Assembly (NCBI GenBank): GCA_019670725.1
Contig: AP024629.1
Coordinates: 4,154,001-4,218,000 of the forward strand
DNA: 64,000 nt
Source: Alphaproteobacteria bacterium SO-S41
GTDB lineage: Bacteria; Pseudomonadota; Alphaproteobacteria; Micropepsales; Micropepsaceae
Direction: 5' to 3'
Both the position numbers and the translations under genes were made by a program. This document shows positions 1 to 64,000 of this stretch, piece by piece; position 1 is the stretch's first letter; every line of letters starts with the position of its first letter. The notes below the pieces were generated by a model, which worked only from the letters and a program-made list of their open reading frames with translations, made no database searches and was not told the DNA's origin.

Positions 1-2705
1 TCCAGAAGGTGCCGATCGCGGTCTCCGCCTTCGGCCAGGACCAGCTCCAGAAGCAGAAGATCGACGGCGGCCCGAACCTGGTGCTCGCGGTTCCGAACGT
101 CAACTTCTCGAAGGGCAACTTCACCGGCGCGAACTTCCAGATCCGCGGCATCGGCTCGAAGCTCGTTGCGGCCTCGGGCGATGCGGCGACCGGCGTTCAC
201 ATCAACAACGCGCCCATGACGGCGAACAACCTGTTCGAAACCGAGTTCTACGACGTCGAGCGCGTCGAAGTGCTGCGCGGTCCGCAAGGCACGCTGTACG
301 GCCGCAATGCGACCGGCGGCGTCGTCAATATCATCACGGCGAAGCCGAAGATCGACCAGTGGGAGGCCATGGGCCGCGTCGAGTATGGCGACTATGACAG
401 CGTCAAGCTGAAGGGCATGGTCAATGTGCCGCTCGGCGACATGGCCGCTCTGCGTCTCGCCGGCACGTATCTGAAGCGCGGCGGGTTCGGTGAGAACACC
501 GTCACCGGCAACGACGCCGACGACCGCCTGCTCTACGGCCTGCGCGCGACGCTGTTCGTGCAGCCGACCGACGATTTCAGCTTCTACATCATGTACGACC
601 ACTTCAACGAGGACGACAACCGGTCGCGCATCGGCAAGCAGTTCTGTTCGAAGGACACCGGCCCCGCCAATGTCGGCGGCGTCGCCTACTCGGCGGCAGC
701 CGGCGGCCTGATCGGTCAGGTTCAGCGCGGTTTCTTCAGCCAGGGTTGCCGCCCCACCTCGCTCTACGACCCCACGGCGCTCGGCACGGTGCAAAGCCAG
801 TCAACGCTCGGCGGCCTGTTCGGCGCGCTCGGCGGCTTCCAGACCGGCGATGCCTATGTCGGCAAGATGCAGGACCCCAACGTCCGCAATATCGAGTCCG
901 CGTTTGACCCGACCTACCAGTCGAACACGGACATCTGGGAGTTCAATGCCGACTGGGACATCACCGACAGCCTGCGTCTCTCGGCCCTCGGCACCTACAC
1001 CACGTTCGATCTGTTCACGCGGCAGGATTACAACCGCTACTCGCCGTCGACGAACTTCAACACGACGCCCAACCCCGTGAACGCGTTTGCAGCGCTCGGC
1101 CCTGCTTATGCGACGATCTATGCCAACCTGTTCCCGAACGGAACCGTCAATGACCCGCAGGTCGGCGCCCAGAACCGCTACACAACGATGGACATCTCGT
1201 CGGCGTACACCAAGCAGTACACCGCCGAACTCCGCCTCTCCTCCAGCTATGATGGGCCGTTCAACTTCTCGATCGGCGCGAACTACCTGAAGCTCGATGC
1301 GACCGGCGACTACTACGTGATGGGCAATACGCTCACCGCCTACTATCAGGTGAACAACTTCCTCAATACCGGCAACGCCAACTGCTATGGTGCTGCGCCG
1401 TGCGTCTCGATCGATCCGAATGCCGATCCGGACCGGACCGGTCGCAATTACTACGACGCGTATTCGCCATACAATCTGAAGTCGACCGCGATCTTTGGCG
1501 AGGTCTACTATCAGGTGACCGACGATCTGAAGCTTACCGGCGGCGTGCGTTACACGATCGATGAAAAGACGATCGAGAACCATGCCGTCGGCCTGGGCGT
1601 CGCCGGCGTCGGCATTCCCGCGCCGCTCCCGGGAATCCCAGCGACTTCGACCGTGGAGTTCAAGGAGTTCACGGGCCGTGTCGGCTTCGACTGGGCGCCT
1701 GATATCGGGGCGGATTCGACCCTGGTCTACGGCTTCTACTCGCGCGGCTACAAGGCGGGCGGCCTCAACTCGCCGTGTTCCGGCGGTGCCGGCGTGATTT
1801 GCGGCGCGCCGACCTTCAAGCCTGAGTTCATCAATGCGTACGAAATCGGCACCAAGAACACCTTCATGGGCGGCGCGGCGCAGCTGAACCTGTCGATCTT
1901 CCACTACGACTATGAAGGCTATCAGGTCTCGAAGATCGTCAACCGCGCCTCGACGAACGAGAACATCGACGCCAAGATCAGCGGCGCCGAGTTCGAGGGC
2001 GTCTACTCGCCGGTCGAAGGTCTCCGCTTCAACCTGAATGTCGGCTATCTCGACACCGAGATCGCCGAAGGCACCTCCTCGATCGACACGTTCAACCGCA
2101 CGGCGAGCAATCCGCTGCTGACGGTCGTGAAGTCGAGCGCGGCATCCAACTGCGTCGTCACCACGGCTGCGGCAGCGCAGGCCCTGGCAATCTCGAATGC
2201 GGGCGGAAACCCGTTCGCGCTGCTGGGCGTTTGCACCGTCACCAATTTCGCCACCGCGGGTCAGGCGCTGCTGCCCGGCGGTCCGGTTGCCCAAGGCTCG
2301 AACGCCTTCGGCGCGCTGGTCAGCGATGGTGTCGTCGCCGATCTCAGCGGTCACGAACTGCCCAACGCCCCGCATTGGACGATCTCGTTCGGCGCTCAGT
2401 ACACGTTCAACCTGAGCCCGACCTGGGAAATGACGATCCGCGGCGACTACTACAAGCAGACCGAAACGTTCTCGCGTATCTGGAACGCTTCGTATGACCG
2501 CATTGAAGGCTGGGAGAACGTGAACGTCACGCTGACCCTCGCCAATGTCGAGCAGGGCGTTACGCTCGACGCCTATGTCAAGAACGCGACCGATGAAGAA
2601 GCGATCACGGACAGCTACCTGACGGACGACTCGTCGGGCCTGTTCCGCAACGCCTTCTTCACCGATCCCCGCACTTGGGGTGTCGCGATCACGGTCAATT
2701 ACTGA
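1..2705 (+). CDS. TonB-dependent outer-membrane receptor, 5'-truncated by window edge
   Basis: The frame is open from the left edge (first full codon at 3), so signal peptide, TonB box and the first plug residues lie outside. About 900 residues are visible. The plug begins at once (QKVPIAVSAF) and carries the family signature RGPQGTLYGRNATGGVVNI near residue 97. The barrel includes the usual YSRGYKAGG segment and ends on an aromatic residue (ITVNY), as outer-membrane barrels do. It would import a ligand across the outer membrane with energy from TonB-ExbBD. Several loops carry paired cysteines (for example NCYGAAPC, PCSGGAGVIC), possibly disulphides on the cell surface. The ligand cannot be told. 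A strong hairpin follows the stop. Confidence 0.95.
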   Translation, partial: QKVPIAVSAFGQDQLQKQKIDGGPNLVLAVPNVNFSKGNFTGANFQIRGIGSKLVAASGDAATGVHINNAPMTANNLFETEFYDVERVEVLRGPQGTLYGRNATGGVVNIITAKPKIDQWEAMGRVEYGDYDSVKLKGMVNVPLGDMAALRLAGTYLKRGGFGENTVTGNDADDRLLYGLRATLFVQPTDDFSFYIMYDHFNEDDNRSRIGKQFCSKDTGPANVGGVAYSAAAGGLIGQVQRGFFSQGCRPTSLYDPTALGTVQSQSTLGGLFGALGGFQTGDAYVGKMQDPNVRNIESAFDPTYQSNTDIWEFNADWDITDSLRLSALGTYTTFDLFTRQDYNRYSPSTNFNTTPNPVNAFAALGPAYATIYANLFPNGTVNDPQVGAQNRYTTMDISSAYTKQYTAELRLSSSYDGPFNFSIGANYLKLDATGDYYVMGNTLTAYYQVNNFLNTGNANCYGAAPCVSIDPNADPDRTGRNYYDAYSPYNLKSTAIFGEVYYQVTDDLKLTGGVRYTIDEKTIENHAVGLGVAGVGIPAPLPGIPATSTVEFKEFTGRVGFDWAPDIGADSTLVYGFYSRGYKAGGLNSPCSGGAGVICGAPTFKPEFINAYEIGTKNTFMGGAAQLNLSIFHYDYEGYQVSKIVNRASTNENIDAKISGAEFEGVYSPVEGLRFNLNVGYLDTEIAEGTSSIDTFNRTASNPLLTVVKSSAASNCVVTTAAAAQALAISNAGGNPFALLGVCTVTNFATAGQALLPGGPVAQGSNAFGALVSDGVVADLSGHELPNAPHWTISFGAQYTFNLSPTWEMTIRGDYYKQTETFSRIWNASYDRIEGWENVNVTLTLANVEQGVTLDAYVKNATDEEAITDSYLTDDSSGLFRNAFFTDPRTWGVAITVNY

Positions 2706-2724
2706 TCCGGAATCCGGGTTCCTG

Positions 2725-2748
2725 CCGGGGGCGCTTCGGCGCCCCCGG
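2725..2748 (+). terminator. GC-rich hairpin after the receptor gene
   Basis: Perfect 10-bp stem (CCGGGGGCGC / GCGCCCCCGG) closed by a TTCG tetraloop, 20 bases after the stop of the preceding receptor gene. No clear T-run follows, so it may be a terminator or a 3'-end stabilising hairpin. Confidence 0.75.
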
Positions 2749-2798
2749 TTCCTCCCGGGATGGGCCTAGGGACGCTCACTGATCTTTCGGAACGCCAC

Positions 2799-3161
2799 AT
2801 GAAGTCGATCGCCAGCGATCTACCGACCAAGACCTTGATGCCGGGGACAAGCCTGCAGCTTGGATCCGACAAATTCGCCGACCGCCTGAAGAAGATCCGC
2901 ATCAAGCGGAAACTGACCCAGGCCGAGTTGGCCCGGGTTGCCGGCATGCAGCCGTCAGCCATTGCACATTTCGAAGCTGATCGACGAAAGCCGGGCTATG
3001 ACAGCCTGATCGCGCTCGCGAACGGATTGATGGTCTCCATCGATACCCTATTGGGAGTTGAGGCGCGCACGACCGCGTTTCGCCACGAAGAAATGCTTTC
3101 GGCTAAGGACCGCGCGCATATTCAAGGGATCATCGACATGATGACGGAAGACAGGAAATAG
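2799..3161 (+). CDS. XRE-family helix-turn-helix transcriptional regulator
   Basis: A 120-residue DNA-binding protein. A Cro/C1-type helix-turn-helix spans about residues 20-75 (LKKIRIKRKLTQAELARVAG, then PSAIAHFEADRRKPGYDSL and a hydrophobic IDTLLG end). The C-terminal tail of about 45 residues has no recognisable ligand domain. The start at 2799 (MKSIASD) is preceded by CGGAAC; an ATG at 2760 in the same frame would add 13 residues and lies just after the hairpin, so the start is uncertain. It sits alone between a receptor gene and a convergent oxidoreductase gene. Target unknown. Confidence 0.85.
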   Translation: MKSIASDLPTKTLMPGTSLQLGSDKFADRLKKIRIKRKLTQAELARVAGMQPSAIAHFEADRRKPGYDSLIALANGLMVSIDTLLGVEARTTAFRHEEMLSAKDRAHIQGIIDMMTEDRK

Positions 3162-3172
3162 CGAAGCTGCCG

Positions 3173-4363
3173 CTAGGCTGACAGCGCCTCCGCAAAATGC
3201 GGAATCAAGTGCGCACCGGTCAGTTCAATGCTGCGAGTGACCGCCGCATGCGGAATCGAGCCGAACTGCATAAGGCACATCATGCGGTTGGTGCCGATGG
3301 CGCGATAAGCCTCGAGCTTGCGGCGGCAATGCTCGACATCGCCGATCACAACCGAGTCGAGTTCTTCCAGGACTTCATGCGCCTCCGCGTTGGAGACAAC
3401 TTCGTTGCGCGCCATGCGCTTCAGGAGAGCAATCACCGGCAGTTCGTCAGGGCCGATTTCGAGGCTGGTATCGTCCTCACCGGTAAGGGCGGCGGTGGAG
3501 CGCGGCGAGTTGGGATGCAGACCGGCGCGGATGGCGTCGTACCAAACGGCACGTGGCACCTTGAAGACGATCGGCGCCGCATGAACGTACCAGAGGGCCG
3601 ACCATGCGGCGCCGTTGCGGATTGCCTGGTCACGGGTCTCTGCGACATGGACGAAGGTGAAGATGCCTTTCTCGGGATTGACGAACTTGCCCGCGGGATC
3701 GCAGACGGCGAGGCCCTGTTCATGCTCCTGGATCATCTGGCCCATGAACGAGACTGGACTGAGCAGCGTGGTCCCCAGACAGCCGACACCCATTTCCCCG
3801 GCCATCCGAAAGGACTCGGGGCTGCCGCAGGTTTGCCATAGGCGGGGATGGGGTTTCTGCAAGGGCTTGGGCACACAAGCACGGGCGGGAATGGAGAAGT
3901 CGGGGCCTGCCCATGACACCTCGTCTTCGGTCCAGAAGCGCGAGATGATCGAGAAACCTTCACGCACCTGGGCGCGCGCAAGTTCGGGATCGACGCCGAA
4001 CGTCTCCCATTCCTTGCCGCCGGACTTGGCGAGACCGAGCTCGAGCCGGCCGCCGCTGAGGAGGTCGAGCGTCGCGGCGGCCTCGGCGACCCGGTAGGGA
4101 TTGTTGATGCGGAACGGCGCGAGCACGCCGGCATGGCCGACATGGATGCGCCTGGTGCGCATGGCGATGGCGGTGAGCATGACGGCGGGGGCAGAGGAGT
4201 AGCTGAACTCCGGCGCGCTGTGATGCTCGACCTCCCACCAGACGTCGAAGCCGGCCTCATCCGCCGCCGCGGCCTGAATGAGCGTGTCGCGGAAGAGCGC
4301 GGCCTCGTCGTCGGCGCCCCAGGGCGCGGCACGCTGGATCTCGCAGAAAATGTCGAACTTCAT
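3173..4363 (-). CDS. LLM-class flavin-dependent oxidoreductase (luciferase-like)
   Basis: A 396-residue TIM-barrel protein of the bacterial luciferase family. These enzymes use reduced FMN or F420; in an organism of this type FMNH2 and a monooxygenase reaction are likelier. Family features: EHHSAPEF near residue 47, the strand VGHAGVLAPF, and NNPYRVAEAAATLDLLSGGR near residue 88, followed by LELGLAKSGG. The start ATG at 4363 has GAGGG upstream. It is separated from the cyclase gene by about 100 bases that hold one ATAAC-N4-GTTAT site, so it probably has its own promoter within the same regulon. Substrate unknown; its reaction could precede the cyclase/hydrolase step next door. Confidence 0.88.
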   Translation of the reverse strand: MKFDIFCEIQRAAPWGADDEAALFRDTLIQAAAADEAGFDVWWEVEHHSAPEFSYSSAPAVMLTAIAMRTRRIHVGHAGVLAPFRINNPYRVAEAAATLDLLSGGRLELGLAKSGGKEWETFGVDPELARAQVREGFSIISRFWTEDEVSWAGPDFSIPARACVPKPLQKPHPRLWQTCGSPESFRMAGEMGVGCLGTTLLSPVSFMGQMIQEHEQGLAVCDPAGKFVNPEKGIFTFVHVAETRDQAIRNGAAWSALWYVHAAPIVFKVPRAVWYDAIRAGLHPNSPRSTAALTGEDDTSLEIGPDELPVIALLKRMARNEVVSNAEAHEVLEELDSVVIGDVEHCRRKLEAYRAIGTNRMMCLMQFGSIPHAAVTRSIELTGAHLIPHFAEALSA

Positions 4364-4401
4364 GAGGCCCTCGCGAACTTGGAGTGACGACGCACTTTTT
4401 C

Positions 4402-4415
4402 ATAACGTTTGTTAT
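4402..4415. promoter_or_regulatory. Candidate operator, ATAAC-N4-GTTAT
   Basis: Perfect 5-4-5 inverted repeat ATAACGTTTGTTAT, 39 bases upstream of the LLM oxidoreductase start. The same half-sites recur three times in the receptor/TetR intergenic region at 8260-8384. Likely binding site of the TetR protein encoded at 8421. Confidence 0.7.
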
Positions 4416-4465
4416 ATAAATTCGCCACAGGAAATTGGGCTCGCGGACGGCGCGCGGTCATGCCG

Positions 4466-5407
4466 CTAAAGGACGGCGATCGGGTTGACGGGCGAGCCGG
4501 TGCCGCGCTCGATCCGCAGCGGCGCAACGCTGAGCAGGAAGCTCCAACGGTTCTCAACGGCGCAGGCGGCAGCGAGATCCTCAAGCCAGAGATTGTCGAG
4601 CAAATGCAGACCGATGCCGACCAGTGCGCACATATGGATCGGCACTGGCCAGCCTTCATAGCGCGCGCCGCCAGGCAGCGGGTCATGAACGCCGTCGCCA
4701 CCGAGAACGGTGACGCGGCGCGTGTGCAGCCATTCGGCGCATTCGGGATGCAGGCCGGCGAGCGCCTGACCATCGGCCGTTCCGGTCGGCACCGCTTCGC
4801 GGCGCGGATCGCGGCCGGTGCGGATAAGGACGAGATCGCCCTCGCCGACCGTCACGCCATGCGATCGTTCGGCCGCTTCGAGGTCGGCGGGCGTAATCTC
4901 CGCGGCGGGGTCGAGGAAGGGCACGCCGGCAACGCGCGGCAAGTCGAGCAGGATGCCCCGCCCGACAATGCCGTCCTTCGCCGCCATGATGGAATTGCGG
5001 CGCGCGCCGGTGCTCTTCACATCGGTCGCGGGCCAGCCGTTATACATCTGGCCCTGCACGAAGACGTGGCAGAGCGCGTCGATATGGGTGGAGGCCATGC
5101 CGTGAAACGCGATGCCGATATAGTCCATCGCCGTTTCCAGCCCATGGCCGCCGGGCACACAGGGGTCATCGCCCGCCACCACCATGTGATGCTGCGCGGG
5201 GAAGGGGTTTTCGGGATGCGGGTGGACCGGAAAGTCGCGGGCGCAACTGACGGCGCGGCCGGATTTGACGTGCGTCGCCGCCGCGGCGATCCGTTCGGGC
5301 GTGAGATAGTTGAGCGTGCCGCGCTCGTCGTCCTTGCCCCAGCGGCCCCAATTCTTGACGCGCTCGAACAGCGCCGCGACGTCGGTTCCGGTCCAGGTCT
5401 TCGCCAC
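4466..5407 (-). CDS. Cyclase-family (PF04199) metal-dependent hydrolase
   Basis: A 313-residue protein of the family that includes kynurenine formamidase, isatin hydrolase and polyketide cyclase-like proteins, which hydrolyse amide or lactam bonds with a Zn or Mn site. The metal motif appears as HGMASTHIDALCHVF near residue 100, a variant of HxGTHxDxPxH. Further family segments are GEGDLVLIRTGRD near residue 205 and LGGDGVHDPLP near residue 250. The GTG start is preceded by GAAAGGA. The gene lies 22 bases after the VOC gene in the leftward receptor-VOC-cyclase order, suggesting one transcript. Substrate unknown. Confidence 0.88.
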   Translation of the reverse strand: MAKTWTGTDVAALFERVKNWGRWGKDDERGTLNYLTPERIAAAATHVKSGRAVSCARDFPVHPHPENPFPAQHHMVVAGDDPCVPGGHGLETAMDYIGIAFHGMASTHIDALCHVFVQGQMYNGWPATDVKSTGARRNSIMAAKDGIVGRGILLDLPRVAGVPFLDPAAEITPADLEAAERSHGVTVGEGDLVLIRTGRDPRREAVPTGTADGQALAGLHPECAEWLHTRRVTVLGGDGVHDPLPGGARYEGWPVPIHMCALVGIGLHLLDNLWLEDLAAACAVENRWSFLLSVAPLRIERGTGSPVNPIAVL

Positions 5408-5429
5408 GTCGGGGTCCTTTCAAGGCGCT

Positions 5430-5927
5430 CTAATCGGCGTTCAGCGCTTCATTCGCGCGGGAATGGCGGATGCCGGGTTGGAGTTCGATCAACTCGATCA
5501 GCGTGCCGTCGGGGTCGCGCGCGCAGACACAGCCGATAACGCCGAGCGATTTGGGCTGGGGCTCGATCAGCGCGAAGGTCGGGATGCCCCGGGCCTTCAG
5601 GTCCGCGGCGCAGGCGTGCACATTCTTCACCCGAAACGCGATGATACGCGGCGGCACCTCGCCGGCGAGCGGGGGCGGCACGCGGGGCTGCAGCCATTGG
5701 ATGATGTCGAGCATCGGGCCGTCGGGGTCGGCGGGCAGGTTCATCAGCACACCACGACCCTTGGGCTTCGTCAGCCCGAAGAGCGAGCCCAGATAATCCG
5801 GCCAATCGACCGTGCGGCGGTCGTTCAGAACCGCAAAGCCGAGCGCTTGGTAGAACGCGATCGTGCGATCGAGATCGGTCGCGTTGATGACGGTGTGATA
5901 GAGTCGTTCGATCGACCAGCCGGACAT
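5430..5927 (-). CDS. VOC / glyoxalase-fold protein
   Basis: A 165-residue vicinal-oxygen-chelate protein. The betaalphabetabetabeta repeat is visible as LYHTVINATDLDRTIAFYQ near residue 7 and, in the second half, IIAFRVKNVHACAADLKARG and DPDGTLIELIEL. Members are lyases, isomerases, extradiol dioxygenases or binding proteins with a divalent metal; the candidate ligands here are His10 and a C-terminal Glu in IELIEL. The ATG at 5927 was chosen because family similarity begins there; the open frame to its left reads through the neighbouring receptor gene in another frame. It starts 10 bases after the receptor stop. Confidence 0.85.
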   Translation of the reverse strand: MSGWSIERLYHTVINATDLDRTIAFYQALGFAVLNDRRTVDWPDYLGSLFGLTKPKGRGVLMNLPADPDGPMLDIIQWLQPRVPPPLAGEVPPRIIAFRVKNVHACAADLKARGIPTFALIEPQPKSLGVIGCVCARDPDGTLIELIELQPGIRHSRANEALNAD

Positions 5928-5937
5928 GACCGCCCCT

Positions 5938-8172
5938 TCAGAAATGCGCGCCGATGCGCACGCCGAAGGTGCGGGGCGGGAGATAGGTGTAGTTGTCGAT
6001 GCCGAAGCCGAGGCCGATCGTGTTCGATTGCAGCCCGTCATTGGCGATGACGTCGGCATCGCCGGCATTGCGCAGGAAGGCCGCGACCGTCCAGCGGTCG
6101 CCCGGATCGGTCCAGGTGAGGCCGAGATCGATGATCGAATAGGCCTTCTGGCGGTCGTAGCTGGTGTTGGCCGACAGGAAATAGAGATCGCCCGACCAGA
6201 AGGCATCGACGCGCGGCGTCACCGTACCGAACGAGGTCTCGATGGCGTATTCGGCGCCGAGGGCGAAGGTGTATTCCGGCGTCTGGACAAGGCGGTGTCC
6301 GGCGAAATTGGCGGGGACGCCGAGACGATTGTCGACGGTGACGTACTCGTCGTATTTCGCCTCCATCAAGGAGAGGCCCGCATTCACCCGCAGCGCATCG
6401 GTCAGATAGAAGACCGCTTCCGCCTCGAAGCCCGTGACATGCGCTTTGCCGGCATTGTCGATGCGCGAGCCCGTGATGTCCTGAACGAAGACCTGCATGT
6501 CCTCGATATCGGTGTGGTAGATCGAAGCATTCAGCGTGACCGCGCCGTTCGCGAGCGTCGACTTGAAGCCGCCTTCATAGGAGGTCACGGTCTCGGGATC
6601 GTAGATGCCGGGGAAATTGCCGACCAACTCGCCGCCCGCGAGATAGCCGGTGGCGACGCTGGCATAGATCATGAAGTCGGGCGTCGCCTGATAGGCGAGG
6701 CCGAACTTGCCGGTCAGCTTGTTCCAGCTTGGCTCCACATTCTTGGACTGGAAGAGCGTGAAGGCGAAATCCGGGATGTGGTAATTGAGGAAATCGACGA
6801 CGTGCTTCTCGTCCGCGGTGTAGCGGAGGCCGAGCGTGATAGTCAGCGGGATTTCAGCCGAGGTCTTGGCGAGATCATAGTCGAGCTGCGCGAAGGCTGC
6901 CCATGACGTGGTTTCGATATCGCCGCCGTTCGTGAACACGAAACCGGTGCCGAAGGGGGCATTCAGGCCGGTATCGACGAACTCGAAGCCCTGATTGACC
7001 TTCTCGTTAAAATAGAACCCGCCGACAATCCAGCGCAACGCTGCGCTGTCGTCGTTGGAGGCGAGGCGGATCTCCTGGCTGAACTGCTGGCTGTCCATCG
7101 TCCAATAGTTGAGATGGGCGATATCGAGAGAGGTGCTGTCGGCATCGTTGGTCTGGAACCAGGTACCCTCGGTATAGGCGGTGATCGAGGTTAGTGTGAC
7201 GCCCCCCATGTCCCAATCGAGCGTTGCGGAATACGTGCTGCCGTCCTGATCGAAGGTCTCGGGATAGCCTGCCGAAGTATGACGTGGGTCGGGGTCATAG
7301 ACCTGACCGATAAAGCGGCCCCGATTGACCGCCGGCGCGGTGCCCCAGGCGAGTTTTGTCGCCGTCGGCGCGCCGTTGGAACTCGTGCTGGCGGAAAGCA
7401 GCAGATCGACATCGGGTGAGAACTTGAAGAGCAACTGACCGCGTAGGAGGTAAAAGTCCTGTGCGTCGCCGTCATGCGTCGCCGAGGCGAGGGTCGAGCT
7501 GTTCTTCTGATAGGCATCATGTTCGGCGTAAACGCCGGTGATACGAGCGAAAACCTGAACCCCGCTTTCGTCCGTCGCGATCGGCAGGTTCGCCCAACCC
7601 CGGATCGTGCGAGCGTCATAATTGCCGATCATCGCGTCGATATAGCCGCCGAGTTCGTCATCAGGCTTGTTGGTGATGACGTTCACCGATCCGCCGATCG
7701 AGTTGCGGCCGTAGAGCGTACCCTGGGGCCCCCGCAGCACTTCGATCCGCGAGACATCAAAGAATTCGGGGTCGATCGCCGTCGAGCGCGCCATGTAGAC
7801 GCCATCGACGCTGTAGGCGACGGGCGAGTCGCCGCCGCTGGTCGTGTTCTGGCTGGAGAGGCCCCGCAGCGTGATCACGTGCTCGCCGCCGGTGACGCCA
7901 GAGCCGAAGCGGAGCGAGGGCACGCGGGCGCTGAGGCTCTCGAAGCCGACAATCGCCTGCTCATCCAGCCGGTCGCCACCGATGGCGCTGATCGCCAACG
8001 GCACCTTCTGGACGTTCTCCTTGCGCCGCTGCGCTGTAACGATGACGCTCTCGTCGGCCCGTTCAACGCTCGCTTCCGGTGAAGCCACGGGGGCGTCCTG
8101 AGCAACGGCGGCATTCAGCAGCGCGACACCAGCTGCGTGGGCAAGCAACGCAACGCTCAAACGGTTGAGCAT
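5938..8172 (-). CDS. TonB-dependent outer-membrane receptor
   Basis: A 744-residue receptor. An N-terminal signal peptide ends near AVAQD (residue 25), a TonB-box-like ESVIVTAQRR follows, and the plug has RGPQGTLYGRNSIGGSVNV near residue 145. The barrel closes with GVRIGAHF, ending on Phe. The ATG has GGGAGGG upstream at good spacing. It is the first gene of a leftward set with VOC and cyclase genes and faces a TetR gene across about 250 bases that hold three copies of an ATAAC-N4-GTTAT-type site. The arrangement suggests import of the compound that the LLM, cyclase and VOC enzymes convert. No siderophore gene is near, so a carbon source is likelier than iron. Confidence 0.95.
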   Translation of the reverse strand: MLNRLSVALLAHAAGVALLNAAVAQDAPVASPEASVERADESVIVTAQRRKENVQKVPLAISAIGGDRLDEQAIVGFESLSARVPSLRFGSGVTGGEHVITLRGLSSQNTTSGGDSPVAYSVDGVYMARSTAIDPEFFDVSRIEVLRGPQGTLYGRNSIGGSVNVITNKPDDELGGYIDAMIGNYDARTIRGWANLPIATDESGVQVFARITGVYAEHDAYQKNSSTLASATHDGDAQDFYLLRGQLLFKFSPDVDLLLSASTSSNGAPTATKLAWGTAPAVNRGRFIGQVYDPDPRHTSAGYPETFDQDGSTYSATLDWDMGGVTLTSITAYTEGTWFQTNDADSTSLDIAHLNYWTMDSQQFSQEIRLASNDDSAALRWIVGGFYFNEKVNQGFEFVDTGLNAPFGTGFVFTNGGDIETTSWAAFAQLDYDLAKTSAEIPLTITLGLRYTADEKHVVDFLNYHIPDFAFTLFQSKNVEPSWNKLTGKFGLAYQATPDFMIYASVATGYLAGGELVGNFPGIYDPETVTSYEGGFKSTLANGAVTLNASIYHTDIEDMQVFVQDITGSRIDNAGKAHVTGFEAEAVFYLTDALRVNAGLSLMEAKYDEYVTVDNRLGVPANFAGHRLVQTPEYTFALGAEYAIETSFGTVTPRVDAFWSGDLYFLSANTSYDRQKAYSIIDLGLTWTDPGDRWTVAAFLRNAGDADVIANDGLQSNTIGLGFGIDNYTYLPPRTFGVRIGAHF

Positions 8173-8259
8173 GACGGCATCCCTCCCTTGACGCCCACTC
8201 TTGCGGTGCGCCGTTCCTGGACGCCGTGGTCATGCCCGGCGTCTTCTTCCGTCAATTAC

Positions 8260-8273
8260 GTAACATACGTTCT
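8260..8273. promoter_or_regulatory. Degenerate operator copy, GTAAC-N4-GTTCT
   Basis: GTAACATACGTTCT matches ATAAC-N4-GTTAT at 8 of 10 half-site positions. It is the copy nearest the receptor start (87 bases upstream). Confidence 0.45.
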
Positions 8274-8292
8274 GAAAAATGAAAGCGTTTGC

Positions 8293-8306
8293 ATAACAGA
8301 TGTTAT
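8293..8306. promoter_or_regulatory. Candidate operator, ATAAC-N4-GTTAT
   Basis: Perfect inverted repeat ATAACAGATGTTAT in the receptor/TetR divergent promoter region, with the same half-sites and spacing as the site at 4402. Confidence 0.75.
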
Positions 8307-8370
8307 AAATGTCGCACCCTGCATCGGCCGGGCCGGGCTGTTTGACAAGGTGCGCCGACGCCCCTAGCTC

Positions 8371-8384
8371 ATAACGCTTGTTGT
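8371..8384. promoter_or_regulatory. Candidate operator, ATAAC-N4-GTTGT
   Basis: ATAACGCTTGTTGT, one mismatch to the perfect copies, 36 bases upstream of the TetR start. Placed to allow autoregulation. Confidence 0.65.
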
Positions 8385-8420
8385 AATTTCATCGGCTGGC
8401 GTGACCGGCCGGGCAAGACC

Positions 8421-9020
8421 ATGGCGAAGCACGCAGACCACGAGAAACGCCGGGCCGCCTTCGCCGAGGCGGCTTTCAACATATTAGCCCGCGACGGTCT
8501 TGCCGGCCTCACCGTGCGCGATGTCGCCAGAGAGGCCGGGTTCACGACCGGGGCGTTGGTCCACTATTTCCCGTCCAAGAGCGAACTGTTTGTCGCAGCG
8601 TCCGAACATGCGGCGTTGGTGGTGCGGCCGCGCATGGAGCAGGACGAGGTCGCCTATCCCGGCCTCGAAGGCGTGCGGCGCGTCATCTACGACGCGCTTC
8701 CCCGTACGCCCGAGGCGCGCGCGCTGTGGAGCGTCTGGCTGGTCTTCTGGGACCGCGCCAAAGTCGATCCCGTCATCGGCAAGCTCGCGCGCGAGCGTTA
8801 TGCCGAATGGCACGGCCGCTTGGCGCGGTTGCTTGGCCGCGCCCAGGAGGCAGGGGACCTGAGCCCGAAGGCGGATCCCGAACTCCTCGCGCAGACCGCG
8901 ACAATTCTCGTCGACGGGATCGCGGTCCAGGCGCTCAGGACCAGCGCTCGTCTCTCACCGGCGCGGCAGAAAGCCTTGATCGATGCCTGGATCGACTCTC
9001 TGCCGAAAAAGAGCGGCTAA
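8421..9020 (+). CDS. TetR/AcrR-family transcriptional regulator
   Basis: A 199-residue repressor type. The N-terminal helix-turn-helix spans about residues 10-56 (FNILARDGLAGLTVRDVARE, then FTTGALVHYFPSKSELF). The remainder is a helical ligand-binding and dimerisation domain similar in look to BetI-like TetR proteins (WSVWLVFWDRA near residue 110). It is divergent from the receptor-VOC-cyclase set. Three ATAAC-type inverted repeats lie between them and a fourth before the LLM gene, so it very likely represses the module and itself until an inducer binds. The regulator-site link is inferred from position. Its stop lies 2 bases from the convergent receptor gene. Confidence 0.92.
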   Translation: MAKHADHEKRRAAFAEAAFNILARDGLAGLTVRDVAREAGFTTGALVHYFPSKSELFVAASEHAALVVRPRMEQDEVAYPGLEGVRRVIYDALPRTPEARALWSVWLVFWDRAKVDPVIGKLARERYAEWHGRLARLLGRAQEAGDLSPKADPELLAQTATILVDGIAVQALRTSARLSPARQKALIDAWIDSLPKKSG

Positions 9021-9022
9021 AC

Positions 9023-11410
9023 CTAGAACGACGAGCTCAACTCGATACCGATCGTACGTGGGGTAAGCGGGGTCACTTCCGGGTCGGATCGCATCCGGAA
9101 GGGATTGCCGAAAGCAAAGGTGTTCGCGGCATTGTTGGTCAGGTTGTTCACGAAGAGGGTGATCTTGTAGGAGTCGATTTCGAGTCCGGCGGACAGTCGC
9201 GCGGTGAAATAGCCGCCCATGTCGAACACGCGTTGCTGATCAAAGGTCAGGAACGAATGCCCGACATAACTGATGTCGCCCTGGATCCGGAGCACCGCAT
9301 TCGCCCAGAGCGTCGGGTGATAATCGAACAGCGCGGACGAAGAGATCTTCGGCGCGCCGGGCAGGCCGAGATCGCGACCGGCCATCGGGATCTCGCTCGA
9401 CTTTGTAAGGTCGGATTCCTGAAAGATCGCGGCGACGCCGAGGTCGAGGTCCTCCGAGGCACGCCAGTTCACCTCGAACTCCAGACCGCGTGAAATGCCG
9501 TCACCGACGTTCAAGGTATAGGGCAGGCCCGACGCGCGGTACTGGTCGCTCTGAATATCCTGCCACCCCGCATAGAACGCTGCGACGCGAAGCTGCAGCG
9601 TGTCGTGAAGTGCGCGAATCTTGGCGCCGGCCTCGTAGCTCCAGATCGTGTCGGCGCGATATTCGCGCGGGATGCCGCCGCGCGTGTCGAACATCTCCGC
9701 CAGCCGTCCGCTGGTGTTGAAACCGCCGGCGCGATAGCCGCCGGCCACCTGTAGGTAGAGAATGATGTCGTCGGTCGGATCGTATTCGAGGACCGCCTTG
9801 GGCGACGCGCCATACGCGACGTGCCGTCCCGAGAACGAGCGGTTGCCGGCCTGTTCCCGCACGATCGAGCGGGTGTCGAAGGTGTTCTGGAAGACCCGGA
9901 TCCCGGCCGACAGCGACAGCTTGTCGGTGAGATCGGCGGAGACTTCACCGTAAAGCGAGGTCTCGCTGCGCTTGTCCATGCGCCGCTCGGAATACTCTTC
10001 GCGCTGGAACGGAAAGATGCGGGTAAGCAGGTTCGATGAGGCGGTTTCACCCTGCGAGGCATAGGCGCCGATGAACCAGTCGATGGTCTGCCCGCGCCGC
10101 GAAACCAGTGTGGCTTCGAGGGCCGTGAGGCTGATCTCCTTGGAGTCGTCGAACAGGCCGACGCCGCGGATGCCGAAGCTGCCCATCACAGGCGTCGCGT
10201 CGTAGCGGCTCTGAAAGCTGTGCGACAAATGGGTCGCCGACAGCGTGAGCGATCCCCAATCCCCGCTGCCCTCAAGCGCGAGCCGCCCCTGGACGAAATC
10301 ATTGTCGTGCGGCTCGTGGACGACCTGATCGCGCACCCGCGCCGGAAGACGGCGCAGGCCATAATGCGTGTCGGCCGTGTTGATCGACTGGTAGGCGCCG
10401 CCCAGCGTCACCTGCCAATGCTCGTCGAGCAGCAGGGTGAGGGCGGCGCGGCCGCCCCACCGAACCGAGTTGTTGACCTTGCGGCGCTCAGAGCCGATGT
10501 CGTCGATATAGCCGCCCTGGGCCTCGCGATAAATGACCCCGCGAAAGCCCAAACGCTCATCTATGAGAGGAATATTGGCGGCGACGACAGCATCGTTGTT
10601 GAGAGCACCGCCCTGCGTTTGCGACAGGGACGATTTCATGTATCCGCCGAACGCCGTCAGGTCGGGCGCGTTCGGGATGATCCGGATCACGCCGCCGATG
10701 GCGCCGCCGCCATAGAGCGCGCCCTGCGGCCCGCGCAGAACCTCGACCCGCGCGATATCGACGAGCCGCAGATCGGGGTCAGGCGCGTAATAGGCGATCT
10801 GGCTGGTGTCGAGATAGATCGCGACCGGCGACTGCGCGAGGCCGGTAAACGCACCGTCGGAGATACCGCGCAGGATGACCTTGTCGCGTCCCGGCCCGAG
10901 ATTCGTAACGGTCATGCCGGCGACCTGGCCGACGAGGTCGTGCATATCGGCAAGCCGCCGGTTGGCAATGACGCCGCCGCCGACCGCCGTCAGTGCGTAA
11001 GGCGTCGAGCCGGGCAGATCGGGGCGTCGCGTGGCGGTCACGACGACTTCCTCCACCGGAGCCATCGGAACGCTCGTGGCTACCGCCGCGGTTTCTGCCG
11101 GCTTCAGGCTGACGATTACCGTCGCCGGATCCGGCATGGCATAGGTGCAATTGGACTCGCCGAGGATTGCAGCCAGCGCCTCGCTTACGGTCATGCCGGC
11201 CGAGGTCGTGCCGGCCGGACCCATGCAAAGCTGAAGGGAGCCGCCGACCGAAAGCTTGGCCTGCAAGGCGTAGTCGATCAGCGCGTGCTCAATCGTCTCT
11301 CCGGCCGCCTGGTTGGCAGGCGAGGACGGCGCGGCGGCAGCGGCAACTGAAAGGAGCGACGCTGCCAGAAAAATCGGCGCGTAGTGCGTGAACGATCCTG
11401 CACTCCCCAC
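9023..11410 (-). CDS. TonB-dependent transducer-type receptor with N-terminal STN domain
   Basis: A 795-residue receptor with signal sequence (residues 1-27), then a secretin/TonB short N-terminal domain at about 35-105 (IEHALIDYALQAKLSVGG, MTVSEALAAILGESNC). That domain contacts FecR-type proteins and marks receptors that signal to an ECF sigma factor. The TonB box EEVVVTATRR follows, then the plug with RGPQGALYGGGAIGGVIRI. The barrel ends GIELSSSF. Start is GTG. It lies 27 bases after fecR-like and downstream of the sigma gene, giving sigma-FecR-receptor order on one strand. In this layout ligand binding releases the sigma factor to raise receptor synthesis. The ligand could be a ferric siderophore, haem or a glycan. 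Confidence 0.95.
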   Translation of the reverse strand: MGSAGSFTHYAPIFLAASLLSVAAAAAPSSPANQAAGETIEHALIDYALQAKLSVGGSLQLCMGPAGTTSAGMTVSEALAAILGESNCTYAMPDPATVIVSLKPAETAAVATSVPMAPVEEVVVTATRRPDLPGSTPYALTAVGGGVIANRRLADMHDLVGQVAGMTVTNLGPGRDKVILRGISDGAFTGLAQSPVAIYLDTSQIAYYAPDPDLRLVDIARVEVLRGPQGALYGGGAIGGVIRIIPNAPDLTAFGGYMKSSLSQTQGGALNNDAVVAANIPLIDERLGFRGVIYREAQGGYIDDIGSERRKVNNSVRWGGRAALTLLLDEHWQVTLGGAYQSINTADTHYGLRRLPARVRDQVVHEPHDNDFVQGRLALEGSGDWGSLTLSATHLSHSFQSRYDATPVMGSFGIRGVGLFDDSKEISLTALEATLVSRRGQTIDWFIGAYASQGETASSNLLTRIFPFQREEYSERRMDKRSETSLYGEVSADLTDKLSLSAGIRVFQNTFDTRSIVREQAGNRSFSGRHVAYGASPKAVLEYDPTDDIILYLQVAGGYRAGGFNTSGRLAEMFDTRGGIPREYRADTIWSYEAGAKIRALHDTLQLRVAAFYAGWQDIQSDQYRASGLPYTLNVGDGISRGLEFEVNWRASEDLDLGVAAIFQESDLTKSSEIPMAGRDLGLPGAPKISSSALFDYHPTLWANAVLRIQGDISYVGHSFLTFDQQRVFDMGGYFTARLSAGLEIDSYKITLFVNNLTNNAANTFAFGNPFRMRSDPEVTPLTPRTIGIELSSSF

Positions 11411-11437
11411 GGCTGCCTGATTTTGTCCGGATTGCCC

Positions 11438-12394
11438 CTATCGAGCCGTCAGTATGACGTCGTCCCCGGAGAATTGCACTGAAATTGGCGCAAATTGAGC
11501 AAGCCGCCTCAGCATGGCCGGCTCGGCATCGATCTGCAGGACGGCGGACACCTGAATGGACGCCGCGCTGTCCGTGACCTTTACGGGGTGGCCGAAATAG
11601 CGGCTGAGATCGGCCGCGACCGCGGTGAGCGGTGCGTTCTTGTAGATGAGATTGCCGTCCTGCCAGGCGAAGGCGTCGGCGGCATCCACCTGCTCGACCG
11701 TCCCGGCCGCCCCGCCTTCGGCCAGCGATAACTGGGTGCCAGCTTCCAGCGTATTGACCGCACGGGTGGTCAGATCCTCGACCACGACACTGCCGCGACG
11801 CACGGTAACGGTCAGATGCTTGTCGTGCTCGACGACGTTGAATTCCGTCCCGGTGACCCGGATGTCATGCCCACCCGCCGTGACATGGAACGGCCGGCTG
11901 TGATCCGAGGCGACATCGAACGACGCCTCGCCGGACGTCAAGATTACATCGCGCCGGCCGGATTGAAGGGCGACGCTGAGCTCCGTCGACCGGTTGAGCG
12001 ACACCTGCGTTCCGTCGCCGAGCTTGACCACGCGGGTCGATGTCGCATCGGTCTTGAAGCTGCCCGCCAACTGCTCGCCTGCCGGCTGACGCACGACAAC
12101 GACCGCCACGGCCACCGCCGCGGCAGCCGCCAGGGCGCCGCCGATCCAGAAGCCGCGCCGCGCCGGAGCCCTTCGGATCGACGGCAGGGGGATAGCGGCC
12201 GGAAGGTTCAGCGCCTCCGGGAAGTCCTCAACCTCGATCCAGGCCGCCTCGACCGCGTTGTAGGCCGCCTGGTTGGCGGGATCGGCCTCCAGCCATGTGG
12301 TGAAAGCCTGCCAGTCCTCGACAGGCGCGTCTTCCTGCAGCCTGGCGAACCATGCGGCGGCGGCCTCGGCGGGGCTTTGGGGCGCGGGCGTCAT
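11438..12394 (-). CDS. FecR-family inner-membrane regulator of the ECF sigma factor
   Basis: A 318-residue protein. The N-terminal cytoplasmic DUF4880-like segment (AAAWFARLQEDAPVEDWQAF and LEADPANQAAYNAVEAAW) would hold the sigma factor. One membrane helix follows at about residues 80-102 (alanine- and valine-rich). The periplasmic FecR domain spans about 110-215 (VKLGDGTQVSLNRSTEL, GEASFDVASDHSRPF, GTEFNV), and the C-terminus resembles the STN-like DUF4974 part (PLTAVAADLSRYFG). It relays the receptor signal to the sigma factor upstream. Gap to the sigma gene is about 100 bases, to the receptor 27 bases. Confidence 0.93.
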   Translation of the reverse strand: MTPAPQSPAEAAAAWFARLQEDAPVEDWQAFTTWLEADPANQAAYNAVEAAWIEVEDFPEALNLPAAIPLPSIRRAPARRGFWIGGALAAAAAVAVAVVVVRQPAGEQLAGSFKTDATSTRVVKLGDGTQVSLNRSTELSVALQSGRRDVILTSGEASFDVASDHSRPFHVTAGGHDIRVTGTEFNVVEHDKHLTVTVRRGSVVVEDLTTRAVNTLEAGTQLSLAEGGAAGTVEQVDAADAFAWQDGNLIYKNAPLTAVAADLSRYFGHPVKVTDSAASIQVSAVLQIDAEPAMLRRLAQFAPISVQFSGDDVILTAR

Positions 12395-12497
12395 TGAAAG
12401 GCAACCAAGGCCGAAGCCTTCTCCATCAGTGGATAATGGTTAGACGCCACCGCGCCGGAAACGCCGCAACGAATTTGCCGGGAGGCGCGGAATTCCC

Positions 12498-13052
12498 TCA
12501 TCTGACATCTCCCAGTTTGATCGCCAGATGCTTCAAGGCGAGGCTGATATGCTTTTCGACGGCACTCTTTGAAATCCCCATGCGGGCGGCCGTTTCGGCA
12601 TGGGAAAGCCCGGAAAACTTATGCAGCTGGAAGGCGCGCCGGGTCGGCAGTGCCAGGGTTGCCAGGGCTGAAACCACCAATGTCAGACGCTGCCGCGCGA
12701 TCACCGTGCTTTCCGCATCGGCAATCGTCGCGACTTCCTGACCGCCCAGCTCGATCGTCTGGCTCCGGCGCCACTCGGCGTCGCGTGCCTGGGCGCGGTG
12801 TTGCGCACGCAGCCGGTCGAGCATGACGTTGCTTGCTAAGCGGTAGAGGAAGGCGAGCGGGCTCGCGATCTCCTGGCCGGGATCGACCGCCGACACCTTC
12901 AGGAAAAGGTCCTGCACGAGATCGTCGAGGTCGGCATCGCTGCCACGGCGGGCGCGCAGGAAGCGCCTCAGCTCAGCCTGATGTTCAAGGTAGGTCGCTA
13001 CCAGAGATGCTGGATGGTGCCCACTCAACCTTGCAGTCCCGCCCCGCGACAC
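12498..13052 (-). CDS. ECF-type RNA polymerase sigma factor (FecI-like)
   Basis: A 184-residue sigma-70 family protein with only regions 2 and 4. Region 2 is seen as DADLDDLVQDLFLKV and SPLAFLYRLASNVMLDRLR (residues 40-80); region 4 as LPTRRAFQLHKFSGLSHAET followed by RMGISKSAVEKHISLALKHL (130-180). It should direct transcription of the receptor gene at 9023 and perhaps others when freed by the adjacent FecR. The GTG at 13052 gives the longest frame, but a TTG at about 13030 is possible, so the start is uncertain. Confidence 0.92.
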   Translation of the reverse strand: MSRGGTARLSGHHPASLVATYLEHQAELRRFLRARRGSDADLDDLVQDLFLKVSAVDPGQEIASPLAFLYRLASNVMLDRLRAQHRAQARDAEWRRSQTIELGGQEVATIADAESTVIARQRLTLVVSALATLALPTRRAFQLHKFSGLSHAETAARMGISKSAVEKHISLALKHLAIKLGDVR

Positions 13053-13169
13053 GTCCGCCCACGCCGTTCGACGACATATCGCCTCACCCCGCGGGTGACC
13101 ACAAGAAATCGATGAGGGACGAGGCGCGCGGCGGCGTCAGCCCAGAAAGGTCCGCATCAAGACGAACGC

Positions 13170-13871
13170 ATGCCGATACCCATCCTTATGTACCACCAGG
13201 TGGAGGAGCTGCCGGACCGGGGCAGTCCGTTCCGCTATCTGAACGTGGCGCCGGTCAATTTTCTGCGCCAGATGCAGTGGTTGAAGCGCGCCGGCTGGAC
13301 GGGTCTGTCGGTACGGAACCTGCAGCCCTATCTGAGGGGCGAGCGCACCGGGAAAGTTGTCGGCATCACGTTCGACGACGGGTTCCGCAACGTCTACGAA
13401 AACGCCCTGCCGGTCCTGAACGAGTTCGGGTTCACGGCAACCACCTATTTTGTGACGTCCCAGGTCGGCGGCTTCAACGACTGGGATACCGGCATGGGCG
13501 CCGCCCGGACGGCCTGCATGTCGAAACAGCAGGTCCGCGAGTGGGTTGGCTTCGGCCACGAGGCGGGGTCGCACACGCTCGACCATGTGCATCTGTCGGC
13601 CGTCGAGCCCTCCGAAGCCCGGCGCCAGATTTTCGACAGCCGCCACGTCCTGGAGGACATGACGGGCGAGGCGGTTGAGGGCTTCGCCTATCCTTACGGC
13701 GACGTCTCCCCGGACGTCCGGTCCATGGTCGCGGACTGCGGCTATGCCTTGGGCACGACCACGCGGCGTGGCCGAGCGCGGCCCCAGGACGACATGCTGC
13801 TCCTGCCGCGGCGGATCGTCCGTAGCCGCGACAATTGGTTCAACGTCCTCTTCAAGTGTGCTGCCGGATGA
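13170..13871 (+). CDS. Polysaccharide deacetylase (NodB-fold) family protein
   Basis: A 233-residue carbohydrate esterase family 4-type domain. Motif 1 is ITFDDGFRNVYENALPVL (residues 66-83), giving the catalytic and metal Asp pair; motif 2 is GSHTLDHVHLS near residue 131, giving the His-x3-His metal ligands; FAYPYGDVSPDV near 172 is the third conserved block. No signal peptide is visible, which is common in small members acting in glycan biosynthesis. Its stop overlaps the ATG of the glycosyltransferase gene (ATGA), so the two are translationally coupled and probably act on the same glycan. The exact substrate is unknown. Confidence 0.88.
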   Translation: MPIPILMYHQVEELPDRGSPFRYLNVAPVNFLRQMQWLKRAGWTGLSVRNLQPYLRGERTGKVVGITFDDGFRNVYENALPVLNEFGFTATTYFVTSQVGGFNDWDTGMGAARTACMSKQQVREWVGFGHEAGSHTLDHVHLSAVEPSEARRQIFDSRHVLEDMTGEAVEGFAYPYGDVSPDVRSMVADCGYALGTTTRRGRARPQDDMLLLPRRIVRSRDNWFNVLFKCAAG

Positions 13872-14878
13872 TCGACGCCGCCCCCTCGCCGCGCACGGCC
13901 ACGCGCCTGTTCGACCGCAGCATCTGCATCGGCACGATCACGCGCGGTCGGCCGGAAATGCTGAAACGCCTACTGCAATCCTATGCCGCGATGGTTGTGC
14001 CCCGGGGCGTCCGGCTGCATTTCGTCATCGTCGAGAACAGCGATGTACCGACGCTGCGACACATCATCGACGCCTTCTCGCGCCAACTGCCGCAGTGGCA
14101 CGTCCAGTATGAGCTTGAGCCCCGTCTCGGCATTGCCGTCGCGCGCAACCGCGTTCTGGATATCGCGCTGGCCAGCGGCAATCAACTCCTGACCTTCGCC
14201 GATGACGATGAGATCGTGGAGCCCGACTGGCTCGCGCACTTGCTTGCCGAGCATGACACCTTCGGTCTCGACCTAGTCGGGTCGCCCGTGCGCCGGGCGC
14301 CGCTCGAGGGACATAAATCCCTGTGGCAGAAGATCGTCTGGAACGGTCTCGACCAACTCAACCGTCACGCGGAAGCCAAAGCCAATGGCCGCCGGCAAAA
14401 GGGCCGGGGCGATGCGGTCCTGATCTCCACCGGAAGCTGGATGGGCGATCTCGCCTTCTTCCGCCGGACAAAATTGCGCTTTGATGAAACGCTGGCTCTT
14501 TGCGGCGGCGAAGACGGCGGTTTGTGGGGCGAGGCAAAGCGGCTGGGCGCGAAGTCGGGTTGGTGCCCGTCCGCGATCGTTTACGAGACCGTTTGCCCCG
14601 AGCGACTGAGCCTGTCCTACACCTATCGGCGCAGCCGCGACGGAACGATCTCCACTCTCCGCACGAGATTGAAAGCGAACCCTAAACGCGTCGCGTGGCG
14701 GGTCCCCGGGTCCGTCGTCGGCAGGCTGCTGTCGTTGACGACCAGCGTCATCCTCATACCGGTTTCGCCCGGCCGCTCACTCGTCCGCGCGGCGTGGTAT
14801 CTCGGCAGCATCGCCGGCATTCTCCAGGCGCTGATGGGCCGGCAGTCCGCGCATTATCTCCAGGTCGTCGGCGCCTGA
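13868..14878 (+). CDS. Family 2 (GT-A fold) glycosyltransferase
   Basis: A 336-residue inverting glycosyltransferase. The nucleotide-sugar fold begins IGTITRGRPEMLKRLLQSY; the DxD-type metal motif is in LTFADDDEIVEPDWL near residue 116; SGSWMGDLAFFRR and FDETLALCGGEDGGLW fit the acceptor side. Two hydrophobic C-terminal segments (about residues 280-330) suggest attachment to the inner membrane. Start ATG at 13868 overlaps the deacetylase stop, better than the upstream in-frame codon. A two-gene glycan decoration unit is the simplest reading; no polymer export genes are nearby. Confidence 0.9.
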   Translation: MIDAAPSPRTATRLFDRSICIGTITRGRPEMLKRLLQSYAAMVVPRGVRLHFVIVENSDVPTLRHIIDAFSRQLPQWHVQYELEPRLGIAVARNRVLDIALASGNQLLTFADDDEIVEPDWLAHLLAEHDTFGLDLVGSPVRRAPLEGHKSLWQKIVWNGLDQLNRHAEAKANGRRQKGRGDAVLISTGSWMGDLAFFRRTKLRFDETLALCGGEDGGLWGEAKRLGAKSGWCPSAIVYETVCPERLSLSYTYRRSRDGTISTLRTRLKANPKRVAWRVPGSVVGRLLSLTTSVILIPVSPGRSLVRAAWYLGSIAGILQALMGRQSAHYLQVVGA

Positions 14879-14920
14879 CGGCGGAGTCCGCCCAGGCGAC
14901 CAACCAGCGATCTCCAGCAC

Positions 14921-17242
14921 CTATCTGCGCTTGAGCGCCTCCGCGAGCGCGGCGCCCAAGGCGCCTTGAGACGGCGGCGCGGGTTGCCGATCGGTCTTGG
15001 TAAAACGAGCGCCCGTTCGAGCCGACGTTTCCGGCGTCGTCCTCTCCGGCCGAGAGCCGGCATCTTGGGCCGTCTGGCTATCCCTCCGCATCGAGAGCGC
15101 AATGCGATTGCGTTTGATATCCACGTCCACCACCCGGACGCGCACCACATCGCCCGCCTTGACCACTTCATGGGCGTTGGCAACGAAGCGATCGGCCAGC
15201 TGGGACAGGTGAACAAGGCCGTCTTGATGCACCCCGATATCCACGAACGCACCGAACGCGGCGACGTTCGTGACGGTGCCCTCAAGCATCATGCCCGGCT
15301 TCAGATCCTTGATGGAATCGATGCCGTCGGCGAAGGCAGCGGTCTTGAATTCCGGCCGTGGGTCCCTGCCCGGCTTTTCGAGTTCGGCGATGATGTCCCG
15401 CACCGTCGGCAGACCGAACCGTTCGTCGATGAATGTGCGGGGATCAAGCGCCTTCAGCGCAGCGCTGTCGCCCATCACGGACCGCACATCCCGGCCGCAG
15501 GCGGCCACGATCTTCTTCGCAACGGCGTAGGCTTCCGGATGGACGGACGAGGCGTCGAGCGGCTCCTTGCCGTTGGCGATGCGCAGGAAGCCGGCGCACT
15601 GCTCGAAGGCACGCGGACCGAGGCGCGCGACTTTCAACAGGTCCTTGCGGCTGGAGAGAGGCCCGTTGGTGTCACGATGAGCGACAATTGCATCGGCCAG
15701 CGAGGTCCCCAGACCCGAGATCCTGACCAGCAAGGCTGCCGACGCCGTGTTGAGATCGACGCCCACGGCATTGACGGCGTCTTCGACCACTCCCTCCAAC
15801 GACCGGGCGAGGCGATACTGGTCGACGTCATGCTGATACTGCCCGACGCCGATGGCTTTGGGTTCGATCTTGACGAGTTCGGCGAGCGGATCCTGCAGAC
15901 GCCTGGCGATCGAGACAGCGCCGCGCAGCGACACATCAAGATCGGGAAACTCGGCGGCGGCCAGGGCTGACGCGGAATAGACGGAAGCCCCGGCTTCGCT
16001 GACGATCACCTTCAGCGGCTTTGGTCCCGTAACGACGGACAGGAGATCGGCGACCAGCCGCTCCGTCTCGCGGCTGCCAGTGCCGTTCCCGATGGCGATC
16101 AGTTCAGCGTTGTGACGGATGATCAGCCGCCCGAGTTCCGCCTGCGTGCCGCGCACGTCATTTCGCGGTTGAAATGGATAGACCGTCGTCGTCTCCAAGA
16201 CCTTGCCGGTCTGGTCGATCACGGCAACCTTGACGCCGGTGCGGATGCCGGGATCGAGACCGATGGTCGTTCGCGCGCCGGCAGGCGCCGCCAAAAGCAG
16301 GTCCTTCAGATTGCGCGCGAAGACCCGGATCGCCTCCTCCTCGGAGCGCTCGCGCAGGTCGCGCATCAGGTCGAGCGAGAGCGTGATGGCGAGCTTGACC
16401 CGCCACGTCCAGCCGACCACCTGCATCAGCCAAGGTCCGGCGGGATCGTTGGCGTTGATCGCATACGCCGCCGCGATCATGCGTTCGACGGGTTTGACCG
16501 GACCGGGATCTTCGGCATCGACTTCAATGCCGAGACTGAGGACTTCTTCGTCGCGTCCCCGCATCATCGCGAGGGCCCGGTGGCTCGGCACGCCGGCCCA
16601 GCGCTCGGTATGATCGAAGTAGTCGGAGAACTTTGCGCCGGCCTCTTGCTTGCCCTCGACGACCCGGGCGCGCAGGACCGCCTTCTCCTTCAGATACGTT
16701 CTGATGCGCCCGACGAGATCGGCATTCTCGGCGAAGGTCTCCACCAGAATGTCTCTCGCGCCCTCAAGAGCGGCTTTGGCGTCGGGCACTTCATCGGAGA
16801 GATAGGACGCCGCGACCTCGGCGGGGACACGTGTCCGATCAAGCATAACAGCTTCAGCAAGCGGACCCAGACCACGCTCCCGGGCGATCTCTCCGCGGGT
16901 GCGGCGCTTCGGCTTGAAGGGCAGATAGATGTCCTCGAGTTCCGCCTTGGTCGCAGCCGCGGCCAGCTTTGCCGTCAGTTCGACCGTGAGCTTGCCCTGG
17001 CTTTCGATCGACTCGACGATCGCGACCCGACGGGCGTCGAGTTCGCGGAGATAGACGAGGCGCTCCGCCAGCAAACGCAGCTGCGTATCGCTCAGGCCGC
17101 CGGTGACTTCCTTGCGATAGCGCGCGATGAACGGAACCGTCGCGCCGCCATCGAGCAGTTCGATCGCGGTTGCGACCTGTTCCGGCTTCGCGCCAATCTC
17201 GATCGCAATAAGCGCGGCAAGGCGTTGAATGTCGGCGGCCAT
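14921..17242 (-). CDS. tex: Tex-family S1 RNA-binding transcription accessory protein
   Basis: A 773-residue protein with the full Tex layout: N-terminal helical domain ([20 protein letters not shown], then [16 protein letters not shown]), YqgF/RNase H-like domain near residues 325-450 ([18 protein letters not shown]), helix-hairpin-helix repeats near 500-560 ([17 protein letters not shown]), and an S1 domain near 650-720 ([28 protein letters not shown]). Tex binds nucleic acid and the transcription machinery. The C-terminal tail is longer and low in complexity. The start at 17242 (MAADIQ) is where family similarity begins; 36 residues upstream in frame look non-coding. A housekeeping gene, unrelated to its catabolic neighbours. 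Confidence 0.95.
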
Positions 17243-17405
17243 TCTCAACTCGTTACTAGAATCGGGCCGGGACGATAGGTTCAACGCGCGGCGAATGCCA
17301 AGCACGCAATCGCAGTCGGCATGCGTGTTTCGCCGGCCGCCCAAAAACATCCGTCAGTCCGAATTCTTGCGCTTGACCAACGCATAGCTGTCTAGTTATT
17401 TATCG

Positions 17406-17422
17406 ACTCATAGCCCGTGAGT
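17406..17422. promoter_or_regulatory. Candidate ArsR operator, ACTCA-N7-TGAGT
   Basis: Perfect 5-7-5 inverted repeat ending 11 bases before the ArsR-family start codon, where a bound repressor would block transcription or translation. Position supports autoregulation; no second copy was noticed. Confidence 0.4.
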
Positions 17423-17433
17423 TATGTTTTGCG

Positions 17434-17757
17434 ATGACGACCTCCCACGACCTGCTCTTCAGGACGCTCGCCGATCCAACGCGGCGGGCGATCTTCGAGC
17501 GCCTCTGCCGGGAGGGTGAAACGACGGTCGCGGGCCTCACGGCTCATGCCGGGGTCTCGCAACCCGCCGTCTCGAAACATCTCGGAGTGCTGAAACTCGC
17601 CGGGCTGGTGCGCGATCGTCCCGAAGGCCGCCAGACCCATTACAGCGCGCAGCTCAGCGCGTTGGCGCCGTTGATCGACTGGACAAAGCAGATGACCGGT
17701 TTCTGGGAAAACCGGTTCGATCGCCTCGAAGATCTCCTGAAGAGGATGGACCAATGA
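17434..17757 (+). CDS. ArsR-family winged-helix regulator
   Basis: A 107-residue winged-helix protein (FRTLADPTRRAIFERLCREG, then VAGLTAHAGVSQPAVSKHLG, then the wing GLVRDRPEGRQTHYSA). No CxC metal motif is present, so it is unlikely to sense metals; this subgroup is usually encoded with an SRPBCC protein, as here. Its stop overlaps the next start by ATGA. It probably controls the four-gene run ending at 19126. Confidence 0.9.
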   Translation: MTTSHDLLFRTLADPTRRAIFERLCREGETTVAGLTAHAGVSQPAVSKHLGVLKLAGLVRDRPEGRQTHYSAQLSALAPLIDWTKQMTGFWENRFDRLEDLLKRMDQ

Positions 17758-18215
17758 GCGCTCCCGCGCCTGAAACACGTTCGGTCATTGTCGAACGCGA
17801 CATCCCCCATTCCCCCGAGAAGCTCTGGCGAGCGCTGACCCAGCCTCATTTGATCGCGGAATGGCTAATGCAGAACGACTTTCAGCCGGTCGTCGGCCAC
17901 AGCTTCAACCTGCGCGGTGAATGGGGCGGCGTGCTGGACTGCGAGGTGCTGACCGTCGAGCCGAACAGGACGTTGGCTTACACATGGAATTTCACCCATG
18001 ACGACGCGACCTTCGATCTGAAAAGCGTGGTGACCTTCACGCTCACCCCGACACCCGCCGGAACACATCTGCGGATGGAGCAGGCAGGCTTCCGCCCCAC
18101 CCAGAAGCAGGCCTTTGGCGGCGCGCTACAGGGGTGGCAGGGTTTCCTTGCCAAACTGGAAGGGGTTCTGGCGCGACCGGATGAAGGCGGCAGCGCAGGA
18201 GAGGGACGAGATTGA
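17754..18215 (+). CDS. SRPBCC (AHSA1/START-like) domain protein
   Basis: A 153-residue single-domain protein with a hydrophobic ligand cavity fold: VERDIPHSPEKLWRALTQPH near residue 10, GRTLAYTWNF-type strand around 70 and a long C-terminal helix (GWQGFLAKLEGVLAR). It overlaps the ArsR gene upstream and the DUF1801 gene downstream, so the three form one operon. Function of this grouping is not established; binding of a small hydrophobic molecule or a stress role is possible. Confidence 0.85.
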   Translation: MSAPAPETRSVIVERDIPHSPEKLWRALTQPHLIAEWLMQNDFQPVVGHSFNLRGEWGGVLDCEVLTVEPNRTLAYTWNFTHDDATFDLKSVVTFTLTPTPAGTHLRMEQAGFRPTQKQAFGGALQGWQGFLAKLEGVLARPDEGGSAGEGRD

Positions 18216-18649
18216 TGCCGACGACATCTGCAAAGCCGCCCAAACTCCTCTCCGGCGGCAATCCGCAAATCGCCAAGGGCGACGGCGACGCGCCGGTCCA
18301 GGCCTTTATCGCGGCGATGCCCGGCTGGAAGCACGATGTCGGCGTCCGGCTCGACGCGCTTATCACCCGCACCGTTCCCGGCGTACGCAAGGCCGTGAAA
18401 TGGAACACGCCCTTCTACGGCGCCGATGGTCCGCCCAAGGAGACCGGCTGGTTCCTCGGCTTTCACTGCATCACTAAATACGTGAAGGTCGCCTTCTTCC
18501 GTGGCGCGGCACTGCACCCCATGCCGCCCGTCGCGTCCAAGCAAAAGGACGTGCGCTACTTCCACATTCACGAGAACGACGATTTCGACGAGGCGCAGTT
18601 CATTGCCTGGGTAAAGCAAGCAAGTGACCTGCCCGGCGAGCGGATGTGA
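18215..18649 (+). CDS. DUF1801 domain protein (first copy)
   Basis: A 144-residue cytoplasmic protein. The DUF1801 core is seen as LDALITRTVPGVRKAVKWN, then FYGADGPPKETGWFLGFH and VKVAFFRGAAL. The ATG at 18215 overlaps the preceding stop (TGATG). Biochemical role unknown. It is followed by a second, diverged DUF1801 gene. Confidence 0.8.
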   Translation: MPTTSAKPPKLLSGGNPQIAKGDGDAPVQAFIAAMPGWKHDVGVRLDALITRTVPGVRKAVKWNTPFYGADGPPKETGWFLGFHCITKYVKVAFFRGAALHPMPPVASKQKDVRYFHIHENDDFDEAQFIAWVKQASDLPGERM

Positions 18650-18688
18650 TCGCCTGAAGCGTCAACACAATCAGAAGGTAACGCCGTC

Positions 18689-19126
18689 ATGATGAAGAAG
18701 AGCGCCTTTGAGGAAGCGAACCCCGAAGCCTCGCCAGCGGACTTGATCGACGCGCGCATCGCCGAGCTTGGCGACTGGCGCGGTGCGACGCTGGCCAAAG
18801 TCCGGGCGCTCATCAAGCAGGCGGTGCCCGACGTGGTGGAGTCGTGGAAATGGCGTATCCCGGTCTGGGAGAAGAACGGCATCATCTGCACCGGCGAAAC
18901 CTACAAGACCGCTGTAAAGCTGACCTTCCCCAAGGGCGCAAAGCTCGACGACCCCAAGGGCGTCTTCAATTCCAGCCTCGAAGGCAATGCGCGCCGCGCC
19001 TTCGATATCCACGACGGCGACAAGATCGATGAGAAAGCGTTGAAGGCGCTTTTCACTGCCGCCGTGGCGCTGAACACGCCCGCCGCAAGCAAGGCGCTCC
19101 CGCGGAAAGCTCCTAAAGGCGCCTGA
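18689..19126 (+). CDS. DUF1801 domain protein (second copy)
   Basis: A 145-residue relative of the preceding gene product: VRALIKQAVPDVVESWKWRI, VWEKNGIICTGETYKTAVKL and FPKGAKLDDPKGVFNSSLEG. AGAAGG lies upstream, and either of two adjacent ATGs (18689, 18692) may be used. The 39-base gap and same strand place it in the ArsR operon. The tandem pair probably arose by old duplication, as sequence similarity is limited to the core. Role unknown. Confidence 0.8.
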   Translation: MMKKSAFEEANPEASPADLIDARIAELGDWRGATLAKVRALIKQAVPDVVESWKWRIPVWEKNGIICTGETYKTAVKLTFPKGAKLDDPKGVFNSSLEGNARRAFDIHDGDKIDEKALKALFTAAVALNTPAASKALPRKAPKGA

Positions 19127-19144
19127 TTATATCGACAGCGGCTT

Positions 19145-19936
19145 CTATCTTCCCGTGAAGGTCGGCTTTCGCCGCTCCTGCAGCGCCTGCATGGCGTCGG
19201 AGAAATCGTTGCTGCTGATGAGCATCGCCTGTGCCATCGCATTCGCCGACCACTCGGCCTCGATCGTCGATTCCAGGCCGCGGTGCAGCGCCGTCTTGGC
19301 GAAGCCGTAGGCAGTCGGCGAGAGCGCGCCGAGTTCCGCTGCGAGCGTCTGCGCCTCCTGCAGAAGAGCCTCGCCGGCCACGATCCGGTTGGCGAGACCG
19401 ATGGCAATCGCTTCCTCTGCCCGCACTTCCCGGCCCCGCAGAACCATCTCCGAGGCGCGCGTCACGCCGATCATTTTCGGCAGCAGGTAGAGACCGCCAA
19501 GGGGAGGCAGCAGCCCGAGCTTGATCCAGGCTTCCTGAAAGAACGCCGTCTCGTCGACCAGCCGGAAATCGCAGGCGAGCGCAAACTCGCAGCCGAGCGT
19601 GATCGCGGCGCCTGAGATCGCCGCAACGACAGGCTTCGGCATACGGTAGAGGCGACGGGCGACGCCCTGCGCCCGCGCATAGACGCTTCCGTGGATTTCA
19701 AGGGGCTTGGCGGTGCGCAGCGCCTCCAGCGTACGCGTCGAAGCGCCAGCGCTGAAATGCTTGCCCTTACCGGTCAGCACGATGGCGCGGACGGCCTCAT
19801 CGCCCATCACGATATCGAGCGCTGCGGAGAGCGCATCGAGATCTTCGAGATCAAGACGATTTTGCTGCTCGGGCCGGCAGATCGTCAGCGTCGCGACGCC
19901 GTCCGGCGCGATTTCAACTTCAATACTGCCTGGCAT
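19145..19936 (-). CDS. Enoyl-CoA hydratase/isomerase family protein (crotonase fold)
   Basis: A 263-residue crotonase. Oxyanion-hole segments are GKGKHFSAGAST near residue 58 and ISGAAITLGCEFALACDFRL near 100. The first catalytic Glu is present (GCEFAL). The second, usually in a PE motif, is not clearly kept: the segment reads FFQEAWIKLGLLP, where Trp falls at that position. The reaction may therefore not be simple hydration. Start ATG at 19936 has AGGAG upstream; an in-frame ATG at 19972 is weaker. It is divergent from the LysR gene, which may control it. Confidence 0.85.
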   Translation of the reverse strand: MPGSIEVEIAPDGVATLTICRPEQQNRLDLEDLDALSAALDIVMGDEAVRAIVLTGKGKHFSAGASTRTLEALRTAKPLEIHGSVYARAQGVARRLYRMPKPVVAAISGAAITLGCEFALACDFRLVDETAFFQEAWIKLGLLPPLGGLYLLPKMIGVTRASEMVLRGREVRAEEAIAIGLANRIVAGEALLQEAQTLAAELGALSPTAYGFAKTALHRGLESTIEAEWSANAMAQAMLISSNDFSDAMQALQERRKPTFTGR

Positions 19937-20009
19937 GCCGCTCCTACTTTCCGTGTTGTCGCCCCGATTCATTGTTGGCGCTCTTCATGCGTGTTAGGAA
20001 TAGCTGAGG

Positions 20010-20927
20010 ATGGACACGCGTCTCAATCATGTCGTCGCCGTGGCGCGCGCGGGGTCGTTCACGGCCGCCGCCGGCATTGCGGGCGTCACGCAATCCGCCG
20101 TCACCCGCAGCGTCGCCGATCTCGAACGCGAGATCGGCTATGCTATTTTCGAGCGTACCTCGCGCGGCGCTATCCTCACCGAGAAGGGCCGGGATTTCGC
20201 GGAGCGCGCCCAGAGGTTGGTCGAAGACACGCGCGACCTCCTGCAGCGCCCACGTGAAAGCAGCGATGCCTATGCCGGCGTCCTGCGCATCGGCGTTTGC
20301 CCCGCTTCGCTGGAATTCCTGCTGATCGAGCCGTTGGCGCAACTGCTGAAGAAGCATCCCTCGATCCGTCTGGATATCGCCGGCGCGACGTTTCAGCGAA
20401 CGGTCCAGCTCCTCAGAAGCGGCGGGATCGATGTCGCCGTCGGCTTCGAGGCCGCTTTCGCGGACTGGCCCGATATCAGATGCCAACGCATCTTCAACGA
20501 TGCGCGGGGCATCCTGTTCGTCCGCCGTGGCCATCCAATCCTTCAGGTCCGCCGGCCGACGCTGAAGACCCTCGCGAAGCATGAGTTCGTCAGCCCGTCG
20601 GACTCGCGGCCCTACGGCGCAGTTATCCGCGCGCTCTACGAGGATCAGGGGATCGACTGGCACAGGCGCATCCACGTCGTCGACTTCTTTCCGATCGTGA
20701 AGGAGATCGTCGCGCAGACGGACGCGATCGGGGTGATCATGTCGGATATCGCGGAGCGATCCGCCTCGTTCAGAAGCCGGTTTGTCACGCTCGACACGAT
20801 CAACCTGTTTCCCGAGCCCTCGCCTATGTGCTCGGCGATCCGCGCGCGATGGGAAGTACGCCCCGCCGTCCGGGCCTTCATGTCGATCCTGCAGAACATT
20901 CGCCCGCGCAGCCGCGCGCGGTCTTAG
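20010..20927 (+). CDS. LysR-type transcriptional regulator
   Basis: A 305-residue LysR protein. The helix-turn-helix spans residues 1-60 (HVVAVARAGSFTAAAGIAGV, SQ-like TQSAVTRSVADLEREIGYAI, FERTSRGAILTEKG). The effector domain follows from about residue 90 (VLRIGVCPASLEFLL, GIDVAVGFEAAF). It is divergent from the crotonase gene, with about 70 bases between, the usual layout for a LysR protein and its target. The FAH-family gene downstream could be a second target. Inducer unknown. Confidence 0.93.
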   Translation: MDTRLNHVVAVARAGSFTAAAGIAGVTQSAVTRSVADLEREIGYAIFERTSRGAILTEKGRDFAERAQRLVEDTRDLLQRPRESSDAYAGVLRIGVCPASLEFLLIEPLAQLLKKHPSIRLDIAGATFQRTVQLLRSGGIDVAVGFEAAFADWPDIRCQRIFNDARGILFVRRGHPILQVRRPTLKTLAKHEFVSPSDSRPYGAVIRALYEDQGIDWHRRIHVVDFFPIVKEIVAQTDAIGVIMSDIAERSASFRSRFVTLDTINLFPEPSPMCSAIRARWEVRPAVRAFMSILQNIRPRSRARS

Positions 20928-20970
20928 CGCCGTGCTCGCATAAACATCGGCAGCGCTTTGCCCGATTAGA

Positions 20971-20987
20971 CATTCGTCCAACGAATG
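20971..20987. promoter_or_regulatory. Candidate operator, CATTC-N7-GAATG
   Basis: Inverted repeat CATTCGTCCAACGAATG (7-bp arms with a 3-base centre), 104 bases upstream of the FAH-family start. The outer 5-7-5 pattern recurs at 22833 and 24505 in other intergenic regions of this module. Confidence 0.65.
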
Positions 20988-21091
20988 CGCTGGACGGACG
21001 TTGCCGCGCGTTCGCAAGCTTCACCAACGCGCCGCTGGGAGGCCGTGCGCTGTCGCGCATGGACGGGGGACGCGCCTAACGCAGGTGAAAC

Positions 21092-22084
21092 ATGCGGCTC
21101 ATTACATTCGTCCATGACGGTAAGGAAAAAATCGGCGGCTGGATCGACCAGGACCGCAAAATCGTCGATCTCGCGCGCGCGGCAGACCTCGGAGGGCAAA
21201 GCGATCCCGCCATGGCTTCCATGCTGGCATTGATCGAGGCAGGATCCGCAGCTTGGGATCGTGCCCGCGCGCTGATCAAGGCGGCGCCGCCGGGTGCGGT
21301 GATCTCCACGGCAGACTGCAAGATCCTCGCCCCGCTGCCCCGTCCCACGCAAATCCGCGACTGCCTGACCTTTCCCGGCCACCTTCAGGGCGCCGCCAAG
21401 ATACAGGCGGAGCGGCTCATCAACGCCTCGCCCGATCCCGCAAAGGCCCGCGCGGAAATCGAGGCGTCCGGCCGGCTGGAAGTGCCGAAGGCCTTCTACG
21501 ATTTCCCGCTCTACTACATCTCGAACCGCATGGCGGTCGTCGGGCCGGATGTCGATATCGCGTGGCCGCCCTACTCGCAGACCATCGACTACGAGATGGA
21601 ATGGGCCGCCGTCATCGGCAAGGAAGTGCGCAACGCCACGAAGGACACGGCCCGCGATCTCATCTTCGGCTACACCGTCTTCAACGACTGGTCGGCGCGC
21701 GACGAGCAGATGCGGGCCATGCAGGCCGGTGCGCTCAATCTGGGTCCGGCCGGCGGCAAGGATTTCTGCAACGGCGTCGGGCCCTGCATCGTCACCGCGG
21801 ACGAAATTCCCGATCCCTATGTGCTGGACATGAATGTCAGCGTCAATGGAGAGCAGGTTTCCAGCGGCAATTCTTCGGGCATGTACTTCAAGTTCGAGGA
21901 CCTGCTGGTCTTCCTATCGCGCGGTACGTCGCTCTATCCCGGCGAACTCATCTGTTCCGGAACGGTCGGCGGCGGCTGCACATTTGAGACGGGAATGGTC
22001 CTCAGGCCCGGCGACGTCATCGAGCTCGAGGTCGAGAAGATCGGCAAGCTGCGCAACCGCGTCGTCGCACCGCATATCAAATAG
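21092..22084 (+). CDS. Fumarylacetoacetate hydrolase (FAH) family protein
   Basis: A 330-residue FAH-fold enzyme; members hydrolyse C-C bonds of diketo acids or isomerise or decarboxylate ring-cleavage products with a divalent metal. The N-terminal region (LITFVHDGKEKIGGWIDQDR) resembles two-domain FAH-like proteins. The catalytic domain shows IDYEMEWAAVIGKEVRNATK near residue 165 (metal-binding Glu pair), then FGYTVFNDWSARDEQ and GELICSGTVGGGC near 285. The ring-cleavage-like role suits a module with crotonases and a cupin protein. It is preceded by a CATTC-N7-GAATG site and followed by a hairpin that serves the convergent cupin gene. Confidence 0.9.
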   Translation: MRLITFVHDGKEKIGGWIDQDRKIVDLARAADLGGQSDPAMASMLALIEAGSAAWDRARALIKAAPPGAVISTADCKILAPLPRPTQIRDCLTFPGHLQGAAKIQAERLINASPDPAKARAEIEASGRLEVPKAFYDFPLYYISNRMAVVGPDVDIAWPPYSQTIDYEMEWAAVIGKEVRNATKDTARDLIFGYTVFNDWSARDEQMRAMQAGALNLGPAGGKDFCNGVGPCIVTADEIPDPYVLDMNVSVNGEQVSSGNSSGMYFKFEDLLVFLSRGTSLYPGELICSGTVGGGCTFETGMVLRPGDVIELEVEKIGKLRNRVVAPHIK

Positions 22085-22098
22085 CGGACAAAGAAAAA

Positions 22099-22125
22099 CG
22101 GCTGAGGGTGATGTGCCCTCAGCCG
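22099..22125 (-). terminator. Rho-independent terminator between FAH and cupin genes
   Basis: Perfect 10-bp stem CGGCTGAGGG / CCCTCAGCCG with a 7-base loop. On the minus strand it is followed by a T-rich run (complement of 22090-22098), so it fits termination of the cupin gene; it may also stop the FAH transcript. Confidence 0.85.
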
Positions 22126-22138
22126 CAGTCGGGAGGAG

Positions 22139-22663
22139 TCAGGCCGGCTTGGAATCGATGAGGATGGCGGCGAGGACGGCGCGCTTGTCGCTGTCATTGC
22201 GCCAGCCATGCATGCAGCCGCGCTGGATCATGACATCGCCGGCCTTCAGCAACACATCCTTGCCCTCGGAGAGCGACCAGATTTCGCCCTCGGTCAGCAC
22301 GAAATAGTTGAGCGTATCCGTCTTGTGCATCGTGGGGTGCTTGGCGGTGCGCAGATATTCGAGGCTCGGGATATGCACACTGTGAATGGTCTTGTGCATC
22401 TCGATCATCTGCTCGGGCGTCAGGTCCGGCGTATCCTGCTTGGGCGCGAACACCAGCATGCGGAAGACCGCGCCGCCGTCCGGTGGTTCATGGTTCATGT
22501 GCTGGTCCGCAACGGGATCGCGGGGATCCGAGGTCTCAGCCGGGGTTTCCGTGTTCAGCCACAACTCGCGAAAGCGGTTGGTCGCGAAATGCGGTTCGAG
22601 GTCGTCCTCGAACACGACATCCGCCACGCCGTCGGGGCGGTTGGCCATGACATACCGCTTCAT
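22139..22663 (-). CDS. Cupin-domain protein
   Basis: A 174-residue small cupin. The barrel motifs are degenerate: MHKTDTLNYFVLTEGEIWSL (residues 110-130) carries a His and the conserved Glu, and AGDVMIQRGCMHGWRNDSDK gives the second motif with its His. Metal binding is therefore plausible. Such proteins can be dioxygenases, isomerases or sensors; none is proven here. AGGAGAG precedes the ATG. It is divergent from the TetR gene at 22946 across a region that holds a CATTC-N7-GAATG-like site. Confidence 0.85.
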   Translation of the reverse strand: MKRYVMANRPDGVADVVFEDDLEPHFATNRFRELWLNTETPAETSDPRDPVADQHMNHEPPDGGAVFRMLVFAPKQDTPDLTPEQMIEMHKTIHSVHIPSLEYLRTAKHPTMHKTDTLNYFVLTEGEIWSLSEGKDVLLKAGDVMIQRGCMHGWRNDSDKRAVLAAILIDSKPA

Positions 22664-22832
22664 TCGTCTCTCCTGTGCGCCAGAGCGCGGACTTCATTGT
22701 CCGCGTCATCATTGGGTGTGCGGACGCGCTTGCGACCGTGCAGTGCTTGATTGTCCGCCATTCGAGGCGCGTATCCGCAAGCGATAAACCCGGACACTCG
22801 TCCAGATATCGTTCACCGTCGCCATCGCGAGG

Positions 22833-22849
22833 GATTCATTCGGCGAATG
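22833..22849. promoter_or_regulatory. Candidate operator, GATTC-N7-GAATG
   Basis: Matches CATTC-N7-GAATG at 9 of 10 half-site bases, in the cupin/TetR divergent region, 96 bases before the TetR start. A shorter internal repeat CATTC-GGC-GAATG overlaps it. Confidence 0.6.
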
Positions 22850-22945
22850 CGAGGCCGCCGTCCCAATGCTGCAACGCGGGAGCGTTTATGCCGTTTACGT
22901 CCGCCCGTCCGTCTGGTTTGCTTGATGCAAGGACGGTGAGAAAAA

Positions 22946-23611
22946 ATGTCCAAATCGGAAACGATCGAGGCGCTGATGGAGAGCGCAATCTACTGCTTCT
23001 CCAGGGACGGCTATGAAGGGGCGTCGTTGCGCGACATCGCGCGGAACGCCAGCGTGCCCTTGAGCACGATCCATTTCTATTTCGGTTCGAAGACCGAACT
23101 GTTCGGGGCGGTGGGCCGGCGCGCCTGGTCGGAGATCGACCAGGATCGCAGTGCCTATCTCCAGAAAGCGATCGCCGAGAACCCTGGCCGGCCGCCGGCG
23201 CTCGGCGCCCTCATTTATGCCCTTGCCTATCCAATCGTCAGCCGCGCGCTCAGCAAGAGCGAGCGCGACATCGGGCAGATCTTCATTCTCCGCAGCCATA
23301 CGTCGCACTGGCAGTCCGGCATGAGCAGCCGGATGCTGGAGCTTGCCGACCGCTCCATGACCCGCTGGATCGACGCGCTGACGCAGCTTTATCCCAGGCT
23401 CACGCGCGCCGACATCGTATGGGGCTTTTCCTTCGTCATCGGCACGATCTATTCCTGGCAGGTGATCGACCACCGCTATGACAGCATGCTCGACGGCGAT
23501 GGTGAGCGCTCAGCCGAAGATGTCACCGCCGACATCGTCGCCTTCTGCAGCAATGGAATGGAGGCGATCGCCGCGCGCCGAACGGCGCTTGCGTCGGCCT
23601 TGTCTCACTGA
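22946..23611 (+). CDS. TetR/AcrR-family transcriptional regulator
   Basis: A 221-residue regulator. The helix-turn-helix is at about residues 5-55 (ALMESAIYCFSRDGYEGASL, RDIARNASVPLSTIHFYFGS, KTELF). The C-terminal half is a helical effector domain like that of CmeR/TetR_C-type proteins. AAGGACGG lies upstream of the ATG. It is the best candidate to bind the CATTC-N7-GAATG sites before the FAH gene, before itself and the cupin gene, and between the PaaG-like and receptor genes. That assignment rests on position only; the LysR protein at 20010 is the alternative. Confidence 0.92.
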   Translation: MSKSETIEALMESAIYCFSRDGYEGASLRDIARNASVPLSTIHFYFGSKTELFGAVGRRAWSEIDQDRSAYLQKAIAENPGRPPALGALIYALAYPIVSRALSKSERDIGQIFILRSHTSHWQSGMSSRMLELADRSMTRWIDALTQLYPRLTRADIVWGFSFVIGTIYSWQVIDHRYDSMLDGDGERSAEDVTADIVAFCSNGMEAIAARRTALASALSH

Positions 23612-23625
23612 AGCCAGTCGCTTCG

Positions 23626-24420
23626 TTATCGACCCTTGAACGCAGCCTCGCGCTTCTCGACGAAGGCGGCGATGCCTTCCCGGCAATCTTCGGTGGCGAA
23701 TGCCGTCTGCTGGTGCGCCGCCTCAAGTTCGATCTGGTCGACAAGACCGTTCTGCAGGCTCGCACGCAGCAAGTGCTTGATCTTGCCGTAGGCGACTGTT
23801 GGCCCGTGCGCGAGCTTTGACGCCATCGCGCGCGCCGCAGGCATAAGCGCGCTGTCCTCATACATCCGATAGGCGAGACCCCAAGCCACCGCGGTCTCCG
23901 CGTCGATCTTCTCGCCCAGCATTGTCATCGCCGCGGCACGGGTCCGCCCAATCAGGCGCGGAATCACCCACGAGCTGCCGCCGTCGGGGACGACGCCGAG
24001 ACGGATGAAAGACTGGAAGAAATAGCCGGAGCGGCCGACCAGAACGATATCCGCCGACAGGGCGAGCCCGCACCCGACTCCAACGGCCGCGCCGTTCACC
24101 GCGGCGATGATCGGCTTGTTCGCTTCGGCCATCCGCACGAGCATCGGGTTGATGCCATTGCGCAGGCTGCTGCCGACATCAGGCGTGTCGCCGTCGGATT
24201 GCTCGGCATACATGTTCTTGAGGTTCGCCCCTGCGCAGAAGGCCCGGCCTTCGCCGGTCAGCAGAATGGCGCGGATGCCGTCGTCGTCCAGCAGGCGACC
24301 CATGGCCTCCGGCAGCTCGCGGCGCATCGCCTCATCGAGGGCATTCATCGAGGCGGGGGCGTTGAATTTAACGATCGCCAACGGCCCGTCGCATTCGACC
24401 ATCAGTCGCTGATAGGCCAT
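23626..24420 (-). CDS. PaaG-like enoyl-CoA isomerase/hydratase
   Basis: A 264-residue crotonase. Both hydratase glutamates are replaced: the first site reads GCGLALSADIV and the second FFQSFIRLGVVPDGGSSW. That pattern, with Asp in VPDGG, is the one seen in 1,2-epoxyphenylacetyl-CoA isomerase (PaaG) and related enoyl-CoA isomerases, so isomerisation of an unsaturated or ring-epoxide CoA ester is likelier than hydration. The oxyanion segment is TGEGRAFCAGANL. ATG at 24420 was preferred over a GTG nine bases upstream. Divergent from the receptor gene with a CATTC-N7-GAATG site between. Confidence 0.87.
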   Translation of the reverse strand: MAYQRLMVECDGPLAIVKFNAPASMNALDEAMRRELPEAMGRLLDDDGIRAILLTGEGRAFCAGANLKNMYAEQSDGDTPDVGSSLRNGINPMLVRMAEANKPIIAAVNGAAVGVGCGLALSADIVLVGRSGYFFQSFIRLGVVPDGGSSWVIPRLIGRTRAAAMTMLGEKIDAETAVAWGLAYRMYEDSALMPAARAMASKLAHGPTVAYGKIKHLLRASLQNGLVDQIELEAAHQQTAFATEDCREGIAAFVEKREAAFKGR

Positions 24421-24504
24421 CTGAACCACTCGCCTGTTTGCAATCGCAGCCGGGAATTATCGGCGGCGGCCGGACGGCCGGTCCAATTCATTGTGGGCCT
24501 CTAT

Positions 24505-24521
24505 CATTCTCAAGGGGAATG
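24505..24521. promoter_or_regulatory. Candidate operator, CATTC-N7-GAATG
   Basis: CATTCTCAAGGGGAATG, with perfect 5-base arms at the same spacing as 20971, in the divergent region between the PaaG-like gene and the receptor gene. Confidence 0.6.
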
Positions 24522-24691
24522 GCACGGCGGCGCAGAGGCGCTCGGACGGCTTCACCGGACAAGCGTCCAACGATGTTGCTTGCGTGGACATCGCAGACTT
24601 TCAACATGCCGCCCGGGAAGAACCGCATGCAAGCGGCGCGGTGCTGACGACGTTCAGCGCCGACAATGAAATTAAGGGGAGAGTACGGCAA

Positions 24692-26875
24692 ATGACATCG
24701 CGTGCATGGCTTCTCGGCGTGAGCGCCGGCGTCCTGACGGGCGCTTTCCTGGCGGGGTATTCAGCCTCGGCTGCCGAGCCTTCGGCGAACGACGAAACCG
24801 AAACCATCGTCGTCACCGCGCAAAAGCGCGCGACCAATCTCCAGAAAGTGCCCCTGTCGGTCGCCGCCGTAACGGCGAAGACGCTGGAGAGTGCCGGCAT
24901 CAGCACGCTCGACTCGGTCCAGCGCCTGACGCCTGGCATGAACATGTCGTCGATCGGCAGCGGCTTCGTCAGCTATACCTATATTCGCGGCGCCGGCACG
25001 AACGTCATCGACTCCGGCTCCGATCCCTCCGTCGCCTTCTTCGTCGACGAGGTCTACATCGCCGGCACGGCCGGCCTGCAGTTCGACCTGCTCGACATCG
25101 AACGGATCGAAGTCCTGAAAGGCCCGCAAGGCACACTGTTCGGTCGCAACGCCGCCGGTGGTGCGGTTTCGATCATCACCAAGCGCCCGAGCGATACGCT
25201 CGACGCCTGGGCGTCGGCCGATGTCGGCGATTACGGACTTTTCGCCGTGCGCGGCGGCGTCACCGGACCGTTCGCCGAGGGCAGCAAATGGGCGTATCGG
25301 CTCGCGGCGGCGCATCGCCAACGCGACGCCTTTACGGACAATCCCGCCGGCCTCGATCCCGGTTTCATCGACAATTACACCGCCCGCGGCCAGGTGATGT
25401 ACCAGGACGACAGCTTCACCTTCCTGCTGACGGGCGACTACTTCACGTCCGACAACGGGATGAGCAATTTCTTCCTCTCATCCGCCAACAAGCTTGGCCT
25501 GCTGACGCCCGCCGCCGTCGCGGCGCTGCCGGCCGATCAAAGTTTCTACCGTGTCTACTACAACGTCGACGGCTTCGAGCAGCAGGACACGTTCTCGCTG
25601 ACCGCACGGATGGAGGGCGATATCGGCTTCGCCAAGCTGACCTCGATCTCGGCCTATCGCGACAACCAGTTCGTGCGTCTCCAGGACCAGGACGGCTCGC
25701 GCGCCGACGGCTACGCGCTCGGCACCGATCAGCAGGACGTCACCTTCAGCCAGGAACTGCGCCTGTCGCAGGATACCGATCGGCTGCACTGGATCGCCGG
25801 CATCTACTACTACCACAACGAAACCAAGCGCCAGGATACGCTGGACTCCGGCCCCGACTTCGCCGTTCCCGCCCTGCAGAACTCGTTCGGCTTTTACGGC
25901 AACAACATCACGACCGAGAGCTACGCGATCTTCGGCCAGGCGACCTATGAGATCTTCACCGATTTCAGCGTCACGCTCGGCGCGCGCTACAGCAAGGACA
26001 AGAAGACCTCCGACCAGCGCACCGATCCGCTGGGGCCGGGGCCGCTCTTCACCGCTCATCTCACGCCGGAATGGGACAGCTTCGATCCCGCGGTGATCCT
26101 GGAATATCAAGTCACGCCCGACATCATGCTCTACGGCTCGTACCGCCAGGGCTACAAGTCCGGCGGCTTCCAGTCCTTGCCCGGCAGCCTCGCACTCGCC
26201 TTGAACGTCTACGCGCCGGAAGAAGTGAAGTCGTACGAAGTCGGCGCGAAGACGCAGTTCTTCGACAACCGGCTGCGGGTGAACGTCGCGCTGTTCGACA
26301 CCCGAATCGACAACCAGCAGATCCTGCGCATTCCGACGGCCGGCACCAGCATCATCGACAATGCCGGCAAGACCCGCACGCAAGGCGTTGACGTCTCGAT
26401 CTCCGCGGTGCTCAGCGATTACTTCCGCATCGACTGGAGCTCGACTTTCCAGCACGCGCGGTTCGAGGAATATCTCAGCAACTGCGCCGGCACGCCGCCG
26501 GTTTGCGGCGCCAACTTCGCGGGCAATCGTCAACTACGCTCGCCGGACTTCCAGACTTCGGTCACGGCGGAGGCGAACATCCCGCTCGGCGGATCCGGTG
26601 AACTGACGCTGCGCGGCGAGTACGCCTACCAGTCGCAGGTTTTCTTCGATGCGGCCAACACGACGACGCCCGGCACGTTCCAGCCCGGCTACGGCATCTT
26701 CAACGCACGCATCACCTATACGCCGCCGGCCGGCAACTGGGACGTTTCGGTGTTCGGCAAGAACCTGTCGGACGAGGAGTATTACCGCAACGTCGCCATT
26801 TCCGGGCCTTCGGGTGTCGGCACACCGGGCGATCCGATGACGTTCGGGGTGACCCTCAACTGGCGTCTGGATTGA
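24692..26875 (+). CDS. TonB-dependent outer-membrane receptor
   Basis: A 727-residue receptor with signal peptide (MTSRAWLLGVSAGVLTGAFL, cleavage near SASAAE), TonB-box-like ETIVVTAQKR, plug signature KGPQGTLFGRNAAGGAVSI near residue 150, and terminal strand FGVTLNWRLD. The last residue is Asp rather than aromatic, but Trp and Leu lie just before it. ATG at 24692 has AGGGGAGAG upstream; codons further left belong to the leader. The MFS carrier gene begins 8 bases after the stop and an acyl-CoA ligase gene follows, so outer-membrane uptake, inner-membrane uptake and CoA activation are encoded in order. Confidence 0.95.
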   Translation: MTSRAWLLGVSAGVLTGAFLAGYSASAAEPSANDETETIVVTAQKRATNLQKVPLSVAAVTAKTLESAGISTLDSVQRLTPGMNMSSIGSGFVSYTYIRGAGTNVIDSGSDPSVAFFVDEVYIAGTAGLQFDLLDIERIEVLKGPQGTLFGRNAAGGAVSIITKRPSDTLDAWASADVGDYGLFAVRGGVTGPFAEGSKWAYRLAAAHRQRDAFTDNPAGLDPGFIDNYTARGQVMYQDDSFTFLLTGDYFTSDNGMSNFFLSSANKLGLLTPAAVAALPADQSFYRVYYNVDGFEQQDTFSLTARMEGDIGFAKLTSISAYRDNQFVRLQDQDGSRADGYALGTDQQDVTFSQELRLSQDTDRLHWIAGIYYYHNETKRQDTLDSGPDFAVPALQNSFGFYGNNITTESYAIFGQATYEIFTDFSVTLGARYSKDKKTSDQRTDPLGPGPLFTAHLTPEWDSFDPAVILEYQVTPDIMLYGSYRQGYKSGGFQSLPGSLALALNVYAPEEVKSYEVGAKTQFFDNRLRVNVALFDTRIDNQQILRIPTAGTSIIDNAGKTRTQGVDVSISAVLSDYFRIDWSSTFQHARFEEYLSNCAGTPPVCGANFAGNRQLRSPDFQTSVTAEANIPLGGSGELTLRGEYAYQSQVFFDAANTTTPGTFQPGYGIFNARITYTPPAGNWDVSVFGKNLSDEEYYRNVAISGPSGVGTPGDPMTFGVTLNWRLD

Positions 26876-26883
26876 GGCCAGAC

Positions 26884-28146
26884 ATGGCGGCGGAAGATGT
26901 GTTGGCGTCCACGGGCGCCACGTTGGCGGCGCCGCCATCCCGGCATCCGGTCGTGGCGGAGTTCCAGGTCGGTTGGCCAGTCCTCCTCGCGGCTATGATC
27001 GGCATCGGGGTGGGGATCATCGCGATCCCCAGTCCCGCGATCGGCGTCTTCATGCGCAACATGCAGACGGAGTTCGGCTGGTCGCGAGCCGAGATTTCGC
27101 TAGGCCCGACCATCCTCGTCGCCACGCTTGCCCTTGTTGCGCCCTGGCTCGGCTGGCTCGCCGACCGCGTTCCCTCGCGCGCAATCGTCGCGGTCTCCCT
27201 GACCGCGCTCGCGATCTCCCTGTTCCTTTTCAGCCGCCTCGGTGGCGCGCTGTGGGTCTACTATCTTGGATTCGCGATCATGGCCGCGGCAGGCAGCGGC
27301 GCAGCGACGCTGGTCTATGCGCGTGTGCTCAGCGGCGCCTTCCATCAGGCTCGGGGGCTTGCGCTCGGGCTCGCCATGATCGGCAACGGCATTACGGGCG
27401 TCGTGCTGCCTCTGCTGCTGGTGCCTTATGCCGCGACGCATGGCTGGCGTGACGGCTTCGTCGCCCTTGCACTCATCGTCGCCGTTGCGACGCCGCTGGT
27501 CGTGTTGCTCATCGGCGCCGGCCGCGGCGGCAAGGCGGCGAAGACCGGCAACGACGCGCCGGGTGCCACGTTCGGCGAAGCGCTTGGCGGCCGGGCCTTC
27601 TGGGTCATGGCCGCGGCCTTCATGCTCATCCCGCTCGCGGCGGGCGGACTACATCTCCATTTCCTCGCCTATCTCGCCGATGTTGGTGTCGATGCGGCGA
27701 CGGCCGGCTTTCTCGCCAGCCTCGGCGGCGTCGCGCTCGTCACCGCCCGCCTGCTGACCGGCTTCCTGATCGACCACATCTTCGCGCCCTATGTCGCCGC
27801 TGTGATGATGATGCTGAGCGCGCTGTCGATTGGCGCCATGGCGATCTTCGGCGCCCCCGCCGCAGCACTTGGTGCGATCGCCGTTGGGCTGTCGATCGGC
27901 GCGGAGCTCGACCTGATCGGCTACATGACGGCCCGCTATTACGGCATGAAGGCGTATGGCCGGATCTACGGGATCCTCTATGCCGTGGTTCTCGTCGGCA
28001 GCGCGGTATCACCGGTCATTTACGGCCTGGCCGTCGATCTGACCCACTCCTATCAGGCGATGCTCACCGCAGCGGCGGCCATCCTCGCCGCCTGCGCCGT
28101 ACTCTTCCTCACCCTGCCGCGCTTCCCCCGCAGCGTGCAGGGCTGA
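26884..28146 (+). CDS. MFS transporter (monocarboxylate/OFA-like)
   Basis: A 420-residue inner-membrane carrier with about 12 hydrophobic segments, beginning after a 30-residue cytoplasmic lead (WPVLLAAMIGIGVGIIAIPS). The loop 2-3 motif reads LGWLADRVPSRAIVAVSL, a variant of the MFS A-motif. It resembles monocarboxylate and oxalate:formate antiporter-type carriers. It sits between the receptor and acyl-CoA ligase genes and so probably imports the organic acid that the ligase activates. ATG at 26884 was chosen; a TTG at 26872 overlaps the receptor stop. Confidence 0.9.
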   Translation: MAAEDVLASTGATLAAPPSRHPVVAEFQVGWPVLLAAMIGIGVGIIAIPSPAIGVFMRNMQTEFGWSRAEISLGPTILVATLALVAPWLGWLADRVPSRAIVAVSLTALAISLFLFSRLGGALWVYYLGFAIMAAAGSGAATLVYARVLSGAFHQARGLALGLAMIGNGITGVVLPLLLVPYAATHGWRDGFVALALIVAVATPLVVLLIGAGRGGKAAKTGNDAPGATFGEALGGRAFWVMAAAFMLIPLAAGGLHLHFLAYLADVGVDAATAGFLASLGGVALVTARLLTGFLIDHIFAPYVAAVMMMLSALSIGAMAIFGAPAAALGAIAVGLSIGAELDLIGYMTARYYGMKAYGRIYGILYAVVLVGSAVSPVIYGLAVDLTHSYQAMLTAAAAILAACAVLFLTLPRFPRSVQG

Positions 28147-28241
28147 GCAATGTCGGACTCCGTGCAACGTAGTTTTGTATGTGATGGCCCCACCAACGCC
28201 CGCGTGGCGGCGGTCATCGATTTGGAAAAGGCTGGTCGAAC

Positions 28242-29771
28242 GTGAACGTCGTCACTGTTTTCATGGCGGCCGCTCGCGCCAACCCCGACGCGACAGCGAT
28301 CTCGTGGATCGACCGGCCGCTCTGGAATTACCGCTCGCTGATGGAGCGCGCCGCGACATTGGCGGCAGGTCTCAGAACGCTTGGGCTCGAGCCCGGCGAC
28401 CGGCTCGCCATGGCGATGTCCAATACCCCGGCCTATTTCGAGGTTCTGCTCGCGGCCTGGATCGCCGGGCTCGTGCCGGCACCGCAGAACTGCCGCCTCC
28501 ATCCCGCCGAGATCGCCTTCGCGGCCGGCGATTGCGGCGCGAAAATATGTTTTTCGACGGAAGACCTGACATCGTCCCTGCTGTCCGCGATGGCCGGCAC
28601 CTGCCGGGTGATCGACATCGACAGCGCCGAGTTCGCCGCCCTGCACGGCCATGGCGAGATCAGCGGTGCGACAGTCCGCAAACCGACCGATCCGGCGTTG
28701 CTGTTCTACACCAGCGGCACGACCGGCAAGCCGAAGGGCGCGATCCACACGCACCGCACGCTGGGCGCCATGCTTGTCAGCTTCCTCGCCGACAGCGGCG
28801 CCGTGGTTGACGATCACATCCTCCACATGGCGCCGATGTCGCATGCCAGCGGCTTTCTCGGCCTCTCCTATCTCGCCCGGGCGCGCAACAACGTCATCCT
28901 GCCCACCGGTGCGTTCGATCCCGATCTCATCCAGCGCGCTGCCCTGGCATTCGGCCCGCTCTCCTTCTTCGCCGTACCGACGATTGTGCGGCGTCTGGTG
29001 CTTTCCGACGCCATCGGCGCGGAAACGGTGGGACGGATCCACCGCATCTTCTTCGGCGGCGCACCGATGTATCTGGAGGATCTGAAGCAGGCGATCGCCA
29101 AGTTCGGGACTGAGCGGCTCTGGCACCTCTACGGCCAGGGCGAGACGCCGAACACGATCACTTATCTGCCGCCGCGTCTCTTCGGATCGCCTAATGATGC
29201 CGACTACGAGGAACGTCTCGGCAGCGTCGGCATTGCCCGCAGCGGCGTCGCTGTGCGCATCGCCCGCGAAGACGGCAGCGAGGCTGCGGTGGACGAGGTC
29301 GGCGAGGTCGCCGTCCAGGGCGATACGTTGATGGGCGGCTACTGGAATCGCCCGGAGGCGACGGACGCCGCCATCCGGCAGGGCTGGCTCTACACCGGTG
29401 ATCTCGGGCGCATGAACGAGAAGGGCTATGTGACCCTAGTCGACCGCTCCAAAGATATGATCATCTCCGGCGGCTCGAACATCTATCCGCGCGAGATCGA
29501 GGAAGTGTTGCTGACCCACCCGAACGTCGCGGAATGTGCGGTCATCGGCACACCCGATCCCGAATGGGGCGAACGGCCGATCGCCTATGTCGTCTGCATC
29601 GGCGAAACGCCAACGCCCGAGGCGCTTCAAGCCCACCTCCTCGCCCATCTCGCGCGCTACAAGCGCCCGCAACACTATTACTTCCTCTCCGAACTGCCGA
29701 AGAGCGCCTATGGCAAAGTCCTCAAGACAAGCCTGCGCGGGATGGGAACGGATAGATCGGTGACCACTTAA
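28242..29771 (+). CDS. Acyl-CoA ligase (ANL superfamily, AMP-forming)
   Basis: A 509-residue AMP-dependent ligase that activates a carboxylate to its CoA thioester. The P-loop-like motif is LLFYTSGTTGKPKGAIHTH near residue 155; the A5 region is LWHLYGQGETPNT; the hinge region reads YTGDLGRMNEKGYVTLVDRS followed by KDMIISGGSNIYPREIEEVL; the catalytic Lys is in PKSAYGKVLKTSLRG at the C-terminus. Full length for the family. It follows the carrier gene by 95 bases without a terminator. Specificity cannot be read; the crotonases and FAH gene suggest a cyclic or aromatic acid. Confidence 0.93.
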   Translation: MNVVTVFMAAARANPDATAISWIDRPLWNYRSLMERAATLAAGLRTLGLEPGDRLAMAMSNTPAYFEVLLAAWIAGLVPAPQNCRLHPAEIAFAAGDCGAKICFSTEDLTSSLLSAMAGTCRVIDIDSAEFAALHGHGEISGATVRKPTDPALLFYTSGTTGKPKGAIHTHRTLGAMLVSFLADSGAVVDDHILHMAPMSHASGFLGLSYLARARNNVILPTGAFDPDLIQRAALAFGPLSFFAVPTIVRRLVLSDAIGAETVGRIHRIFFGGAPMYLEDLKQAIAKFGTERLWHLYGQGETPNTITYLPPRLFGSPNDADYEERLGSVGIARSGVAVRIAREDGSEAAVDEVGEVAVQGDTLMGGYWNRPEATDAAIRQGWLYTGDLGRMNEKGYVTLVDRSKDMIISGGSNIYPREIEEVLLTHPNVAECAVIGTPDPEWGERPIAYVVCIGETPTPEALQAHLLAHLARYKRPQHYYFLSELPKSAYGKVLKTSLRGMGTDRSVTT

Positions 29772-29831
29772 CGCAGCCTTTAGCCGCCGGCCCTGATGCG
29801 CCGCGCGGCACGGAGGATTTGAGGCACGTCG

Positions 29832-31382
29832 TTAGCGACGCGCTGGCCCCGTCAAACCGAGACGCTCGAATTGCGTTACAGGCACCTGCAGCTCCACCAA
29901 GGCGGCGTTGAGCTGCTCGGCCAGTTCGGTCTCGGCCAGTGAACCCGCGAGGTTTCGGGTCTCGTCGGGATCGTTCTCAAGATCAAAGAGATGATGACCG
30001 TTCGGCTTGAAGCGGCCCCAGAAGGGAATGGCATCGCCCGCTTCCCACCGCTGATGCAGGACCGGCACGCGCGATCCGGGCATACGGTCGAGAAAGGCGC
30101 GGTCGTCGGGCAGCGGCAGCGCGACGTTCCGGTCCACGACATGGGTCGGCATGGTCGACCAGCGATTGGAGAGCATGGAGAGCGGCGCGTTGGCGCCGAC
30201 CGGGCCGCGGGCGTATTTCCATTGCGGTGTCACGAGATGCACCTCGCGGCCCCAGACGCCGCTGAGCAGCCAGTCGCGCACGGAGGCGGCTTCGCCCTTC
30301 AGCAGCGGCACCAGTGACTTGCCATGCGTGACCTGGCGTTGCGCGACGCCGAAAATGTCCATCAGCGTCGCGTGAATGTCGACGCTGGTCGTCAGCGCGT
30401 CGCAGACGCCGGGCGCGAGGCCGGGCCAGCTGATCATCAGCGGGATGTGGCCAAGCGGCTCGTAGATGGGCACGCCGGGTTTGCCCCAGATGTCCTTCTC
30501 GCCGAGATAGTGGCCGTGATCGGTGCAGAGGATGACGACCGTGTCGTCGGCGAGACCGTTGCGCGCGACGGCGTCCAGCACCTTGCCGAACCAATGGTCG
30601 ATCATCGAGAGCTTGCCGCCATAGGAGGCGCGGATCTGCTGCGCCTGGCGTTCGGTGAGCACCCCCTTCTCGATCGCGCCCTTGATATAGGGCGGCCAGA
30701 TGAGGTGCGGGCCTTCCCAGTCCGGATCGTATTTCGAGGCCCAGGGTTCGGGCGTGTCGAAGGGTTCGTGCGGGTCGAACTCGTCGATGAAGAGGAAGAA
30801 GCGCTGGTGGTGGCCCGTATTCTCGTCAAGCCAGCGGGCGGCTGCGGACATGGTGCGGGGGCCGGGGAAGTCTGCTTCACCGCGAAACCAGCCGCGGCTG
30901 TCGTCATAGGGCATGTGGCCCCGTCCCATCAGCGGCGCACCGGCCCAGCTCGGGTCCGGCCGCGTCTTCCAGGCGTCGCCCTCATGCCCGCGCTCATAGG
31001 TCCAGGCCTTGAAGTCGCAATGGTAGTTCTCGCCGCCGGTCTCGAAGAGATGGGGATGGTCGCTGATGAGCTGGGTGATGACGCCCGCCTTCTGCAGCTC
31101 ATAGGTGATCGCGTCTTCCCAGATCTCGACCGAACCCCACGCGCGCCACAGGAAATCGATGGCGCCGCAGAGAATGTCGTGGCGCGCGGGCATGCAGGGC
31201 AGCGAGCCCGCATAGTGCTTGGTGAAGCGCGTGGCGCCGGCTGCGAAACGGTCGAGATGCGGCGTCTCGAATTCCCGTCCGCCATACGCGCCGATCATGT
31301 GGCGATTTAGGCTGTCGAGCAGGATGACGATGACGTTGGACGGCGTCCCGGCCGGAGCCGGAGCGCTTGCGGGTTTGGTCAC
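29832..31382 (-). CDS. Sulfatase (type I, formylglycine-dependent)
   Basis: A 516-residue alkaline-phosphatase-superfamily hydrolase that removes sulfate from an ester. The active-site motif is CMPAR with Cys63, which would be converted to formylglycine. Metal ligands include Asp23 in VILLDSLNRHMIG and the DHGHYLGEKDIWGKPG region near residue 290. No signal peptide is visible, so it should act in the cytoplasm on an imported substrate. The C-terminus has FDLENDPDETRNLA, typical of the family. The maturase gene is not in the window. It lies next to remnants of an alkanesulfonate system, so the neighbourhood has a sulfur-acquisition theme. Confidence 0.92.
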   Translation of the reverse strand: MTKPASAPAPAGTPSNVIVILLDSLNRHMIGAYGGREFETPHLDRFAAGATRFTKHYAGSLPCMPARHDILCGAIDFLWRAWGSVEIWEDAITYELQKAGVITQLISDHPHLFETGGENYHCDFKAWTYERGHEGDAWKTRPDPSWAGAPLMGRGHMPYDDSRGWFRGEADFPGPRTMSAAARWLDENTGHHQRFFLFIDEFDPHEPFDTPEPWASKYDPDWEGPHLIWPPYIKGAIEKGVLTERQAQQIRASYGGKLSMIDHWFGKVLDAVARNGLADDTVVILCTDHGHYLGEKDIWGKPGVPIYEPLGHIPLMISWPGLAPGVCDALTTSVDIHATLMDIFGVAQRQVTHGKSLVPLLKGEAASVRDWLLSGVWGREVHLVTPQWKYARGPVGANAPLSMLSNRWSTMPTHVVDRNVALPLPDDRAFLDRMPGSRVPVLHQRWEAGDAIPFWGRFKPNGHHLFDLENDPDETRNLAGSLAETELAEQLNAALVELQVPVTQFERLGLTGPARR

Positions 31383-31589
31383 GAGGCGGCTCCGTCAGAT
31401 CCCGAAAACTCACTCGAACGCAAAGCCTAGCATGGATCGACGCTGCATTGAGCGTGCGTTGGTGCCAATGAAAAGGGCGCCGGCGATGCCGTGCTGTTCA
31501 CGTCCCAACACAAAAGATAAACTACTCGGCCGCGACCTTCGGCGCCTGCATATCCTGTTGCTGTTGAAGGATGCGGAGACCGCTGAGGG

Positions 31590-31759
31590 CGAAGGCCGTC
31601 GTCGGTGCGGTGATTGAGATTGAGTTTGGGAAAGAGCAGCTCCGCGACGCGATAGGCCTCTTCGAGATGCGGGTAGCTGCAGGCGACAACGCTGTCGATG
31701 CCGATATCGGCATAGTCCTGCAGGCGGTCGGCGATCTGTTCCGACAGCGCTGCCGTCAC
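31590..31759 (-). pseudogene. Remnant of an SsuD-like alkanesulfonate monooxygenase (C-terminal part)
   Basis: About 50 residues ([20 protein letters not shown] followed by [20 protein letters not shown]) match the C-terminal end of FMNH2-dependent alkanesulfonate monooxygenases. The normal enzyme is about 380 residues; the rest is missing, and downstream the frame loses similarity. No gene-sized frame with a fitting start exists. It faces away from the decayed ssuA-like gene on the other strand. Confidence 0.7.
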
Positions 31760-31881
31760 GCCTAGACCATCACGCGACTGGCGATGGCGGAAGTAAACTC
31801 ACGCATAAGCGGCAGCATAGTGTGGTTCCGCATGATCCGTGCAGTCATCGGTGAGAACAGATCACTGGGACTGACTGCAGC

Positions 31882-32863
31882 ATGACTTTCCTGGCTTTCA
31901 GATCGGCTTTGACGCGACGTGCAGTGCTGTCGTCCGGCGCTGCATTGGCGGTTTTGGCGCTCTCCGGCTGCGGCCCTGCAGCTGTTTCCGGCACGACGCT
32001 CCGCATCGGCTATCAAAAGAGCGGCGCTCTGGTCACCGCCAAGCGCCGGGGCACTCTGGCGGCGGCGGTGAAAGCCGCAGGCATCGAGACGGTGGAGTGG
32101 ATCGAGTTTCAGTACGGCCCTCCGTTGGTCGAGGCGCTGACCGCGGGTAGCCTGGACATTGGGGGCGTCGGCGATGCGCCGCCGATCTTCGCGCAGTCAG
32201 GCGGGGCGAATTTTGTCTATGTCGCAGCCGCGCGGACGAGCGGCGCTTCCGGCGGCGTACTGGTCCCCGGGACATCCACCGTGTCGAGCGTCGCGGAGCT
32301 GAAGAGCAAGCGACTGTGCTTCACGCGCGGCACCAGCGCCAATGTGACGGCAATCCGGGCGCTGAAGAGCGGCGGCCTGTCACTGGGCGACGTCGAGTAT
32401 ATCAACCTCAACCCCGTCGACTCGGCAGCCGCCTTTGCGCAAGGCAGCATCGACGCCTGGGTGATCTGGGATCCCTACTTCACAACCGCGTTACTGCAAC
32501 AGAAGGCGCGCGTGCTCGTCCCTGGCGAAACACTGGGTGGGCGGCCATCCTTATGCTGGCTTCCAGGGCCTATGCCGAACAGCAAGGCGATCGCCTCAGG
32601 GCGACGCTCGATGCGCTAGCCGCCGAAACAAAATGGGCCGGCGCGAACCGCGACGAAGCCGCGCGCCTGATTGCCGAAGAAACGGGTTTGCCGCTGGATT
32701 TGATGCGCGATGTCATCAAGCGGGCCGATTTCAACCTGTCGCCGTTGGATACCGAGATCATCGCGGAGCAGCAGGCGACCGCCGACCTGTTCTTCCGCTT
32801 GGACAGATCCCCAAAGCCGTTTCGATCAAGGATGCGGTATGGCCGGGTTGGGCGGGCGGCTGA
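31882..32863 (+). pseudogene. Frameshifted SsuA-like sulfonate ABC-transporter substrate-binding protein
   Basis: The first about 220 codons encode a lipoprotein-type binding protein: signal with lipobox LSGC, LRIGYQKSGALVTAKRRG, VEALTAGSLDIGGVGDAPPI and QGSIDAWVIWDPYF. After GETLGG near 32535 similarity moves to a second frame (HPYAGFQ), then within 20 bases to the third (ASRAYAEQQGDRLRATLDAL through FFRLD), and near 32800 back to the second (GQIPKAVSIKDAVW, stop at 32861). Two or three frameshifts make it inactive unless they are sequencing errors. No ssuB or ssuC gene is in the window. The intact protein would be about 325 residues. Confidence 0.85.
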
Positions 32864-32955
32864 AGCGTGAGTTAAGTCGCAGGTGGGGGTCACAGGATTG
32901 ATGCAGACGCAGGGCCGCAGCTACACCGCGCTTCGTTATCCAATGGGGGCTTTTC

Positions 32956-35385
32956 GTGAAGTTGCATACCTTGAAGACCGCCGCGCTCACCGGCGTTGCC
33001 TTTGCCACGTTGATCGCCGCGATGCCTGCGCAGGCGCAGGAAGGACCCGCCTCAGCCGGGGCCTCGGCCGAAGAAGAGGTTGTCGTTACGGGATCGCGGG
33101 CGCGCGGACGGACGGAGCTGAATACCCCCGTCCCCGTTGACGTGATTTCCGCCGCCGATATCGCCCGTTCCGGCGCGCTTGGCGGCGAGTTCGGTCAGGC
33201 GCTGCAGAATCTCGTGCCGTCGTTCAACTTTCCGCGTCAGTCGAACTCGGGCAGCGCCGATATCGTGCGCCCCGCACAGTTGCGCGGCCTCAGCCCCGAT
33301 CAGGTTCTCGTCCTCGTAAACGGCAAGCGCCGCCACACGACGTCGATCACCACGGTCGAATCAAAGACCGGGCGCGGCACAGCACCCGTGGATTTCAATG
33401 CGATCCCGTCCAACGCCATCAAGCGCATCGAAGTGCTGCGTGACGGCGCGGGCGCGCAATACGGCTCCGACGCCATTGCCGGCGTGATCAACGTGATTTT
33501 GGATGACGCACCGGAAGGCGTTGAGGTCAACGCGTCCTACGGCATTCACGACACGCATTTCGATCCAACCGGCGAGGACCTGAGCGACGGCGAGACCTGG
33601 GTCCTGCAGGGCAAGATCGGCATCCCCATCGGTGTCGAAGGCGGATTCCTGCGCGTCGGCGGCGAGTATCGCGACCGCGCCCGCACCTATCGCGGCGGCC
33701 TCGACCAGATTCCGATCTTTGAAGATCCGGCCAACGCGCCGCTGGTCGGCAATCGCGTCAATTTCGCGCCTGGCGATGGCGGTTCGGAGGACAGGAGCCT
33801 CTGGTTCAACGCGGCGACGCCGGTCGGCAACGGCGTCGAGGTCTATGCGTTCGGCACCTACGCCAATCGCGAAGCGGAGGGATCGGGCTTCTTCCGCTAT
33901 CCGATTGGCTACCAGAACGTGCTCAGCGTCTATCCGCTCGGCTATCGTCCCGTTCCGACCGGCAAGACCGAGGACATCGCGTTGACGACAGGCGTGCGCG
34001 GCGAGGCCGGCGCGTGGACGTGGGATACCAGCGTCAATTACGGCCACAACCGCTACGAGGCCGGCGTCTACAATTCGCTGAACCCCTCGCTCGGACCGAC
34101 CAGCCCGCGCAGCTTCTTCACCGGCGCCTATGAGGTCGACCTGTTCACGGCGAATGCCGACGTGACGCGCAGCTTCGATTTCGGGCTCGCGGAGCCTGCG
34201 ACGCTCGCCTTCGGCATTGAATATCGCAATGAAGGCTTCAAAAGCGAAGCCGGCGAGCCTGCGTCCTATGCCGCCGGACCGTTCACCGGCCTCGCGATCG
34301 GGGCACAGGCGGGTGGCGGGCTTCGTCCTGCGGAGACGCGCGATATCAGCCGCGACGTGTTCAGCGCCTATGCCGAACTTTCGCTACAGCTAGCCAGCAA
34401 CCTGCTGCTCGATGTCGCCGGCCGGTACGAGAACTTCAGCGATTTCGACGACACCTTCGCCGGCAAGGCGGCGCTGCGCTGGGAATTCGCGGAGGGCCTC
34501 GCCCTGCGCGCCTCGGTGTCGAATTCCTATCGTGCGCCGTCACTGGTGCAGGTCGGTTACGGCACCTCGTCGCTGAGCTTCGGCCCCGGCGGCTCGCTGC
34601 AGAGCGTCCAGACGCTACAGGTGGATGATCCCCTCGCCCGGGCGCTGGGCGCGCCGGATCTCGATGCGGAAAGCGCCGTGAACTACTCGGTCGGCTTCAC
34701 CGCCGCGCTGGGCGCATTCCGCTTCTCGATCGACGGCTATCGGATCGACGTGGACGATCGCATCACGCTGAGCGAACGCGTCGATGCGGCAACGCTGTCA
34801 CCCGCGCAGCAGGCGCTGTTCGCGGCGCGCGGCATCACCGCGGCGAACTTCTTTACCAACGCGGTCGACACTGAAACCAAGGGTGTCGATATCGTCGCAA
34901 CCTACAAGTTCGACGACGTGCTGGACGGCACGCTCGGCTTCTCCGGCGCCTATTCCTATGCCGAGACCGAAATCGCGGCGATCCGCAACTTCGGCAATGT
35001 GGTGGTGATCGGGGTCGAGGAAGCGAACACGGTGGAGGACGCCGCGCCGAAGTCGAAGTTCATCCTCTCGGCCGACTGGACCAACGAGACCTGGTCGGTG
35101 CTTGGGCGGCTCAGCCGCTATGGCGAGGCGAAGCGGGTCTTCAATTTCGGCGGCGGCTATGAGCCCGAGCAGACCTATGGCGCGGTGTTCCAGTTCGATG
35201 CGGAAATCGGGTATCAAGCGACCGAGAACGTGAACATCTATATCGGGGCTTCCAACCTGTTCGACGCCTATCCCGACCGGTCGAATTCCGAAATCTTCTA
35301 TTTCGGGAACTTCCCCTATGACGTGCTGTCGCCGATCGGCATGAACGGCCGGTACCTCTATGCGGGCGTGCGCACCTCGTGGTGA
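32956..35385 (+). CDS. TonB-dependent outer-membrane receptor
   Basis: An 809-residue receptor of a subclass different from the others here: the plug reads VLVLVNGKRRHTTSI and then RIEVLRDGAGAQYGSDAIAG near residue 160, instead of the RGPQGTLYGRN form. Signal peptide ends near AQAQE; TonB-box-like EEVVVTGSRA follows. The barrel ends YLYAGVRTSW. Start is GTG with GGGGG upstream. Its stop overlaps the GTG of the lipoprotein gene. With the DUF3574 lipoprotein and the permease it forms a compact uptake unit, perhaps for an amine, peptide or amino-acid-like compound in view of the permease family. Confidence 0.95.
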   Translation: MKLHTLKTAALTGVAFATLIAAMPAQAQEGPASAGASAEEEVVVTGSRARGRTELNTPVPVDVISAADIARSGALGGEFGQALQNLVPSFNFPRQSNSGSADIVRPAQLRGLSPDQVLVLVNGKRRHTTSITTVESKTGRGTAPVDFNAIPSNAIKRIEVLRDGAGAQYGSDAIAGVINVILDDAPEGVEVNASYGIHDTHFDPTGEDLSDGETWVLQGKIGIPIGVEGGFLRVGGEYRDRARTYRGGLDQIPIFEDPANAPLVGNRVNFAPGDGGSEDRSLWFNAATPVGNGVEVYAFGTYANREAEGSGFFRYPIGYQNVLSVYPLGYRPVPTGKTEDIALTTGVRGEAGAWTWDTSVNYGHNRYEAGVYNSLNPSLGPTSPRSFFTGAYEVDLFTANADVTRSFDFGLAEPATLAFGIEYRNEGFKSEAGEPASYAAGPFTGLAIGAQAGGGLRPAETRDISRDVFSAYAELSLQLASNLLLDVAGRYENFSDFDDTFAGKAALRWEFAEGLALRASVSNSYRAPSLVQVGYGTSSLSFGPGGSLQSVQTLQVDDPLARALGAPDLDAESAVNYSVGFTAALGAFRFSIDGYRIDVDDRITLSERVDAATLSPAQQALFAARGITAANFFTNAVDTETKGVDIVATYKFDDVLDGTLGFSGAYSYAETEIAAIRNFGNVVVIGVEEANTVEDAAPKSKFILSADWTNETWSVLGRLSRYGEAKRVFNFGGGYEPEQTYGAVFQFDAEIGYQATENVNIYIGASNLFDAYPDRSNSEIFYFGNFPYDVLSPIGMNGRYLYAGVRTSW

Positions 35386-35816
35386 CGCGCCCTGCCCTGC
35401 TGACCGCAACGCTGCTCGCCGCGGCGCTTGCGGGATGCCAGACGCCCAAGGCCGGAGCGGGCACCCCCGCCCCGGCTGTTTGCGCGGCGGGCGGCGCTCA
35501 GATGGCCAGGGTCGAACTGATCTTCGGGCAGAACGTCTTCGGCGGCACAGGGATCAGCGAGGACGAGTGGTACGATTTCCTCTCGAAGGAGGTCACGCCG
35601 CGCTTTCCCGATGGCCTCACCGCCTATGATGCCTACGGGCAGTGGAAGCATCCCGATAAGGGCGTGGTGCGCCTGACCTCGAAGGTGCTGGTCATCTGGT
35701 ACGCGCCGTCGGCGAAGGCCGAAGCCGATATCGAGGCCATCCGAGACGCCTACAAGCGCCTTTTCAAGCAGATCTCCGTCATGCGCGTGGACGGCCTCGA
35801 TTGCGTCTCGTTCTAA
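35382..35816 (+). CDS. DUF3574 lipoprotein
   Basis: A 144-residue secreted protein with a lipoprotein signal (LLAAALAGC, lipid-accepting Cys near residue 19). The DUF3574 domain follows: RVELIFGQNVFGGTGISEDE, then VTPRFPDGLTAYDAYGQW and LVIWYAPSAKAEADIEAIRD. The start GTG overlaps the receptor stop (GTGA), so the two genes are translationally coupled; a GTG three bases earlier is also possible. The domain has no established activity. Coupling suggests it serves the receptor in the periplasm or at the outer membrane. Confidence 0.82.
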   Translation: MTRPALLTATLLAAALAGCQTPKAGAGTPAPAVCAAGGAQMARVELIFGQNVFGGTGISEDEWYDFLSKEVTPRFPDGLTAYDAYGQWKHPDKGVVRLTSKVLVIWYAPSAKAEADIEAIRDAYKRLFKQISVMRVDGLDCVSF

Positions 35817-35820
35817 CGCA

Positions 35821-37206
35821 ATGAGCGAGCCGGCCGGCATCGCGTCACGCGACGGCCAGCCGGCCAGACATGTCTCCGTCGCCTATCTGGTGATGGTGGC
35901 GGTTGCCCTGGTCATCGGCGCGGGGATCTTCAAATCTCCCGCCGATGTCGCCGCCAATACCGGCTCGTTCTTCTGGCTCATGGCGGCCTGGATCGGCGGC
36001 GGCCTCATCTCGCTGATCGGCGCACTCTGCTATGCTGAACTGGCAACCGCATTCCCCAGCGCCGGGGGCGACTATCACTTCCTCAAGACCGCCTATGGCA
36101 GAGGGACTGCCTTCCTCTTCGCCTGGACGCGCTTTGCCGTCATCAATACGGGTGCGCTGGCGCTGCTCGGCTTCGTACTGGGCGTCTATGCCAACAATGT
36201 CGTGAATCTGGGGCCGAGCGGACCAGCGATCTATGCGTTCGGCGCGGTGGCGTTGATGACGCTGTGGAACCTCAAGGGCATGTATGCCGCGGAGAAGGTG
36301 GACTATGCGCTGACCGGACTTGAGGTGGTCGGCGTCGCCGTCATCGTGGCGGCGGGTCTGTTGCTGGTGGTCACCGCCGCACCGCCGGCGACAATCGATC
36401 CAGCCATCGCAGCGCCGCCGCCGGATTTCTTCCAGGCCATGGTCTTCGTGCTCGTCGCGTTCGGCGGCTGGAGCGAGATCGCCACCATGTCCGCGGAGGT
36501 CAAGGATGGGCGGCGCGGCATGCTGAAAGCGCTGGTCGCGGCGATCCTGGTGATCACAGCCCTCTATGTCGGCGTCAATTGGGCCCTGTGGCGCGGGCTG
36601 GGCATTGAGGGTCTCGCCGCCTCCGGGGCGCCTGCCGCAGAGCTGATGGCGCATGCGTTCGGCCCCTATGCCTCGCTCATTCTCGCAATCGCTGTCGCGT
36701 TGGCGACCCTGACCTCGATCAACTCAACCATCGTCGTCGGCAGCCGGACGACCTACGCCGCCGCGCATGACTGGCCGCAGCTCGCGGCAATCGCCCGGTG
36801 GGACAAGGCGCGGGGCATTCCACTACGCGCCCTCCTTGCGCAAAGTCTCGTGGCATTGAGCCTCATTATTTGGGGCTCAATCACGCGCAACGGGTTCGAG
36901 GCGCTGGTAAATTTCACCGCACCCGTGTTCTGGGGCTTCATGTTCCTGTCCGGCTTTGCGCTGATTGTGCTGCGCATCCGTCTGCCGGATGCGCCGAGGC
37001 CGGTTCGCGTGCCGCTCTACCCCGTGTTGCCTTTGCTCTTCTGCGCGGCGAGCGCCGCCATGGTCTGGTCGAGTATCGGTTTTGTCGCTTATCTCTGGAG
37101 CGATCCTGAGAACCGGATCGGCGCCTATTACAATCTCGCCGCCGTCGTTGCGGGATGCGTGGGAGCGGCAGTACTGGTTTTCACGTCCCGGCGCCGTCCC
37201 CAATAG
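35821..37206 (+). CDS. APC-superfamily amino acid/polyamine permease
   Basis: A 461-residue inner-membrane transporter with about 12 helices. The first helix carries the unwound substrate motif GAGIFKSPADVAANTG; the family pattern continues with YAELATAFPSAGGDYHFLK and a SR-containing SINSTIVVGSRTTYAAAHDW-type segment in helix 8-9. APC carriers of this type exchange or import amino acids, amines or related compounds. It begins 4 bases after the DUF3574 gene, so receptor, lipoprotein and permease should be co-expressed. Confidence 0.9.
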   Translation: MSEPAGIASRDGQPARHVSVAYLVMVAVALVIGAGIFKSPADVAANTGSFFWLMAAWIGGGLISLIGALCYAELATAFPSAGGDYHFLKTAYGRGTAFLFAWTRFAVINTGALALLGFVLGVYANNVVNLGPSGPAIYAFGAVALMTLWNLKGMYAAEKVDYALTGLEVVGVAVIVAAGLLLVVTAAPPATIDPAIAAPPPDFFQAMVFVLVAFGGWSEIATMSAEVKDGRRGMLKALVAAILVITALYVGVNWALWRGLGIEGLAASGAPAAELMAHAFGPYASLILAIAVALATLTSINSTIVVGSRTTYAAAHDWPQLAAIARWDKARGIPLRALLAQSLVALSLIIWGSITRNGFEALVNFTAPVFWGFMFLSGFALIVLRIRLPDAPRPVRVPLYPVLPLLFCAASAAMVWSSIGFVAYLWSDPENRIGAYYNLAAVVAGCVGAAVLVFTSRRRPQ

Positions 37207-37235
37207 CTGGGAGCGCCGCCGGTGCGCGCACCTCT

Positions 37236-37979
37236 TCAGCCCAGCGTGAAGCTCGGGGGCGGAACCGATTGCCCGGCCTGCCCAGCACGAAGCTTCAGTC
37301 GAACTTCGCCGCTGGGGCCGGTCAGCAGCAGTTGTACAACCTCCTCCGCCGCCACCGCCGGGGCCATCATGTTTGAGGCGTTCGCACTGAGTTCCAGCGG
37401 GACGATCCGCGTGTCGATGCCACCGGGGCAGAAGGCGTTGATGCGGACGGGGTGATCGGCCGAGGCGAGCGCCATGCTGCGGACAAGGCCGATGACGGCG
37501 TGTTTGGTCATCGCGTAGATGGGATCGAACGGGATTGGGGCGAGCCCCGCGGCCGAACTCGTCACCGTGATGGCGTGCCCACCTTGCGCGATCATGCGCG
37601 GCAGCATGGTTTGGATGCCCAGGAAAACGCCGTCGATATTGACGCCCGCGACGGCGCGGTAGCGTTCGTAGGAGACGTTGTCGATACGGGCCTCGGCGAG
37701 ACTTTCGCCAGGACGCACGGTCATGATGCCGGCGTTGAGGTGGAGGTAGTCGACAGGGCCGATCGCGTCTGCGAGGCGATGCCAGGCGGCGGGGTCGGCG
37801 ACGTCGCAGCGGTGGAACTGGCCGCCGAGATGTCCGGCCAATCGGCGCCCGTCGGCCTCGTTGATGTCGAGAATGACAACCTTGGCGCCGCGCGCGGCGG
37901 CCAGCGTTGCGACTGCGGCGCCCAGGCCGGTGGCGCCGCCGGTGATGGCGACCGTTGCGCCGTCGAAGGTCTGAGTCAT
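37236..37979 (-). CDS. Short-chain dehydrogenase/reductase (SDR)
   Basis: A 247-residue classical SDR with Rossmann glycine motif TGGATGLG (residues 14-21), LNAGIM near 83, catalytic Ser in VTSSAAG and YAMTK near 155. Asp in ILDIN at the end of the second strand favours NAD. It oxidises or reduces a hydroxyl/keto group. The gene starts 7 bases after the stop of the phosphotransferase gene, so the two are one leftward transcript. C-terminus is somewhat divergent (GLAPIPFDPIYAM and a short PPPSFTLG end). Confidence 0.9.
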   Translation of the reverse strand: MTQTFDGATVAITGGATGLGAAVATLAAARGAKVVILDINEADGRRLAGHLGGQFHRCDVADPAAWHRLADAIGPVDYLHLNAGIMTVRPGESLAEARIDNVSYERYRAVAGVNIDGVFLGIQTMLPRMIAQGGHAITVTSSAAGLAPIPFDPIYAMTKHAVIGLVRSMALASADHPVRINAFCPGGIDTRIVPLELSANASNMMAPAVAAEEVVQLLLTGPSGEVRLKLRAGQAGQSVPPPSFTLG

Positions 37980-37986
37980 GGCGGCG

Positions 37987-39102
37987 CTAGGAATTCAACG
38001 TGCGGAGCAGCGGCAGGAGGTCGTGATCCATGACGGCCGAGGCGGCGCGGTGGACGAGCTGCTCCATCATCGCGGCGCCGCGCTCGTTGGTGGGATCGAG
38101 CGCGCCGGTGATGAGCACGGCGTAGCTGAAGAGAAAGAGGACGGCGTAGCGATAGTCCGTCCAGAGCTGGTCCAGCGTGTAGCCGGTGACGCCGAGCTCA
38201 GTGAGCCGTGCGTGATAGTAGGCGACGAGTTCGGCCTCGTGCGCGCGCCGCTCGTCGAGGCGCAGGTTCTGGCTGAGCAGATAGGCGAGGTCCTGGACCG
38301 CGGCGGAGCGCCCGACGATCCAGTCGAGCGCGACGGCGGGACGATGCGCCCCGCCGGCGCCGAACATGAGGTTGTCGAGCCGGATATCGCCGTGAACGAG
38401 GGTCTGGACGGGTTCGGCCATGCGGCGGTGCAGAGCGGGAATTGCCGCGAGGAAGGCGTCGCGCTGGGCGTGTAATTCCGGCGCCATGCGGTGGCCGAAA
38501 CGCTGGGCGCAGGGGTCCCACGCCATGGCGCAGCCGGCGGATGTGCCGCCGATCTGGATCTCGCCGTCAATCGGCGGCGCCCAGCCGACCTCGTGGCTGC
38601 GCCCCCAATAATGCGCATGCATCGGTGCGAGGAGGTCGATGATCATCCGGGCTTCGCCCGCCGAGCAACCTTCGGCCTGATCGCCGGTGCGATAGGCGTC
38701 TAGGTCTTCGAGCAGGAGCACGCTGTCGCCGGTCGCAGGGTCGATTTCCGCGGCGTAGCAGTGCGGGGCGGCGCCGGAGAAGGACGCCGCGACCTTCTGA
38801 TAGAAGGTAACTTCGCGCTCGTAGAGGCGGAACTGCATGGCGATGTCGCGGTGGTGGCCGGGGTCGGCGGCGAATTTCGCGATGAGGCTGCGCGGTGCAT
38901 CGGGAGCGTCGCCGTCATAGCCGAGCGTCACGCGAACGAGACGGCCCATGAAGCCGCTGCCTGCGCCGATCGGGGCCGTTTCGAACCAGGCGACGCCGGC
39001 GCCGTTATCGAGAATGCCTTGGTCGCGCAGGCGCGCGGTCAACCAGGGTGCGGTGAGCGCTTCCGGTCTTGCGGGATAGACCTGTTCCGTTGACGGACCC
39101 AT
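37987..39102 (-). CDS. APH/EcKinase-like phosphotransferase family protein
   Basis: A 371-residue protein with a kinase-like fold. The catalytic loop is LVHGDIRLDNLMFGAGGAHR near residue 248 (HGDxxxxN) and the metal Asp is in VALDWIVGRSAAVQDLAYLL. The N-terminal lobe has SLIAKF with a Lys suited to ATP and LLLEDL. Such proteins phosphorylate hydroxyl groups of small molecules; relatives act on 4-hydroxyacyl-CoA in levulinate breakdown (LvaA) or on ecdysteroids. ATG at 39102 (GGGGTGAG upstream) was preferred over a GTG at 39108. It leads the transcript with the SDR at 37236. Confidence 0.87.
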   Translation of the reverse strand: MGPSTEQVYPARPEALTAPWLTARLRDQGILDNGAGVAWFETAPIGAGSGFMGRLVRVTLGYDGDAPDAPRSLIAKFAADPGHHRDIAMQFRLYEREVTFYQKVAASFSGAAPHCYAAEIDPATGDSVLLLEDLDAYRTGDQAEGCSAGEARMIIDLLAPMHAHYWGRSHEVGWAPPIDGEIQIGGTSAGCAMAWDPCAQRFGHRMAPELHAQRDAFLAAIPALHRRMAEPVQTLVHGDIRLDNLMFGAGGAHRPAVALDWIVGRSAAVQDLAYLLSQNLRLDERRAHEAELVAYYHARLTELGVTGYTLDQLWTDYRYAVLFLFSYAVLITGALDPTNERGAAMMEQLVHRAASAVMDHDLLPLLRTLNS

Positions 39103-39130
39103 GACCACGTCTCACCCCGTTCTTATTTTC

Positions 39131-39155
39131 TAATACATGTATCAACTTTTCTATC
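39131..39155. promoter_or_regulatory. Palindrome and shared element in divergent promoter
   Basis: Contains the perfect palindrome ATACATGTAT (39133-39142) and then ACTTTTCTATC (39145-39155). The same 11 bases occur at 57120-57130 before the P450 and SnoaL genes. CTATCATGC at 39198 also recurs at 57097. Candidate regulatory region for the phosphotransferase and SDR genes. Confidence 0.45.
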
Positions 39156-39263
39156 GGCCATGCTGTCAAGACGGCTAGCCCTCGCTGCGTCACAATTCTA
39201 TCATGCGCGATATTTTTCGAGGGCAATCGCAGAATTGCCGGCGCGGGGAACAGGGGAACGCAT

Positions 39264-40046
39264 ATGACAGGCAGCAGGCTGGCGGGGAAAGTTGCGCTGG
39301 TGACCGGCGCATCGAGCGGGCTCGGTGAGGCGATCGCGCACGGCTATGCCGCGGAAGGCGCCATGGTCGCGCTGTGCGGGCGGCGCGCCTCGGAGGGCGA
39401 GACCGTCGCGGCGAAGATCCGTTCAGAGGGCGGCGACGCCGCGTTCTTCACCTGCGATGTCGCTGAGTCCGGACAGGTCGAGGCCCTCGTTGCGGCGGTC
39501 GTGGCGCGCTATGGACGGCTCGACATCGCCATGAACAATGCGGGCGTCGGCGCTGCAGGGGCGAAGCTGGCCGAGATCGCGGACGAGGAATTCGACCGCG
39601 TGCTGGCGACCAATCTGCGCGGCGTATGGCTGTGCATGAAGCACGAGATCCGCCAGTTGCTGCGCCAGAAGGGGGGCGGCTCGATCATCAATATGGGATC
39701 GGTGCTGGGGCACGTCTCGATCTCGCCGAAGAGTGAGTACTCCGTGGCGCACTATGTCGCCGCGAAGCATGCGATCGAGGGGCTGACCCGCACGGGCGCG
39801 GCGGATTACGGGCAGCAAGGCATCCGCGTGAACACGCTGGCGCCCGGCATCGTCGCGACGGCGATCAGCGACCAGTTGATCACCGACGAGGCGCCGCTGA
39901 TCAGCCGGTGGCGCGACCGCACGCCGCTGAACCGCCTGGCGTCGGTCGCCGATGTCGTCGGCGCGGCGGTGTTCCTGGCCTCGGACGAGGCGAAGTATAT
40001 TTCCGGCACGAGCCTAGTGGTCGATGGTGGGTATCTCGCGCAATAG
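39264..40046 (+). CDS. Short-chain dehydrogenase/reductase (SDR)
   Basis: A 260-residue classical SDR: TGASSGLG (residues 14-21), NNAGVGAAG near 91, Ser in MGSVLGHVSI near 149, and YVAAK in the catalytic Tyr-x3-Lys position near 167. Arg in CGRRAS after the second strand favours NADP. The C-terminal YISGTSLVVDGGYLAQ is typical. AGGGGAACGC precedes the ATG. It is divergent from the phosphotransferase gene and convergent with the Rieske gene at 40058. Likely an alcohol or ketone oxidoreductase of the island's pathway. Confidence 0.9.
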   Translation: MTGSRLAGKVALVTGASSGLGEAIAHGYAAEGAMVALCGRRASEGETVAAKIRSEGGDAAFFTCDVAESGQVEALVAAVVARYGRLDIAMNNAGVGAAGAKLAEIADEEFDRVLATNLRGVWLCMKHEIRQLLRQKGGGSIINMGSVLGHVSISPKSEYSVAHYVAAKHAIEGLTRTGAADYGQQGIRVNTLAPGIVATAISDQLITDEAPLISRWRDRTPLNRLASVADVVGAAVFLASDEAKYISGTSLVVDGGYLAQ

Positions 40047-40057
40047 CGCGGGGTGCC

Positions 40058-41296
40058 CTACTCAAGCGTGATGCCCGGCTCGGATTCGAGCGCGCCTGCG
40101 AGGCGCGGCTCGACCGCGAGGCCGGGCGGGATGCGGTCGCGCCCGATCATCTCGTCGATCACCTCGTGCGCCCAATAGATGCGGCGCTCCTGATAACCCA
40201 GCATCATGCCGCTGAAGGCCGTCGAATCCAGGGAGGCCTGGATAGGCTGGAGGTTCACCATGTCCTCTTCGAGCACCGCATCGAAGGCGAGATTCGCGGC
40301 GACGCGGTCAGGCGGCAGCGGGCCATCGCCCCAGGGGAGGCCGAGGCCGGTGACCTCAATCTCGCATTGGCCGGGCGCAAGCGGCCACACGACGATGAAT
40401 TTGACGTTGCCGTTGCCGCGCGGGCCGATGAGGTTGGGCCACAGCGTGTGCGAGACGCTGGTGCTGACATAGATGTCCTCGGCCGGGTCGGGCGGCGCGC
40501 CGTTGCGGCTGACGCAAAGGCGTGAATGGCCGTTGGGCATGAGGCCGACCGCGGCGCTGGTGTGGTCGAGCGCGAGGCCGACGGTTTTCGGATGCACCGT
40601 ATTGATGTGGTAGACCTCCTGGAAGGCGTCGACGACGCATTTCCAGTTGCAGTTCATGACGCGCGACCAGCGATAGTCGACGGTCCAGTCGCCCATTGAT
40701 GTCGCCGACCATTCATCGGCGACGGAGCCCATCCAGTCCGCGAGAGGCGGCGCATCGAGGTCTTCGTTGATAAAGACAACGCCCTTCAGCACCTCGCAGC
40801 GCAGCGGGAGAAGGCCGCGTGCCGACTTGTCGAGTTCGGGAAATTCGTATTCGTCAGGGACGTTCACCAGGCGGCCGTCGAAATCGTAGCCCCAGGAATG
40901 GAACTGGCAGCGCATGATGTTGCACTTGCCCTGCGCATCCTTGACGACCGGCGCGCCGCGATGGCGGCACGTATTGTAGAAGGCGCGAATGACGCCGTCG
41001 CGGCCGCGAATGATGACGATGGGCGCCTTCAGCAGCCGCTCGAAGCGCTTGTAGCTGCCGGCCTCGGGGAATTCCGACACGTGGGCGGCGAGCAGCCAGG
41101 AGCGGCGGAAGACGCCTTCGACTTCGAGATCGAAGAAATCCTGGCGCGTGTAGCGGCCGCCGGGAATTTCCGGGAGCGGGCGGAACGAGTTCGGCGGCGC
41201 GCGGCGGACGCTTTCGCGCTGCAGTTCGGCCCGTATGCGATCGGCGAGAATTCCGTCCACCCCTAGTCCTCGCTCCATGCCGCCGGATTCCACCAT
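40058..41296 (-). CDS. Rieske non-haem iron oxygenase, alpha subunit (first)
   Basis: A 412-residue oxygenase subunit. The Rieske [2Fe-2S] motif is CRHRGAP with CQFHSWGYDFDG about 17 residues later (near residues 90-115). The mononuclear iron site is NWKCVVDAFQEVYHINTVHP near 195 plus Asp in the C-terminal LEEDMVN region. It hydroxylates a ring or other C-H substrate with electrons from a ferredoxin/reductase. No beta subunit or redox partner gene adjoins it. The start is uncertain: ATG at 41296 or 41278. A 25-bp element at 41349 lies upstream and recurs before the acyl-CoA dehydrogenase. Confidence 0.92.
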   Translation of the reverse strand: MVESGGMERGLGVDGILADRIRAELQRESVRRAPPNSFRPLPEIPGGRYTRQDFFDLEVEGVFRRSWLLAAHVSEFPEAGSYKRFERLLKAPIVIIRGRDGVIRAFYNTCRHRGAPVVKDAQGKCNIMRCQFHSWGYDFDGRLVNVPDEYEFPELDKSARGLLPLRCEVLKGVVFINEDLDAPPLADWMGSVADEWSATSMGDWTVDYRWSRVMNCNWKCVVDAFQEVYHINTVHPKTVGLALDHTSAAVGLMPNGHSRLCVSRNGAPPDPAEDIYVSTSVSHTLWPNLIGPRGNGNVKFIVVWPLAPGQCEIEVTGLGLPWGDGPLPPDRVAANLAFDAVLEEDMVNLQPIQASLDSTAFSGMMLGYQERRIYWAHEVIDEMIGRDRIPPGLAVEPRLAGALESEPGITLE

Positions 41297-41348
41297 GGGC
41301 GGCCCGGCCTGTTATGGGCGGACTATCGAGTCCGGGCGACGATGCGTC

Positions 41349-41373
41349 AACACAATAGTGATACGTGATGCAA
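41349..41373. promoter_or_regulatory. 25-bp element shared with 45706-45730
   Basis: Begins AACACAATAGTGATACGTG and ends TGCAA. The reverse complement of 45706-45730 matches it at 19 of 25 positions (AACACAAT, GT, ACGT and TGCAA are kept). It lies 53 bases upstream of the first Rieske gene and also includes the GTGATAC word seen elsewhere in the island. Confidence 0.65.
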
Positions 41374-41456
41374 TTTATGCGCGTATGCCGCGCGGCGCCG
41401 GGATCGTGTAGAAGCCTCAGCATCCTGCGCATATGGGCATTGTGGATCGCGCGCAT

Positions 41457-41475
41457 AATAGTAACATGATGTGCA
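41457..41475. promoter_or_regulatory. Weaker copy of the shared element
   Basis: AATAGTAACATGATGTGCA keeps AATAGT and TGCA at the same spacing as the site at 41349 (about 13 of 20 bases alike), 49 bases upstream of the SDR start at 41525. Confidence 0.35.
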
Positions 41476-41524
41476 GAATTTACATGAACCGCCTGCTGAA
41501 TGGCGGACAGGGAAGGACCAGGCG

Positions 41525-42274
41525 ATGGGTGAACTCACCGGCAAGACGGCATTGGTGACCGGCGGTAGCAGCGGCATCGGCCTCGCCATCGCGGACGACC
41601 TGGCGCGTCAGGGCGCCGATGTCATCGTCGTTGGACGCCGCCAGCAGGTCATCGACGAGGCCGTCGCCAAGATCGGCCCGCGCGCCACCGGCATCGCCGC
41701 CGACGTGACGCGCCTCAGCGATTTGAAGGACCTGTTCGGGACGGTGAAGGCGCGGACTCCCAAGCTCGACATCCTCGTCTGCAGCGCGGGTTCGACCGGC
41801 GCCGGTCCGCTGCAGACCTGCACGGAAGAAGCCTATGACGCGCTCATGGGGCTGAACGTGAAGAGCGTGTTCTTCACCGTGCAGCAGGCGCTGCCGCTGC
41901 TCGGCGAGGGTTCGTCGCTGATCGTCATCGGCTCGGTCACCGATACGATCACCGTGCCCGGCGGCGGGGTCTATTCGGCGAGCAAGGCGGCGCTGCGCTC
42001 GTTCGTGCCGACCTGGGCGAACGACCTCGCGCCGCTGGGCATTCGCGTCAACCTGCTCTCGCCCGGCATTACCGAGACGCCGCTGCTGGAGCGGCTGCAA
42101 TCCTCCAGCGAAGGGATGTCGCGCTTCGATGACCTCATCGCCAACCGCACCGCGATGAAGCGCCGTGGGCGGGCCGAGGAGATTGCGTCGGTGGCGACGT
42201 TCCTCGCCTCGGACCGGTCGTCCTACATGACCGGCGGCGTGCTCTATGCCGACGGCGGCATGTCGACCTGGTGA
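41525..42274 (+). CDS. Short-chain dehydrogenase/reductase, paralogue A
   Basis: A 249-residue classical SDR: TGGSSGIG (residues 12-19), GRR after the second strand (NADP-like), CSAGSTGAGPLQTCTE near 90, VYSASK near 152 and a YMTGGVLYADGGMSTW end. It is a close paralogue of the SDR at 58972: long blocks are identical, including the unusual LVCSAGSTGAGPLQTCTE and LIANRTAMKRRGRAEE. ATG at 41525 has AGGGAAGGA upstream; the frame to its left is untranslated leader. Divergent from the Rieske gene, convergent with the crotonase gene (1 base between stops). Confidence 0.92.
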   Translation: MGELTGKTALVTGGSSGIGLAIADDLARQGADVIVVGRRQQVIDEAVAKIGPRATGIAADVTRLSDLKDLFGTVKARTPKLDILVCSAGSTGAGPLQTCTEEAYDALMGLNVKSVFFTVQQALPLLGEGSSLIVIGSVTDTITVPGGGVYSASKAALRSFVPTWANDLAPLGIRVNLLSPGITETPLLERLQSSSEGMSRFDDLIANRTAMKRRGRAEEIASVATFLASDRSSYMTGGVLYADGGMSTW

Positions 42275-42275
42275 G

Positions 42276-43103
42276 CTAGTCCTTGTTGGTGCGGTAGTCG
42301 CCGAAATCCTTGTCGCGGGCCGAGAGGCCTTCGCTCACATTGGCGCGCACGGCGGCGAAGGTGGCGCGCGAGGCCTCGGTGGTCAGCGCCAGCGCTTGGA
42401 TTTCGGTGCCGGCGCGGATCGCGGCGCGCAGGCCCATCAGGTCCATCGCGCGATGGACGCTGCGCTTGTTCATCTGCTGGACATCAGGTGCGATCTTGGC
42501 GACGCGCTCCGCCATCTTCAGCGTTTCGGCGTCGAGATCGGCGGCCGGGAAGGCACGATTGGCGAACCCGACCCGCACCGCCTCGTTGCCGTCCATGGCA
42601 TCGCCCGTCAGCATCATCTCCATCGCGGAGCGGAGGCCGCAGAGCCAGGCATGGAACTGGTTGTCGGGCGGACTCATCATGCGCACCGGCGGGTAGCCGA
42701 TCTGCGCATCCTCGGCGACGTAGACGAGGTCGCAGGCCGTCGCGAGTTCCGAGCCGCCGGCAAGACACCAGCCATGGACCTGGGCAATCACGGGCTTGGC
42801 CATGTCCCAGATGCGGAAAGCGCCCTCCACGACATGGCGCGCCCACTGCCCTGCCCCGGCGGCGGTGTGGAACGGCAGCTCGGCCATCACGTTGCGGCCG
42901 AGATCGTAGCCGGACGAGAAACAGGTGCCCGCCCCGCGCAGGATAGTGACGCGGATCGCGGGATCGCGATCAGCGGCCTCCAGCGCGGCGAACAGCTTGC
43001 CGCGCAGCTCGTTCGAGAGCGCGTTGCGTTTCTCGGGCCGGTTGAGGGTGAGGCGGCGGACGAAGGGTGCGGGATCGTCGATCAGCAGCACATCGTCCGT
43101 CAT
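42276..43103 (-). CDS. Enoyl-CoA hydratase family protein (crotonase fold)
   Basis: A 275-residue crotonase. Oxyanion segments are GAGTCFSSGYDLG near residue 58 and VHGWCLAGGSELATACDLVY near 113, with the first catalytic Glu kept (GSELA). The second site reads IGYPPVRMMSPPDNQFHAW, so the usual Glu is Pro. It may hydrate, isomerise or cleave a CoA thioester. It begins 3 bases after the thiolase stop, and order OB-fold protein, thiolase, crotonase on one strand indicates a beta-oxidation-like unit. Confidence 0.9.
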   Translation of the reverse strand: MTDDVLLIDDPAPFVRRLTLNRPEKRNALSNELRGKLFAALEAADRDPAIRVTILRGAGTCFSSGYDLGRNVMAELPFHTAAGAGQWARHVVEGAFRIWDMAKPVIAQVHGWCLAGGSELATACDLVYVAEDAQIGYPPVRMMSPPDNQFHAWLCGLRSAMEMMLTGDAMDGNEAVRVGFANRAFPAADLDAETLKMAERVAKIAPDVQQMNKRSVHRAMDLMGLRAAIRAGTEIQALALTTEASRATFAAVRANVSEGLSARDKDFGDYRTNKD

Positions 43104-43106
43104 GCC

Positions 43107-44249
43107 TCAAGCCTCCAGAATGGTGACGCCCGAAAGACCCGGCGCGCCGTAGACCTGAGTATAGCCGAGCTTCGCCTTTTCCACCTGGCGCCCGACCGAG
43201 CGGCCGCGCAGCTGCTGCACATTCTCGTAGACCTGGCGGAGGCCCGAGGCGCCGATCGGCTCACCGCAGGCGAGGCACCCGCCATCGGTGTTCACAGGCA
43301 AGCGGCCGGTGATGCGGGTTTCGCCGTCCGCGAGCATCTGCTCCTGCTCGCCGTCGGCGCAGAAGCCGTTCTCGGCCATGTGCATGATCTCGGCGCCGCT
43401 TTCGGTGTCCTGCAGCTGGGCGACGTCGATGTCGGACGGCGCGACGCCCGCCATTTCATAGGCGGCCTTGGAAGCGATCTCGGTGGGCGAGGCCCCACGC
43501 TTGATGTCAAGCGACGGCGCGAAGACTTCGAACGAGCCCTCCATGCGCGTGCGCACTGCGGCGCCGCGGATCTTCGGGCCGCGGACGCCGAGTTCGCGCA
43601 TCTTCTTGTCGGAGACGAGGATCAGCGCCGCGCCGCCTTCGGCCGGCGAGCAGAACATGAACTTGGTGAGGGGGTCGGAGACCATCTGGCCGTTCAGGAT
43701 CGTCTCGGCATCGACCGGCTGCTTGCGCCAGGAATGCGGCGTCTTCGCGCCGTTCTCGAACGCCTTTTCGGCGACGCGCGCGAGCGTGATCGGGGTGATG
43801 CCGTGCAGGCCCATATAGCGCATGATCTTGTTACCGAAGAACTGCGTCGTCAGCATCAGCCCGGTGTCGCCGTACCATTGCGGCAGGCCAGAGGCCGCGG
43901 GTTGCGGGCTGAAGGCGCCGCGGGGATGCTTGTCGAAGCCGACAACGATGCCGACATCGAACTCGCCCGACTTGATCGCCCAATAGCCGGCGAGAAGTGC
44001 CGAGCCGCCGGTCGCGCAGCCATTGGCGACATTGATGAACTGGACGCCGGTCAGCCCCATGCGCGGCAGGACCGCGTCGGCATTGCCCGCCGCCGCCGAG
44101 CCGCCAAAGGCGAACTGCATCGCCGCCCAGTCGAGACCGGCATCGGTCAGCGCCTCGCGCACGGCGAAGACGCCCTGGTCGAGGCCGGACATGCCGTCCG
44201 TGCGGCCGAAGGGATGGATGCCGGCGCCGATGATATGCACGTCTGTCAT
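43107..44249 (-). CDS. Thiolase-family protein, SCP-x / lipid-transfer type
   Basis: A 380-residue thiolase-fold protein. The nucleophile Cys lies in NVANGCATGGSALLAGYWAI near residue 80; the second active-site region is NTDGGCLACGEPIGASGLRQ near 325; GYTQVYGAPGLSGVTIL closes the fold. The 380-residue length and HPFGRTDG N-terminus match the non-decarboxylating SCP-x thiolase group, which often cleaves side-chain or ring-derived 3-ketoacyl-CoA in sterol and terpenoid pathways, acting with an OB-fold (DUF35) partner. That partner is encoded 8 bases upstream. Confidence 0.92.
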   Translation of the reverse strand: MTDVHIIGAGIHPFGRTDGMSGLDQGVFAVREALTDAGLDWAAMQFAFGGSAAAGNADAVLPRMGLTGVQFINVANGCATGGSALLAGYWAIKSGEFDVGIVVGFDKHPRGAFSPQPAASGLPQWYGDTGLMLTTQFFGNKIMRYMGLHGITPITLARVAEKAFENGAKTPHSWRKQPVDAETILNGQMVSDPLTKFMFCSPAEGGAALILVSDKKMRELGVRGPKIRGAAVRTRMEGSFEVFAPSLDIKRGASPTEIASKAAYEMAGVAPSDIDVAQLQDTESGAEIMHMAENGFCADGEQEQMLADGETRITGRLPVNTDGGCLACGEPIGASGLRQVYENVQQLRGRSVGRQVEKAKLGYTQVYGAPGLSGVTILEA

Positions 44250-44257
44250 GGCTGACC

Positions 44258-44656
44258 TCAGACTGGTTTGAAGGCGTAGGTGAAGGTGTCGTCGTCGCGG
44301 AAGCGCTGTAGCGTCAGGGCCATGGGCTGGCCGATCTTGAGCTGCGCGAAATCATCGATCTCGATGCGTGTTTCGACGATCACTTCGTCCGGCAGTTCAA
44401 CATAGCCGAGCGCGTAAGGCTTGAAGGTGCGCTCGTCATCGTCGCCGGTATAGGGCGGGGATTTCGGGCGGAAGCGCTGGACGGTGTAGGACCAGAGCGT
44501 GCCGCGATCCTGAAGCGTGATACGATCGAAATTCGCTGCCTCCGGACCGGTGGGCAGCGGAAAGACGATCTTGCCGTCGCGCTTGCGGCGTCCGCCGATG
44601 AGGCGCGGGCCGTCACCGCTGAGATCGATCAAGCCGGGTGCTATGGGTTCGGCCAT
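44258..44656 (-). CDS. OB-fold (DUF35-type) thiolase partner lacking zinc-ribbon cysteines
   Basis: A 132-residue protein with the C-terminal OB fold (GTLWSYTVQRFRPKSPPYTG, YALGYVELPDEVIVETRI, IGQPMALTLQRF). The N-terminal region that normally holds four zinc-binding Cys reads LIGGRRKRDGKIVFPLPTG and has none; the whole protein has no Cys. Partners of this type form a heteromer with SCP-x thiolases and complete their activity. Its place just before the thiolase gene supports that role. Confidence 0.88.
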   Translation of the reverse strand: MAEPIAPGLIDLSGDGPRLIGGRRKRDGKIVFPLPTGPEAANFDRITLQDRGTLWSYTVQRFRPKSPPYTGDDDERTFKPYALGYVELPDEVIVETRIEIDDFAQLKIGQPMALTLQRFRDDDTFTYAFKPV

Positions 44657-44836
44657 GCCATACGGTCCTTCGCATCTTGGCCGCTGTGGCGCGGCGTATA
44701 CTCAATAGTTTGTTGCCGACTGCATCACTTTTCAAATCGACGGACACAGGCGGCAAATCGAATAAGAAGCCGCTCGAGAGAGTAACCCCTCAAGCGGGAG
44801 GTGAGACGCAGCCATGGGCCGCATCCAGGGAGGAAC

Positions 44837-45631
44837 TCATGAGGCCTGGGAGACGCCTTCCAGTTGATCGGTCGCAGCGCTGGCCGCGCCGATCCAGTCT
44901 TCGGGTTGTTCGAGCAAAAGGCGGAAGGCTTCGAGCCAGCGCGCGCCCGTGGCGCCGTCGACGGCGCGGTGGTCGCAGGTCAGCGTGACGTCGAGCACGG
45001 TCGCGGGATGCGGCTGGTCGTCCCAGAGCACGAGGCGGCGCTCGGCCCGGCCGACGGAGAGGATGCAGGCCTGGGGCGGGTTGAGGATCGAGGTGAAGCT
45101 CGCGACGCCGTACATGCCGAGATTCGAGATCGTGAAGGTGCCGCCGAAATATTCGGGCGGCGTCAACTTGCGGCCGCGGCCGCGTTCAGCGAGTTGCTTT
45201 GTTTCGCGCGCGATCGCCGCGACATCCTTCGCTCCGGCGTCTCGCAGGATCGGGGTGACGAGGCCGCCTTCCGGCAGGGCGACAGCAAAGGCGATATCGG
45301 CCGTGTTGTGGAAGGCGAGGCCCTTCTCCGTAAAGCTGACATTCGCCTCAGGCACTTTGGCGAGCGCCAAAGCGGCGGCCTTGATGACGAGATCGTTGAA
45401 GGTGGCGCGTTCGACACCCGGGTGGGCGTTGCGCGCTTCGCGTGCGGTGGTGAGACGATCGACTTCGATGCGACTGAGCAGCGAGAAATGCGGGACGTCG
45501 CGGAACGAGGCGGTGAGACGCCGGGCGGCCGAGCGCTGCATCATGCTGAGGGGCTGAAAGCGATAGCTGCCTTCGGGAATACCGAGCGCCTTCAGTTCCT
45601 CCGCTGTGGCGTCGGGAACGCTCGCGCTCAT
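44837..45631 (-). CDS. 2-oxoacid dehydrogenase E2, catalytic domain only
   Basis: A 264-residue dihydrolipoamide acyltransferase catalytic domain: PLSMMQRSAARRLTASFRDV near residue 28, FNDLVIKAAALALAKVPEAN near 80, TFTISNLGMYGVASFTSILN near 170 and the catalytic motif LTCDHRAVDGATGARW near 222. A full E2 is about 400-450 residues with one or more lipoyl domains and an E1/E3-binding domain; both are missing. A free lipoyl-domain gene lies at 48547 beside the E1 genes, so E2 appears split in two. ATG at 45631 is taken as start. Divergent from the acyl-CoA dehydrogenase gene. Confidence 0.9.
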   Translation of the reverse strand: MSASVPDATAEELKALGIPEGSYRFQPLSMMQRSAARRLTASFRDVPHFSLLSRIEVDRLTTAREARNAHPGVERATFNDLVIKAAALALAKVPEANVSFTEKGLAFHNTADIAFAVALPEGGLVTPILRDAGAKDVAAIARETKQLAERGRGRKLTPPEYFGGTFTISNLGMYGVASFTSILNPPQACILSVGRAERRLVLWDDQPHPATVLDVTLTCDHRAVDGATGARWLEAFRLLLEQPEDWIGAASAATDQLEGVSQAS

Positions 45632-45705
45632 GTCCTTCCAACTCCCATAACCGGCGCATTTCACGCGCTTCTTCAGGTGGTCAGTCTAGGGACGCGTTTT
45701 ATATT

Positions 45706-45730
45706 TTGCAATACGTGCTACGATTGTGTT
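45706..45730. promoter_or_regulatory. 25-bp element shared with 41349-41373
   Basis: Reads TTGCAATACGTGCTACG and ends ATTGTGTT; its reverse complement matches 41349-41373 at 19 of 25 bases. It lies 54 bases before the acyl-CoA dehydrogenase start and 74 before the divergent E2 gene, so it could control both. Relative to the downstream gene its orientation equals that of the Rieske copy. Confidence 0.65.
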
Positions 45731-45784
45731 TCTTGCGCGAACGAAGAAACGGCAAGGGCCGTCGAGCGCAAATGGGAGCGCGGC

Positions 45785-46990
45785 ATGAGTTCTGATGAGC
45801 GGAGCGACGAGGCGTTCGCGGCCGATGTGCGCGCCTTCCTGGCCGAGAAATTCACCCCTGATTTAAAGGCCATGACCGCGCGCCAGGCGGGTGTCTTCGC
45901 CGAGGGCGAACTAGCGGAGCGCTGGCACAATATCCTCTACGAGCAGGGCTGGATCGCCCCGGCCTGGCCGGAAGCCTATGGCGGACCGGGCTGGACGGCG
46001 CGGCAGCGCGCGATCTTTTCGGAGGCCTGCGCGCGCGCTGGCACGCCCAAACTGCCGGGCATGGGGCTCAGCCTTTGCGGCCCTGTCATCATGCGCTACG
46101 GCACCGAGGCGCAGAAGGCATTCTACCTGCCGCGCATGCTCTCGGGCGAGCATCGCTGGTGTCAGGGCTATTCCGAGCCGCAATCGGGTTCCGACCTCGC
46201 CTCGCTGCAATTGCGCGCTGTGCCGGACGGCGACGACTACGTGCTCAACGGCACCAAGATCTGGACGACGCACGCCCATACCTCGAACTGGATCTTCCTG
46301 CTGGCGCGCACCTCGACCGAGGGCAAGCCGCAGGAAGGAATCAGCTTCATGGTTTCGCCGATGAACGCGCCGGGGATTTCGGTCAGGCCGATCATCTCGA
46401 TGTCGGGCGAGCATGAGGTGAACCAGGTCTTCTTCGACAATGTCCGCGTCCCCATCGCCAACCGGATGGGCAAGGAGAACGAGGGCTGGACGGTCGCGAA
46501 GTATCTGCTGGAGTTCGAGCGGGGCGGCGGCACGTCGGGCCCCGCGATGGAAGTGGCGCTCGGCCGGCTGAAGACGATCGCGGGCGATGAGGAGAACGGT
46601 TCGGGCGGCTCGCTGCTGGACGAGCCGGGGTTCCGGGCGCGAACCGCCGAACTCGAAATCCGCATGGCGGCGCTCGACTGGACGGAGCGCCGGCTGAACG
46701 GCGGCAAGGCGACCGGTGAAAGCGTCGGCCAGGGCGCCGCGTCGATGAAGAAGCTCAGCGCCGCCGAGGGCGGGCAGTTGATCGAGGAACTCGCGGTCGA
46801 GGCGCTCGGCGCTTACGCCGCCGCCGATCAGCGCTCGGCGCTTGGCGTCCATGCCAATGAGGCGCCGATCGGCAAGGCGCATGCGCTGACCCCCGTCGCG
46901 CGATATCTCAACGGCCGCGCGAACACGGTGTTCGGCGGCTCCAGCGAAGTGCAGCGCAATATTCTCGCGCGCACCGTTCTCGGCCTTTAA
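45785..46990 (+). CDS. Acyl-CoA dehydrogenase
   Basis: A 401-residue FAD enzyme that introduces a 2,3-double bond in an acyl-CoA. Blocks seen: WIAPAWPEAYGGPGWTARQR near residue 60, CQGYSEPQSGSDLASLQLRA near 125 (FAD and substrate contact), GTKIWTTHAH near 155, FERGGGTSG near 240 and NTVFGGSSEVQRNILAR at the C-terminus. The EAYGGPGW style is common in FadE-type enzymes of sterol and terpenoid degradation. ATG at 45785 with GGGAG upstream is the start; a long open frame to its left is antisense to the E2 gene. The acyl-CoA ligase gene follows after 14 bases. Confidence 0.93.
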   Translation: MSSDERSDEAFAADVRAFLAEKFTPDLKAMTARQAGVFAEGELAERWHNILYEQGWIAPAWPEAYGGPGWTARQRAIFSEACARAGTPKLPGMGLSLCGPVIMRYGTEAQKAFYLPRMLSGEHRWCQGYSEPQSGSDLASLQLRAVPDGDDYVLNGTKIWTTHAHTSNWIFLLARTSTEGKPQEGISFMVSPMNAPGISVRPIISMSGEHEVNQVFFDNVRVPIANRMGKENEGWTVAKYLLEFERGGGTSGPAMEVALGRLKTIAGDEENGSGGSLLDEPGFRARTAELEIRMAALDWTERRLNGGKATGESVGQGAASMKKLSAAEGGQLIEELAVEALGAYAAADQRSALGVHANEAPIGKAHALTPVARYLNGRANTVFGGSSEVQRNILARTVLGL

Positions 46991-47004
46991 CCCCAGAGCA
47001 TGTG

Positions 47005-48546
47005 ATGTCACTCGCCGCGTCCGAGACCCTGAAGACCAGTCCCGATACCGTCGCATTGGCCGACGAGCGCCAGTCTTTCACCTGGACGGCGCTCGACCCC
47101 GTGCTGAACCGCGCGACCAATGCGCTGCTGGCGCGGGACGGCACCGCGCGCATTGCGGTGTTCGCGCAGAACAGCGCGGAGACGGTGATCGCCTATCTCG
47201 CCGCATTGCAAGCGGGCGTCGCGAGCGTGCCGGTAAACTTCCACCTGACGGTCGAAGAGCTGGTGCACATCCTCCGTGATTCCGGCGCGGGGATCGTGTT
47301 TGCGGGACCGGAGACGGTCGAGGTCGCGCTGGCCGCAGCGGCGGCGGTGGGTGGTTTGAAGGTCGTCGCCTGGCGGACGGCGGCGAAGGACGGCGTGACG
47401 GCGTGGGCGGATTGGCTGGCCGAAGCCTCGGCGGCTGAGCCACCGACCGACATGCCGCCCAAGGCGCATCTGCACTACACGTCGGGCACGACGGGCACGC
47501 CGAAGGGTGTCGAGACGCCGCCGACCATGTTTCTGGGCGGCGCAGATGTCGCGGAGTTCGTCCAGCGGCTGCGCGCCGCGCGGGCGTTGCTCGGCGATCG
47601 CTCGCCGGTGCTGGCGGTGGGGCCGCTGTATCACACCGGGCCGCTCTCGGCGGTACGGCAGTTGGCGGCCGGTGCGTCGGTCGTCGTCGTGTCACGCTTC
47701 GATCCCGAAGCGGTGCTGCGGGCGATCGAGACGCATCGCGTCAAGAGCACGGTGATGGTGCCGACGCATTTCCAGCGGTTGTTGAGCCTGCCGGAGGATG
47801 TGCGCCGCCGTTACGACGTTTCCAGCCTGGTGGCGGTCTCGCACACCGGCGCCGCGTGTCCGCGCGACGTCAAGGAGAAGATGATCACGTGGTTTGGGCC
47901 GGTGCTGATCGAGGCCTATGGCGCGACGGAATCCGGCACCACCAATTCGATCACCTCGGCGGAGTGGCTGGAGCGGCCGGGCTCGGTCGGCAAGACGCTG
48001 GCGCCGTTCGAGCTGCTGGTGATCGGCGAGAACGGTGAAGCCCGCGGACCCGGCGAGATCGGGCAGCTCTATTTCCGTGACACGAACGGGCGCGGCATCG
48101 TCTATCACAACGACGCGGAGAAGACGCGGGCGGCGCATTTGCGGCCGGGCGTCTTCACGCTGGGCGAGATCGGTTACGCCGACGCCGAGGGCTATGTCTT
48201 CATCACCGACCGCGTGTCGGACATGATCGTCAGCGGCGGGGTGAATATCTATCCGGCCGAGGTCGAGGCCGTGCTGCTGGATCATCCCGCAGTAGCTGAC
48301 GTCGCCGTGATCGGCGCGCCGAACACCGAGATGGGCGAAGAGGTGAAGGCGCTGGTGGTGCTGAGGCCCGCCGCCGTCGCCAATGCTGGTGAGCTGGAAG
48401 CGTTCTGCCGCCAGAAGCTTGCGGGCTACAAATGCCCGCGTTCGTTCGAGTTCGTCGCCGATATCGGCCGCAATGCGATGGGCAAGATCAACAAGCGCCA
48501 GCTCCGCCGGCCCTATTGGCCGTCGGAGCGGACGATCGGCGGCTGA
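47005..48546 (+). CDS. Acyl-CoA ligase (ANL superfamily, AMP-forming)
   Basis: A 513-residue AMP-forming ligase. Motifs: HLHYTSGTTGTPKGVETPP near residue 155, EAYGATESGTTNSI near 303, FITDRVSDMIVSGGVNIYPA near 400 and catalytic Lys in IGRNAMGKINKRQLRRPY. Note VLIEAYGATESG, close to the classic form. It should activate an acid intermediate for the adjacent acyl-CoA dehydrogenase, with which it forms a two-gene operon. Its stop directly abuts the stop of the lipoyl-domain gene on the other strand. Confidence 0.93.
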   Translation: MSLAASETLKTSPDTVALADERQSFTWTALDPVLNRATNALLARDGTARIAVFAQNSAETVIAYLAALQAGVASVPVNFHLTVEELVHILRDSGAGIVFAGPETVEVALAAAAAVGGLKVVAWRTAAKDGVTAWADWLAEASAAEPPTDMPPKAHLHYTSGTTGTPKGVETPPTMFLGGADVAEFVQRLRAARALLGDRSPVLAVGPLYHTGPLSAVRQLAAGASVVVVSRFDPEAVLRAIETHRVKSTVMVPTHFQRLLSLPEDVRRRYDVSSLVAVSHTGAACPRDVKEKMITWFGPVLIEAYGATESGTTNSITSAEWLERPGSVGKTLAPFELLVIGENGEARGPGEIGQLYFRDTNGRGIVYHNDAEKTRAAHLRPGVFTLGEIGYADAEGYVFITDRVSDMIVSGGVNIYPAEVEAVLLDHPAVADVAVIGAPNTEMGEEVKALVVLRPAAVANAGELEAFCRQKLAGYKCPRSFEFVADIGRNAMGKINKRQLRRPYWPSERTIGG

Positions 48547-48777
48547 CTATTCGATCCGGCCGATCAGTTCGCCGACGGGATAGATCTCGTCGGCGGCGGC
48601 GATGATGCGGAGCGTGCCGGCATCCTGCGCCTCCACGTCCTGCGCGGTCTTCTCGCTCTCCAGCGTGTAGAGGAGATCGCCGACCTTGACGGTGGCGCCG
48701 TCGGCGGCATGCCAGGAGACGATCTTGCCTTCGCTCATGCCCGCGCCGAGGCTGGGGATATGCAGTTCGGTGCTCAT
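48547..48777 (-). CDS. Stand-alone lipoyl-domain protein
   Basis: A 76-residue protein that is a single biotinyl/lipoyl domain: HIPSLGAGMSEGKIVSW at the N-terminus, modified Lys43 in the tight turn LESEKTAQDV, and AADEIYPVGELIGRIE at the end. ESEKT rather than MKM favours lipoate over biotin. It would carry the acyl group between E1 (genes just upstream) and the separately encoded E2 catalytic protein at 44837. The 5-base gap to the E1-beta gene places it in the E1 operon. Length is complete for one domain, with no linker or E1/E3-binding part. Confidence 0.9.
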   Translation of the reverse strand: MSTELHIPSLGAGMSEGKIVSWHAADGATVKVGDLLYTLESEKTAQDVEAQDAGTLRIIAAADEIYPVGELIGRIE

Positions 48778-48782
48778 GCCCG

Positions 48783-49772
48783 TCAGCCCATCGTCGCTTT
48801 GACCGCCGCGGCGATCTCGGCGCGGCTGTAGAGGAAAGCCTGTTCCAGCGGCGGCGAGAACGGCACGGGCGAGTATTTCGAGCCGACGCGCTTCACCGGC
48901 GACTTCAGCTGACCGAACAGTTCCTCGTGGATGCGCGAGGAGATTTCGGCGCCGACGCCGAACGCCTTCACCGCCTCGTGCACGATGACGGCGCGGCCGG
49001 TCTTCGCGACGGAGTTGAGCACCGCCGCTTCGTCGAACGGCGCGATGGTGCGGAGGTCGATCACTTCAGCCGAGATGCCTTCAGCGGCAAGAGTTTCAGC
49101 GACAGCCTCGACCTCGCCGACCGGACGGCCATAGGTGATGATCGTGACGTCGCCGCCCGCGCGGCGGATCGCCGCCTTGCCGAGCGGCACCTTGTAGCCG
49201 GGTTCCGGCGGCGCGCCCTGGGCGGCGTACATCGCGACGTTCTCGATGAAGAGCGTCGGGTCGTCATCCTCGATCGCCGAGAGCAACAGGCCCTTGGCGT
49301 CGGCGGGATTCGAGGCCGTGACGACCTTCATGCCGGGAACATGCGCGAACCAGGCTTCCAGCATGTCGGAATGCTGGCCGCCGAAACCGACACCGGCGCC
49401 GGTGCCGCAGCGGATCGTGAGCGGCACCGAGGTGAGACCGCCCGACATGAAGCGCAGCTTGGCGGCGTGGTTCACCAGCTGATCCATGCACACCGTGAGG
49501 AAGTTCATGAACATGATCTCGGCGACCGGGCGCATGCCGGTGATCGCCGCGCCGACGGCGGCGCCGACGATCGCCTGTTCGGAGATCGGGGTCGAACGCA
49601 CGCGGTCCGTGCCGTGTTTGGCGGACAGGCCGAGCGTCGCCTTGAAGACGCCGCCGCCCTGCGCGTCGGCGATGTCCTCGCCGAGCAGGAAGACATTGGG
49701 ATCGGCCGCCAGCGCTTCGTCGAGCGCCATGTTGATGCCTTGGGAGAAGGAAATTTTCGTGGGGGCGTTCAT
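48783..49772 (-). CDS. 2-oxoacid dehydrogenase E1 component, beta subunit
   Basis: A 329-residue transketolase-like subunit: ISFSQGINMALDEALAADPN near the start, FLLGEDIADAQGGGVFKATL, STPISEQAIVGAAVGAAITG near residue 62 and VIDLRTIAPFDEAAVLNSVA near 240. It pairs with the alpha subunit to decarboxylate a 2-oxoacid with ThDP. Start overlaps the alpha-gene stop by 4 bases. Closest in general look to pyruvate and acetoin dehydrogenase E1-beta; the substrate is not fixed by sequence. Confidence 0.93.
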   Translation of the reverse strand: MNAPTKISFSQGINMALDEALAADPNVFLLGEDIADAQGGGVFKATLGLSAKHGTDRVRSTPISEQAIVGAAVGAAITGMRPVAEIMFMNFLTVCMDQLVNHAAKLRFMSGGLTSVPLTIRCGTGAGVGFGGQHSDMLEAWFAHVPGMKVVTASNPADAKGLLLSAIEDDDPTLFIENVAMYAAQGAPPEPGYKVPLGKAAIRRAGGDVTIITYGRPVGEVEAVAETLAAEGISAEVIDLRTIAPFDEAAVLNSVAKTGRAVIVHEAVKAFGVGAEISSRIHEELFGQLKSPVKRVGSKYSPVPFSPPLEQAFLYSRAEIAAAVKATMG

Positions 49773-50758
49773 GCTGCGATCTCGGTTGAGAGAACGTCGA
49801 TGCGGATTTCGCCGGCATCGGGATAGGGGCTGTCGAGCGCGAAGGCGACGGCGTCGTTGAGGTCGCTCGCGATGCCGGCGTCGATCGCCGCGAGTTGGTC
49901 TTCCGAAATCTGGCGATCAAGCAGCGTCTTGCGCAGGCGCGGCACGGGGTCCTCGTCGATCGCCTGTTGGACCAGTTCCTTGGGCACGTAGGAGGTGTTC
50001 GCGCCGAAGACGTGGCCGAGCATGCGGAAGGTCATCGCCTCGATCAGCGTCGGCCCGCCGCCATTGCGGGCGCGGTCGACGGCGGCCTTGGCGGCGAGAT
50101 ACATCGCTTCCGCATCGTTGCCGTCCACCTTGATGGCATTCATGTTGTAGCCGACGGCGCGATCGACGATCTGCCTGGCCGAGGTGCTTTCGGCGAAGGC
50201 GGTGTGTTCGCCGTAGCGGTTGTTCTGGCAGAGGAAGATGACGGGCAGCTTCCAGATCTGCGCCATGTTCAGCGCTTCATGGAAGGCGCCGATATTGGTG
50301 GAGCCGTCGCCGAAGCAGACGACGGTGACGCGGCCGTCCTTCTTGAGCTGCGACGACAGTGCGAGGCCGTTGGCGATCGGCAGGCCTGAGCCGACGATGC
50401 CGGTCGTGACCATCACGCCCGTCTCGGGGTCGGTGATGTGCATGGGGCCGCCCTTGCCCTTGCAGGTGCCGGTCGCCTTGCCAGTAAACTCGGCCCAAAG
50501 CTTCTTCAGCGGAATGCCCTTGGCAAGCTGGTCGTGGACGCCGCGATAGGTGGTGACGAGATAGTCGTCGGGATTGAGCGCCGTCATCATCGAGGCGGAC
50601 AGCACTTCCTGGCCGCGCACCGGATAATAGACGAGGCGGATCTTGCCGCTGATGAGCAGCGAGCGGAAACGCTCGTCCGTCTGGTTGATCAGCGACGTGC
50701 GGCGGAAGATTTCGAGCAGCGTGTCGTTGTCCACCGTACCGGTGGGTGACGTTGTCAT
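49769..50758 (-). CDS. 2-oxoacid dehydrogenase E1 component, alpha subunit
   Basis: A 329-residue ThDP-binding subunit. The ThDP motif is CFGDGSTNIGAFHEALNMAQ (GDG...N) near residue 148, followed by LPVIFLCQNNRYGEH. Upstream are RGQEVLSASMM, YRGVHDQLAKGIPLKKLWAE and GKGGPMHITD. The phosphorylation-type loop of eukaryotic enzymes is absent. AGGAG lies 11 bases before the ATG. It heads an alpha-beta-lipoyl operon; the Rieske gene at 50787 ends 28 bases upstream on the same strand, so all four may be co-transcribed. No E3 gene is in the window. Confidence 0.93.
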   Translation of the reverse strand: MTTSPTGTVDNDTLLEIFRRTSLINQTDERFRSLLISGKIRLVYYPVRGQEVLSASMMTALNPDDYLVTTYRGVHDQLAKGIPLKKLWAEFTGKATGTCKGKGGPMHITDPETGVMVTTGIVGSGLPIANGLALSSQLKKDGRVTVVCFGDGSTNIGAFHEALNMAQIWKLPVIFLCQNNRYGEHTAFAESTSARQIVDRAVGYNMNAIKVDGNDAEAMYLAAKAAVDRARNGGGPTLIEAMTFRMLGHVFGANTSYVPKELVQQAIDEDPVPRLRKTLLDRQISEDQLAAIDAGIASDLNDAVAFALDSPYPDAGEIRIDVLSTEIAA

Positions 50759-50786
50759 GGGATGAAGGTCTCCTGAATGGGCGTCG

Positions 50787-52259
50787 TCACAGTGTTTCGC
50801 CGGCGCCGGCAGCGCCTTCGGCCATGTAGCGGTCGATCATCTTGTGGAAATGGCGGATGCGCATTTCCGAGTAGCGCGCGAAATGGACGAAGCCGGTGCC
50901 TGAGGCGCGGAGACCCTCGTGCACGTAAGGCAGGTTGCCCATGTCCTGCTCGAAGATGATGGCGAGGCCGCCGAGCAGATGGCTGGCATTCGCCCAGGGA
51001 TCATCGAGGCCGAGCTCGAAGACCTGTGCCGGCGCGGGGCGCGGCTGATCCTTGGGGCAGGCCTTCAGGATCATCACATCCATGATCGCCGTCTCGGGAT
51101 CTAGGCCGTTGGGGCGCCAGCGATAGATGAGGTTCGAGACGTAGCCCGCCCAGACGCTGATATTCGGGAAGACGTTGTAGAGCAGCGCGTCGAGCATCTC
51201 GGCATCCGCCGCATGCTCGTAGCTGTAGCCGGTCTCCTGCGCGAGCGCCTGCCGGGCGAGTTCGGCCATCTGCCGGCGGGCGGTTTCGCCTTCGGGCAGG
51301 GTCAACGGCGCGTCGTCTGCAAGCGCCCGCCGCCCGCCTTTCCCCTGCCCCGTCATATAGGCGAAGATTTCCGCCTCGCTCAGTTGCGGCAGGAAGGGGC
51401 TGGAGACCCCGCTCGCCGAGAAGTGCCGCGAGACGTGATCGTTGGGCAGGTCGTACTGGCTGTTCGCATCGCCCAGCGCCGGCAGGATCTGCGGGTGGGT
51501 CGCCATGCTGTGATGGCTTTCCATGAAGGCTTCGGCCGTCGCCTTCCAGTTGCAGCGCACCTTCTTCTGGACCCATACCGCGCGATAGCGGTTGGCGAAG
51601 TCGAAGCGATCGAAATCGTCGGCGAGCGGCTTGATGAACTCGGCCAACGGCCGGGCATGGCGGTCGAGATTGATGAAGATGAAGCCGCCCCAGAAATCGA
51701 CCTTGGCTTCCGGCAGGCTCTGATCGGTGCCTTCCCATTGCGGGAAGTCCCAGCCGATCGGGTTCTCCTTGAACGTCCCGTCATTGCGCCAGGTGAAGCC
51801 GTGATAGGGGCATTTGAATTCGTGCTTGCAGCCCTGCAGCGTCACCAGCTTGCGGCCGCGATGGAGGCAGGAATTGTAGAACGCCTGGACGCGATCCGGC
51901 GCGCTGCGCGCGATGATCAGCGACTTGCCGAGAATCTCGTAGATGACGTAGTCGCCGACATTGGGGATGTCTTCCTCGCGACAGGCCATCTGCCAGGTGC
52001 GGCTCCAGACGTAGCGCGCTTCCTTCTCGAAGAACTTGCGGTCGAAATAACGGTCGACGGCGACCGGCTCGACGCCGACTTCGGGCACCCTGCCCTCGCG
52101 CAGATAGTCCGGCACCGGGCGGCTGTCGCGCTCCAGAATCTGTTCATAGGTATCGGCGGGATGGCGATCGTGCCGCCCCACTTGGGCCGTGTGGTTCATC
52201 GCGGGGTCGCTCCCTGCACTTGGTAGGCCTGCGGCTGATGCCGTCTTGACTGACGGCAT
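50787..52259 (-). CDS. Rieske non-haem iron oxygenase, alpha subunit (second)
   Basis: A 490-residue oxygenase subunit. Rieske motif CLHRGRKLVTLQGC with CPYHGFTWRNDG following (residues 128-155); iron site NWKATAEAFMESHHSMATHP near 240 (His, His) plus Asp in the C-terminal part. It is longer than the first Rieske protein and only distantly similar, with an extended mid-region. ATG at 52259 was chosen because GGAGGAG lies 9 bases upstream; 52199 is an alternative. No beta subunit or electron-transfer gene adjoins it. A GTGATACTTT element lies 44 bases upstream. Confidence 0.92.
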   Translation of the reverse strand: MPSVKTASAAGLPSAGSDPAMNHTAQVGRHDRHPADTYEQILERDSRPVPDYLREGRVPEVGVEPVAVDRYFDRKFFEKEARYVWSRTWQMACREEDIPNVGDYVIYEILGKSLIIARSAPDRVQAFYNSCLHRGRKLVTLQGCKHEFKCPYHGFTWRNDGTFKENPIGWDFPQWEGTDQSLPEAKVDFWGGFIFINLDRHARPLAEFIKPLADDFDRFDFANRYRAVWVQKKVRCNWKATAEAFMESHHSMATHPQILPALGDANSQYDLPNDHVSRHFSASGVSSPFLPQLSEAEIFAYMTGQGKGGRRALADDAPLTLPEGETARRQMAELARQALAQETGYSYEHAADAEMLDALLYNVFPNISVWAGYVSNLIYRWRPNGLDPETAIMDVMILKACPKDQPRPAPAQVFELGLDDPWANASHLLGGLAIIFEQDMGNLPYVHEGLRASGTGFVHFARYSEMRIRHFHKMIDRYMAEGAAGAGETL

Positions 52260-52302
52260 AATCCGCCGCTCCTCCGGTGCGGTCAACCAAATATTGCGCG
52301 CC

Positions 52303-52316
52303 GTGATACTTTATAG
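52303..52316. promoter_or_regulatory. GTGATACTTT element before the second Rieske gene
   Basis: GTGATACTTTATAG shares its first ten bases with 57115-57124 before the P450/SnoaL pair, and GTGATAC with 41358 and 62482. Possible part of the island's regulatory code. Confidence 0.4.
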
Positions 52317-52398
52317 AACATCGCAATCCCGCGAGGCCCGAACCGGGCGGGATCGCCCGCACAACCGCCGAATTATTGACGCGGCAAGTAGAGTTCGG

Positions 52399-52413
52399 CA
52401 CAACATAGTTGTG
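52399..52413. promoter_or_regulatory. Inverted repeat CACAAC-ATA-GTTGTG at TetR start
   Basis: Perfect 6-3-6 inverted repeat whose right arm includes the proposed GTG start codon of the TetR gene. A bound regulator would block its own expression. Confidence 0.45.
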
Positions 52414-53160
52414 ACTCGATCCAGCACCCCCAAAACCCCAACGCCAGTACGGGCAAAACGCCCCAGCGCCCCAAAGCAAAGGCGCAAGTATGCGAGCACC
52501 GAAATGCTCGCGCGGCGTCATCGCATCCTGCTTGAAGCCCAGCGTCTACTCGACGAGGCGGGGGTCGAGGGCTTCACTATTCGTGAATTGAGCCGGCGCG
52601 GAAAAGTGGCGCAGCGCACGCTTTATAACGTGTTCGGCAGCAAGGAAGAGATCGTCGCCTCGACCATCGAGGAGCGGCACAAGTCGCTGATGGAGAATGC
52701 CCGGCGCCTGCCCACCGCGCCGCGATCCCCGCTGGAACTCCGCCAGCTCGATGCCACGGCCGAAGCCGTGGTCAACCTGCGCAGTTATGCGACCGCCCTG
52801 GCGGCCGCGTTCTTTTCACCCACGGCGAACGACAAGATCTATCAGTCGCTGCGCCGCATCTCGGTCGAGAGCTCGGGCAACTGGCTCGACCGCGCGCAGG
52901 ACGCGAAGATCGTCCGCCAGCTGTCGCCTGAGGAAAAGGAACGCATTCTCTCGCTGACCGTGAATGCGGGCTACGCCACCACGCTCGACTGGGCCGCGGG
53001 CCGGATTTCGGACCAGGAAATGAAGCGCCGGTTCAAGGCGAACTTCCTGCTCTGCATCAGCTATGCGCTGCGTCCCGGACATCGCAAGGATGTCGAGAAA
53101 ATCCTCGACGCACTCCTCGCCGAACCCGCCGAGCCGCCGCCGAACGCCAAGGAGCGCTAA
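52411..53160 (+). CDS. TetR-family transcriptional regulator
   Basis: A 249-residue regulator with a basic, proline-rich N-terminal extension of about 30 residues, then the helix-turn-helix (RILLEAQRLLDEAGVEGFTI, RELSRRGKVAQRTLYNVFGS, KEEI) and a helical effector domain. The GTG at 52411 is proposed; an ATG at 52504 would remove the extension. It lies divergent from the second Rieske gene and inside the catabolic island, and is the only transcription regulator seen there, so it is the best candidate for island control. It overlaps the carrier gene stop by 4 bases (convergent). Confidence 0.88.
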   Translation: MTRSSTPKTPTPVRAKRPSAPKQRRKYASTEMLARRHRILLEAQRLLDEAGVEGFTIRELSRRGKVAQRTLYNVFGSKEEIVASTIEERHKSLMENARRLPTAPRSPLELRQLDATAEAVVNLRSYATALAAAFFSPTANDKIYQSLRRISVESSGNWLDRAQDAKIVRQLSPEEKERILSLTVNAGYATTLDWAAGRISDQEMKRRFKANFLLCISYALRPGHRKDVEKILDALLAEPAEPPPNAKER

Positions 53161-54539
53161 CGGCGCTCCGCCTCCTGCTTCGCCAAGGCGGCCCTGATGG
53201 CTTCATGCCGTTCGGCGTTCAGGCTGTAGCCCGTGCAGCACGCGGCACCCAGCAGCACGAAAATGGTGGGGCCGAGGATCGAGGCGATCTCCAGCCCGAA
53301 GATCGCGTCCGCCGTGTTCGCCGCGCCCGCCTTGGCGTCATAGCCCACCGCTGCCAGGACCTGGAAGGTCAGGAAGATCGAGAACGCACCTGCGGCTTTC
53401 GTCGTGAGCGTGATGATCGCGTAGAGCAGGCCGGCGCGTTCCTGGCCCTGGTCGAGCCGCAGTTCGTCGCTGATGTCGGCGGCCATGGCGCGGATGAGCG
53501 CCGTGAAGGCGGCGCTGAAGAACCCCATGACGAACATGGTGACCACGGCGACGGCGAGATTGCCGCCAGGTGTCAGCACCAGGGCGATCAGCGTGACGGC
53601 ATAGCCGAAGCCGGCGACCATCAAGGCGCGGTGCTTCGAAATACGGGCGCCCAGCCGGCCCATCAGCGGCGCGCCCAGGAATCCCGCTGAGATGGAGATT
53701 GCGAGGAGGATGCTCGCCTCCGTCAGCGAGAAGGACTTCGCGTCGATCAGGAGGAAGAGGACCGTCGCGCTGAGCCAGCCCGGCCCCAGCGACATGCAGA
53801 AATCGGCGAGCACGATGCGCCAGACGGTCGGGCGGCGCACGAGATCCCAATAGGTGCTGAGGCGGAAACGCACCTCGGTGAGATCCTCGCGGATGCGCTC
53901 CGGCGTGGAGAGAACCACAATGGCGACCGCGATGGGGGTCGCGGCGATGATGATCCAGCCCATCATCGGAACCGCGATCGCATCCGCCGCGCCGTATTGC
54001 GCGAGAACGACCGGCGTGAGGAACACCATCAGCGAGCCGACGACACCCGTCGCCACGATCAGCCCGAAAATCTTCGAGCGGTCCTCGTAGCGCAGGACCA
54101 GCGTCGCCGCCCACGCGGCATGCGACAGCGCGAGGATTGAGGTGCCGAGATAGAGGACGAGCAGCCAGATGACGAGCGTCGTCATCGTCATGCCGGCCGT
54201 ATCGACGAACAGCATATAGGTCGCCAGCATCAGCACCGGCACACCCGCGATGATCCAGGCGCGGTAGCGCCCAACAGGCGTGCGCGTGCGATCCATCGCG
54301 AGGCCGAGCAGCAGATCCACGCTGATGTCGATGATGCGTACCAGCGCGAAGGCCGAGCCGACGGCGGCTAGGCTGATCCCGACATGCGCCGCGAAATGGC
54401 GCGGCAGGTAGATCGCGATCGCGACTGTCAGCGCGGCGAGCGGAAAATTGCCCAGCGCAAAGGCGATATTGCGACCGAGAGAGCGTTCGCTGCCGGTGCG
54501 ATCGGCGCCGGGCGCGCCGGAATGTACTGCGAGAACCAT
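53157..54539 (-). CDS. MFS transporter of the GPH (glycoside-pentoside-hexuronide) type
   Basis: A 460-residue carrier with about 12 hydrophobic segments. GPH-like blocks include the early IAFALGNFPLAALTVAIAIY, FALVRIIDISVDLLLGLAMD followed by RTRTPVGRYRAW, a cation/sugar-site pattern close to MelB. Despite the family name, members in catabolic islands carry diverse solutes. It would bring the island's substrate across the inner membrane after the receptor at 59785. The OYE-type gene starts upstream on the same strand, 9 bases away. Confidence 0.88.
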   Translation of the reverse strand: MVLAVHSGAPGADRTGSERSLGRNIAFALGNFPLAALTVAIAIYLPRHFAAHVGISLAAVGSAFALVRIIDISVDLLLGLAMDRTRTPVGRYRAWIIAGVPVLMLATYMLFVDTAGMTMTTLVIWLLVLYLGTSILALSHAAWAATLVLRYEDRSKIFGLIVATGVVGSLMVFLTPVVLAQYGAADAIAVPMMGWIIIAATPIAVAIVVLSTPERIREDLTEVRFRLSTYWDLVRRPTVWRIVLADFCMSLGPGWLSATVLFLLIDAKSFSLTEASILLAISISAGFLGAPLMGRLGARISKHRALMVAGFGYAVTLIALVLTPGGNLAVAVVTMFVMGFFSAAFTALIRAMAADISDELRLDQGQERAGLLYAIITLTTKAAGAFSIFLTFQVLAAVGYDAKAGAANTADAIFGLEIASILGPTIFVLLGAACCTGYSLNAERHEAIRAALAKQEAERR

Positions 54540-54548
54540 GGCGCCGCC

Positions 54549-55685
54549 TCAGCGCGGCGTCGTGTAGTCGTCAGGCCCAACGACCTCTTCACGCTTGCTC
54601 TGCTCGTAGACGGGGTAGTCCGTGTATCCCTCGCTGCCTTGGGTGTAGTAGAATTCGAGGCGCGGGCGCTCGAGTTCCCAGCCGTTCTGGTAGCGGCGGT
54701 CGAGATCGGGATTGGCCATGATCGCCTGGCCGAGGCCGACGAAATCGCCGATCCCCGAGGCGACGCTCGCGACCGCTTTGGGGCGCGTGAAGCCGGCGAC
54801 CGGCATCATCGGGCCGTCGAACAGCGGGCGCAGCGTGCCGAAGACATCCCAGGAAATGCCGTAATTGCCGACCTGGAGATAGGCGATCTTGCGCTTCGAC
54901 AGTTCCTTGGCGACGTAGGAGTAGGTGCCGATCGCGTCGTCGTCGAAGACGTTGTGGAAGTTCCAGTCGGGGCTGACCTTGACGGCGACATAGGACGCGC
55001 CGCGCACCTCCGACATCGCATCGACGCAGGAGAGCAGGAAATTCGCACGGCGCTCGATGCTGCCGCCGAAATCGTCGTCACGGGTGTTGGTGTTGGTGGA
55101 GAGGAACTGCATCGGCAGATAGCCGCTGGCCGAATGGACCTCGACGCCGTCGAAGCCGGCTTCCACCGCCATCTGGGTGCAGCGCTTGTAGTGGCCGATG
55201 ACGTCGTAGATCTCGGGAATCGTCAGCGCCCGCGGCTGGGGATAGGGCCGTTTCGGCCGCGGGCAGTTGACAGTGTAGTGGCGCGCGGTCGGATCGGGCT
55301 GGACGGCAGAGGCCGAGATCGGCGTCGCATTGTCCGGCAGCATCAGGGGATCGCTGAGCCGGCCGACATGCATGAGCTGCGCGAAAATCTTGCCGCCCGC
55401 CGCGTGGACGGCATCCGTGACGGCGCGCCAACCCGTGACGTGCGACGCGGTGCAGAGGCCGGGCGAGAAGAGATAGCCCTTGCCCATGTCGTCGGGATAG
55501 ATGCCCTCGGTCACCAGAAGCCCGATGCCAGCACGCTGGCGGTAGTATTCGACGTTGAGCGCGTTGGGCGTGCCATCGAGGTTCGAGCGCTGGCGCGTGC
55601 AGGGCGCGAAGGCGAGACGGTTCTTCAGGCTGATAGTGCCGACCTGCAACGGCTCGAAGAGCCGGTGTAACTGATCCCCGGACAT
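54549..55685 (-). CDS. NADH:flavin oxidoreductase, old yellow enzyme family
   Basis: A 378-residue FMN-binding TIM barrel that usually reduces the C=C bond of enones. Family blocks: LKNRLAFAPCTRQRS near residue 20, GLLVTEGIYPD near 55, FAQLMHVGRLS near 101, the active-site strand VEVHSASGYLPMQFLSTNTN near 185 and DDDFGGSIERR. The substrate-binding pair is His with Ser (HSAS), where classic members have His-Asn or His-His. GGGAGGA precedes the ATG. It lies between the P450 and carrier genes on one strand and could reduce a ring enone made by the SDRs. Confidence 0.92.
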   Translation of the reverse strand: MSGDQLHRLFEPLQVGTISLKNRLAFAPCTRQRSNLDGTPNALNVEYYRQRAGIGLLVTEGIYPDDMGKGYLFSPGLCTASHVTGWRAVTDAVHAAGGKIFAQLMHVGRLSDPLMLPDNATPISASAVQPDPTARHYTVNCPRPKRPYPQPRALTIPEIYDVIGHYKRCTQMAVEAGFDGVEVHSASGYLPMQFLSTNTNTRDDDFGGSIERRANFLLSCVDAMSEVRGASYVAVKVSPDWNFHNVFDDDAIGTYSYVAKELSKRKIAYLQVGNYGISWDVFGTLRPLFDGPMMPVAGFTRPKAVASVASGIGDFVGLGQAIMANPDLDRRYQNGWELERPRLEFYYTQGSEGYTDYPVYEQSKREEVVGPDDYTTPR

Positions 55686-55745
55686 GGCGGCGTATCCTCC
55701 CGAAAGCTGCGCCTTGACGCGCAGTCTTGGTTTTTGGCGTTTGGC

Positions 55746-56972
55746 TTAGACGTTCCAGGTGACGGGCAATTCGCGAATGCCCTGAAGCACGGGGACGCGC
55801 AGCTCGGGCCGCGGCGGGCCGTCGAGCTGGATATTGGGCAGGCGGTCGAAGATCGCCTCGAGGAACAGCTGGCCCTCGATCCGCGAGAGCGGTGCGCCGC
55901 GGCAGATATGGATGCCGAAACCGAAGGCGAGGTGCTTGCGAAGCTCGCCCATGTCGCGGTCGAGATCGTATTTGTGCGGGTCCTTGAAGACGGTGGGGTC
56001 GAGATTGCCCGCCGCCCACAACATCATCACCTTGGTGTCGGCTTCCATTTGCAGCGGCCCGACCTCGGTTGCCTCGTTATTGGTGCGGAAAAGGCCCTGT
56101 ACGGGGGCATCGAGCCGCAGACACTCTTCGATCGCGACGGGGATGAGCTCGCGGTTCGCCGCGACCCGCTCGAAGCGTGAGCGGTCTTCCAGCAGGCGAT
56201 AAAGCAGGTTCGACAGCATGATCGTCGTCGTGCCGCTACCCGCCGTCAGCAGGAAGCTGCAGAAGCCGAGGATCTTCTCGTCCGTCAGGCGGCGGCCGTC
56301 GATTTCCGCTGTGATGAACTTGGTGAGCAGATTGTCTTCCGGCTGAGCCTCGCCGGTCTTCAGCTTGCGCTTCATGTCCTCGAGATGATCGGCGAGGAAA
56401 TGCGTTGCCGTATTCGGCCGGACGGCGGGCGCCTGGCGCTGGAGCATCTGGCCGATGCCCGCGAGGAAGCCGGCGCGGAACGAGGCGATGCCCTCTTGGT
56501 CGATATGCTTGCCGAACATCGTGAAGATGACCCAGAGCGGCAGCGGCTCTGAAATCTCCTTGTGAATGTCGCAGCGGCCGGACGCGATGAAGCTGTCGAT
56601 CCGTTCGTTGAGGAAGGCGCGGATGCCGGGGATGAAGCTTTCGAAATAGGCCTTGGAGAAGGCCTTGCCGACGAGGCGCGCTTCGAAGGTGTGTTCCGGC
56701 GGATCGACGGTGACGAGGACGCCCGGCGTTTCCGGCGGCTGGTACTGCAGGCCCGGACCGAACTTGCTGCTCCACTGCTTGGGCTTGAGGCAGGCCTCGA
56801 CAATGTCCTTGTGCGCGGCGAGGCCGTAGAAATCGCCATCGGTCGAATGCGCGAAGGGGCAACCGCTCTGGTGGATCGAGCGATAGGTTTCCTTGTAGTT
56901 CAGCAGGAAATCTTCCGAGTTGAAGTCCACTTCGGCGACCCCTGACACGGGGCACGTCTTCAACTCAGCCAT
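55746..56972 (-). CDS. Cytochrome P450
   Basis: A 408-residue soluble bacterial P450. The haem ligand motif is FGFGIHICRGAPLSRIE (Cys near residue 352); ExxR is in IEECLRLDAP near 288; the I-helix reads LLTAGSGTTTIML near 243. The acid that normally precedes the oxygen-activating Thr (AGxD/ETT) is Gly here. The N-terminus has no membrane anchor. It would hydroxylate the island's substrate with electrons from a ferredoxin encoded elsewhere. ATG at 56972 has AGGAG 7 bases upstream. Divergent from the SnoaL-like gene across a region rich in TATCA/TGATA repeats. Confidence 0.94.
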   Translation of the reverse strand: MAELKTCPVSGVAEVDFNSEDFLLNYKETYRSIHQSGCPFAHSTDGDFYGLAAHKDIVEACLKPKQWSSKFGPGLQYQPPETPGVLVTVDPPEHTFEARLVGKAFSKAYFESFIPGIRAFLNERIDSFIASGRCDIHKEISEPLPLWVIFTMFGKHIDQEGIASFRAGFLAGIGQMLQRQAPAVRPNTATHFLADHLEDMKRKLKTGEAQPEDNLLTKFITAEIDGRRLTDEKILGFCSFLLTAGSGTTTIMLSNLLYRLLEDRSRFERVAANRELIPVAIEECLRLDAPVQGLFRTNNEATEVGPLQMEADTKVMMLWAAGNLDPTVFKDPHKYDLDRDMGELRKHLAFGFGIHICRGAPLSRIEGQLFLEAIFDRLPNIQLDGPPRPELRVPVLQGIRELPVTWNV

Positions 56973-57060
56973 CACGTTCTCCTACTGGCGCGCCGTTTCC
57001 GGATCGGCGAAAGGCACCCTGTTCTTTGGGTTTGGCCTTAAGGTCACGAACCTACAAAAA

Positions 57061-57131
57061 CTATCACACGTGTCAATCTATTAGCGGCACGATACACTAT
57101 CATGCTTGCCACTAGTGATACTTTTCTATCA
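57061..57131. promoter_or_regulatory. Cluster of TATCA/TGATA repeats in P450/SnoaL divergent promoter
   Basis: Contains CTATCACACGTGTC (57061, with palindrome ACACGTGT), GATA-CAC-TATC (57091-57101) and TGATA-CTTTTC-TATCA (57116-57131, perfect 5-6-5). Pieces recur at 39145 (ACTTTTCTATC), 39198 (CTATCATGC), 52303 (GTGATACTTT) and 41357 (TAGTGATAC). Confidence 0.55.
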
Positions 57132-57182
57132 GATCACGTGCACGAGCGCGCGCGTCAGCGAGCCAAATGTAAGGAGGGAACA

Positions 57183-57680
57183 ATGCCCAACCAGGGACTC
57201 ACCTTGGAAACCCTGCTCGATCGCGCAGCGATCAGCGACGTTGTCCATCGCTATGCCACGGGCATCGATCGCCGAAACTGGACGCTTTACCGCTCATGCT
57301 TCGCCGACGAGGCGGTGTTCGATTTCGTGAGCTGGAGCGGCGGGGAACCGCGGCATCTGAAAGCCGATGACTGGACAGCTGGCGTGCAGGCCGGCCTCTC
57401 AGGCTTTGACGCCACGCAGCATATCAGCAGCAACCACGTGCACGAGATAGACGGCGATCGCGCGACCTGCGTCTCCTACATGAACGCACTGCACTACATC
57501 GTCGAAGACGGAAAGCGGCAGATGCAGGCGATCGGCGGCTACTACACCAATGTCTTCCGGCGCATCGGCGGCGAATGGCGCATCGAGGCCTGCAAGCTGA
57601 CCGTGACCTGGGAGATGGGCGACCGGGCGCTGTTCGACATCGCCAGGAAGCGCTGGCAAGCGCGCATCGCGGCCGCGTGA
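57183..57680 (+). CDS. SnoaL-like (NTF2-fold) protein
   Basis: A 165-residue single-domain protein: LLDRAAISDVVHRYATGIDR, then FADEAVFDFVSWSGGEP, FDATQHISSNHVHEIDGDRA and a YYTNVFRRIGGEWRIEACKL end. This fold serves as small hydratases, isomerases, cyclases or ligand binders in steroid and terpenoid pathways. The ATG at 57183 has AAGGAGGGAACA. It is followed after 15 bases by the epimerase-like gene. A second SnoaL-like gene occurs at 63396. Exact activity unknown. Confidence 0.87.
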   Translation: MPNQGLTLETLLDRAAISDVVHRYATGIDRRNWTLYRSCFADEAVFDFVSWSGGEPRHLKADDWTAGVQAGLSGFDATQHISSNHVHEIDGDRATCVSYMNALHYIVEDGKRQMQAIGGYYTNVFRRIGGEWRIEACKLTVTWEMGDRALFDIARKRWQARIAAA

Positions 57681-57695
57681 GCTAGGGGAACGATC

Positions 57696-58598
57696 ATGCG
57701 CGTATTGCTCTTCGGCGCCGGTGGCTATCTGGGCAAGGCCATCGGCCGGGCCTTGCAGGGCCACGGCCACAGCGTTGCCGCCCTCGCCCGCGATGCGGAC
57801 AGTGAAGCTAGGCTAAATGCGCAGGGGATCGATCCGGTGCGCGGCGATCTCGACGATCTCGCGGCGCTGACGCGCACCATCAAGGAAGCCGACGGCGTCA
57901 TCTTCGCGGCGGCCGTGCCGTTCGATCGGGAATGGCCGGTGGCGAGCGCGATTCTCGAGGCGCTGAAGGGCAGCGGCAAGCCGTTCATCCTGACGACGGG
58001 AACCGCGGTGCTCTCGCACGAGACGCATGAAGGCCAGTGGCGCGAGGAATCCTACGCCGAGGACGATGCTTTCACCCCGCCCCCATGGATCGCGACACGG
58101 GTCGCGACCGAGCAGCGCATCCGGGCGACGGACGGCGTGCGCGCCATGATCGTGCGACCGCCGCTGATCTGGGGGCTCGGCGGCAGCAAGCAGATTCCGG
58201 CGATCTTCGACTCGGTCAAGAAGACGGGCGCGGCCTGCTATATCGGCGCGGGCCTCAACCTCTACACCCATGTCCACGTCGAGGACCTCGCCGAGGTCTA
58301 TTGCCAGGCGCTGGTCAACGGCAAAGCCGGCGCGCTCTATCACGCGGTCGCCGGCGAGGCGAACTGGCGCAGTCTCGCCGAAGCCGTCGGCGCGGTGATG
58401 GGCTGTCCCGCGCGCAGCGTGACGATCGATGAAGCCAAGGAGATCTGGGGCGATTTCGTCGGCCCGCTCTTCTTCGGCGTCAGCAGCCGCTCGCGCTCAC
58501 CGCGCACGCGAAGTGAGTTGTCATGGCAGCCGCGTCATCTCGATGTGCTCGCCGACGTCCGCAACGGCTCGTACCGGGATCGCTACGCGCCGTCGTGA
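57696..58598 (+). CDS. NAD-dependent epimerase/dehydratase family protein (atypical SDR)
   Basis: A 300-residue atypical SDR. The nucleotide-binding motif is LLFGAGGYLGKAIGRAL (residues 3-19), then RGDLDDLAAL and TTGTAVLS. The usual YxxxK is not found: the expected segment reads PPWIATRVATEQRIRA. VRPPLIWGLGG and VHVEDLAEVYCQAL are typical of extended or atypical members. It may reduce, or only bind NAD(P). It follows the SnoaL-like gene on the same strand (AGGGGAA upstream), and its end overlaps the convergent VOC gene by 16 bases. Confidence 0.85.
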   Translation: MRVLLFGAGGYLGKAIGRALQGHGHSVAALARDADSEARLNAQGIDPVRGDLDDLAALTRTIKEADGVIFAAAVPFDREWPVASAILEALKGSGKPFILTTGTAVLSHETHEGQWREESYAEDDAFTPPPWIATRVATEQRIRATDGVRAMIVRPPLIWGLGGSKQIPAIFDSVKKTGAACYIGAGLNLYTHVHVEDLAEVYCQALVNGKAGALYHAVAGEANWRSLAEAVGAVMGCPARSVTIDEAKEIWGDFVGPLFFGVSSRSRSPRTRSELSWQPRHLDVLADVRNGSYRDRYAPS

Positions 58599-58960
58599 AA
58601 GGCGCAGAGCTTGTTGCCGTCGGGATCGCGGAAATAGGACATGTAATAGGGGCCGCCCCGCACGCCGGGCGCCCCTTCGTCCTTGGCGCCGAGGCTGAGC
58701 GCCTTGGCATGAAAGGCATCGACTTCGGCGCGTTCATCGAAGCGGAATGAGATCATGGTGCCGTTGCCGACCGTTGCAGGCTGGCCGTCATAAGGGCCCA
58801 GAACGGCGAAAGAGATCGCACCATTCTTGCCGTAAACCCGGCCGCCCGACTTGTGATCGAAGAGCTTCGAGATGCCGGCCAGCGGCAGCAGCGCATCGTA
58901 AAACGCTTTGGCCCGATCGTGATCGTTCGAACCCACCGAGGCATAAGCCACGCCGCTCAT
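58583..58960 (-). CDS. VOC / glyoxalase-fold protein
   Basis: A 125-residue VOC protein: GVAYASVGSNDHDRAKAFYD at the start, KSGGRVYGKNGAISFAVLGP in the middle and YMSYFRDPDGNKLCAFHDGA at the end. It resembles small glyoxalase/bleomycin-resistance-like proteins; the catalytic Glu near the C-terminus is not evident, since the strand reads KLCAF. It begins 11 bases after the SDR stop, with GGGGAG overlapping that region, so it is the second gene of the SDR-VOC pair. Confidence 0.85.
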   Translation of the reverse strand: MSGVAYASVGSNDHDRAKAFYDALLPLAGISKLFDHKSGGRVYGKNGAISFAVLGPYDGQPATVGNGTMISFRFDERAEVDAFHAKALSLGAKDEGAPGVRGGPYYMSYFRDPDGNKLCAFHDGA

Positions 58961-58971
58961 CGCCGTCTCCC

Positions 58972-59721
58972 CTACCAGGTTGCCATGCCGCCGTCGGCAT
59001 AGATGACGCCGCCGGTCATGTAGGATGAATCGTCAGATGCAAGGAAGGCCGCAGCGGCGGCGACTTCCTCCGCGCGGCCGCGACGCTTCATCGCGGTGCG
59101 GTTGGCGATCAGCGCATCGAAGCCGGCCATCGACTGATCCGTCGCCTGGAGACGGTCGAGCAACGGCGTTTCGGTGATGCCGGGCGAGAGGACGTTGACC
59201 CGCACACCCTGCGGCGCAAGGTCGTTCGCCCATGAGCGCGCGAAGGCGAGCAACGCCGCCTTGCTGGCCGAATAAACACCGCCGCCCATCAGCGTGATCG
59301 TATCGGCGACCGAGCCGATGATGATGACCGAGGCCGGGTTGTTCAGCAGCGGCAGCGCCTTCTGCGCGGTGAAGAACACGCTCTTCACGTTGAGCGCGAT
59401 CAGCTCGTCGAACGCGGCCTCCGTGCAGGTCTGGAGCGGCCCGGCGCCGGTGGAGCCGGCGCTGCAGACGAGGATATCGAGCTTGCCGAACCGCTCACCC
59501 GCCAGGGCCATCGCGCGGTCGAGGTCGGCGAGCCTAGTGACGTCGGCAGCGATGCCGAAGGCGCCCTGGCCAATCCCGGCGGCGGCCTCTTCGACGAGCG
59601 CCTGACGGCGGCCGACAATCGCTACTCTGGCCCCGTCATTCGCAAGTGCGGTCGCGATCGCGAGACCGATCCCGCTGCTGCCGCCTGTGACGAGAGCGGT
59701 ACGGCCGGCCAGCTTGCTCAT
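58972..59721 (-). CDS. Short-chain dehydrogenase/reductase, paralogue B
   Basis: A 249-residue classical SDR: TGGSSGIG (residues 12-19), GRR after the second strand, LVCSAGSTGAGPLQTCTE near 88, VYSASK near 152 and YMTGGVIYADGGMATW at the end. It is the same length as the SDR at 41525 and closely similar along its whole length. It lies 63 bases downstream of the receptor gene, beyond a hairpin, and upstream of the VOC gene. Likely acts on the same or a related alcohol/ketone. Confidence 0.92.
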   Translation of the reverse strand: MSKLAGRTALVTGGSSGIGLAIATALANDGARVAIVGRRQALVEEAAAGIGQGAFGIAADVTRLADLDRAMALAGERFGKLDILVCSAGSTGAGPLQTCTEAAFDELIALNVKSVFFTAQKALPLLNNPASVIIIGSVADTITLMGGGVYSASKAALLAFARSWANDLAPQGVRVNVLSPGITETPLLDRLQATDQSMAGFDALIANRTAMKRRGRAEEVAAAAAFLASDDSSYMTGGVIYADGGMATW

Positions 59722-59746
59722 GGTGTGGTCCTTGCCGAAAATGAGA

Positions 59747-59770
59747 AGGGCGGCCGCAACCGGCCGCCCT
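59747..59770 (-). terminator. Hairpin between receptor and SDR genes
   Basis: Perfect 10-bp stem AGGGCGGCCG / CGGCCGCCCT with a 4-base loop, 14 bases after the receptor stop (minus strand). A T-rich stretch follows in that direction. It should terminate or attenuate transcription into the SDR and VOC genes. Confidence 0.75.
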
Positions 59771-59784
59771 CCACAGGTCTTCGT

Positions 59785-62373
59785 TTAGAAGCGCTTCGTG
59801 ATCTGCAGCGTGAACTGACGCGGCGGCTGAAGCACCGAGGCGAGGTCGCCCGAGGTCCCGCCGATGAAGGCGCCGTAGGGCTTCTCGGTCACGGGCACGG
59901 GGAACCAGGTGTCGTCGGTCAGGTTCGTGCCGATAAGCGCAACGTCCCAATCCGCGTCCGCCGAAGAGAGCCGGATCGAACCGTTGATCAGCGAGTGTGC
60001 CTCGCCGCCCAGCGAGTAGGTGATCCGGCGCGGAGCGCGGCTGTAGTAGTAGTAATCCAGCGTCATCTCGAGGTTCAGGCCGGACTCGAACTCGTGCGAG
60101 TACGTACCACCCACGACAGCCTGGAACGGCGCGCCGCCATAGCGCGTACCCGACAGGTACTGCTCGCCGGGGATCGCCGCCGTCTCGCCAGGCAGACGCA
60201 CCCGGTTTTCATAGCAGAGATAGGCCTGGCGATTGTCGAGCGCCGTGTAAGCGTTCTTCGGCTGACCGCTGAAGCAGGGGCCGCTCGAATAGTCCGTGTA
60301 CTTCAGATCGGTGTAGGCCGTGCCGAAGCGAAGGCGGAACTCCTCGCTGACCTTGTACTGTGCTGAGAACTCGAAGCCCTGGCTGCGCGACCCGCCGGCG
60401 TTCTGGATCAGGAACGACAGCGTGGTGGCGTCGAAGCTGGTGACCTGCAGGTTCTTGTAGTCATAGCTGTAAAGGGTCAGATCGGCGGTCAGACGCCCGT
60501 CGAAGAAATAACCCTTCACGCCGGCTTCGAAGCCATCGACCTTCTGATTGTCATACGAGAGCAGGTCGTTCTCGCAGCCGATGACGTCGGTCGGCGCCTT
60601 GACCAGGCAGGTCGCGTGATAGTTCACGACATTGCCGGGGTTCTGGATACCGCCTGACAGATAGCCCGCCTTGTAGGCGACATAGGCCGTAATGTCGTCG
60701 GCCGGCTTCCAGCTCAGCGTCACTTCCGGTGAGACGTTTGAGCTTTCAAGCGAAGGCTTGTAGCGATAGCCGGGCGCGGCGAACGGCGCATACTCGTTCA
60801 TCTCAGCGCCGATATCCGTTTCCTTCTCTTCCTTCGTCCAGCGCGCACCGGCCGAGAGTTCGAGGGCGTCGGTGATCTTGTAGCGGCCCTGTGCGAACGC
60901 CGAGTAGACGGTGGCGTAGTTCTTAGCCGTGAAGATCGCCGTGTTGGAGATACCAATATAGTCGGCCACGTTGCGCGTGGGATCGACGGCAAGCAGCGCC
61001 TGCGCCGGGGTCAGGTAGTTGTTGGCCGCGGTGAAGGGCAGGATCTTGTCGGTGTTGCGCCAGGCGCGGTTGTCGCGCTGGTAGTATGCGCCGACGGTGA
61101 AGTTGAACGGCCCTTCATAGTTCGAAACGGCGCGGAACTCCTGGGTATACTGGCGGTTCTCTTCGCGCTGCGCGTCGATCGCCTGGCCGTAGACCGTGCC
61201 TTCGTAGTTATCGAACGCGTCGTTCTTGGAGTAGTAGAGTCCCGATACCGAGGTCAGCGAAATGTCGCCGACATCGTAGTTGATGGTCAGGCTGGCAACC
61301 GCGTTGGTCGTTTCATTGAACGCCTTGCCGTCGGCCGGCCCGTATTTGAACGCTCGGGTGATCTCGGCCGGCGCGGCGCCGTTGGATATCCGGTTGTTAG
61401 CGATGCAATCGCCATAGGGATCGCCGACCGGCGGGCCGAGCACGACGCTGGGCGACGGCGGGATGCCGCACTGGACGACTTCGCTGTAGCCATAGCCGCC
61501 ATTGTCTTTCTCGCGCGAGCCGAACAGTTTCAGCGTGATGCTGAGATCTTCGCTCGGCTGGTAGGCGAGCGTCACGCGCCCGACAACGGTCCGCGTGTTG
61601 GGGCCTTCGCTGTGATCCGCACCCGGATTGATGAAGCTGCGCGTGCCCGTCGCGGGATTGTAGTCGAACGGATTGGCCAGCGGCTTAGCGGCGTTGGTGA
61701 TATAACCGTCATACATTTCCGACCAGCGGCCGGCGATGCGCAATGCGAGAACATCGCTCAGCGGAATATCGACCGCGCCTTCGATTTGCGGCGTCGAGGT
61801 CTCGAACTCGTAGGACCCCTTGAGATACCCGCCATACTCCTTGCCCGGTCCTTGGGAGATGACCGAGACGACGCCTGCCGGGCTGTTCTTGCCGAAGAAC
61901 AGCGCCTGCGGGCCTTTCAGGATTTCCACCTGCTGCACGTCGAACAGGCCGACCGTGGCGATGCGGCCGCGTGTAATCTGAACGCCGTCGAGGTTGATGG
62001 CGACCGGCTGTTCGTTGCCGTAGTCCGTCGCGAGATTGCCGACGCCGCGGATCGACAGTGCGCCGCCATTGCCGCCGCCGCCGGTCCTCGACAAGGTCAC
62101 GCCGGGTACTTCCCGCGCGACGGTGGCAAGATCGGTGGAGTTGTATTTTTCGACCGCCTTCGTGCCCAGCGCGCTTGCGGCGACCGGAACGTCGATCAGA
62201 CGTTCCTCGCGGCGGCGCGCGGTGACGACGACTTCTTCGGATCCAGCATCCGTGGCGGCGTCGGCCGCGGCAGCTGCGGCTTCTTCCTGTGCGTAGGCCG
62301 GCATCGCCAAGGCAGCCGCCATGGCGCAGCTTCCCCAAAAGAGACGCCGCGCGCTGATCAGATTTTTGGGCAT
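59785..62373 (-). CDS. TonB-dependent outer-membrane receptor
   Basis: An 862-residue receptor. Signal peptide ends near PAYAQEE (residue 30); TonB-box-like EEVVVTARRR follows; the plug carries KGPQALFFGKNSPAGVVSV near residue 145, a variant of the GTLYGRN form found in many sphingomonad catabolic receptors. The barrel ends TLQITKRF. ATG at 62373 has GGGGAGGA upstream. It belongs to the catabolic island and probably imports its substrate. A GTGATACAATCGTG element lies about 110 bases upstream. Divergent from the SDR at 62662. Confidence 0.95.
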   Translation of the reverse strand: MPKNLISARRLFWGSCAMAAALAMPAYAQEEAAAAAADAATDAGSEEVVVTARRREERLIDVPVAASALGTKAVEKYNSTDLATVAREVPGVTLSRTGGGGNGGALSIRGVGNLATDYGNEQPVAINLDGVQITRGRIATVGLFDVQQVEILKGPQALFFGKNSPAGVVSVISQGPGKEYGGYLKGSYEFETSTPQIEGAVDIPLSDVLALRIAGRWSEMYDGYITNAAKPLANPFDYNPATGTRSFINPGADHSEGPNTRTVVGRVTLAYQPSEDLSITLKLFGSREKDNGGYGYSEVVQCGIPPSPSVVLGPPVGDPYGDCIANNRISNGAAPAEITRAFKYGPADGKAFNETTNAVASLTINYDVGDISLTSVSGLYYSKNDAFDNYEGTVYGQAIDAQREENRQYTQEFRAVSNYEGPFNFTVGAYYQRDNRAWRNTDKILPFTAANNYLTPAQALLAVDPTRNVADYIGISNTAIFTAKNYATVYSAFAQGRYKITDALELSAGARWTKEEKETDIGAEMNEYAPFAAPGYRYKPSLESSNVSPEVTLSWKPADDITAYVAYKAGYLSGGIQNPGNVVNYHATCLVKAPTDVIGCENDLLSYDNQKVDGFEAGVKGYFFDGRLTADLTLYSYDYKNLQVTSFDATTLSFLIQNAGGSRSQGFEFSAQYKVSEEFRLRFGTAYTDLKYTDYSSGPCFSGQPKNAYTALDNRQAYLCYENRVRLPGETAAIPGEQYLSGTRYGGAPFQAVVGGTYSHEFESGLNLEMTLDYYYYSRAPRRITYSLGGEAHSLINGSIRLSSADADWDVALIGTNLTDDTWFPVPVTEKPYGAFIGGTSGDLASVLQPPRQFTLQITKRF

Positions 62374-62481
62374 AGTTCCTCCCCTCGGCGCCGCAGCGCC
62401 GTGTCCCAAGCCGTTTCCCCGCCTGCCCTGTCGCAAGCGTCGCCACCCCCGAGAATCTTACGTCCTCGAAAAGCGCACCAT

Positions 62482-62500
62482 GTGATACAATCGTGTCGTG
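62482..62500. promoter_or_regulatory. GTGATACAATCGT element before the receptor gene
   Basis: GTGATACAATCGTGTCGTG contains GTGATAC (as at 41358, 52303, 57115) and ACAATCGT, which matches the start of the 45706 element in the same orientation relative to the downstream gene. Confidence 0.4.
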
Positions 62501-62661
62501 CTAGCGCTGTCAAGCTTACTGCAAGGCGTTGCACTTTTTAGTTTGAGCGGTCGCCGAAATTTTCTGGCCGCAGTTGGATAAAGTAGAACGTCTGCTAATA
62601 TTGTCGAGTAACAGGCAAAGCGGCGCTCGTTGGAACAAGCCCGCGCAGAGGGAGAGAAGAG

Positions 62662-63399
62662 ATGGACATCAAGGGCAAGACCGCTCTGGTCACCGGCGCG
62701 AGCGCAGGCATCGGCAGGGCCACCGTGAAGATGCTGGCGGCGAGCGGCGCGGCGCATATCGTGCTGGTCGATATCGACGAAGCCGGCCTCAAGTCGCTCG
62801 CCGCCGAGGTGGAGCAGCAGGGAGCCAAGGCCACCTGGCTGCGCGCCGATCTCAGCAAGCCCGATGAGGTCATCTCCATCTTCGAGCGCGCCGACAGCGC
62901 GACGGGCGGGCTTGATTTCGTGCACAACAATGCGGGCATCATGACGGGGCAGCCCGATTTCCCCGACACGGTGATGTCTAAGATGATCGCCGTCATCCAG
63001 ATCAACCTGATCGCGATGATGGTGGGCACGCGGATCGCCATCGAGCAGATGCGCAAGCGCGGCAAGCCGGGCGTCATCATCAACACTTCGTCGGTCGCGG
63101 CATTCAGCACGATGCCGGCGGACCCCGCTTATTCGGCCTCGAAGCATGGCATCCTCGCCTTCACGCGCTCGTGCCTGCCGCTGGCGGAGAAGTTCAACAT
63201 CCGCGTGATGGCGATCTGCCCGGGGATCACCGATACCGCGATCGTTCCCTATGACGCGCCGTGGCTGAAGCCGGCGCTGGAGCGGGTGAAAGTCCTCAGC
63301 CCCGACGATATCGCGCGCGTCGTCGCCGACATCATCCGCGACGACAGCCTCGCCGGCGACCAGGTGACGATCCAGAACGCGCCGGCAGCGGCCGCTTAG
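62662..63399 (+). CDS. Short-chain dehydrogenase/reductase (SDR)
   Basis: A 245-residue classical SDR: TGASAGIG (residues 12-19), LVDIDEAG after the second strand (Asp, NAD-type), HNNAGIMTG near 90, Ser in NTSSVAAFS near 140 and YSASKHG near 154. The C-terminus (DDIARVVADIIRDDSLAGDQ) resembles 15-hydroxyprostaglandin-dehydrogenase-like SDRs. GGGAGAG lies before the ATG. It is divergent from the receptor gene, and its end overlaps the convergent SnoaL-like gene by 4 bases. Confidence 0.92.
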   Translation: MDIKGKTALVTGASAGIGRATVKMLAASGAAHIVLVDIDEAGLKSLAAEVEQQGAKATWLRADLSKPDEVISIFERADSATGGLDFVHNNAGIMTGQPDFPDTVMSKMIAVIQINLIAMMVGTRIAIEQMRKRGKPGVIINTSSVAAFSTMPADPAYSASKHGILAFTRSCLPLAEKFNIRVMAICPGITDTAIVPYDAPWLKPALERVKVLSPDDIARVVADIIRDDSLAGDQVTIQNAPAAAA

Positions 63400-63902
63400 G
63401 CTGCGCCGACTCCGGTGGCGGCGGAAGGATCGCGCTCGCGCCTTCCGCCGGCCGGGAAGTAAGCCGCACCCGGCCAATCATTCATGTGGTCGAGAACGCG
63501 TGTGACGTCGAGCACGACGACACGGTCGGCAATCAGCCACACCCCATTCCTCAACTCGAAACGGTCTAGATAGCGGCCACCCACAAGTGCTAGGCGCGCA
63601 GTGTCGCCAGCATTTTCCGGATGGAAGGCGACGAAGTAGCTCTCAACATCGGCGTGCTCACCCGAGAGCTCGATGAGAATGTTGGTAATGTGGTGCTGAC
63701 CGATGAGCGGAACCTTGTCCATGGCCGGCACGAGATAGGCACCGAAGTCGATGCCCCTGCCTTTCCAGGCGCCGTGATTGTCGATTGCGTCCGGGTGGTA
63801 GACCCCGGCAATCATCTCCGCGTCCCCGCGATCGACGCCGCGGCAGTAGCGATAGAGGACCTGCTGGATTTCCAGATGAGCGCTGATCTCGTCCAGGGTC
63901 AT
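63396..63902 (-). CDS. SnoaL-like (NTF2-fold) protein
   Basis: A 168-residue single-domain protein: IQQVLYRYCRGVDRGDAEMI, VYHPDAIDNHGAWKGRGIDF, QHHITNILIELSGEHADVES and RYLDRFELRNGVWLIADRVV. The first helix pattern (RYCRGVDRGD, then H/D pairs) matches the SnoaL_4-type group that includes aromatic-oxygenase beta-like and hydratase-like proteins. AGGAG is 8 bases before the ATG and overlaps the end of the flavoprotein gene upstream. It could pair with one of the Rieske alpha subunits as a small subunit, but that is a guess. Confidence 0.86.
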   Translation of the reverse strand: MTLDEISAHLEIQQVLYRYCRGVDRGDAEMIAGVYHPDAIDNHGAWKGRGIDFGAYLVPAMDKVPLIGQHHITNILIELSGEHADVESYFVAFHPENAGDTARLALVGGRYLDRFELRNGVWLIADRVVVLDVTRVLDHMNDWPGAAYFPAGGRRERDPSAATGVGAA

Positions 63903-63913
63903 CGCCGTATCTC

Positions 63914-64000
63914 CTAAATGATCGAAGCGCCCGCGCGATGGCCTTCGCGGACCGCCGTTTCGAGATAGCGCGGCGCGTTGGCATCGCCGGCGATGAACAC
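63914..64000 (-). CDS. C-terminal end of a flavin/pyridine-nucleotide oxidoreductase (cut by window edge)
   Basis: The last 28 codons are visible: VFIAGDANAPRYLETAVREG, then HRAGASII and TAG. GDANAPR followed by an EGHRAG helix is the FAD-site ending of NAD(P)H/FAD domains, closest to the C-terminus of OYE/trimethylamine-dehydrogenase-type or 2-enoate reductase-type flavoproteins. The stop is 11 bases from the SnoaL-like start, so they share a transcript. It could be the missing reductase partner, but too little is visible to say. Confidence 0.5.
   Translation of the reverse strand: MFIAGDANAPRYLETAVREGHRAGASII

Follow-up and report, generated by a model that had tools for sequence, protein, structure and literature searches.

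What links a luciferase-like monooxygenase, a metal-dependent hydrolase, a glyoxalase-fold protein and an outer-membrane receptor whose genes stand beside a TetR-family regulator? The question comes from a window of 64 kb, positions 4,154,001-4,218,000 of a complete 4.44 Mb genome whose nearest matches carry the label Alphaproteobacteria; here a first-pass annotation had noticed copies of the palindrome ATAAC-N4-GTTAT around these genes and taken them to mark a TetR regulon. The comparisons described below suggest that the locus is probably a TetR-repressed catabolic module, with dedicated local uptake and oxidation.

Genes of the module

The regulator gene lies on the plus strand (8421..9020) and encodes 199 aa, with an N-terminal TetR_N helix-turn-helix (PF00440, 4e-13) and a separate ligand domain of the BetI C-terminal type (PF13977, 2e-25), as expected of a TetR-family repressor. 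The other genes are on the minus strand. They encode a TonB-dependent outer-membrane receptor of 744 aa (5938..8172; PF07715 and PF00593), a VOC/glyoxalase-fold protein of 165 aa (5430..5927; PF00903), a PF04199 metal-dependent hydrolase, or "cyclase", of 313 aa (4466..5407; 2e-20) and a luciferase-like flavin monooxygenase, LLM, of 396 aa (3173..4363; PF00296, 1.5e-47). There is no flavin reductase among the module genes, and no downstream pathway genes are found in the cluster. Adjoining the module, a TonB receptor gene, a FecR-like gene and an ECF sigma gene (9023-13052) form a separate FecIRA-like set.

The hydrolase carries the HxDxxxH motif, and its residues H108-x-D110-x3-H114 are invariant in 16 sequences. 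The solved structure closest to it, PDB 5ibz, is itself of a protein listed without a known role; the isatin hydrolases (PDB 4j0n and 5nna) have the PF04199 domain and the motif in common with it, but match it weakly (E about 1e-5) and over the C-terminal part only. The AlphaFold model of this protein is poor (pLDDT 63). That of the VOC protein is better (pLDDT 82), and its fold matches are general glyoxalase-family proteins, with no specific function. Two residues of the VOC protein, H11 and E145, are conserved, and we take them to be those that normally provide the first and last metal ligands in this fold. Where the second module begins, however, no His is conserved among the VOC sequences; therefore, the metal site may be altered.

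Four putative operators and the question of chance

The four copies of the palindrome were found at the positions, and with the mismatches, that had been described, and all of them are intergenic, as had been claimed. The sites have no strand assigned. O1 (4397..4420, core 4402-4415; ATAACGTTTGTTAT) has no mismatches and lies in the gap upstream of the LLM gene, a stretch of 102 bp (4364-4465) between LLM and cyclase, 38 bp from the LLM start codon. The other three occupy the gap of 248 bp (8173-8420) between the receptor and TetR genes: O2 (8255..8278, core 8260-8273; GTAACATACGTTCT), with two mismatches, and O3 (8288..8311, core 8293-8306; ATAACAGATGTTAT), with none, are in the receptor promoter, 33 bp or about three helical turns apart, and O4 (8366..8389, core 8371-8384; ATAACGCTTGTTGT), with one mismatch, is 36 bp from the TetR start codon and is presumed to be the autoregulation site of tetR. 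A TATAAC sequence overlaps O1 and could be the -10 element of LLM, and another overlapping O3 could also be a -10 element; a generic promoter scan gave no match at either.

Can such sites arise by chance? At up to two mismatches, the palindrome occurs five times in the window against 3.7 expected, which is not significant, and at 213 places in the whole genome, so that this count, by itself, is uninformative about the reality of the sites. The exact sequence is a different matter: the complete genome, of 4,443,179 bases, has two copies, and both are within the cluster. Many copies inside coding regions elsewhere, which the first-pass annotation had named as evidence against its reading, are thus not what the exact sequence gives. 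Eight places with one mismatch occur elsewhere in the genome, six of them within predicted genes. The stricter core AAC-R-NN-Y-GTT occurs five times in the window, and four of these are O1-O4; in the sister loci L060, L061 and L062, all its occurrences (three, four and three, respectively) are in the corresponding two gaps. The genome has four other TAACRNNYGTTA places, which are intergenic and deviate in the outer bases.

A position weight matrix (PWM) trained on 32 sites, every one of them from a different genus than the window, was then scanned across the window, and its four best positions are O1 (35.6), O3 (30.4), O2 (26.2) and O4 (15.2), in this order. The next-best position scores 8.7, and the maximum in ten Markov-simulated sequences of 64 kb is 8.6; O4 is far under the other three, yet clearly over this background. 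The matrix refines the operator to approximately TTTWYATAAC-R-NN-Y-GTTATRWAAA, in which the four spacer bases are constrained at their edges (R...Y) and the AT-rich flanks contribute.

Conservation of the cluster and its regulator

The search for the same genes and the same site in other genomes, proposed along with the original claim, found both, with the sites in the corresponding promoter gaps. The complete set, with TetR divergent from receptor-VOC-PF04199-LLM, is present in L060, L061 and L062 (70-85% identity), in L131 (43-67% identity), and in L176 and L177, while in L168-L175 it is rearranged or partial, some of these contigs stopping inside the cluster. Close relatives have the sites between receptor and TetR and before LLM; where no gaps separate VOC, cyclase and LLM, the site precedes VOC instead. 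The pair in the receptor promoter keeps its spacing of 33 bp in the window (8260/8293), L060 (6110/6143), L062 (7068/7101), L176 (6822/6855) and L177 (6272/6305), and is spaced by 34 bp in L061, which also has a counterpart of O4 at position 7023. It is this spacing, together with the PWM score, that makes O2 credible despite its two mismatches. These comparisons are not fully independent, because a single family supplies most of the orthologous clusters and many are from MAGs.

Two loci show parts of the arrangement. In G309, an exact operator pair (L212:6105-6151) stands between a TetR gene and an LLM gene (70%) on a separate contig, and its spacing, 33 bp, is that of the receptor-promoter pair. 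In L063, from a MAG labelled Deltaproteobacteria, genes for LLM (51%), PF04199 (61%) and VOC (41%) are adjacent (8109-10909), with no operator and no TetR match beside them; therefore, the enzyme trio exists under other control too.

A TetR orthologue (E <= 1e-25) accompanies the cluster in every one of the 15 sampled genomes that carry it, and the 11 relatives that lack the cluster lack the orthologue too. All strict ATAACRNNYGTTAY places of G352 (a complete genome), G320, G331 and G334 are inside the cluster, and the cluster-less relatives have zero or one such place each; G123, G315 and G316 have strict sites outside the cluster as well, and G300 has no site by the strict pattern. The recognition-helix region of the TetR protein, GFTTGALVHY, is kept (as TTGALVHY) in most copies, even where identity over the whole protein has dropped to about 40%, and this fits the conservation of the operator. 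It deviates in the TetR of L175 and in the second TetR of L170 and L171 (SVGAVVHY or SVGAIVHY). In the clusters of L170 and L171, two TetR genes adjoin, with TTGALVHY and SVGAVVHY in this region.

Two ways of removing TetR from the picture have to be considered. The four sites might be chance palindromes in AT-richer intergenic DNA, as the near-expected count at two mismatches would allow; the restriction of the exact sites to the cluster in 4.44 Mb and the ranking by a matrix from other genera rule this reading out for practical purposes, and the conserved spacing speaks against it too, leaving it next to no probability. Alternatively, a different regulator may use the sites, and candidates are close by, namely an XRE protein (2760-3161) and the FecR/sigma pair (11438-13052). 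However, none of these three proteins has a match in the sister loci, whereas TetR accompanies the cluster in all 15 sampled genomes, and such a regulator seems very improbable; the XRE gene was rejected, as it is not conserved alongside the cluster. The palindromic sites O2-O4 in the promoter region of tetR and its divergent neighbor, kept in relatives, are what is expected of a TetR repressor. Site uniqueness, conserved position and spacing, and the joint occurrence of TetR and cluster all support the proposal of a TetR regulon over LLM, PF04199 hydrolase, VOC and receptor.

A probable wider regulon in relatives

Does the operator control more than these genes? In the large sister genus it also precedes a gene for a 535 aa FMO-type, type-I BVMO-like protein, divergent from a second VOC gene (sites at L170 2640 and L223 10874). 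This protein has a Baeyer-Villiger-like fingerprint, FTGEVLYTAAWP, with Tyr in place of His. A second LLM lies behind the operator in L168, L173 and L175, and other sites in relatives precede genes for an alpha/beta-hydrolase (Abhydrolase_3, esterase), an SDR and receptors, with ECH and MFS genes nearby in these clusters. We infer from the operator-linked genes of the relatives a toolkit that oxidises ketones and then cleaves esters or lactones. To describe the locus as a "complete small catabolic system" is to overstate the case: the cluster is without a downstream pathway or a flavin reductase, and in relatives it is extended by BVMO-like, esterase, SDR, ECH and transporter genes.

A perfect operator core also occurs within the ribD coding sequence of two genomes, G315 (L216:6405-6418) and G316 (L218:6206-6219). 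On the ribD strand it reads ATAACATCTGTTAT and ATAACACCTGTTAT, at the identical place between the two domains and in unusually AT-rich codons; a comparison with eight further ribD genes, all from relatives, found it in none of them. Possibly, it serves as an internal promoter that ties flavin supply to the flavin monooxygenases.

What the enzymes might do

The likeliest chemistry appears to be oxidation of a ketone to a lactone or ester, followed by hydrolysis, because the sites of relatives also precede the BVMO-like flavoprotein, the esterase, the SDR and the second LLM. Baeyer-Villiger chemistry in the module itself is our leading guess, held at slightly less than even confidence. There are precedents in other bacteria. 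EGO55_13860 of Caenibius tardaugens performs Baeyer-Villiger oxidation of progesterone (PMC12239570). It is a close homologue of an LLM encoded on plasmid pNL2, whose start, MKFSIIYE, is the one encoded by the cloning primer listed for EGO55_13860. In Sphingobium AntQ-1, an LLM and an adjacent hydrolase are proposed, in the account of that pathway, to form and then open a lactone (PMC9836352). The module LLM has 30% identity to the pNL2 LLM over 98% of the sequence, and another LLM of the same genome (L186) is slightly closer to it, at 34%; because the pNL2 enzyme is nearer to this paralogue, homology does not establish Baeyer-Villiger activity for the module LLM.

A regulon that is real but serves other chemistry therefore deserves serious weight, as a substantial minority possibility. 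The LLM might hydroxylate, cleave C-S or C-N bonds, or oxidise an aldehyde, and the PF04199 enzyme might, like isatin hydrolase, cut a bond of the amide or formamide type. The LLM scores under every NCBIfam subfamily cut-off, PDB gave isatin hydrolases as the sole characterised relatives of the hydrolase, and the nearer paralogue weakens the comparison with pNL2. PF04199 members as a group hydrolyse a variety of bonds. Arguing the other way are the operator that BVMO-like flavoprotein, SDR and esterase genes have in common in relatives, and the LLM/BVMO pairing described for the pdc cluster of C. tardaugens (PMC12239570). A role in detoxification or signalling, with TetR sensing a toxic ketone or quinone that LLM, VOC protein and hydrolase inactivate, and with some other role for the receptor, would suit the frequency of TetR and VOC families in resistance and the fosfomycin-resistance and antibiotic-binding proteins among the VOC fold neighbors. 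Against this, a dedicated outer-membrane receptor indicates import rather than exclusion, and the ECH, SDR and esterase genes of relatives look catabolic; we consider such a role unlikely.

Relation to known systems

TetR-controlled catabolic islands are a familiar kind of system, to which the present module adds a well-supported example. The pdc progesterone-degradation cluster is the closest in composition: in an alphaproteobacterium, it unites a TetR-family gene with genes for a type-I BVMO and for an LLM whose Baeyer-Villiger activity has been demonstrated. As described, however, it has a LuxR regulator and is without PF04199, VOC or receptor genes, and the description reports no operators (PMC12239570). 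Here, no BVMO or LuxR gene is found among the module genes and their neighbors, so that the pdc combination of BVMO, LLM, TetR and LuxR does not recur; the closest BVMO-like genes of this genome lie elsewhere, and the LLM of the window shares only about 30% identity with the homologue on pNL2 to which the pdc enzyme was compared. The 9,10-anthraquinone genes of AntQ-1 likewise pair an LLM (type II BVMO) with a neighboring hydrolase, for which lactone opening is proposed, and a second BVMO-hydrolase pair lies nearby, but the hydrolase beside the LLM is of the alpha/beta type and not PF04199, and the account of these genes reports no TetR or shared operator (PMC9836352). In regulation, the module resembles local TetR-family repressors with a BetI-type C-terminal domain, which have an N-terminal HTH, a divergent gene and, in the promoter gap shared with it, palindromic operators that also lie close to the repressor's own start.

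Is the module new? No paper in the open-access literature was found to describe LLM, PF04199, VOC and receptor genes together under TetR, and to this extent the label "undescribed" is apt; it has to be tempered in view of the comparable LLM/BVMO/TetR cluster for progesterone, pdc (PMC12239570). Nor was ATAAC-N4-GTTAT found in that literature as the operator of a TetR protein, the matches being CRP/FNR proteins and a LexA paper; similar TAAC-N4-GTTA motifs belong to HcpR2/NssR of the CRP/FNR family (PMC1274295).

Proposed mechanism and outlook

What rests on sequence is the uniqueness of the sites, their conservation and spacing, the co-occurrence of the genes and the protein families; repression, the inducer, the order of reactions and the class of substrate are inferred, and the following scheme is conditional in these respects. 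A TetR dimer would occupy four sites with the sequence ATAAC-R-NN-Y-GTTAT or a near match to it, two of them 33 bp apart over the receptor promoter, one before tetR and one before LLM, and would thus block the promoters of receptor-VOC-hydrolase, of LLM and of its own gene. Once a little of the substrate has entered, it, or a compound formed by LLM or hydrolase, would bind the BetI-type ligand domain; TetR would then quit the DNA, and receptor and enzymes would rise together. The receptor may take in a bulky hydrophobic molecule, which the LLM would oxygenate with reduced flavin, insertion of the Baeyer-Villiger type at a ketone being the likeliest reaction; the hydrolase would cleave the resulting lactone or ester, or another acyl bond, and the VOC protein may bind or isomerise an intermediate.

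Tentatively, then, we picture an uncharacterised pathway that has spread chiefly within a single alphaproteobacterial family. A ketonic natural product, imported by a TonB-dependent receptor, would be handled by an LLM acting as Baeyer-Villiger enzyme, coupled to a lactone hydrolase of the PF04199 family and to a VOC enzyme, all under one TetR operator, and the ribD operator of two species could tie in flavin supply. The operator and its marked gene set allow a catabolic regulon to be defined in testable form in bacteria seen largely as genomes and metagenome assemblies, and they frame two enzymes of this clade, the PF04199 hydrolase and the LLM, that have no assigned function. The TetR protein could act as a biosensor for substrate discovery. 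The site, rare and local, can help to collect the remaining pathway genes from one genome after another, and in relatives it already points to a BVMO-like gene, an esterase, an SDR, a second LLM and extra receptors.
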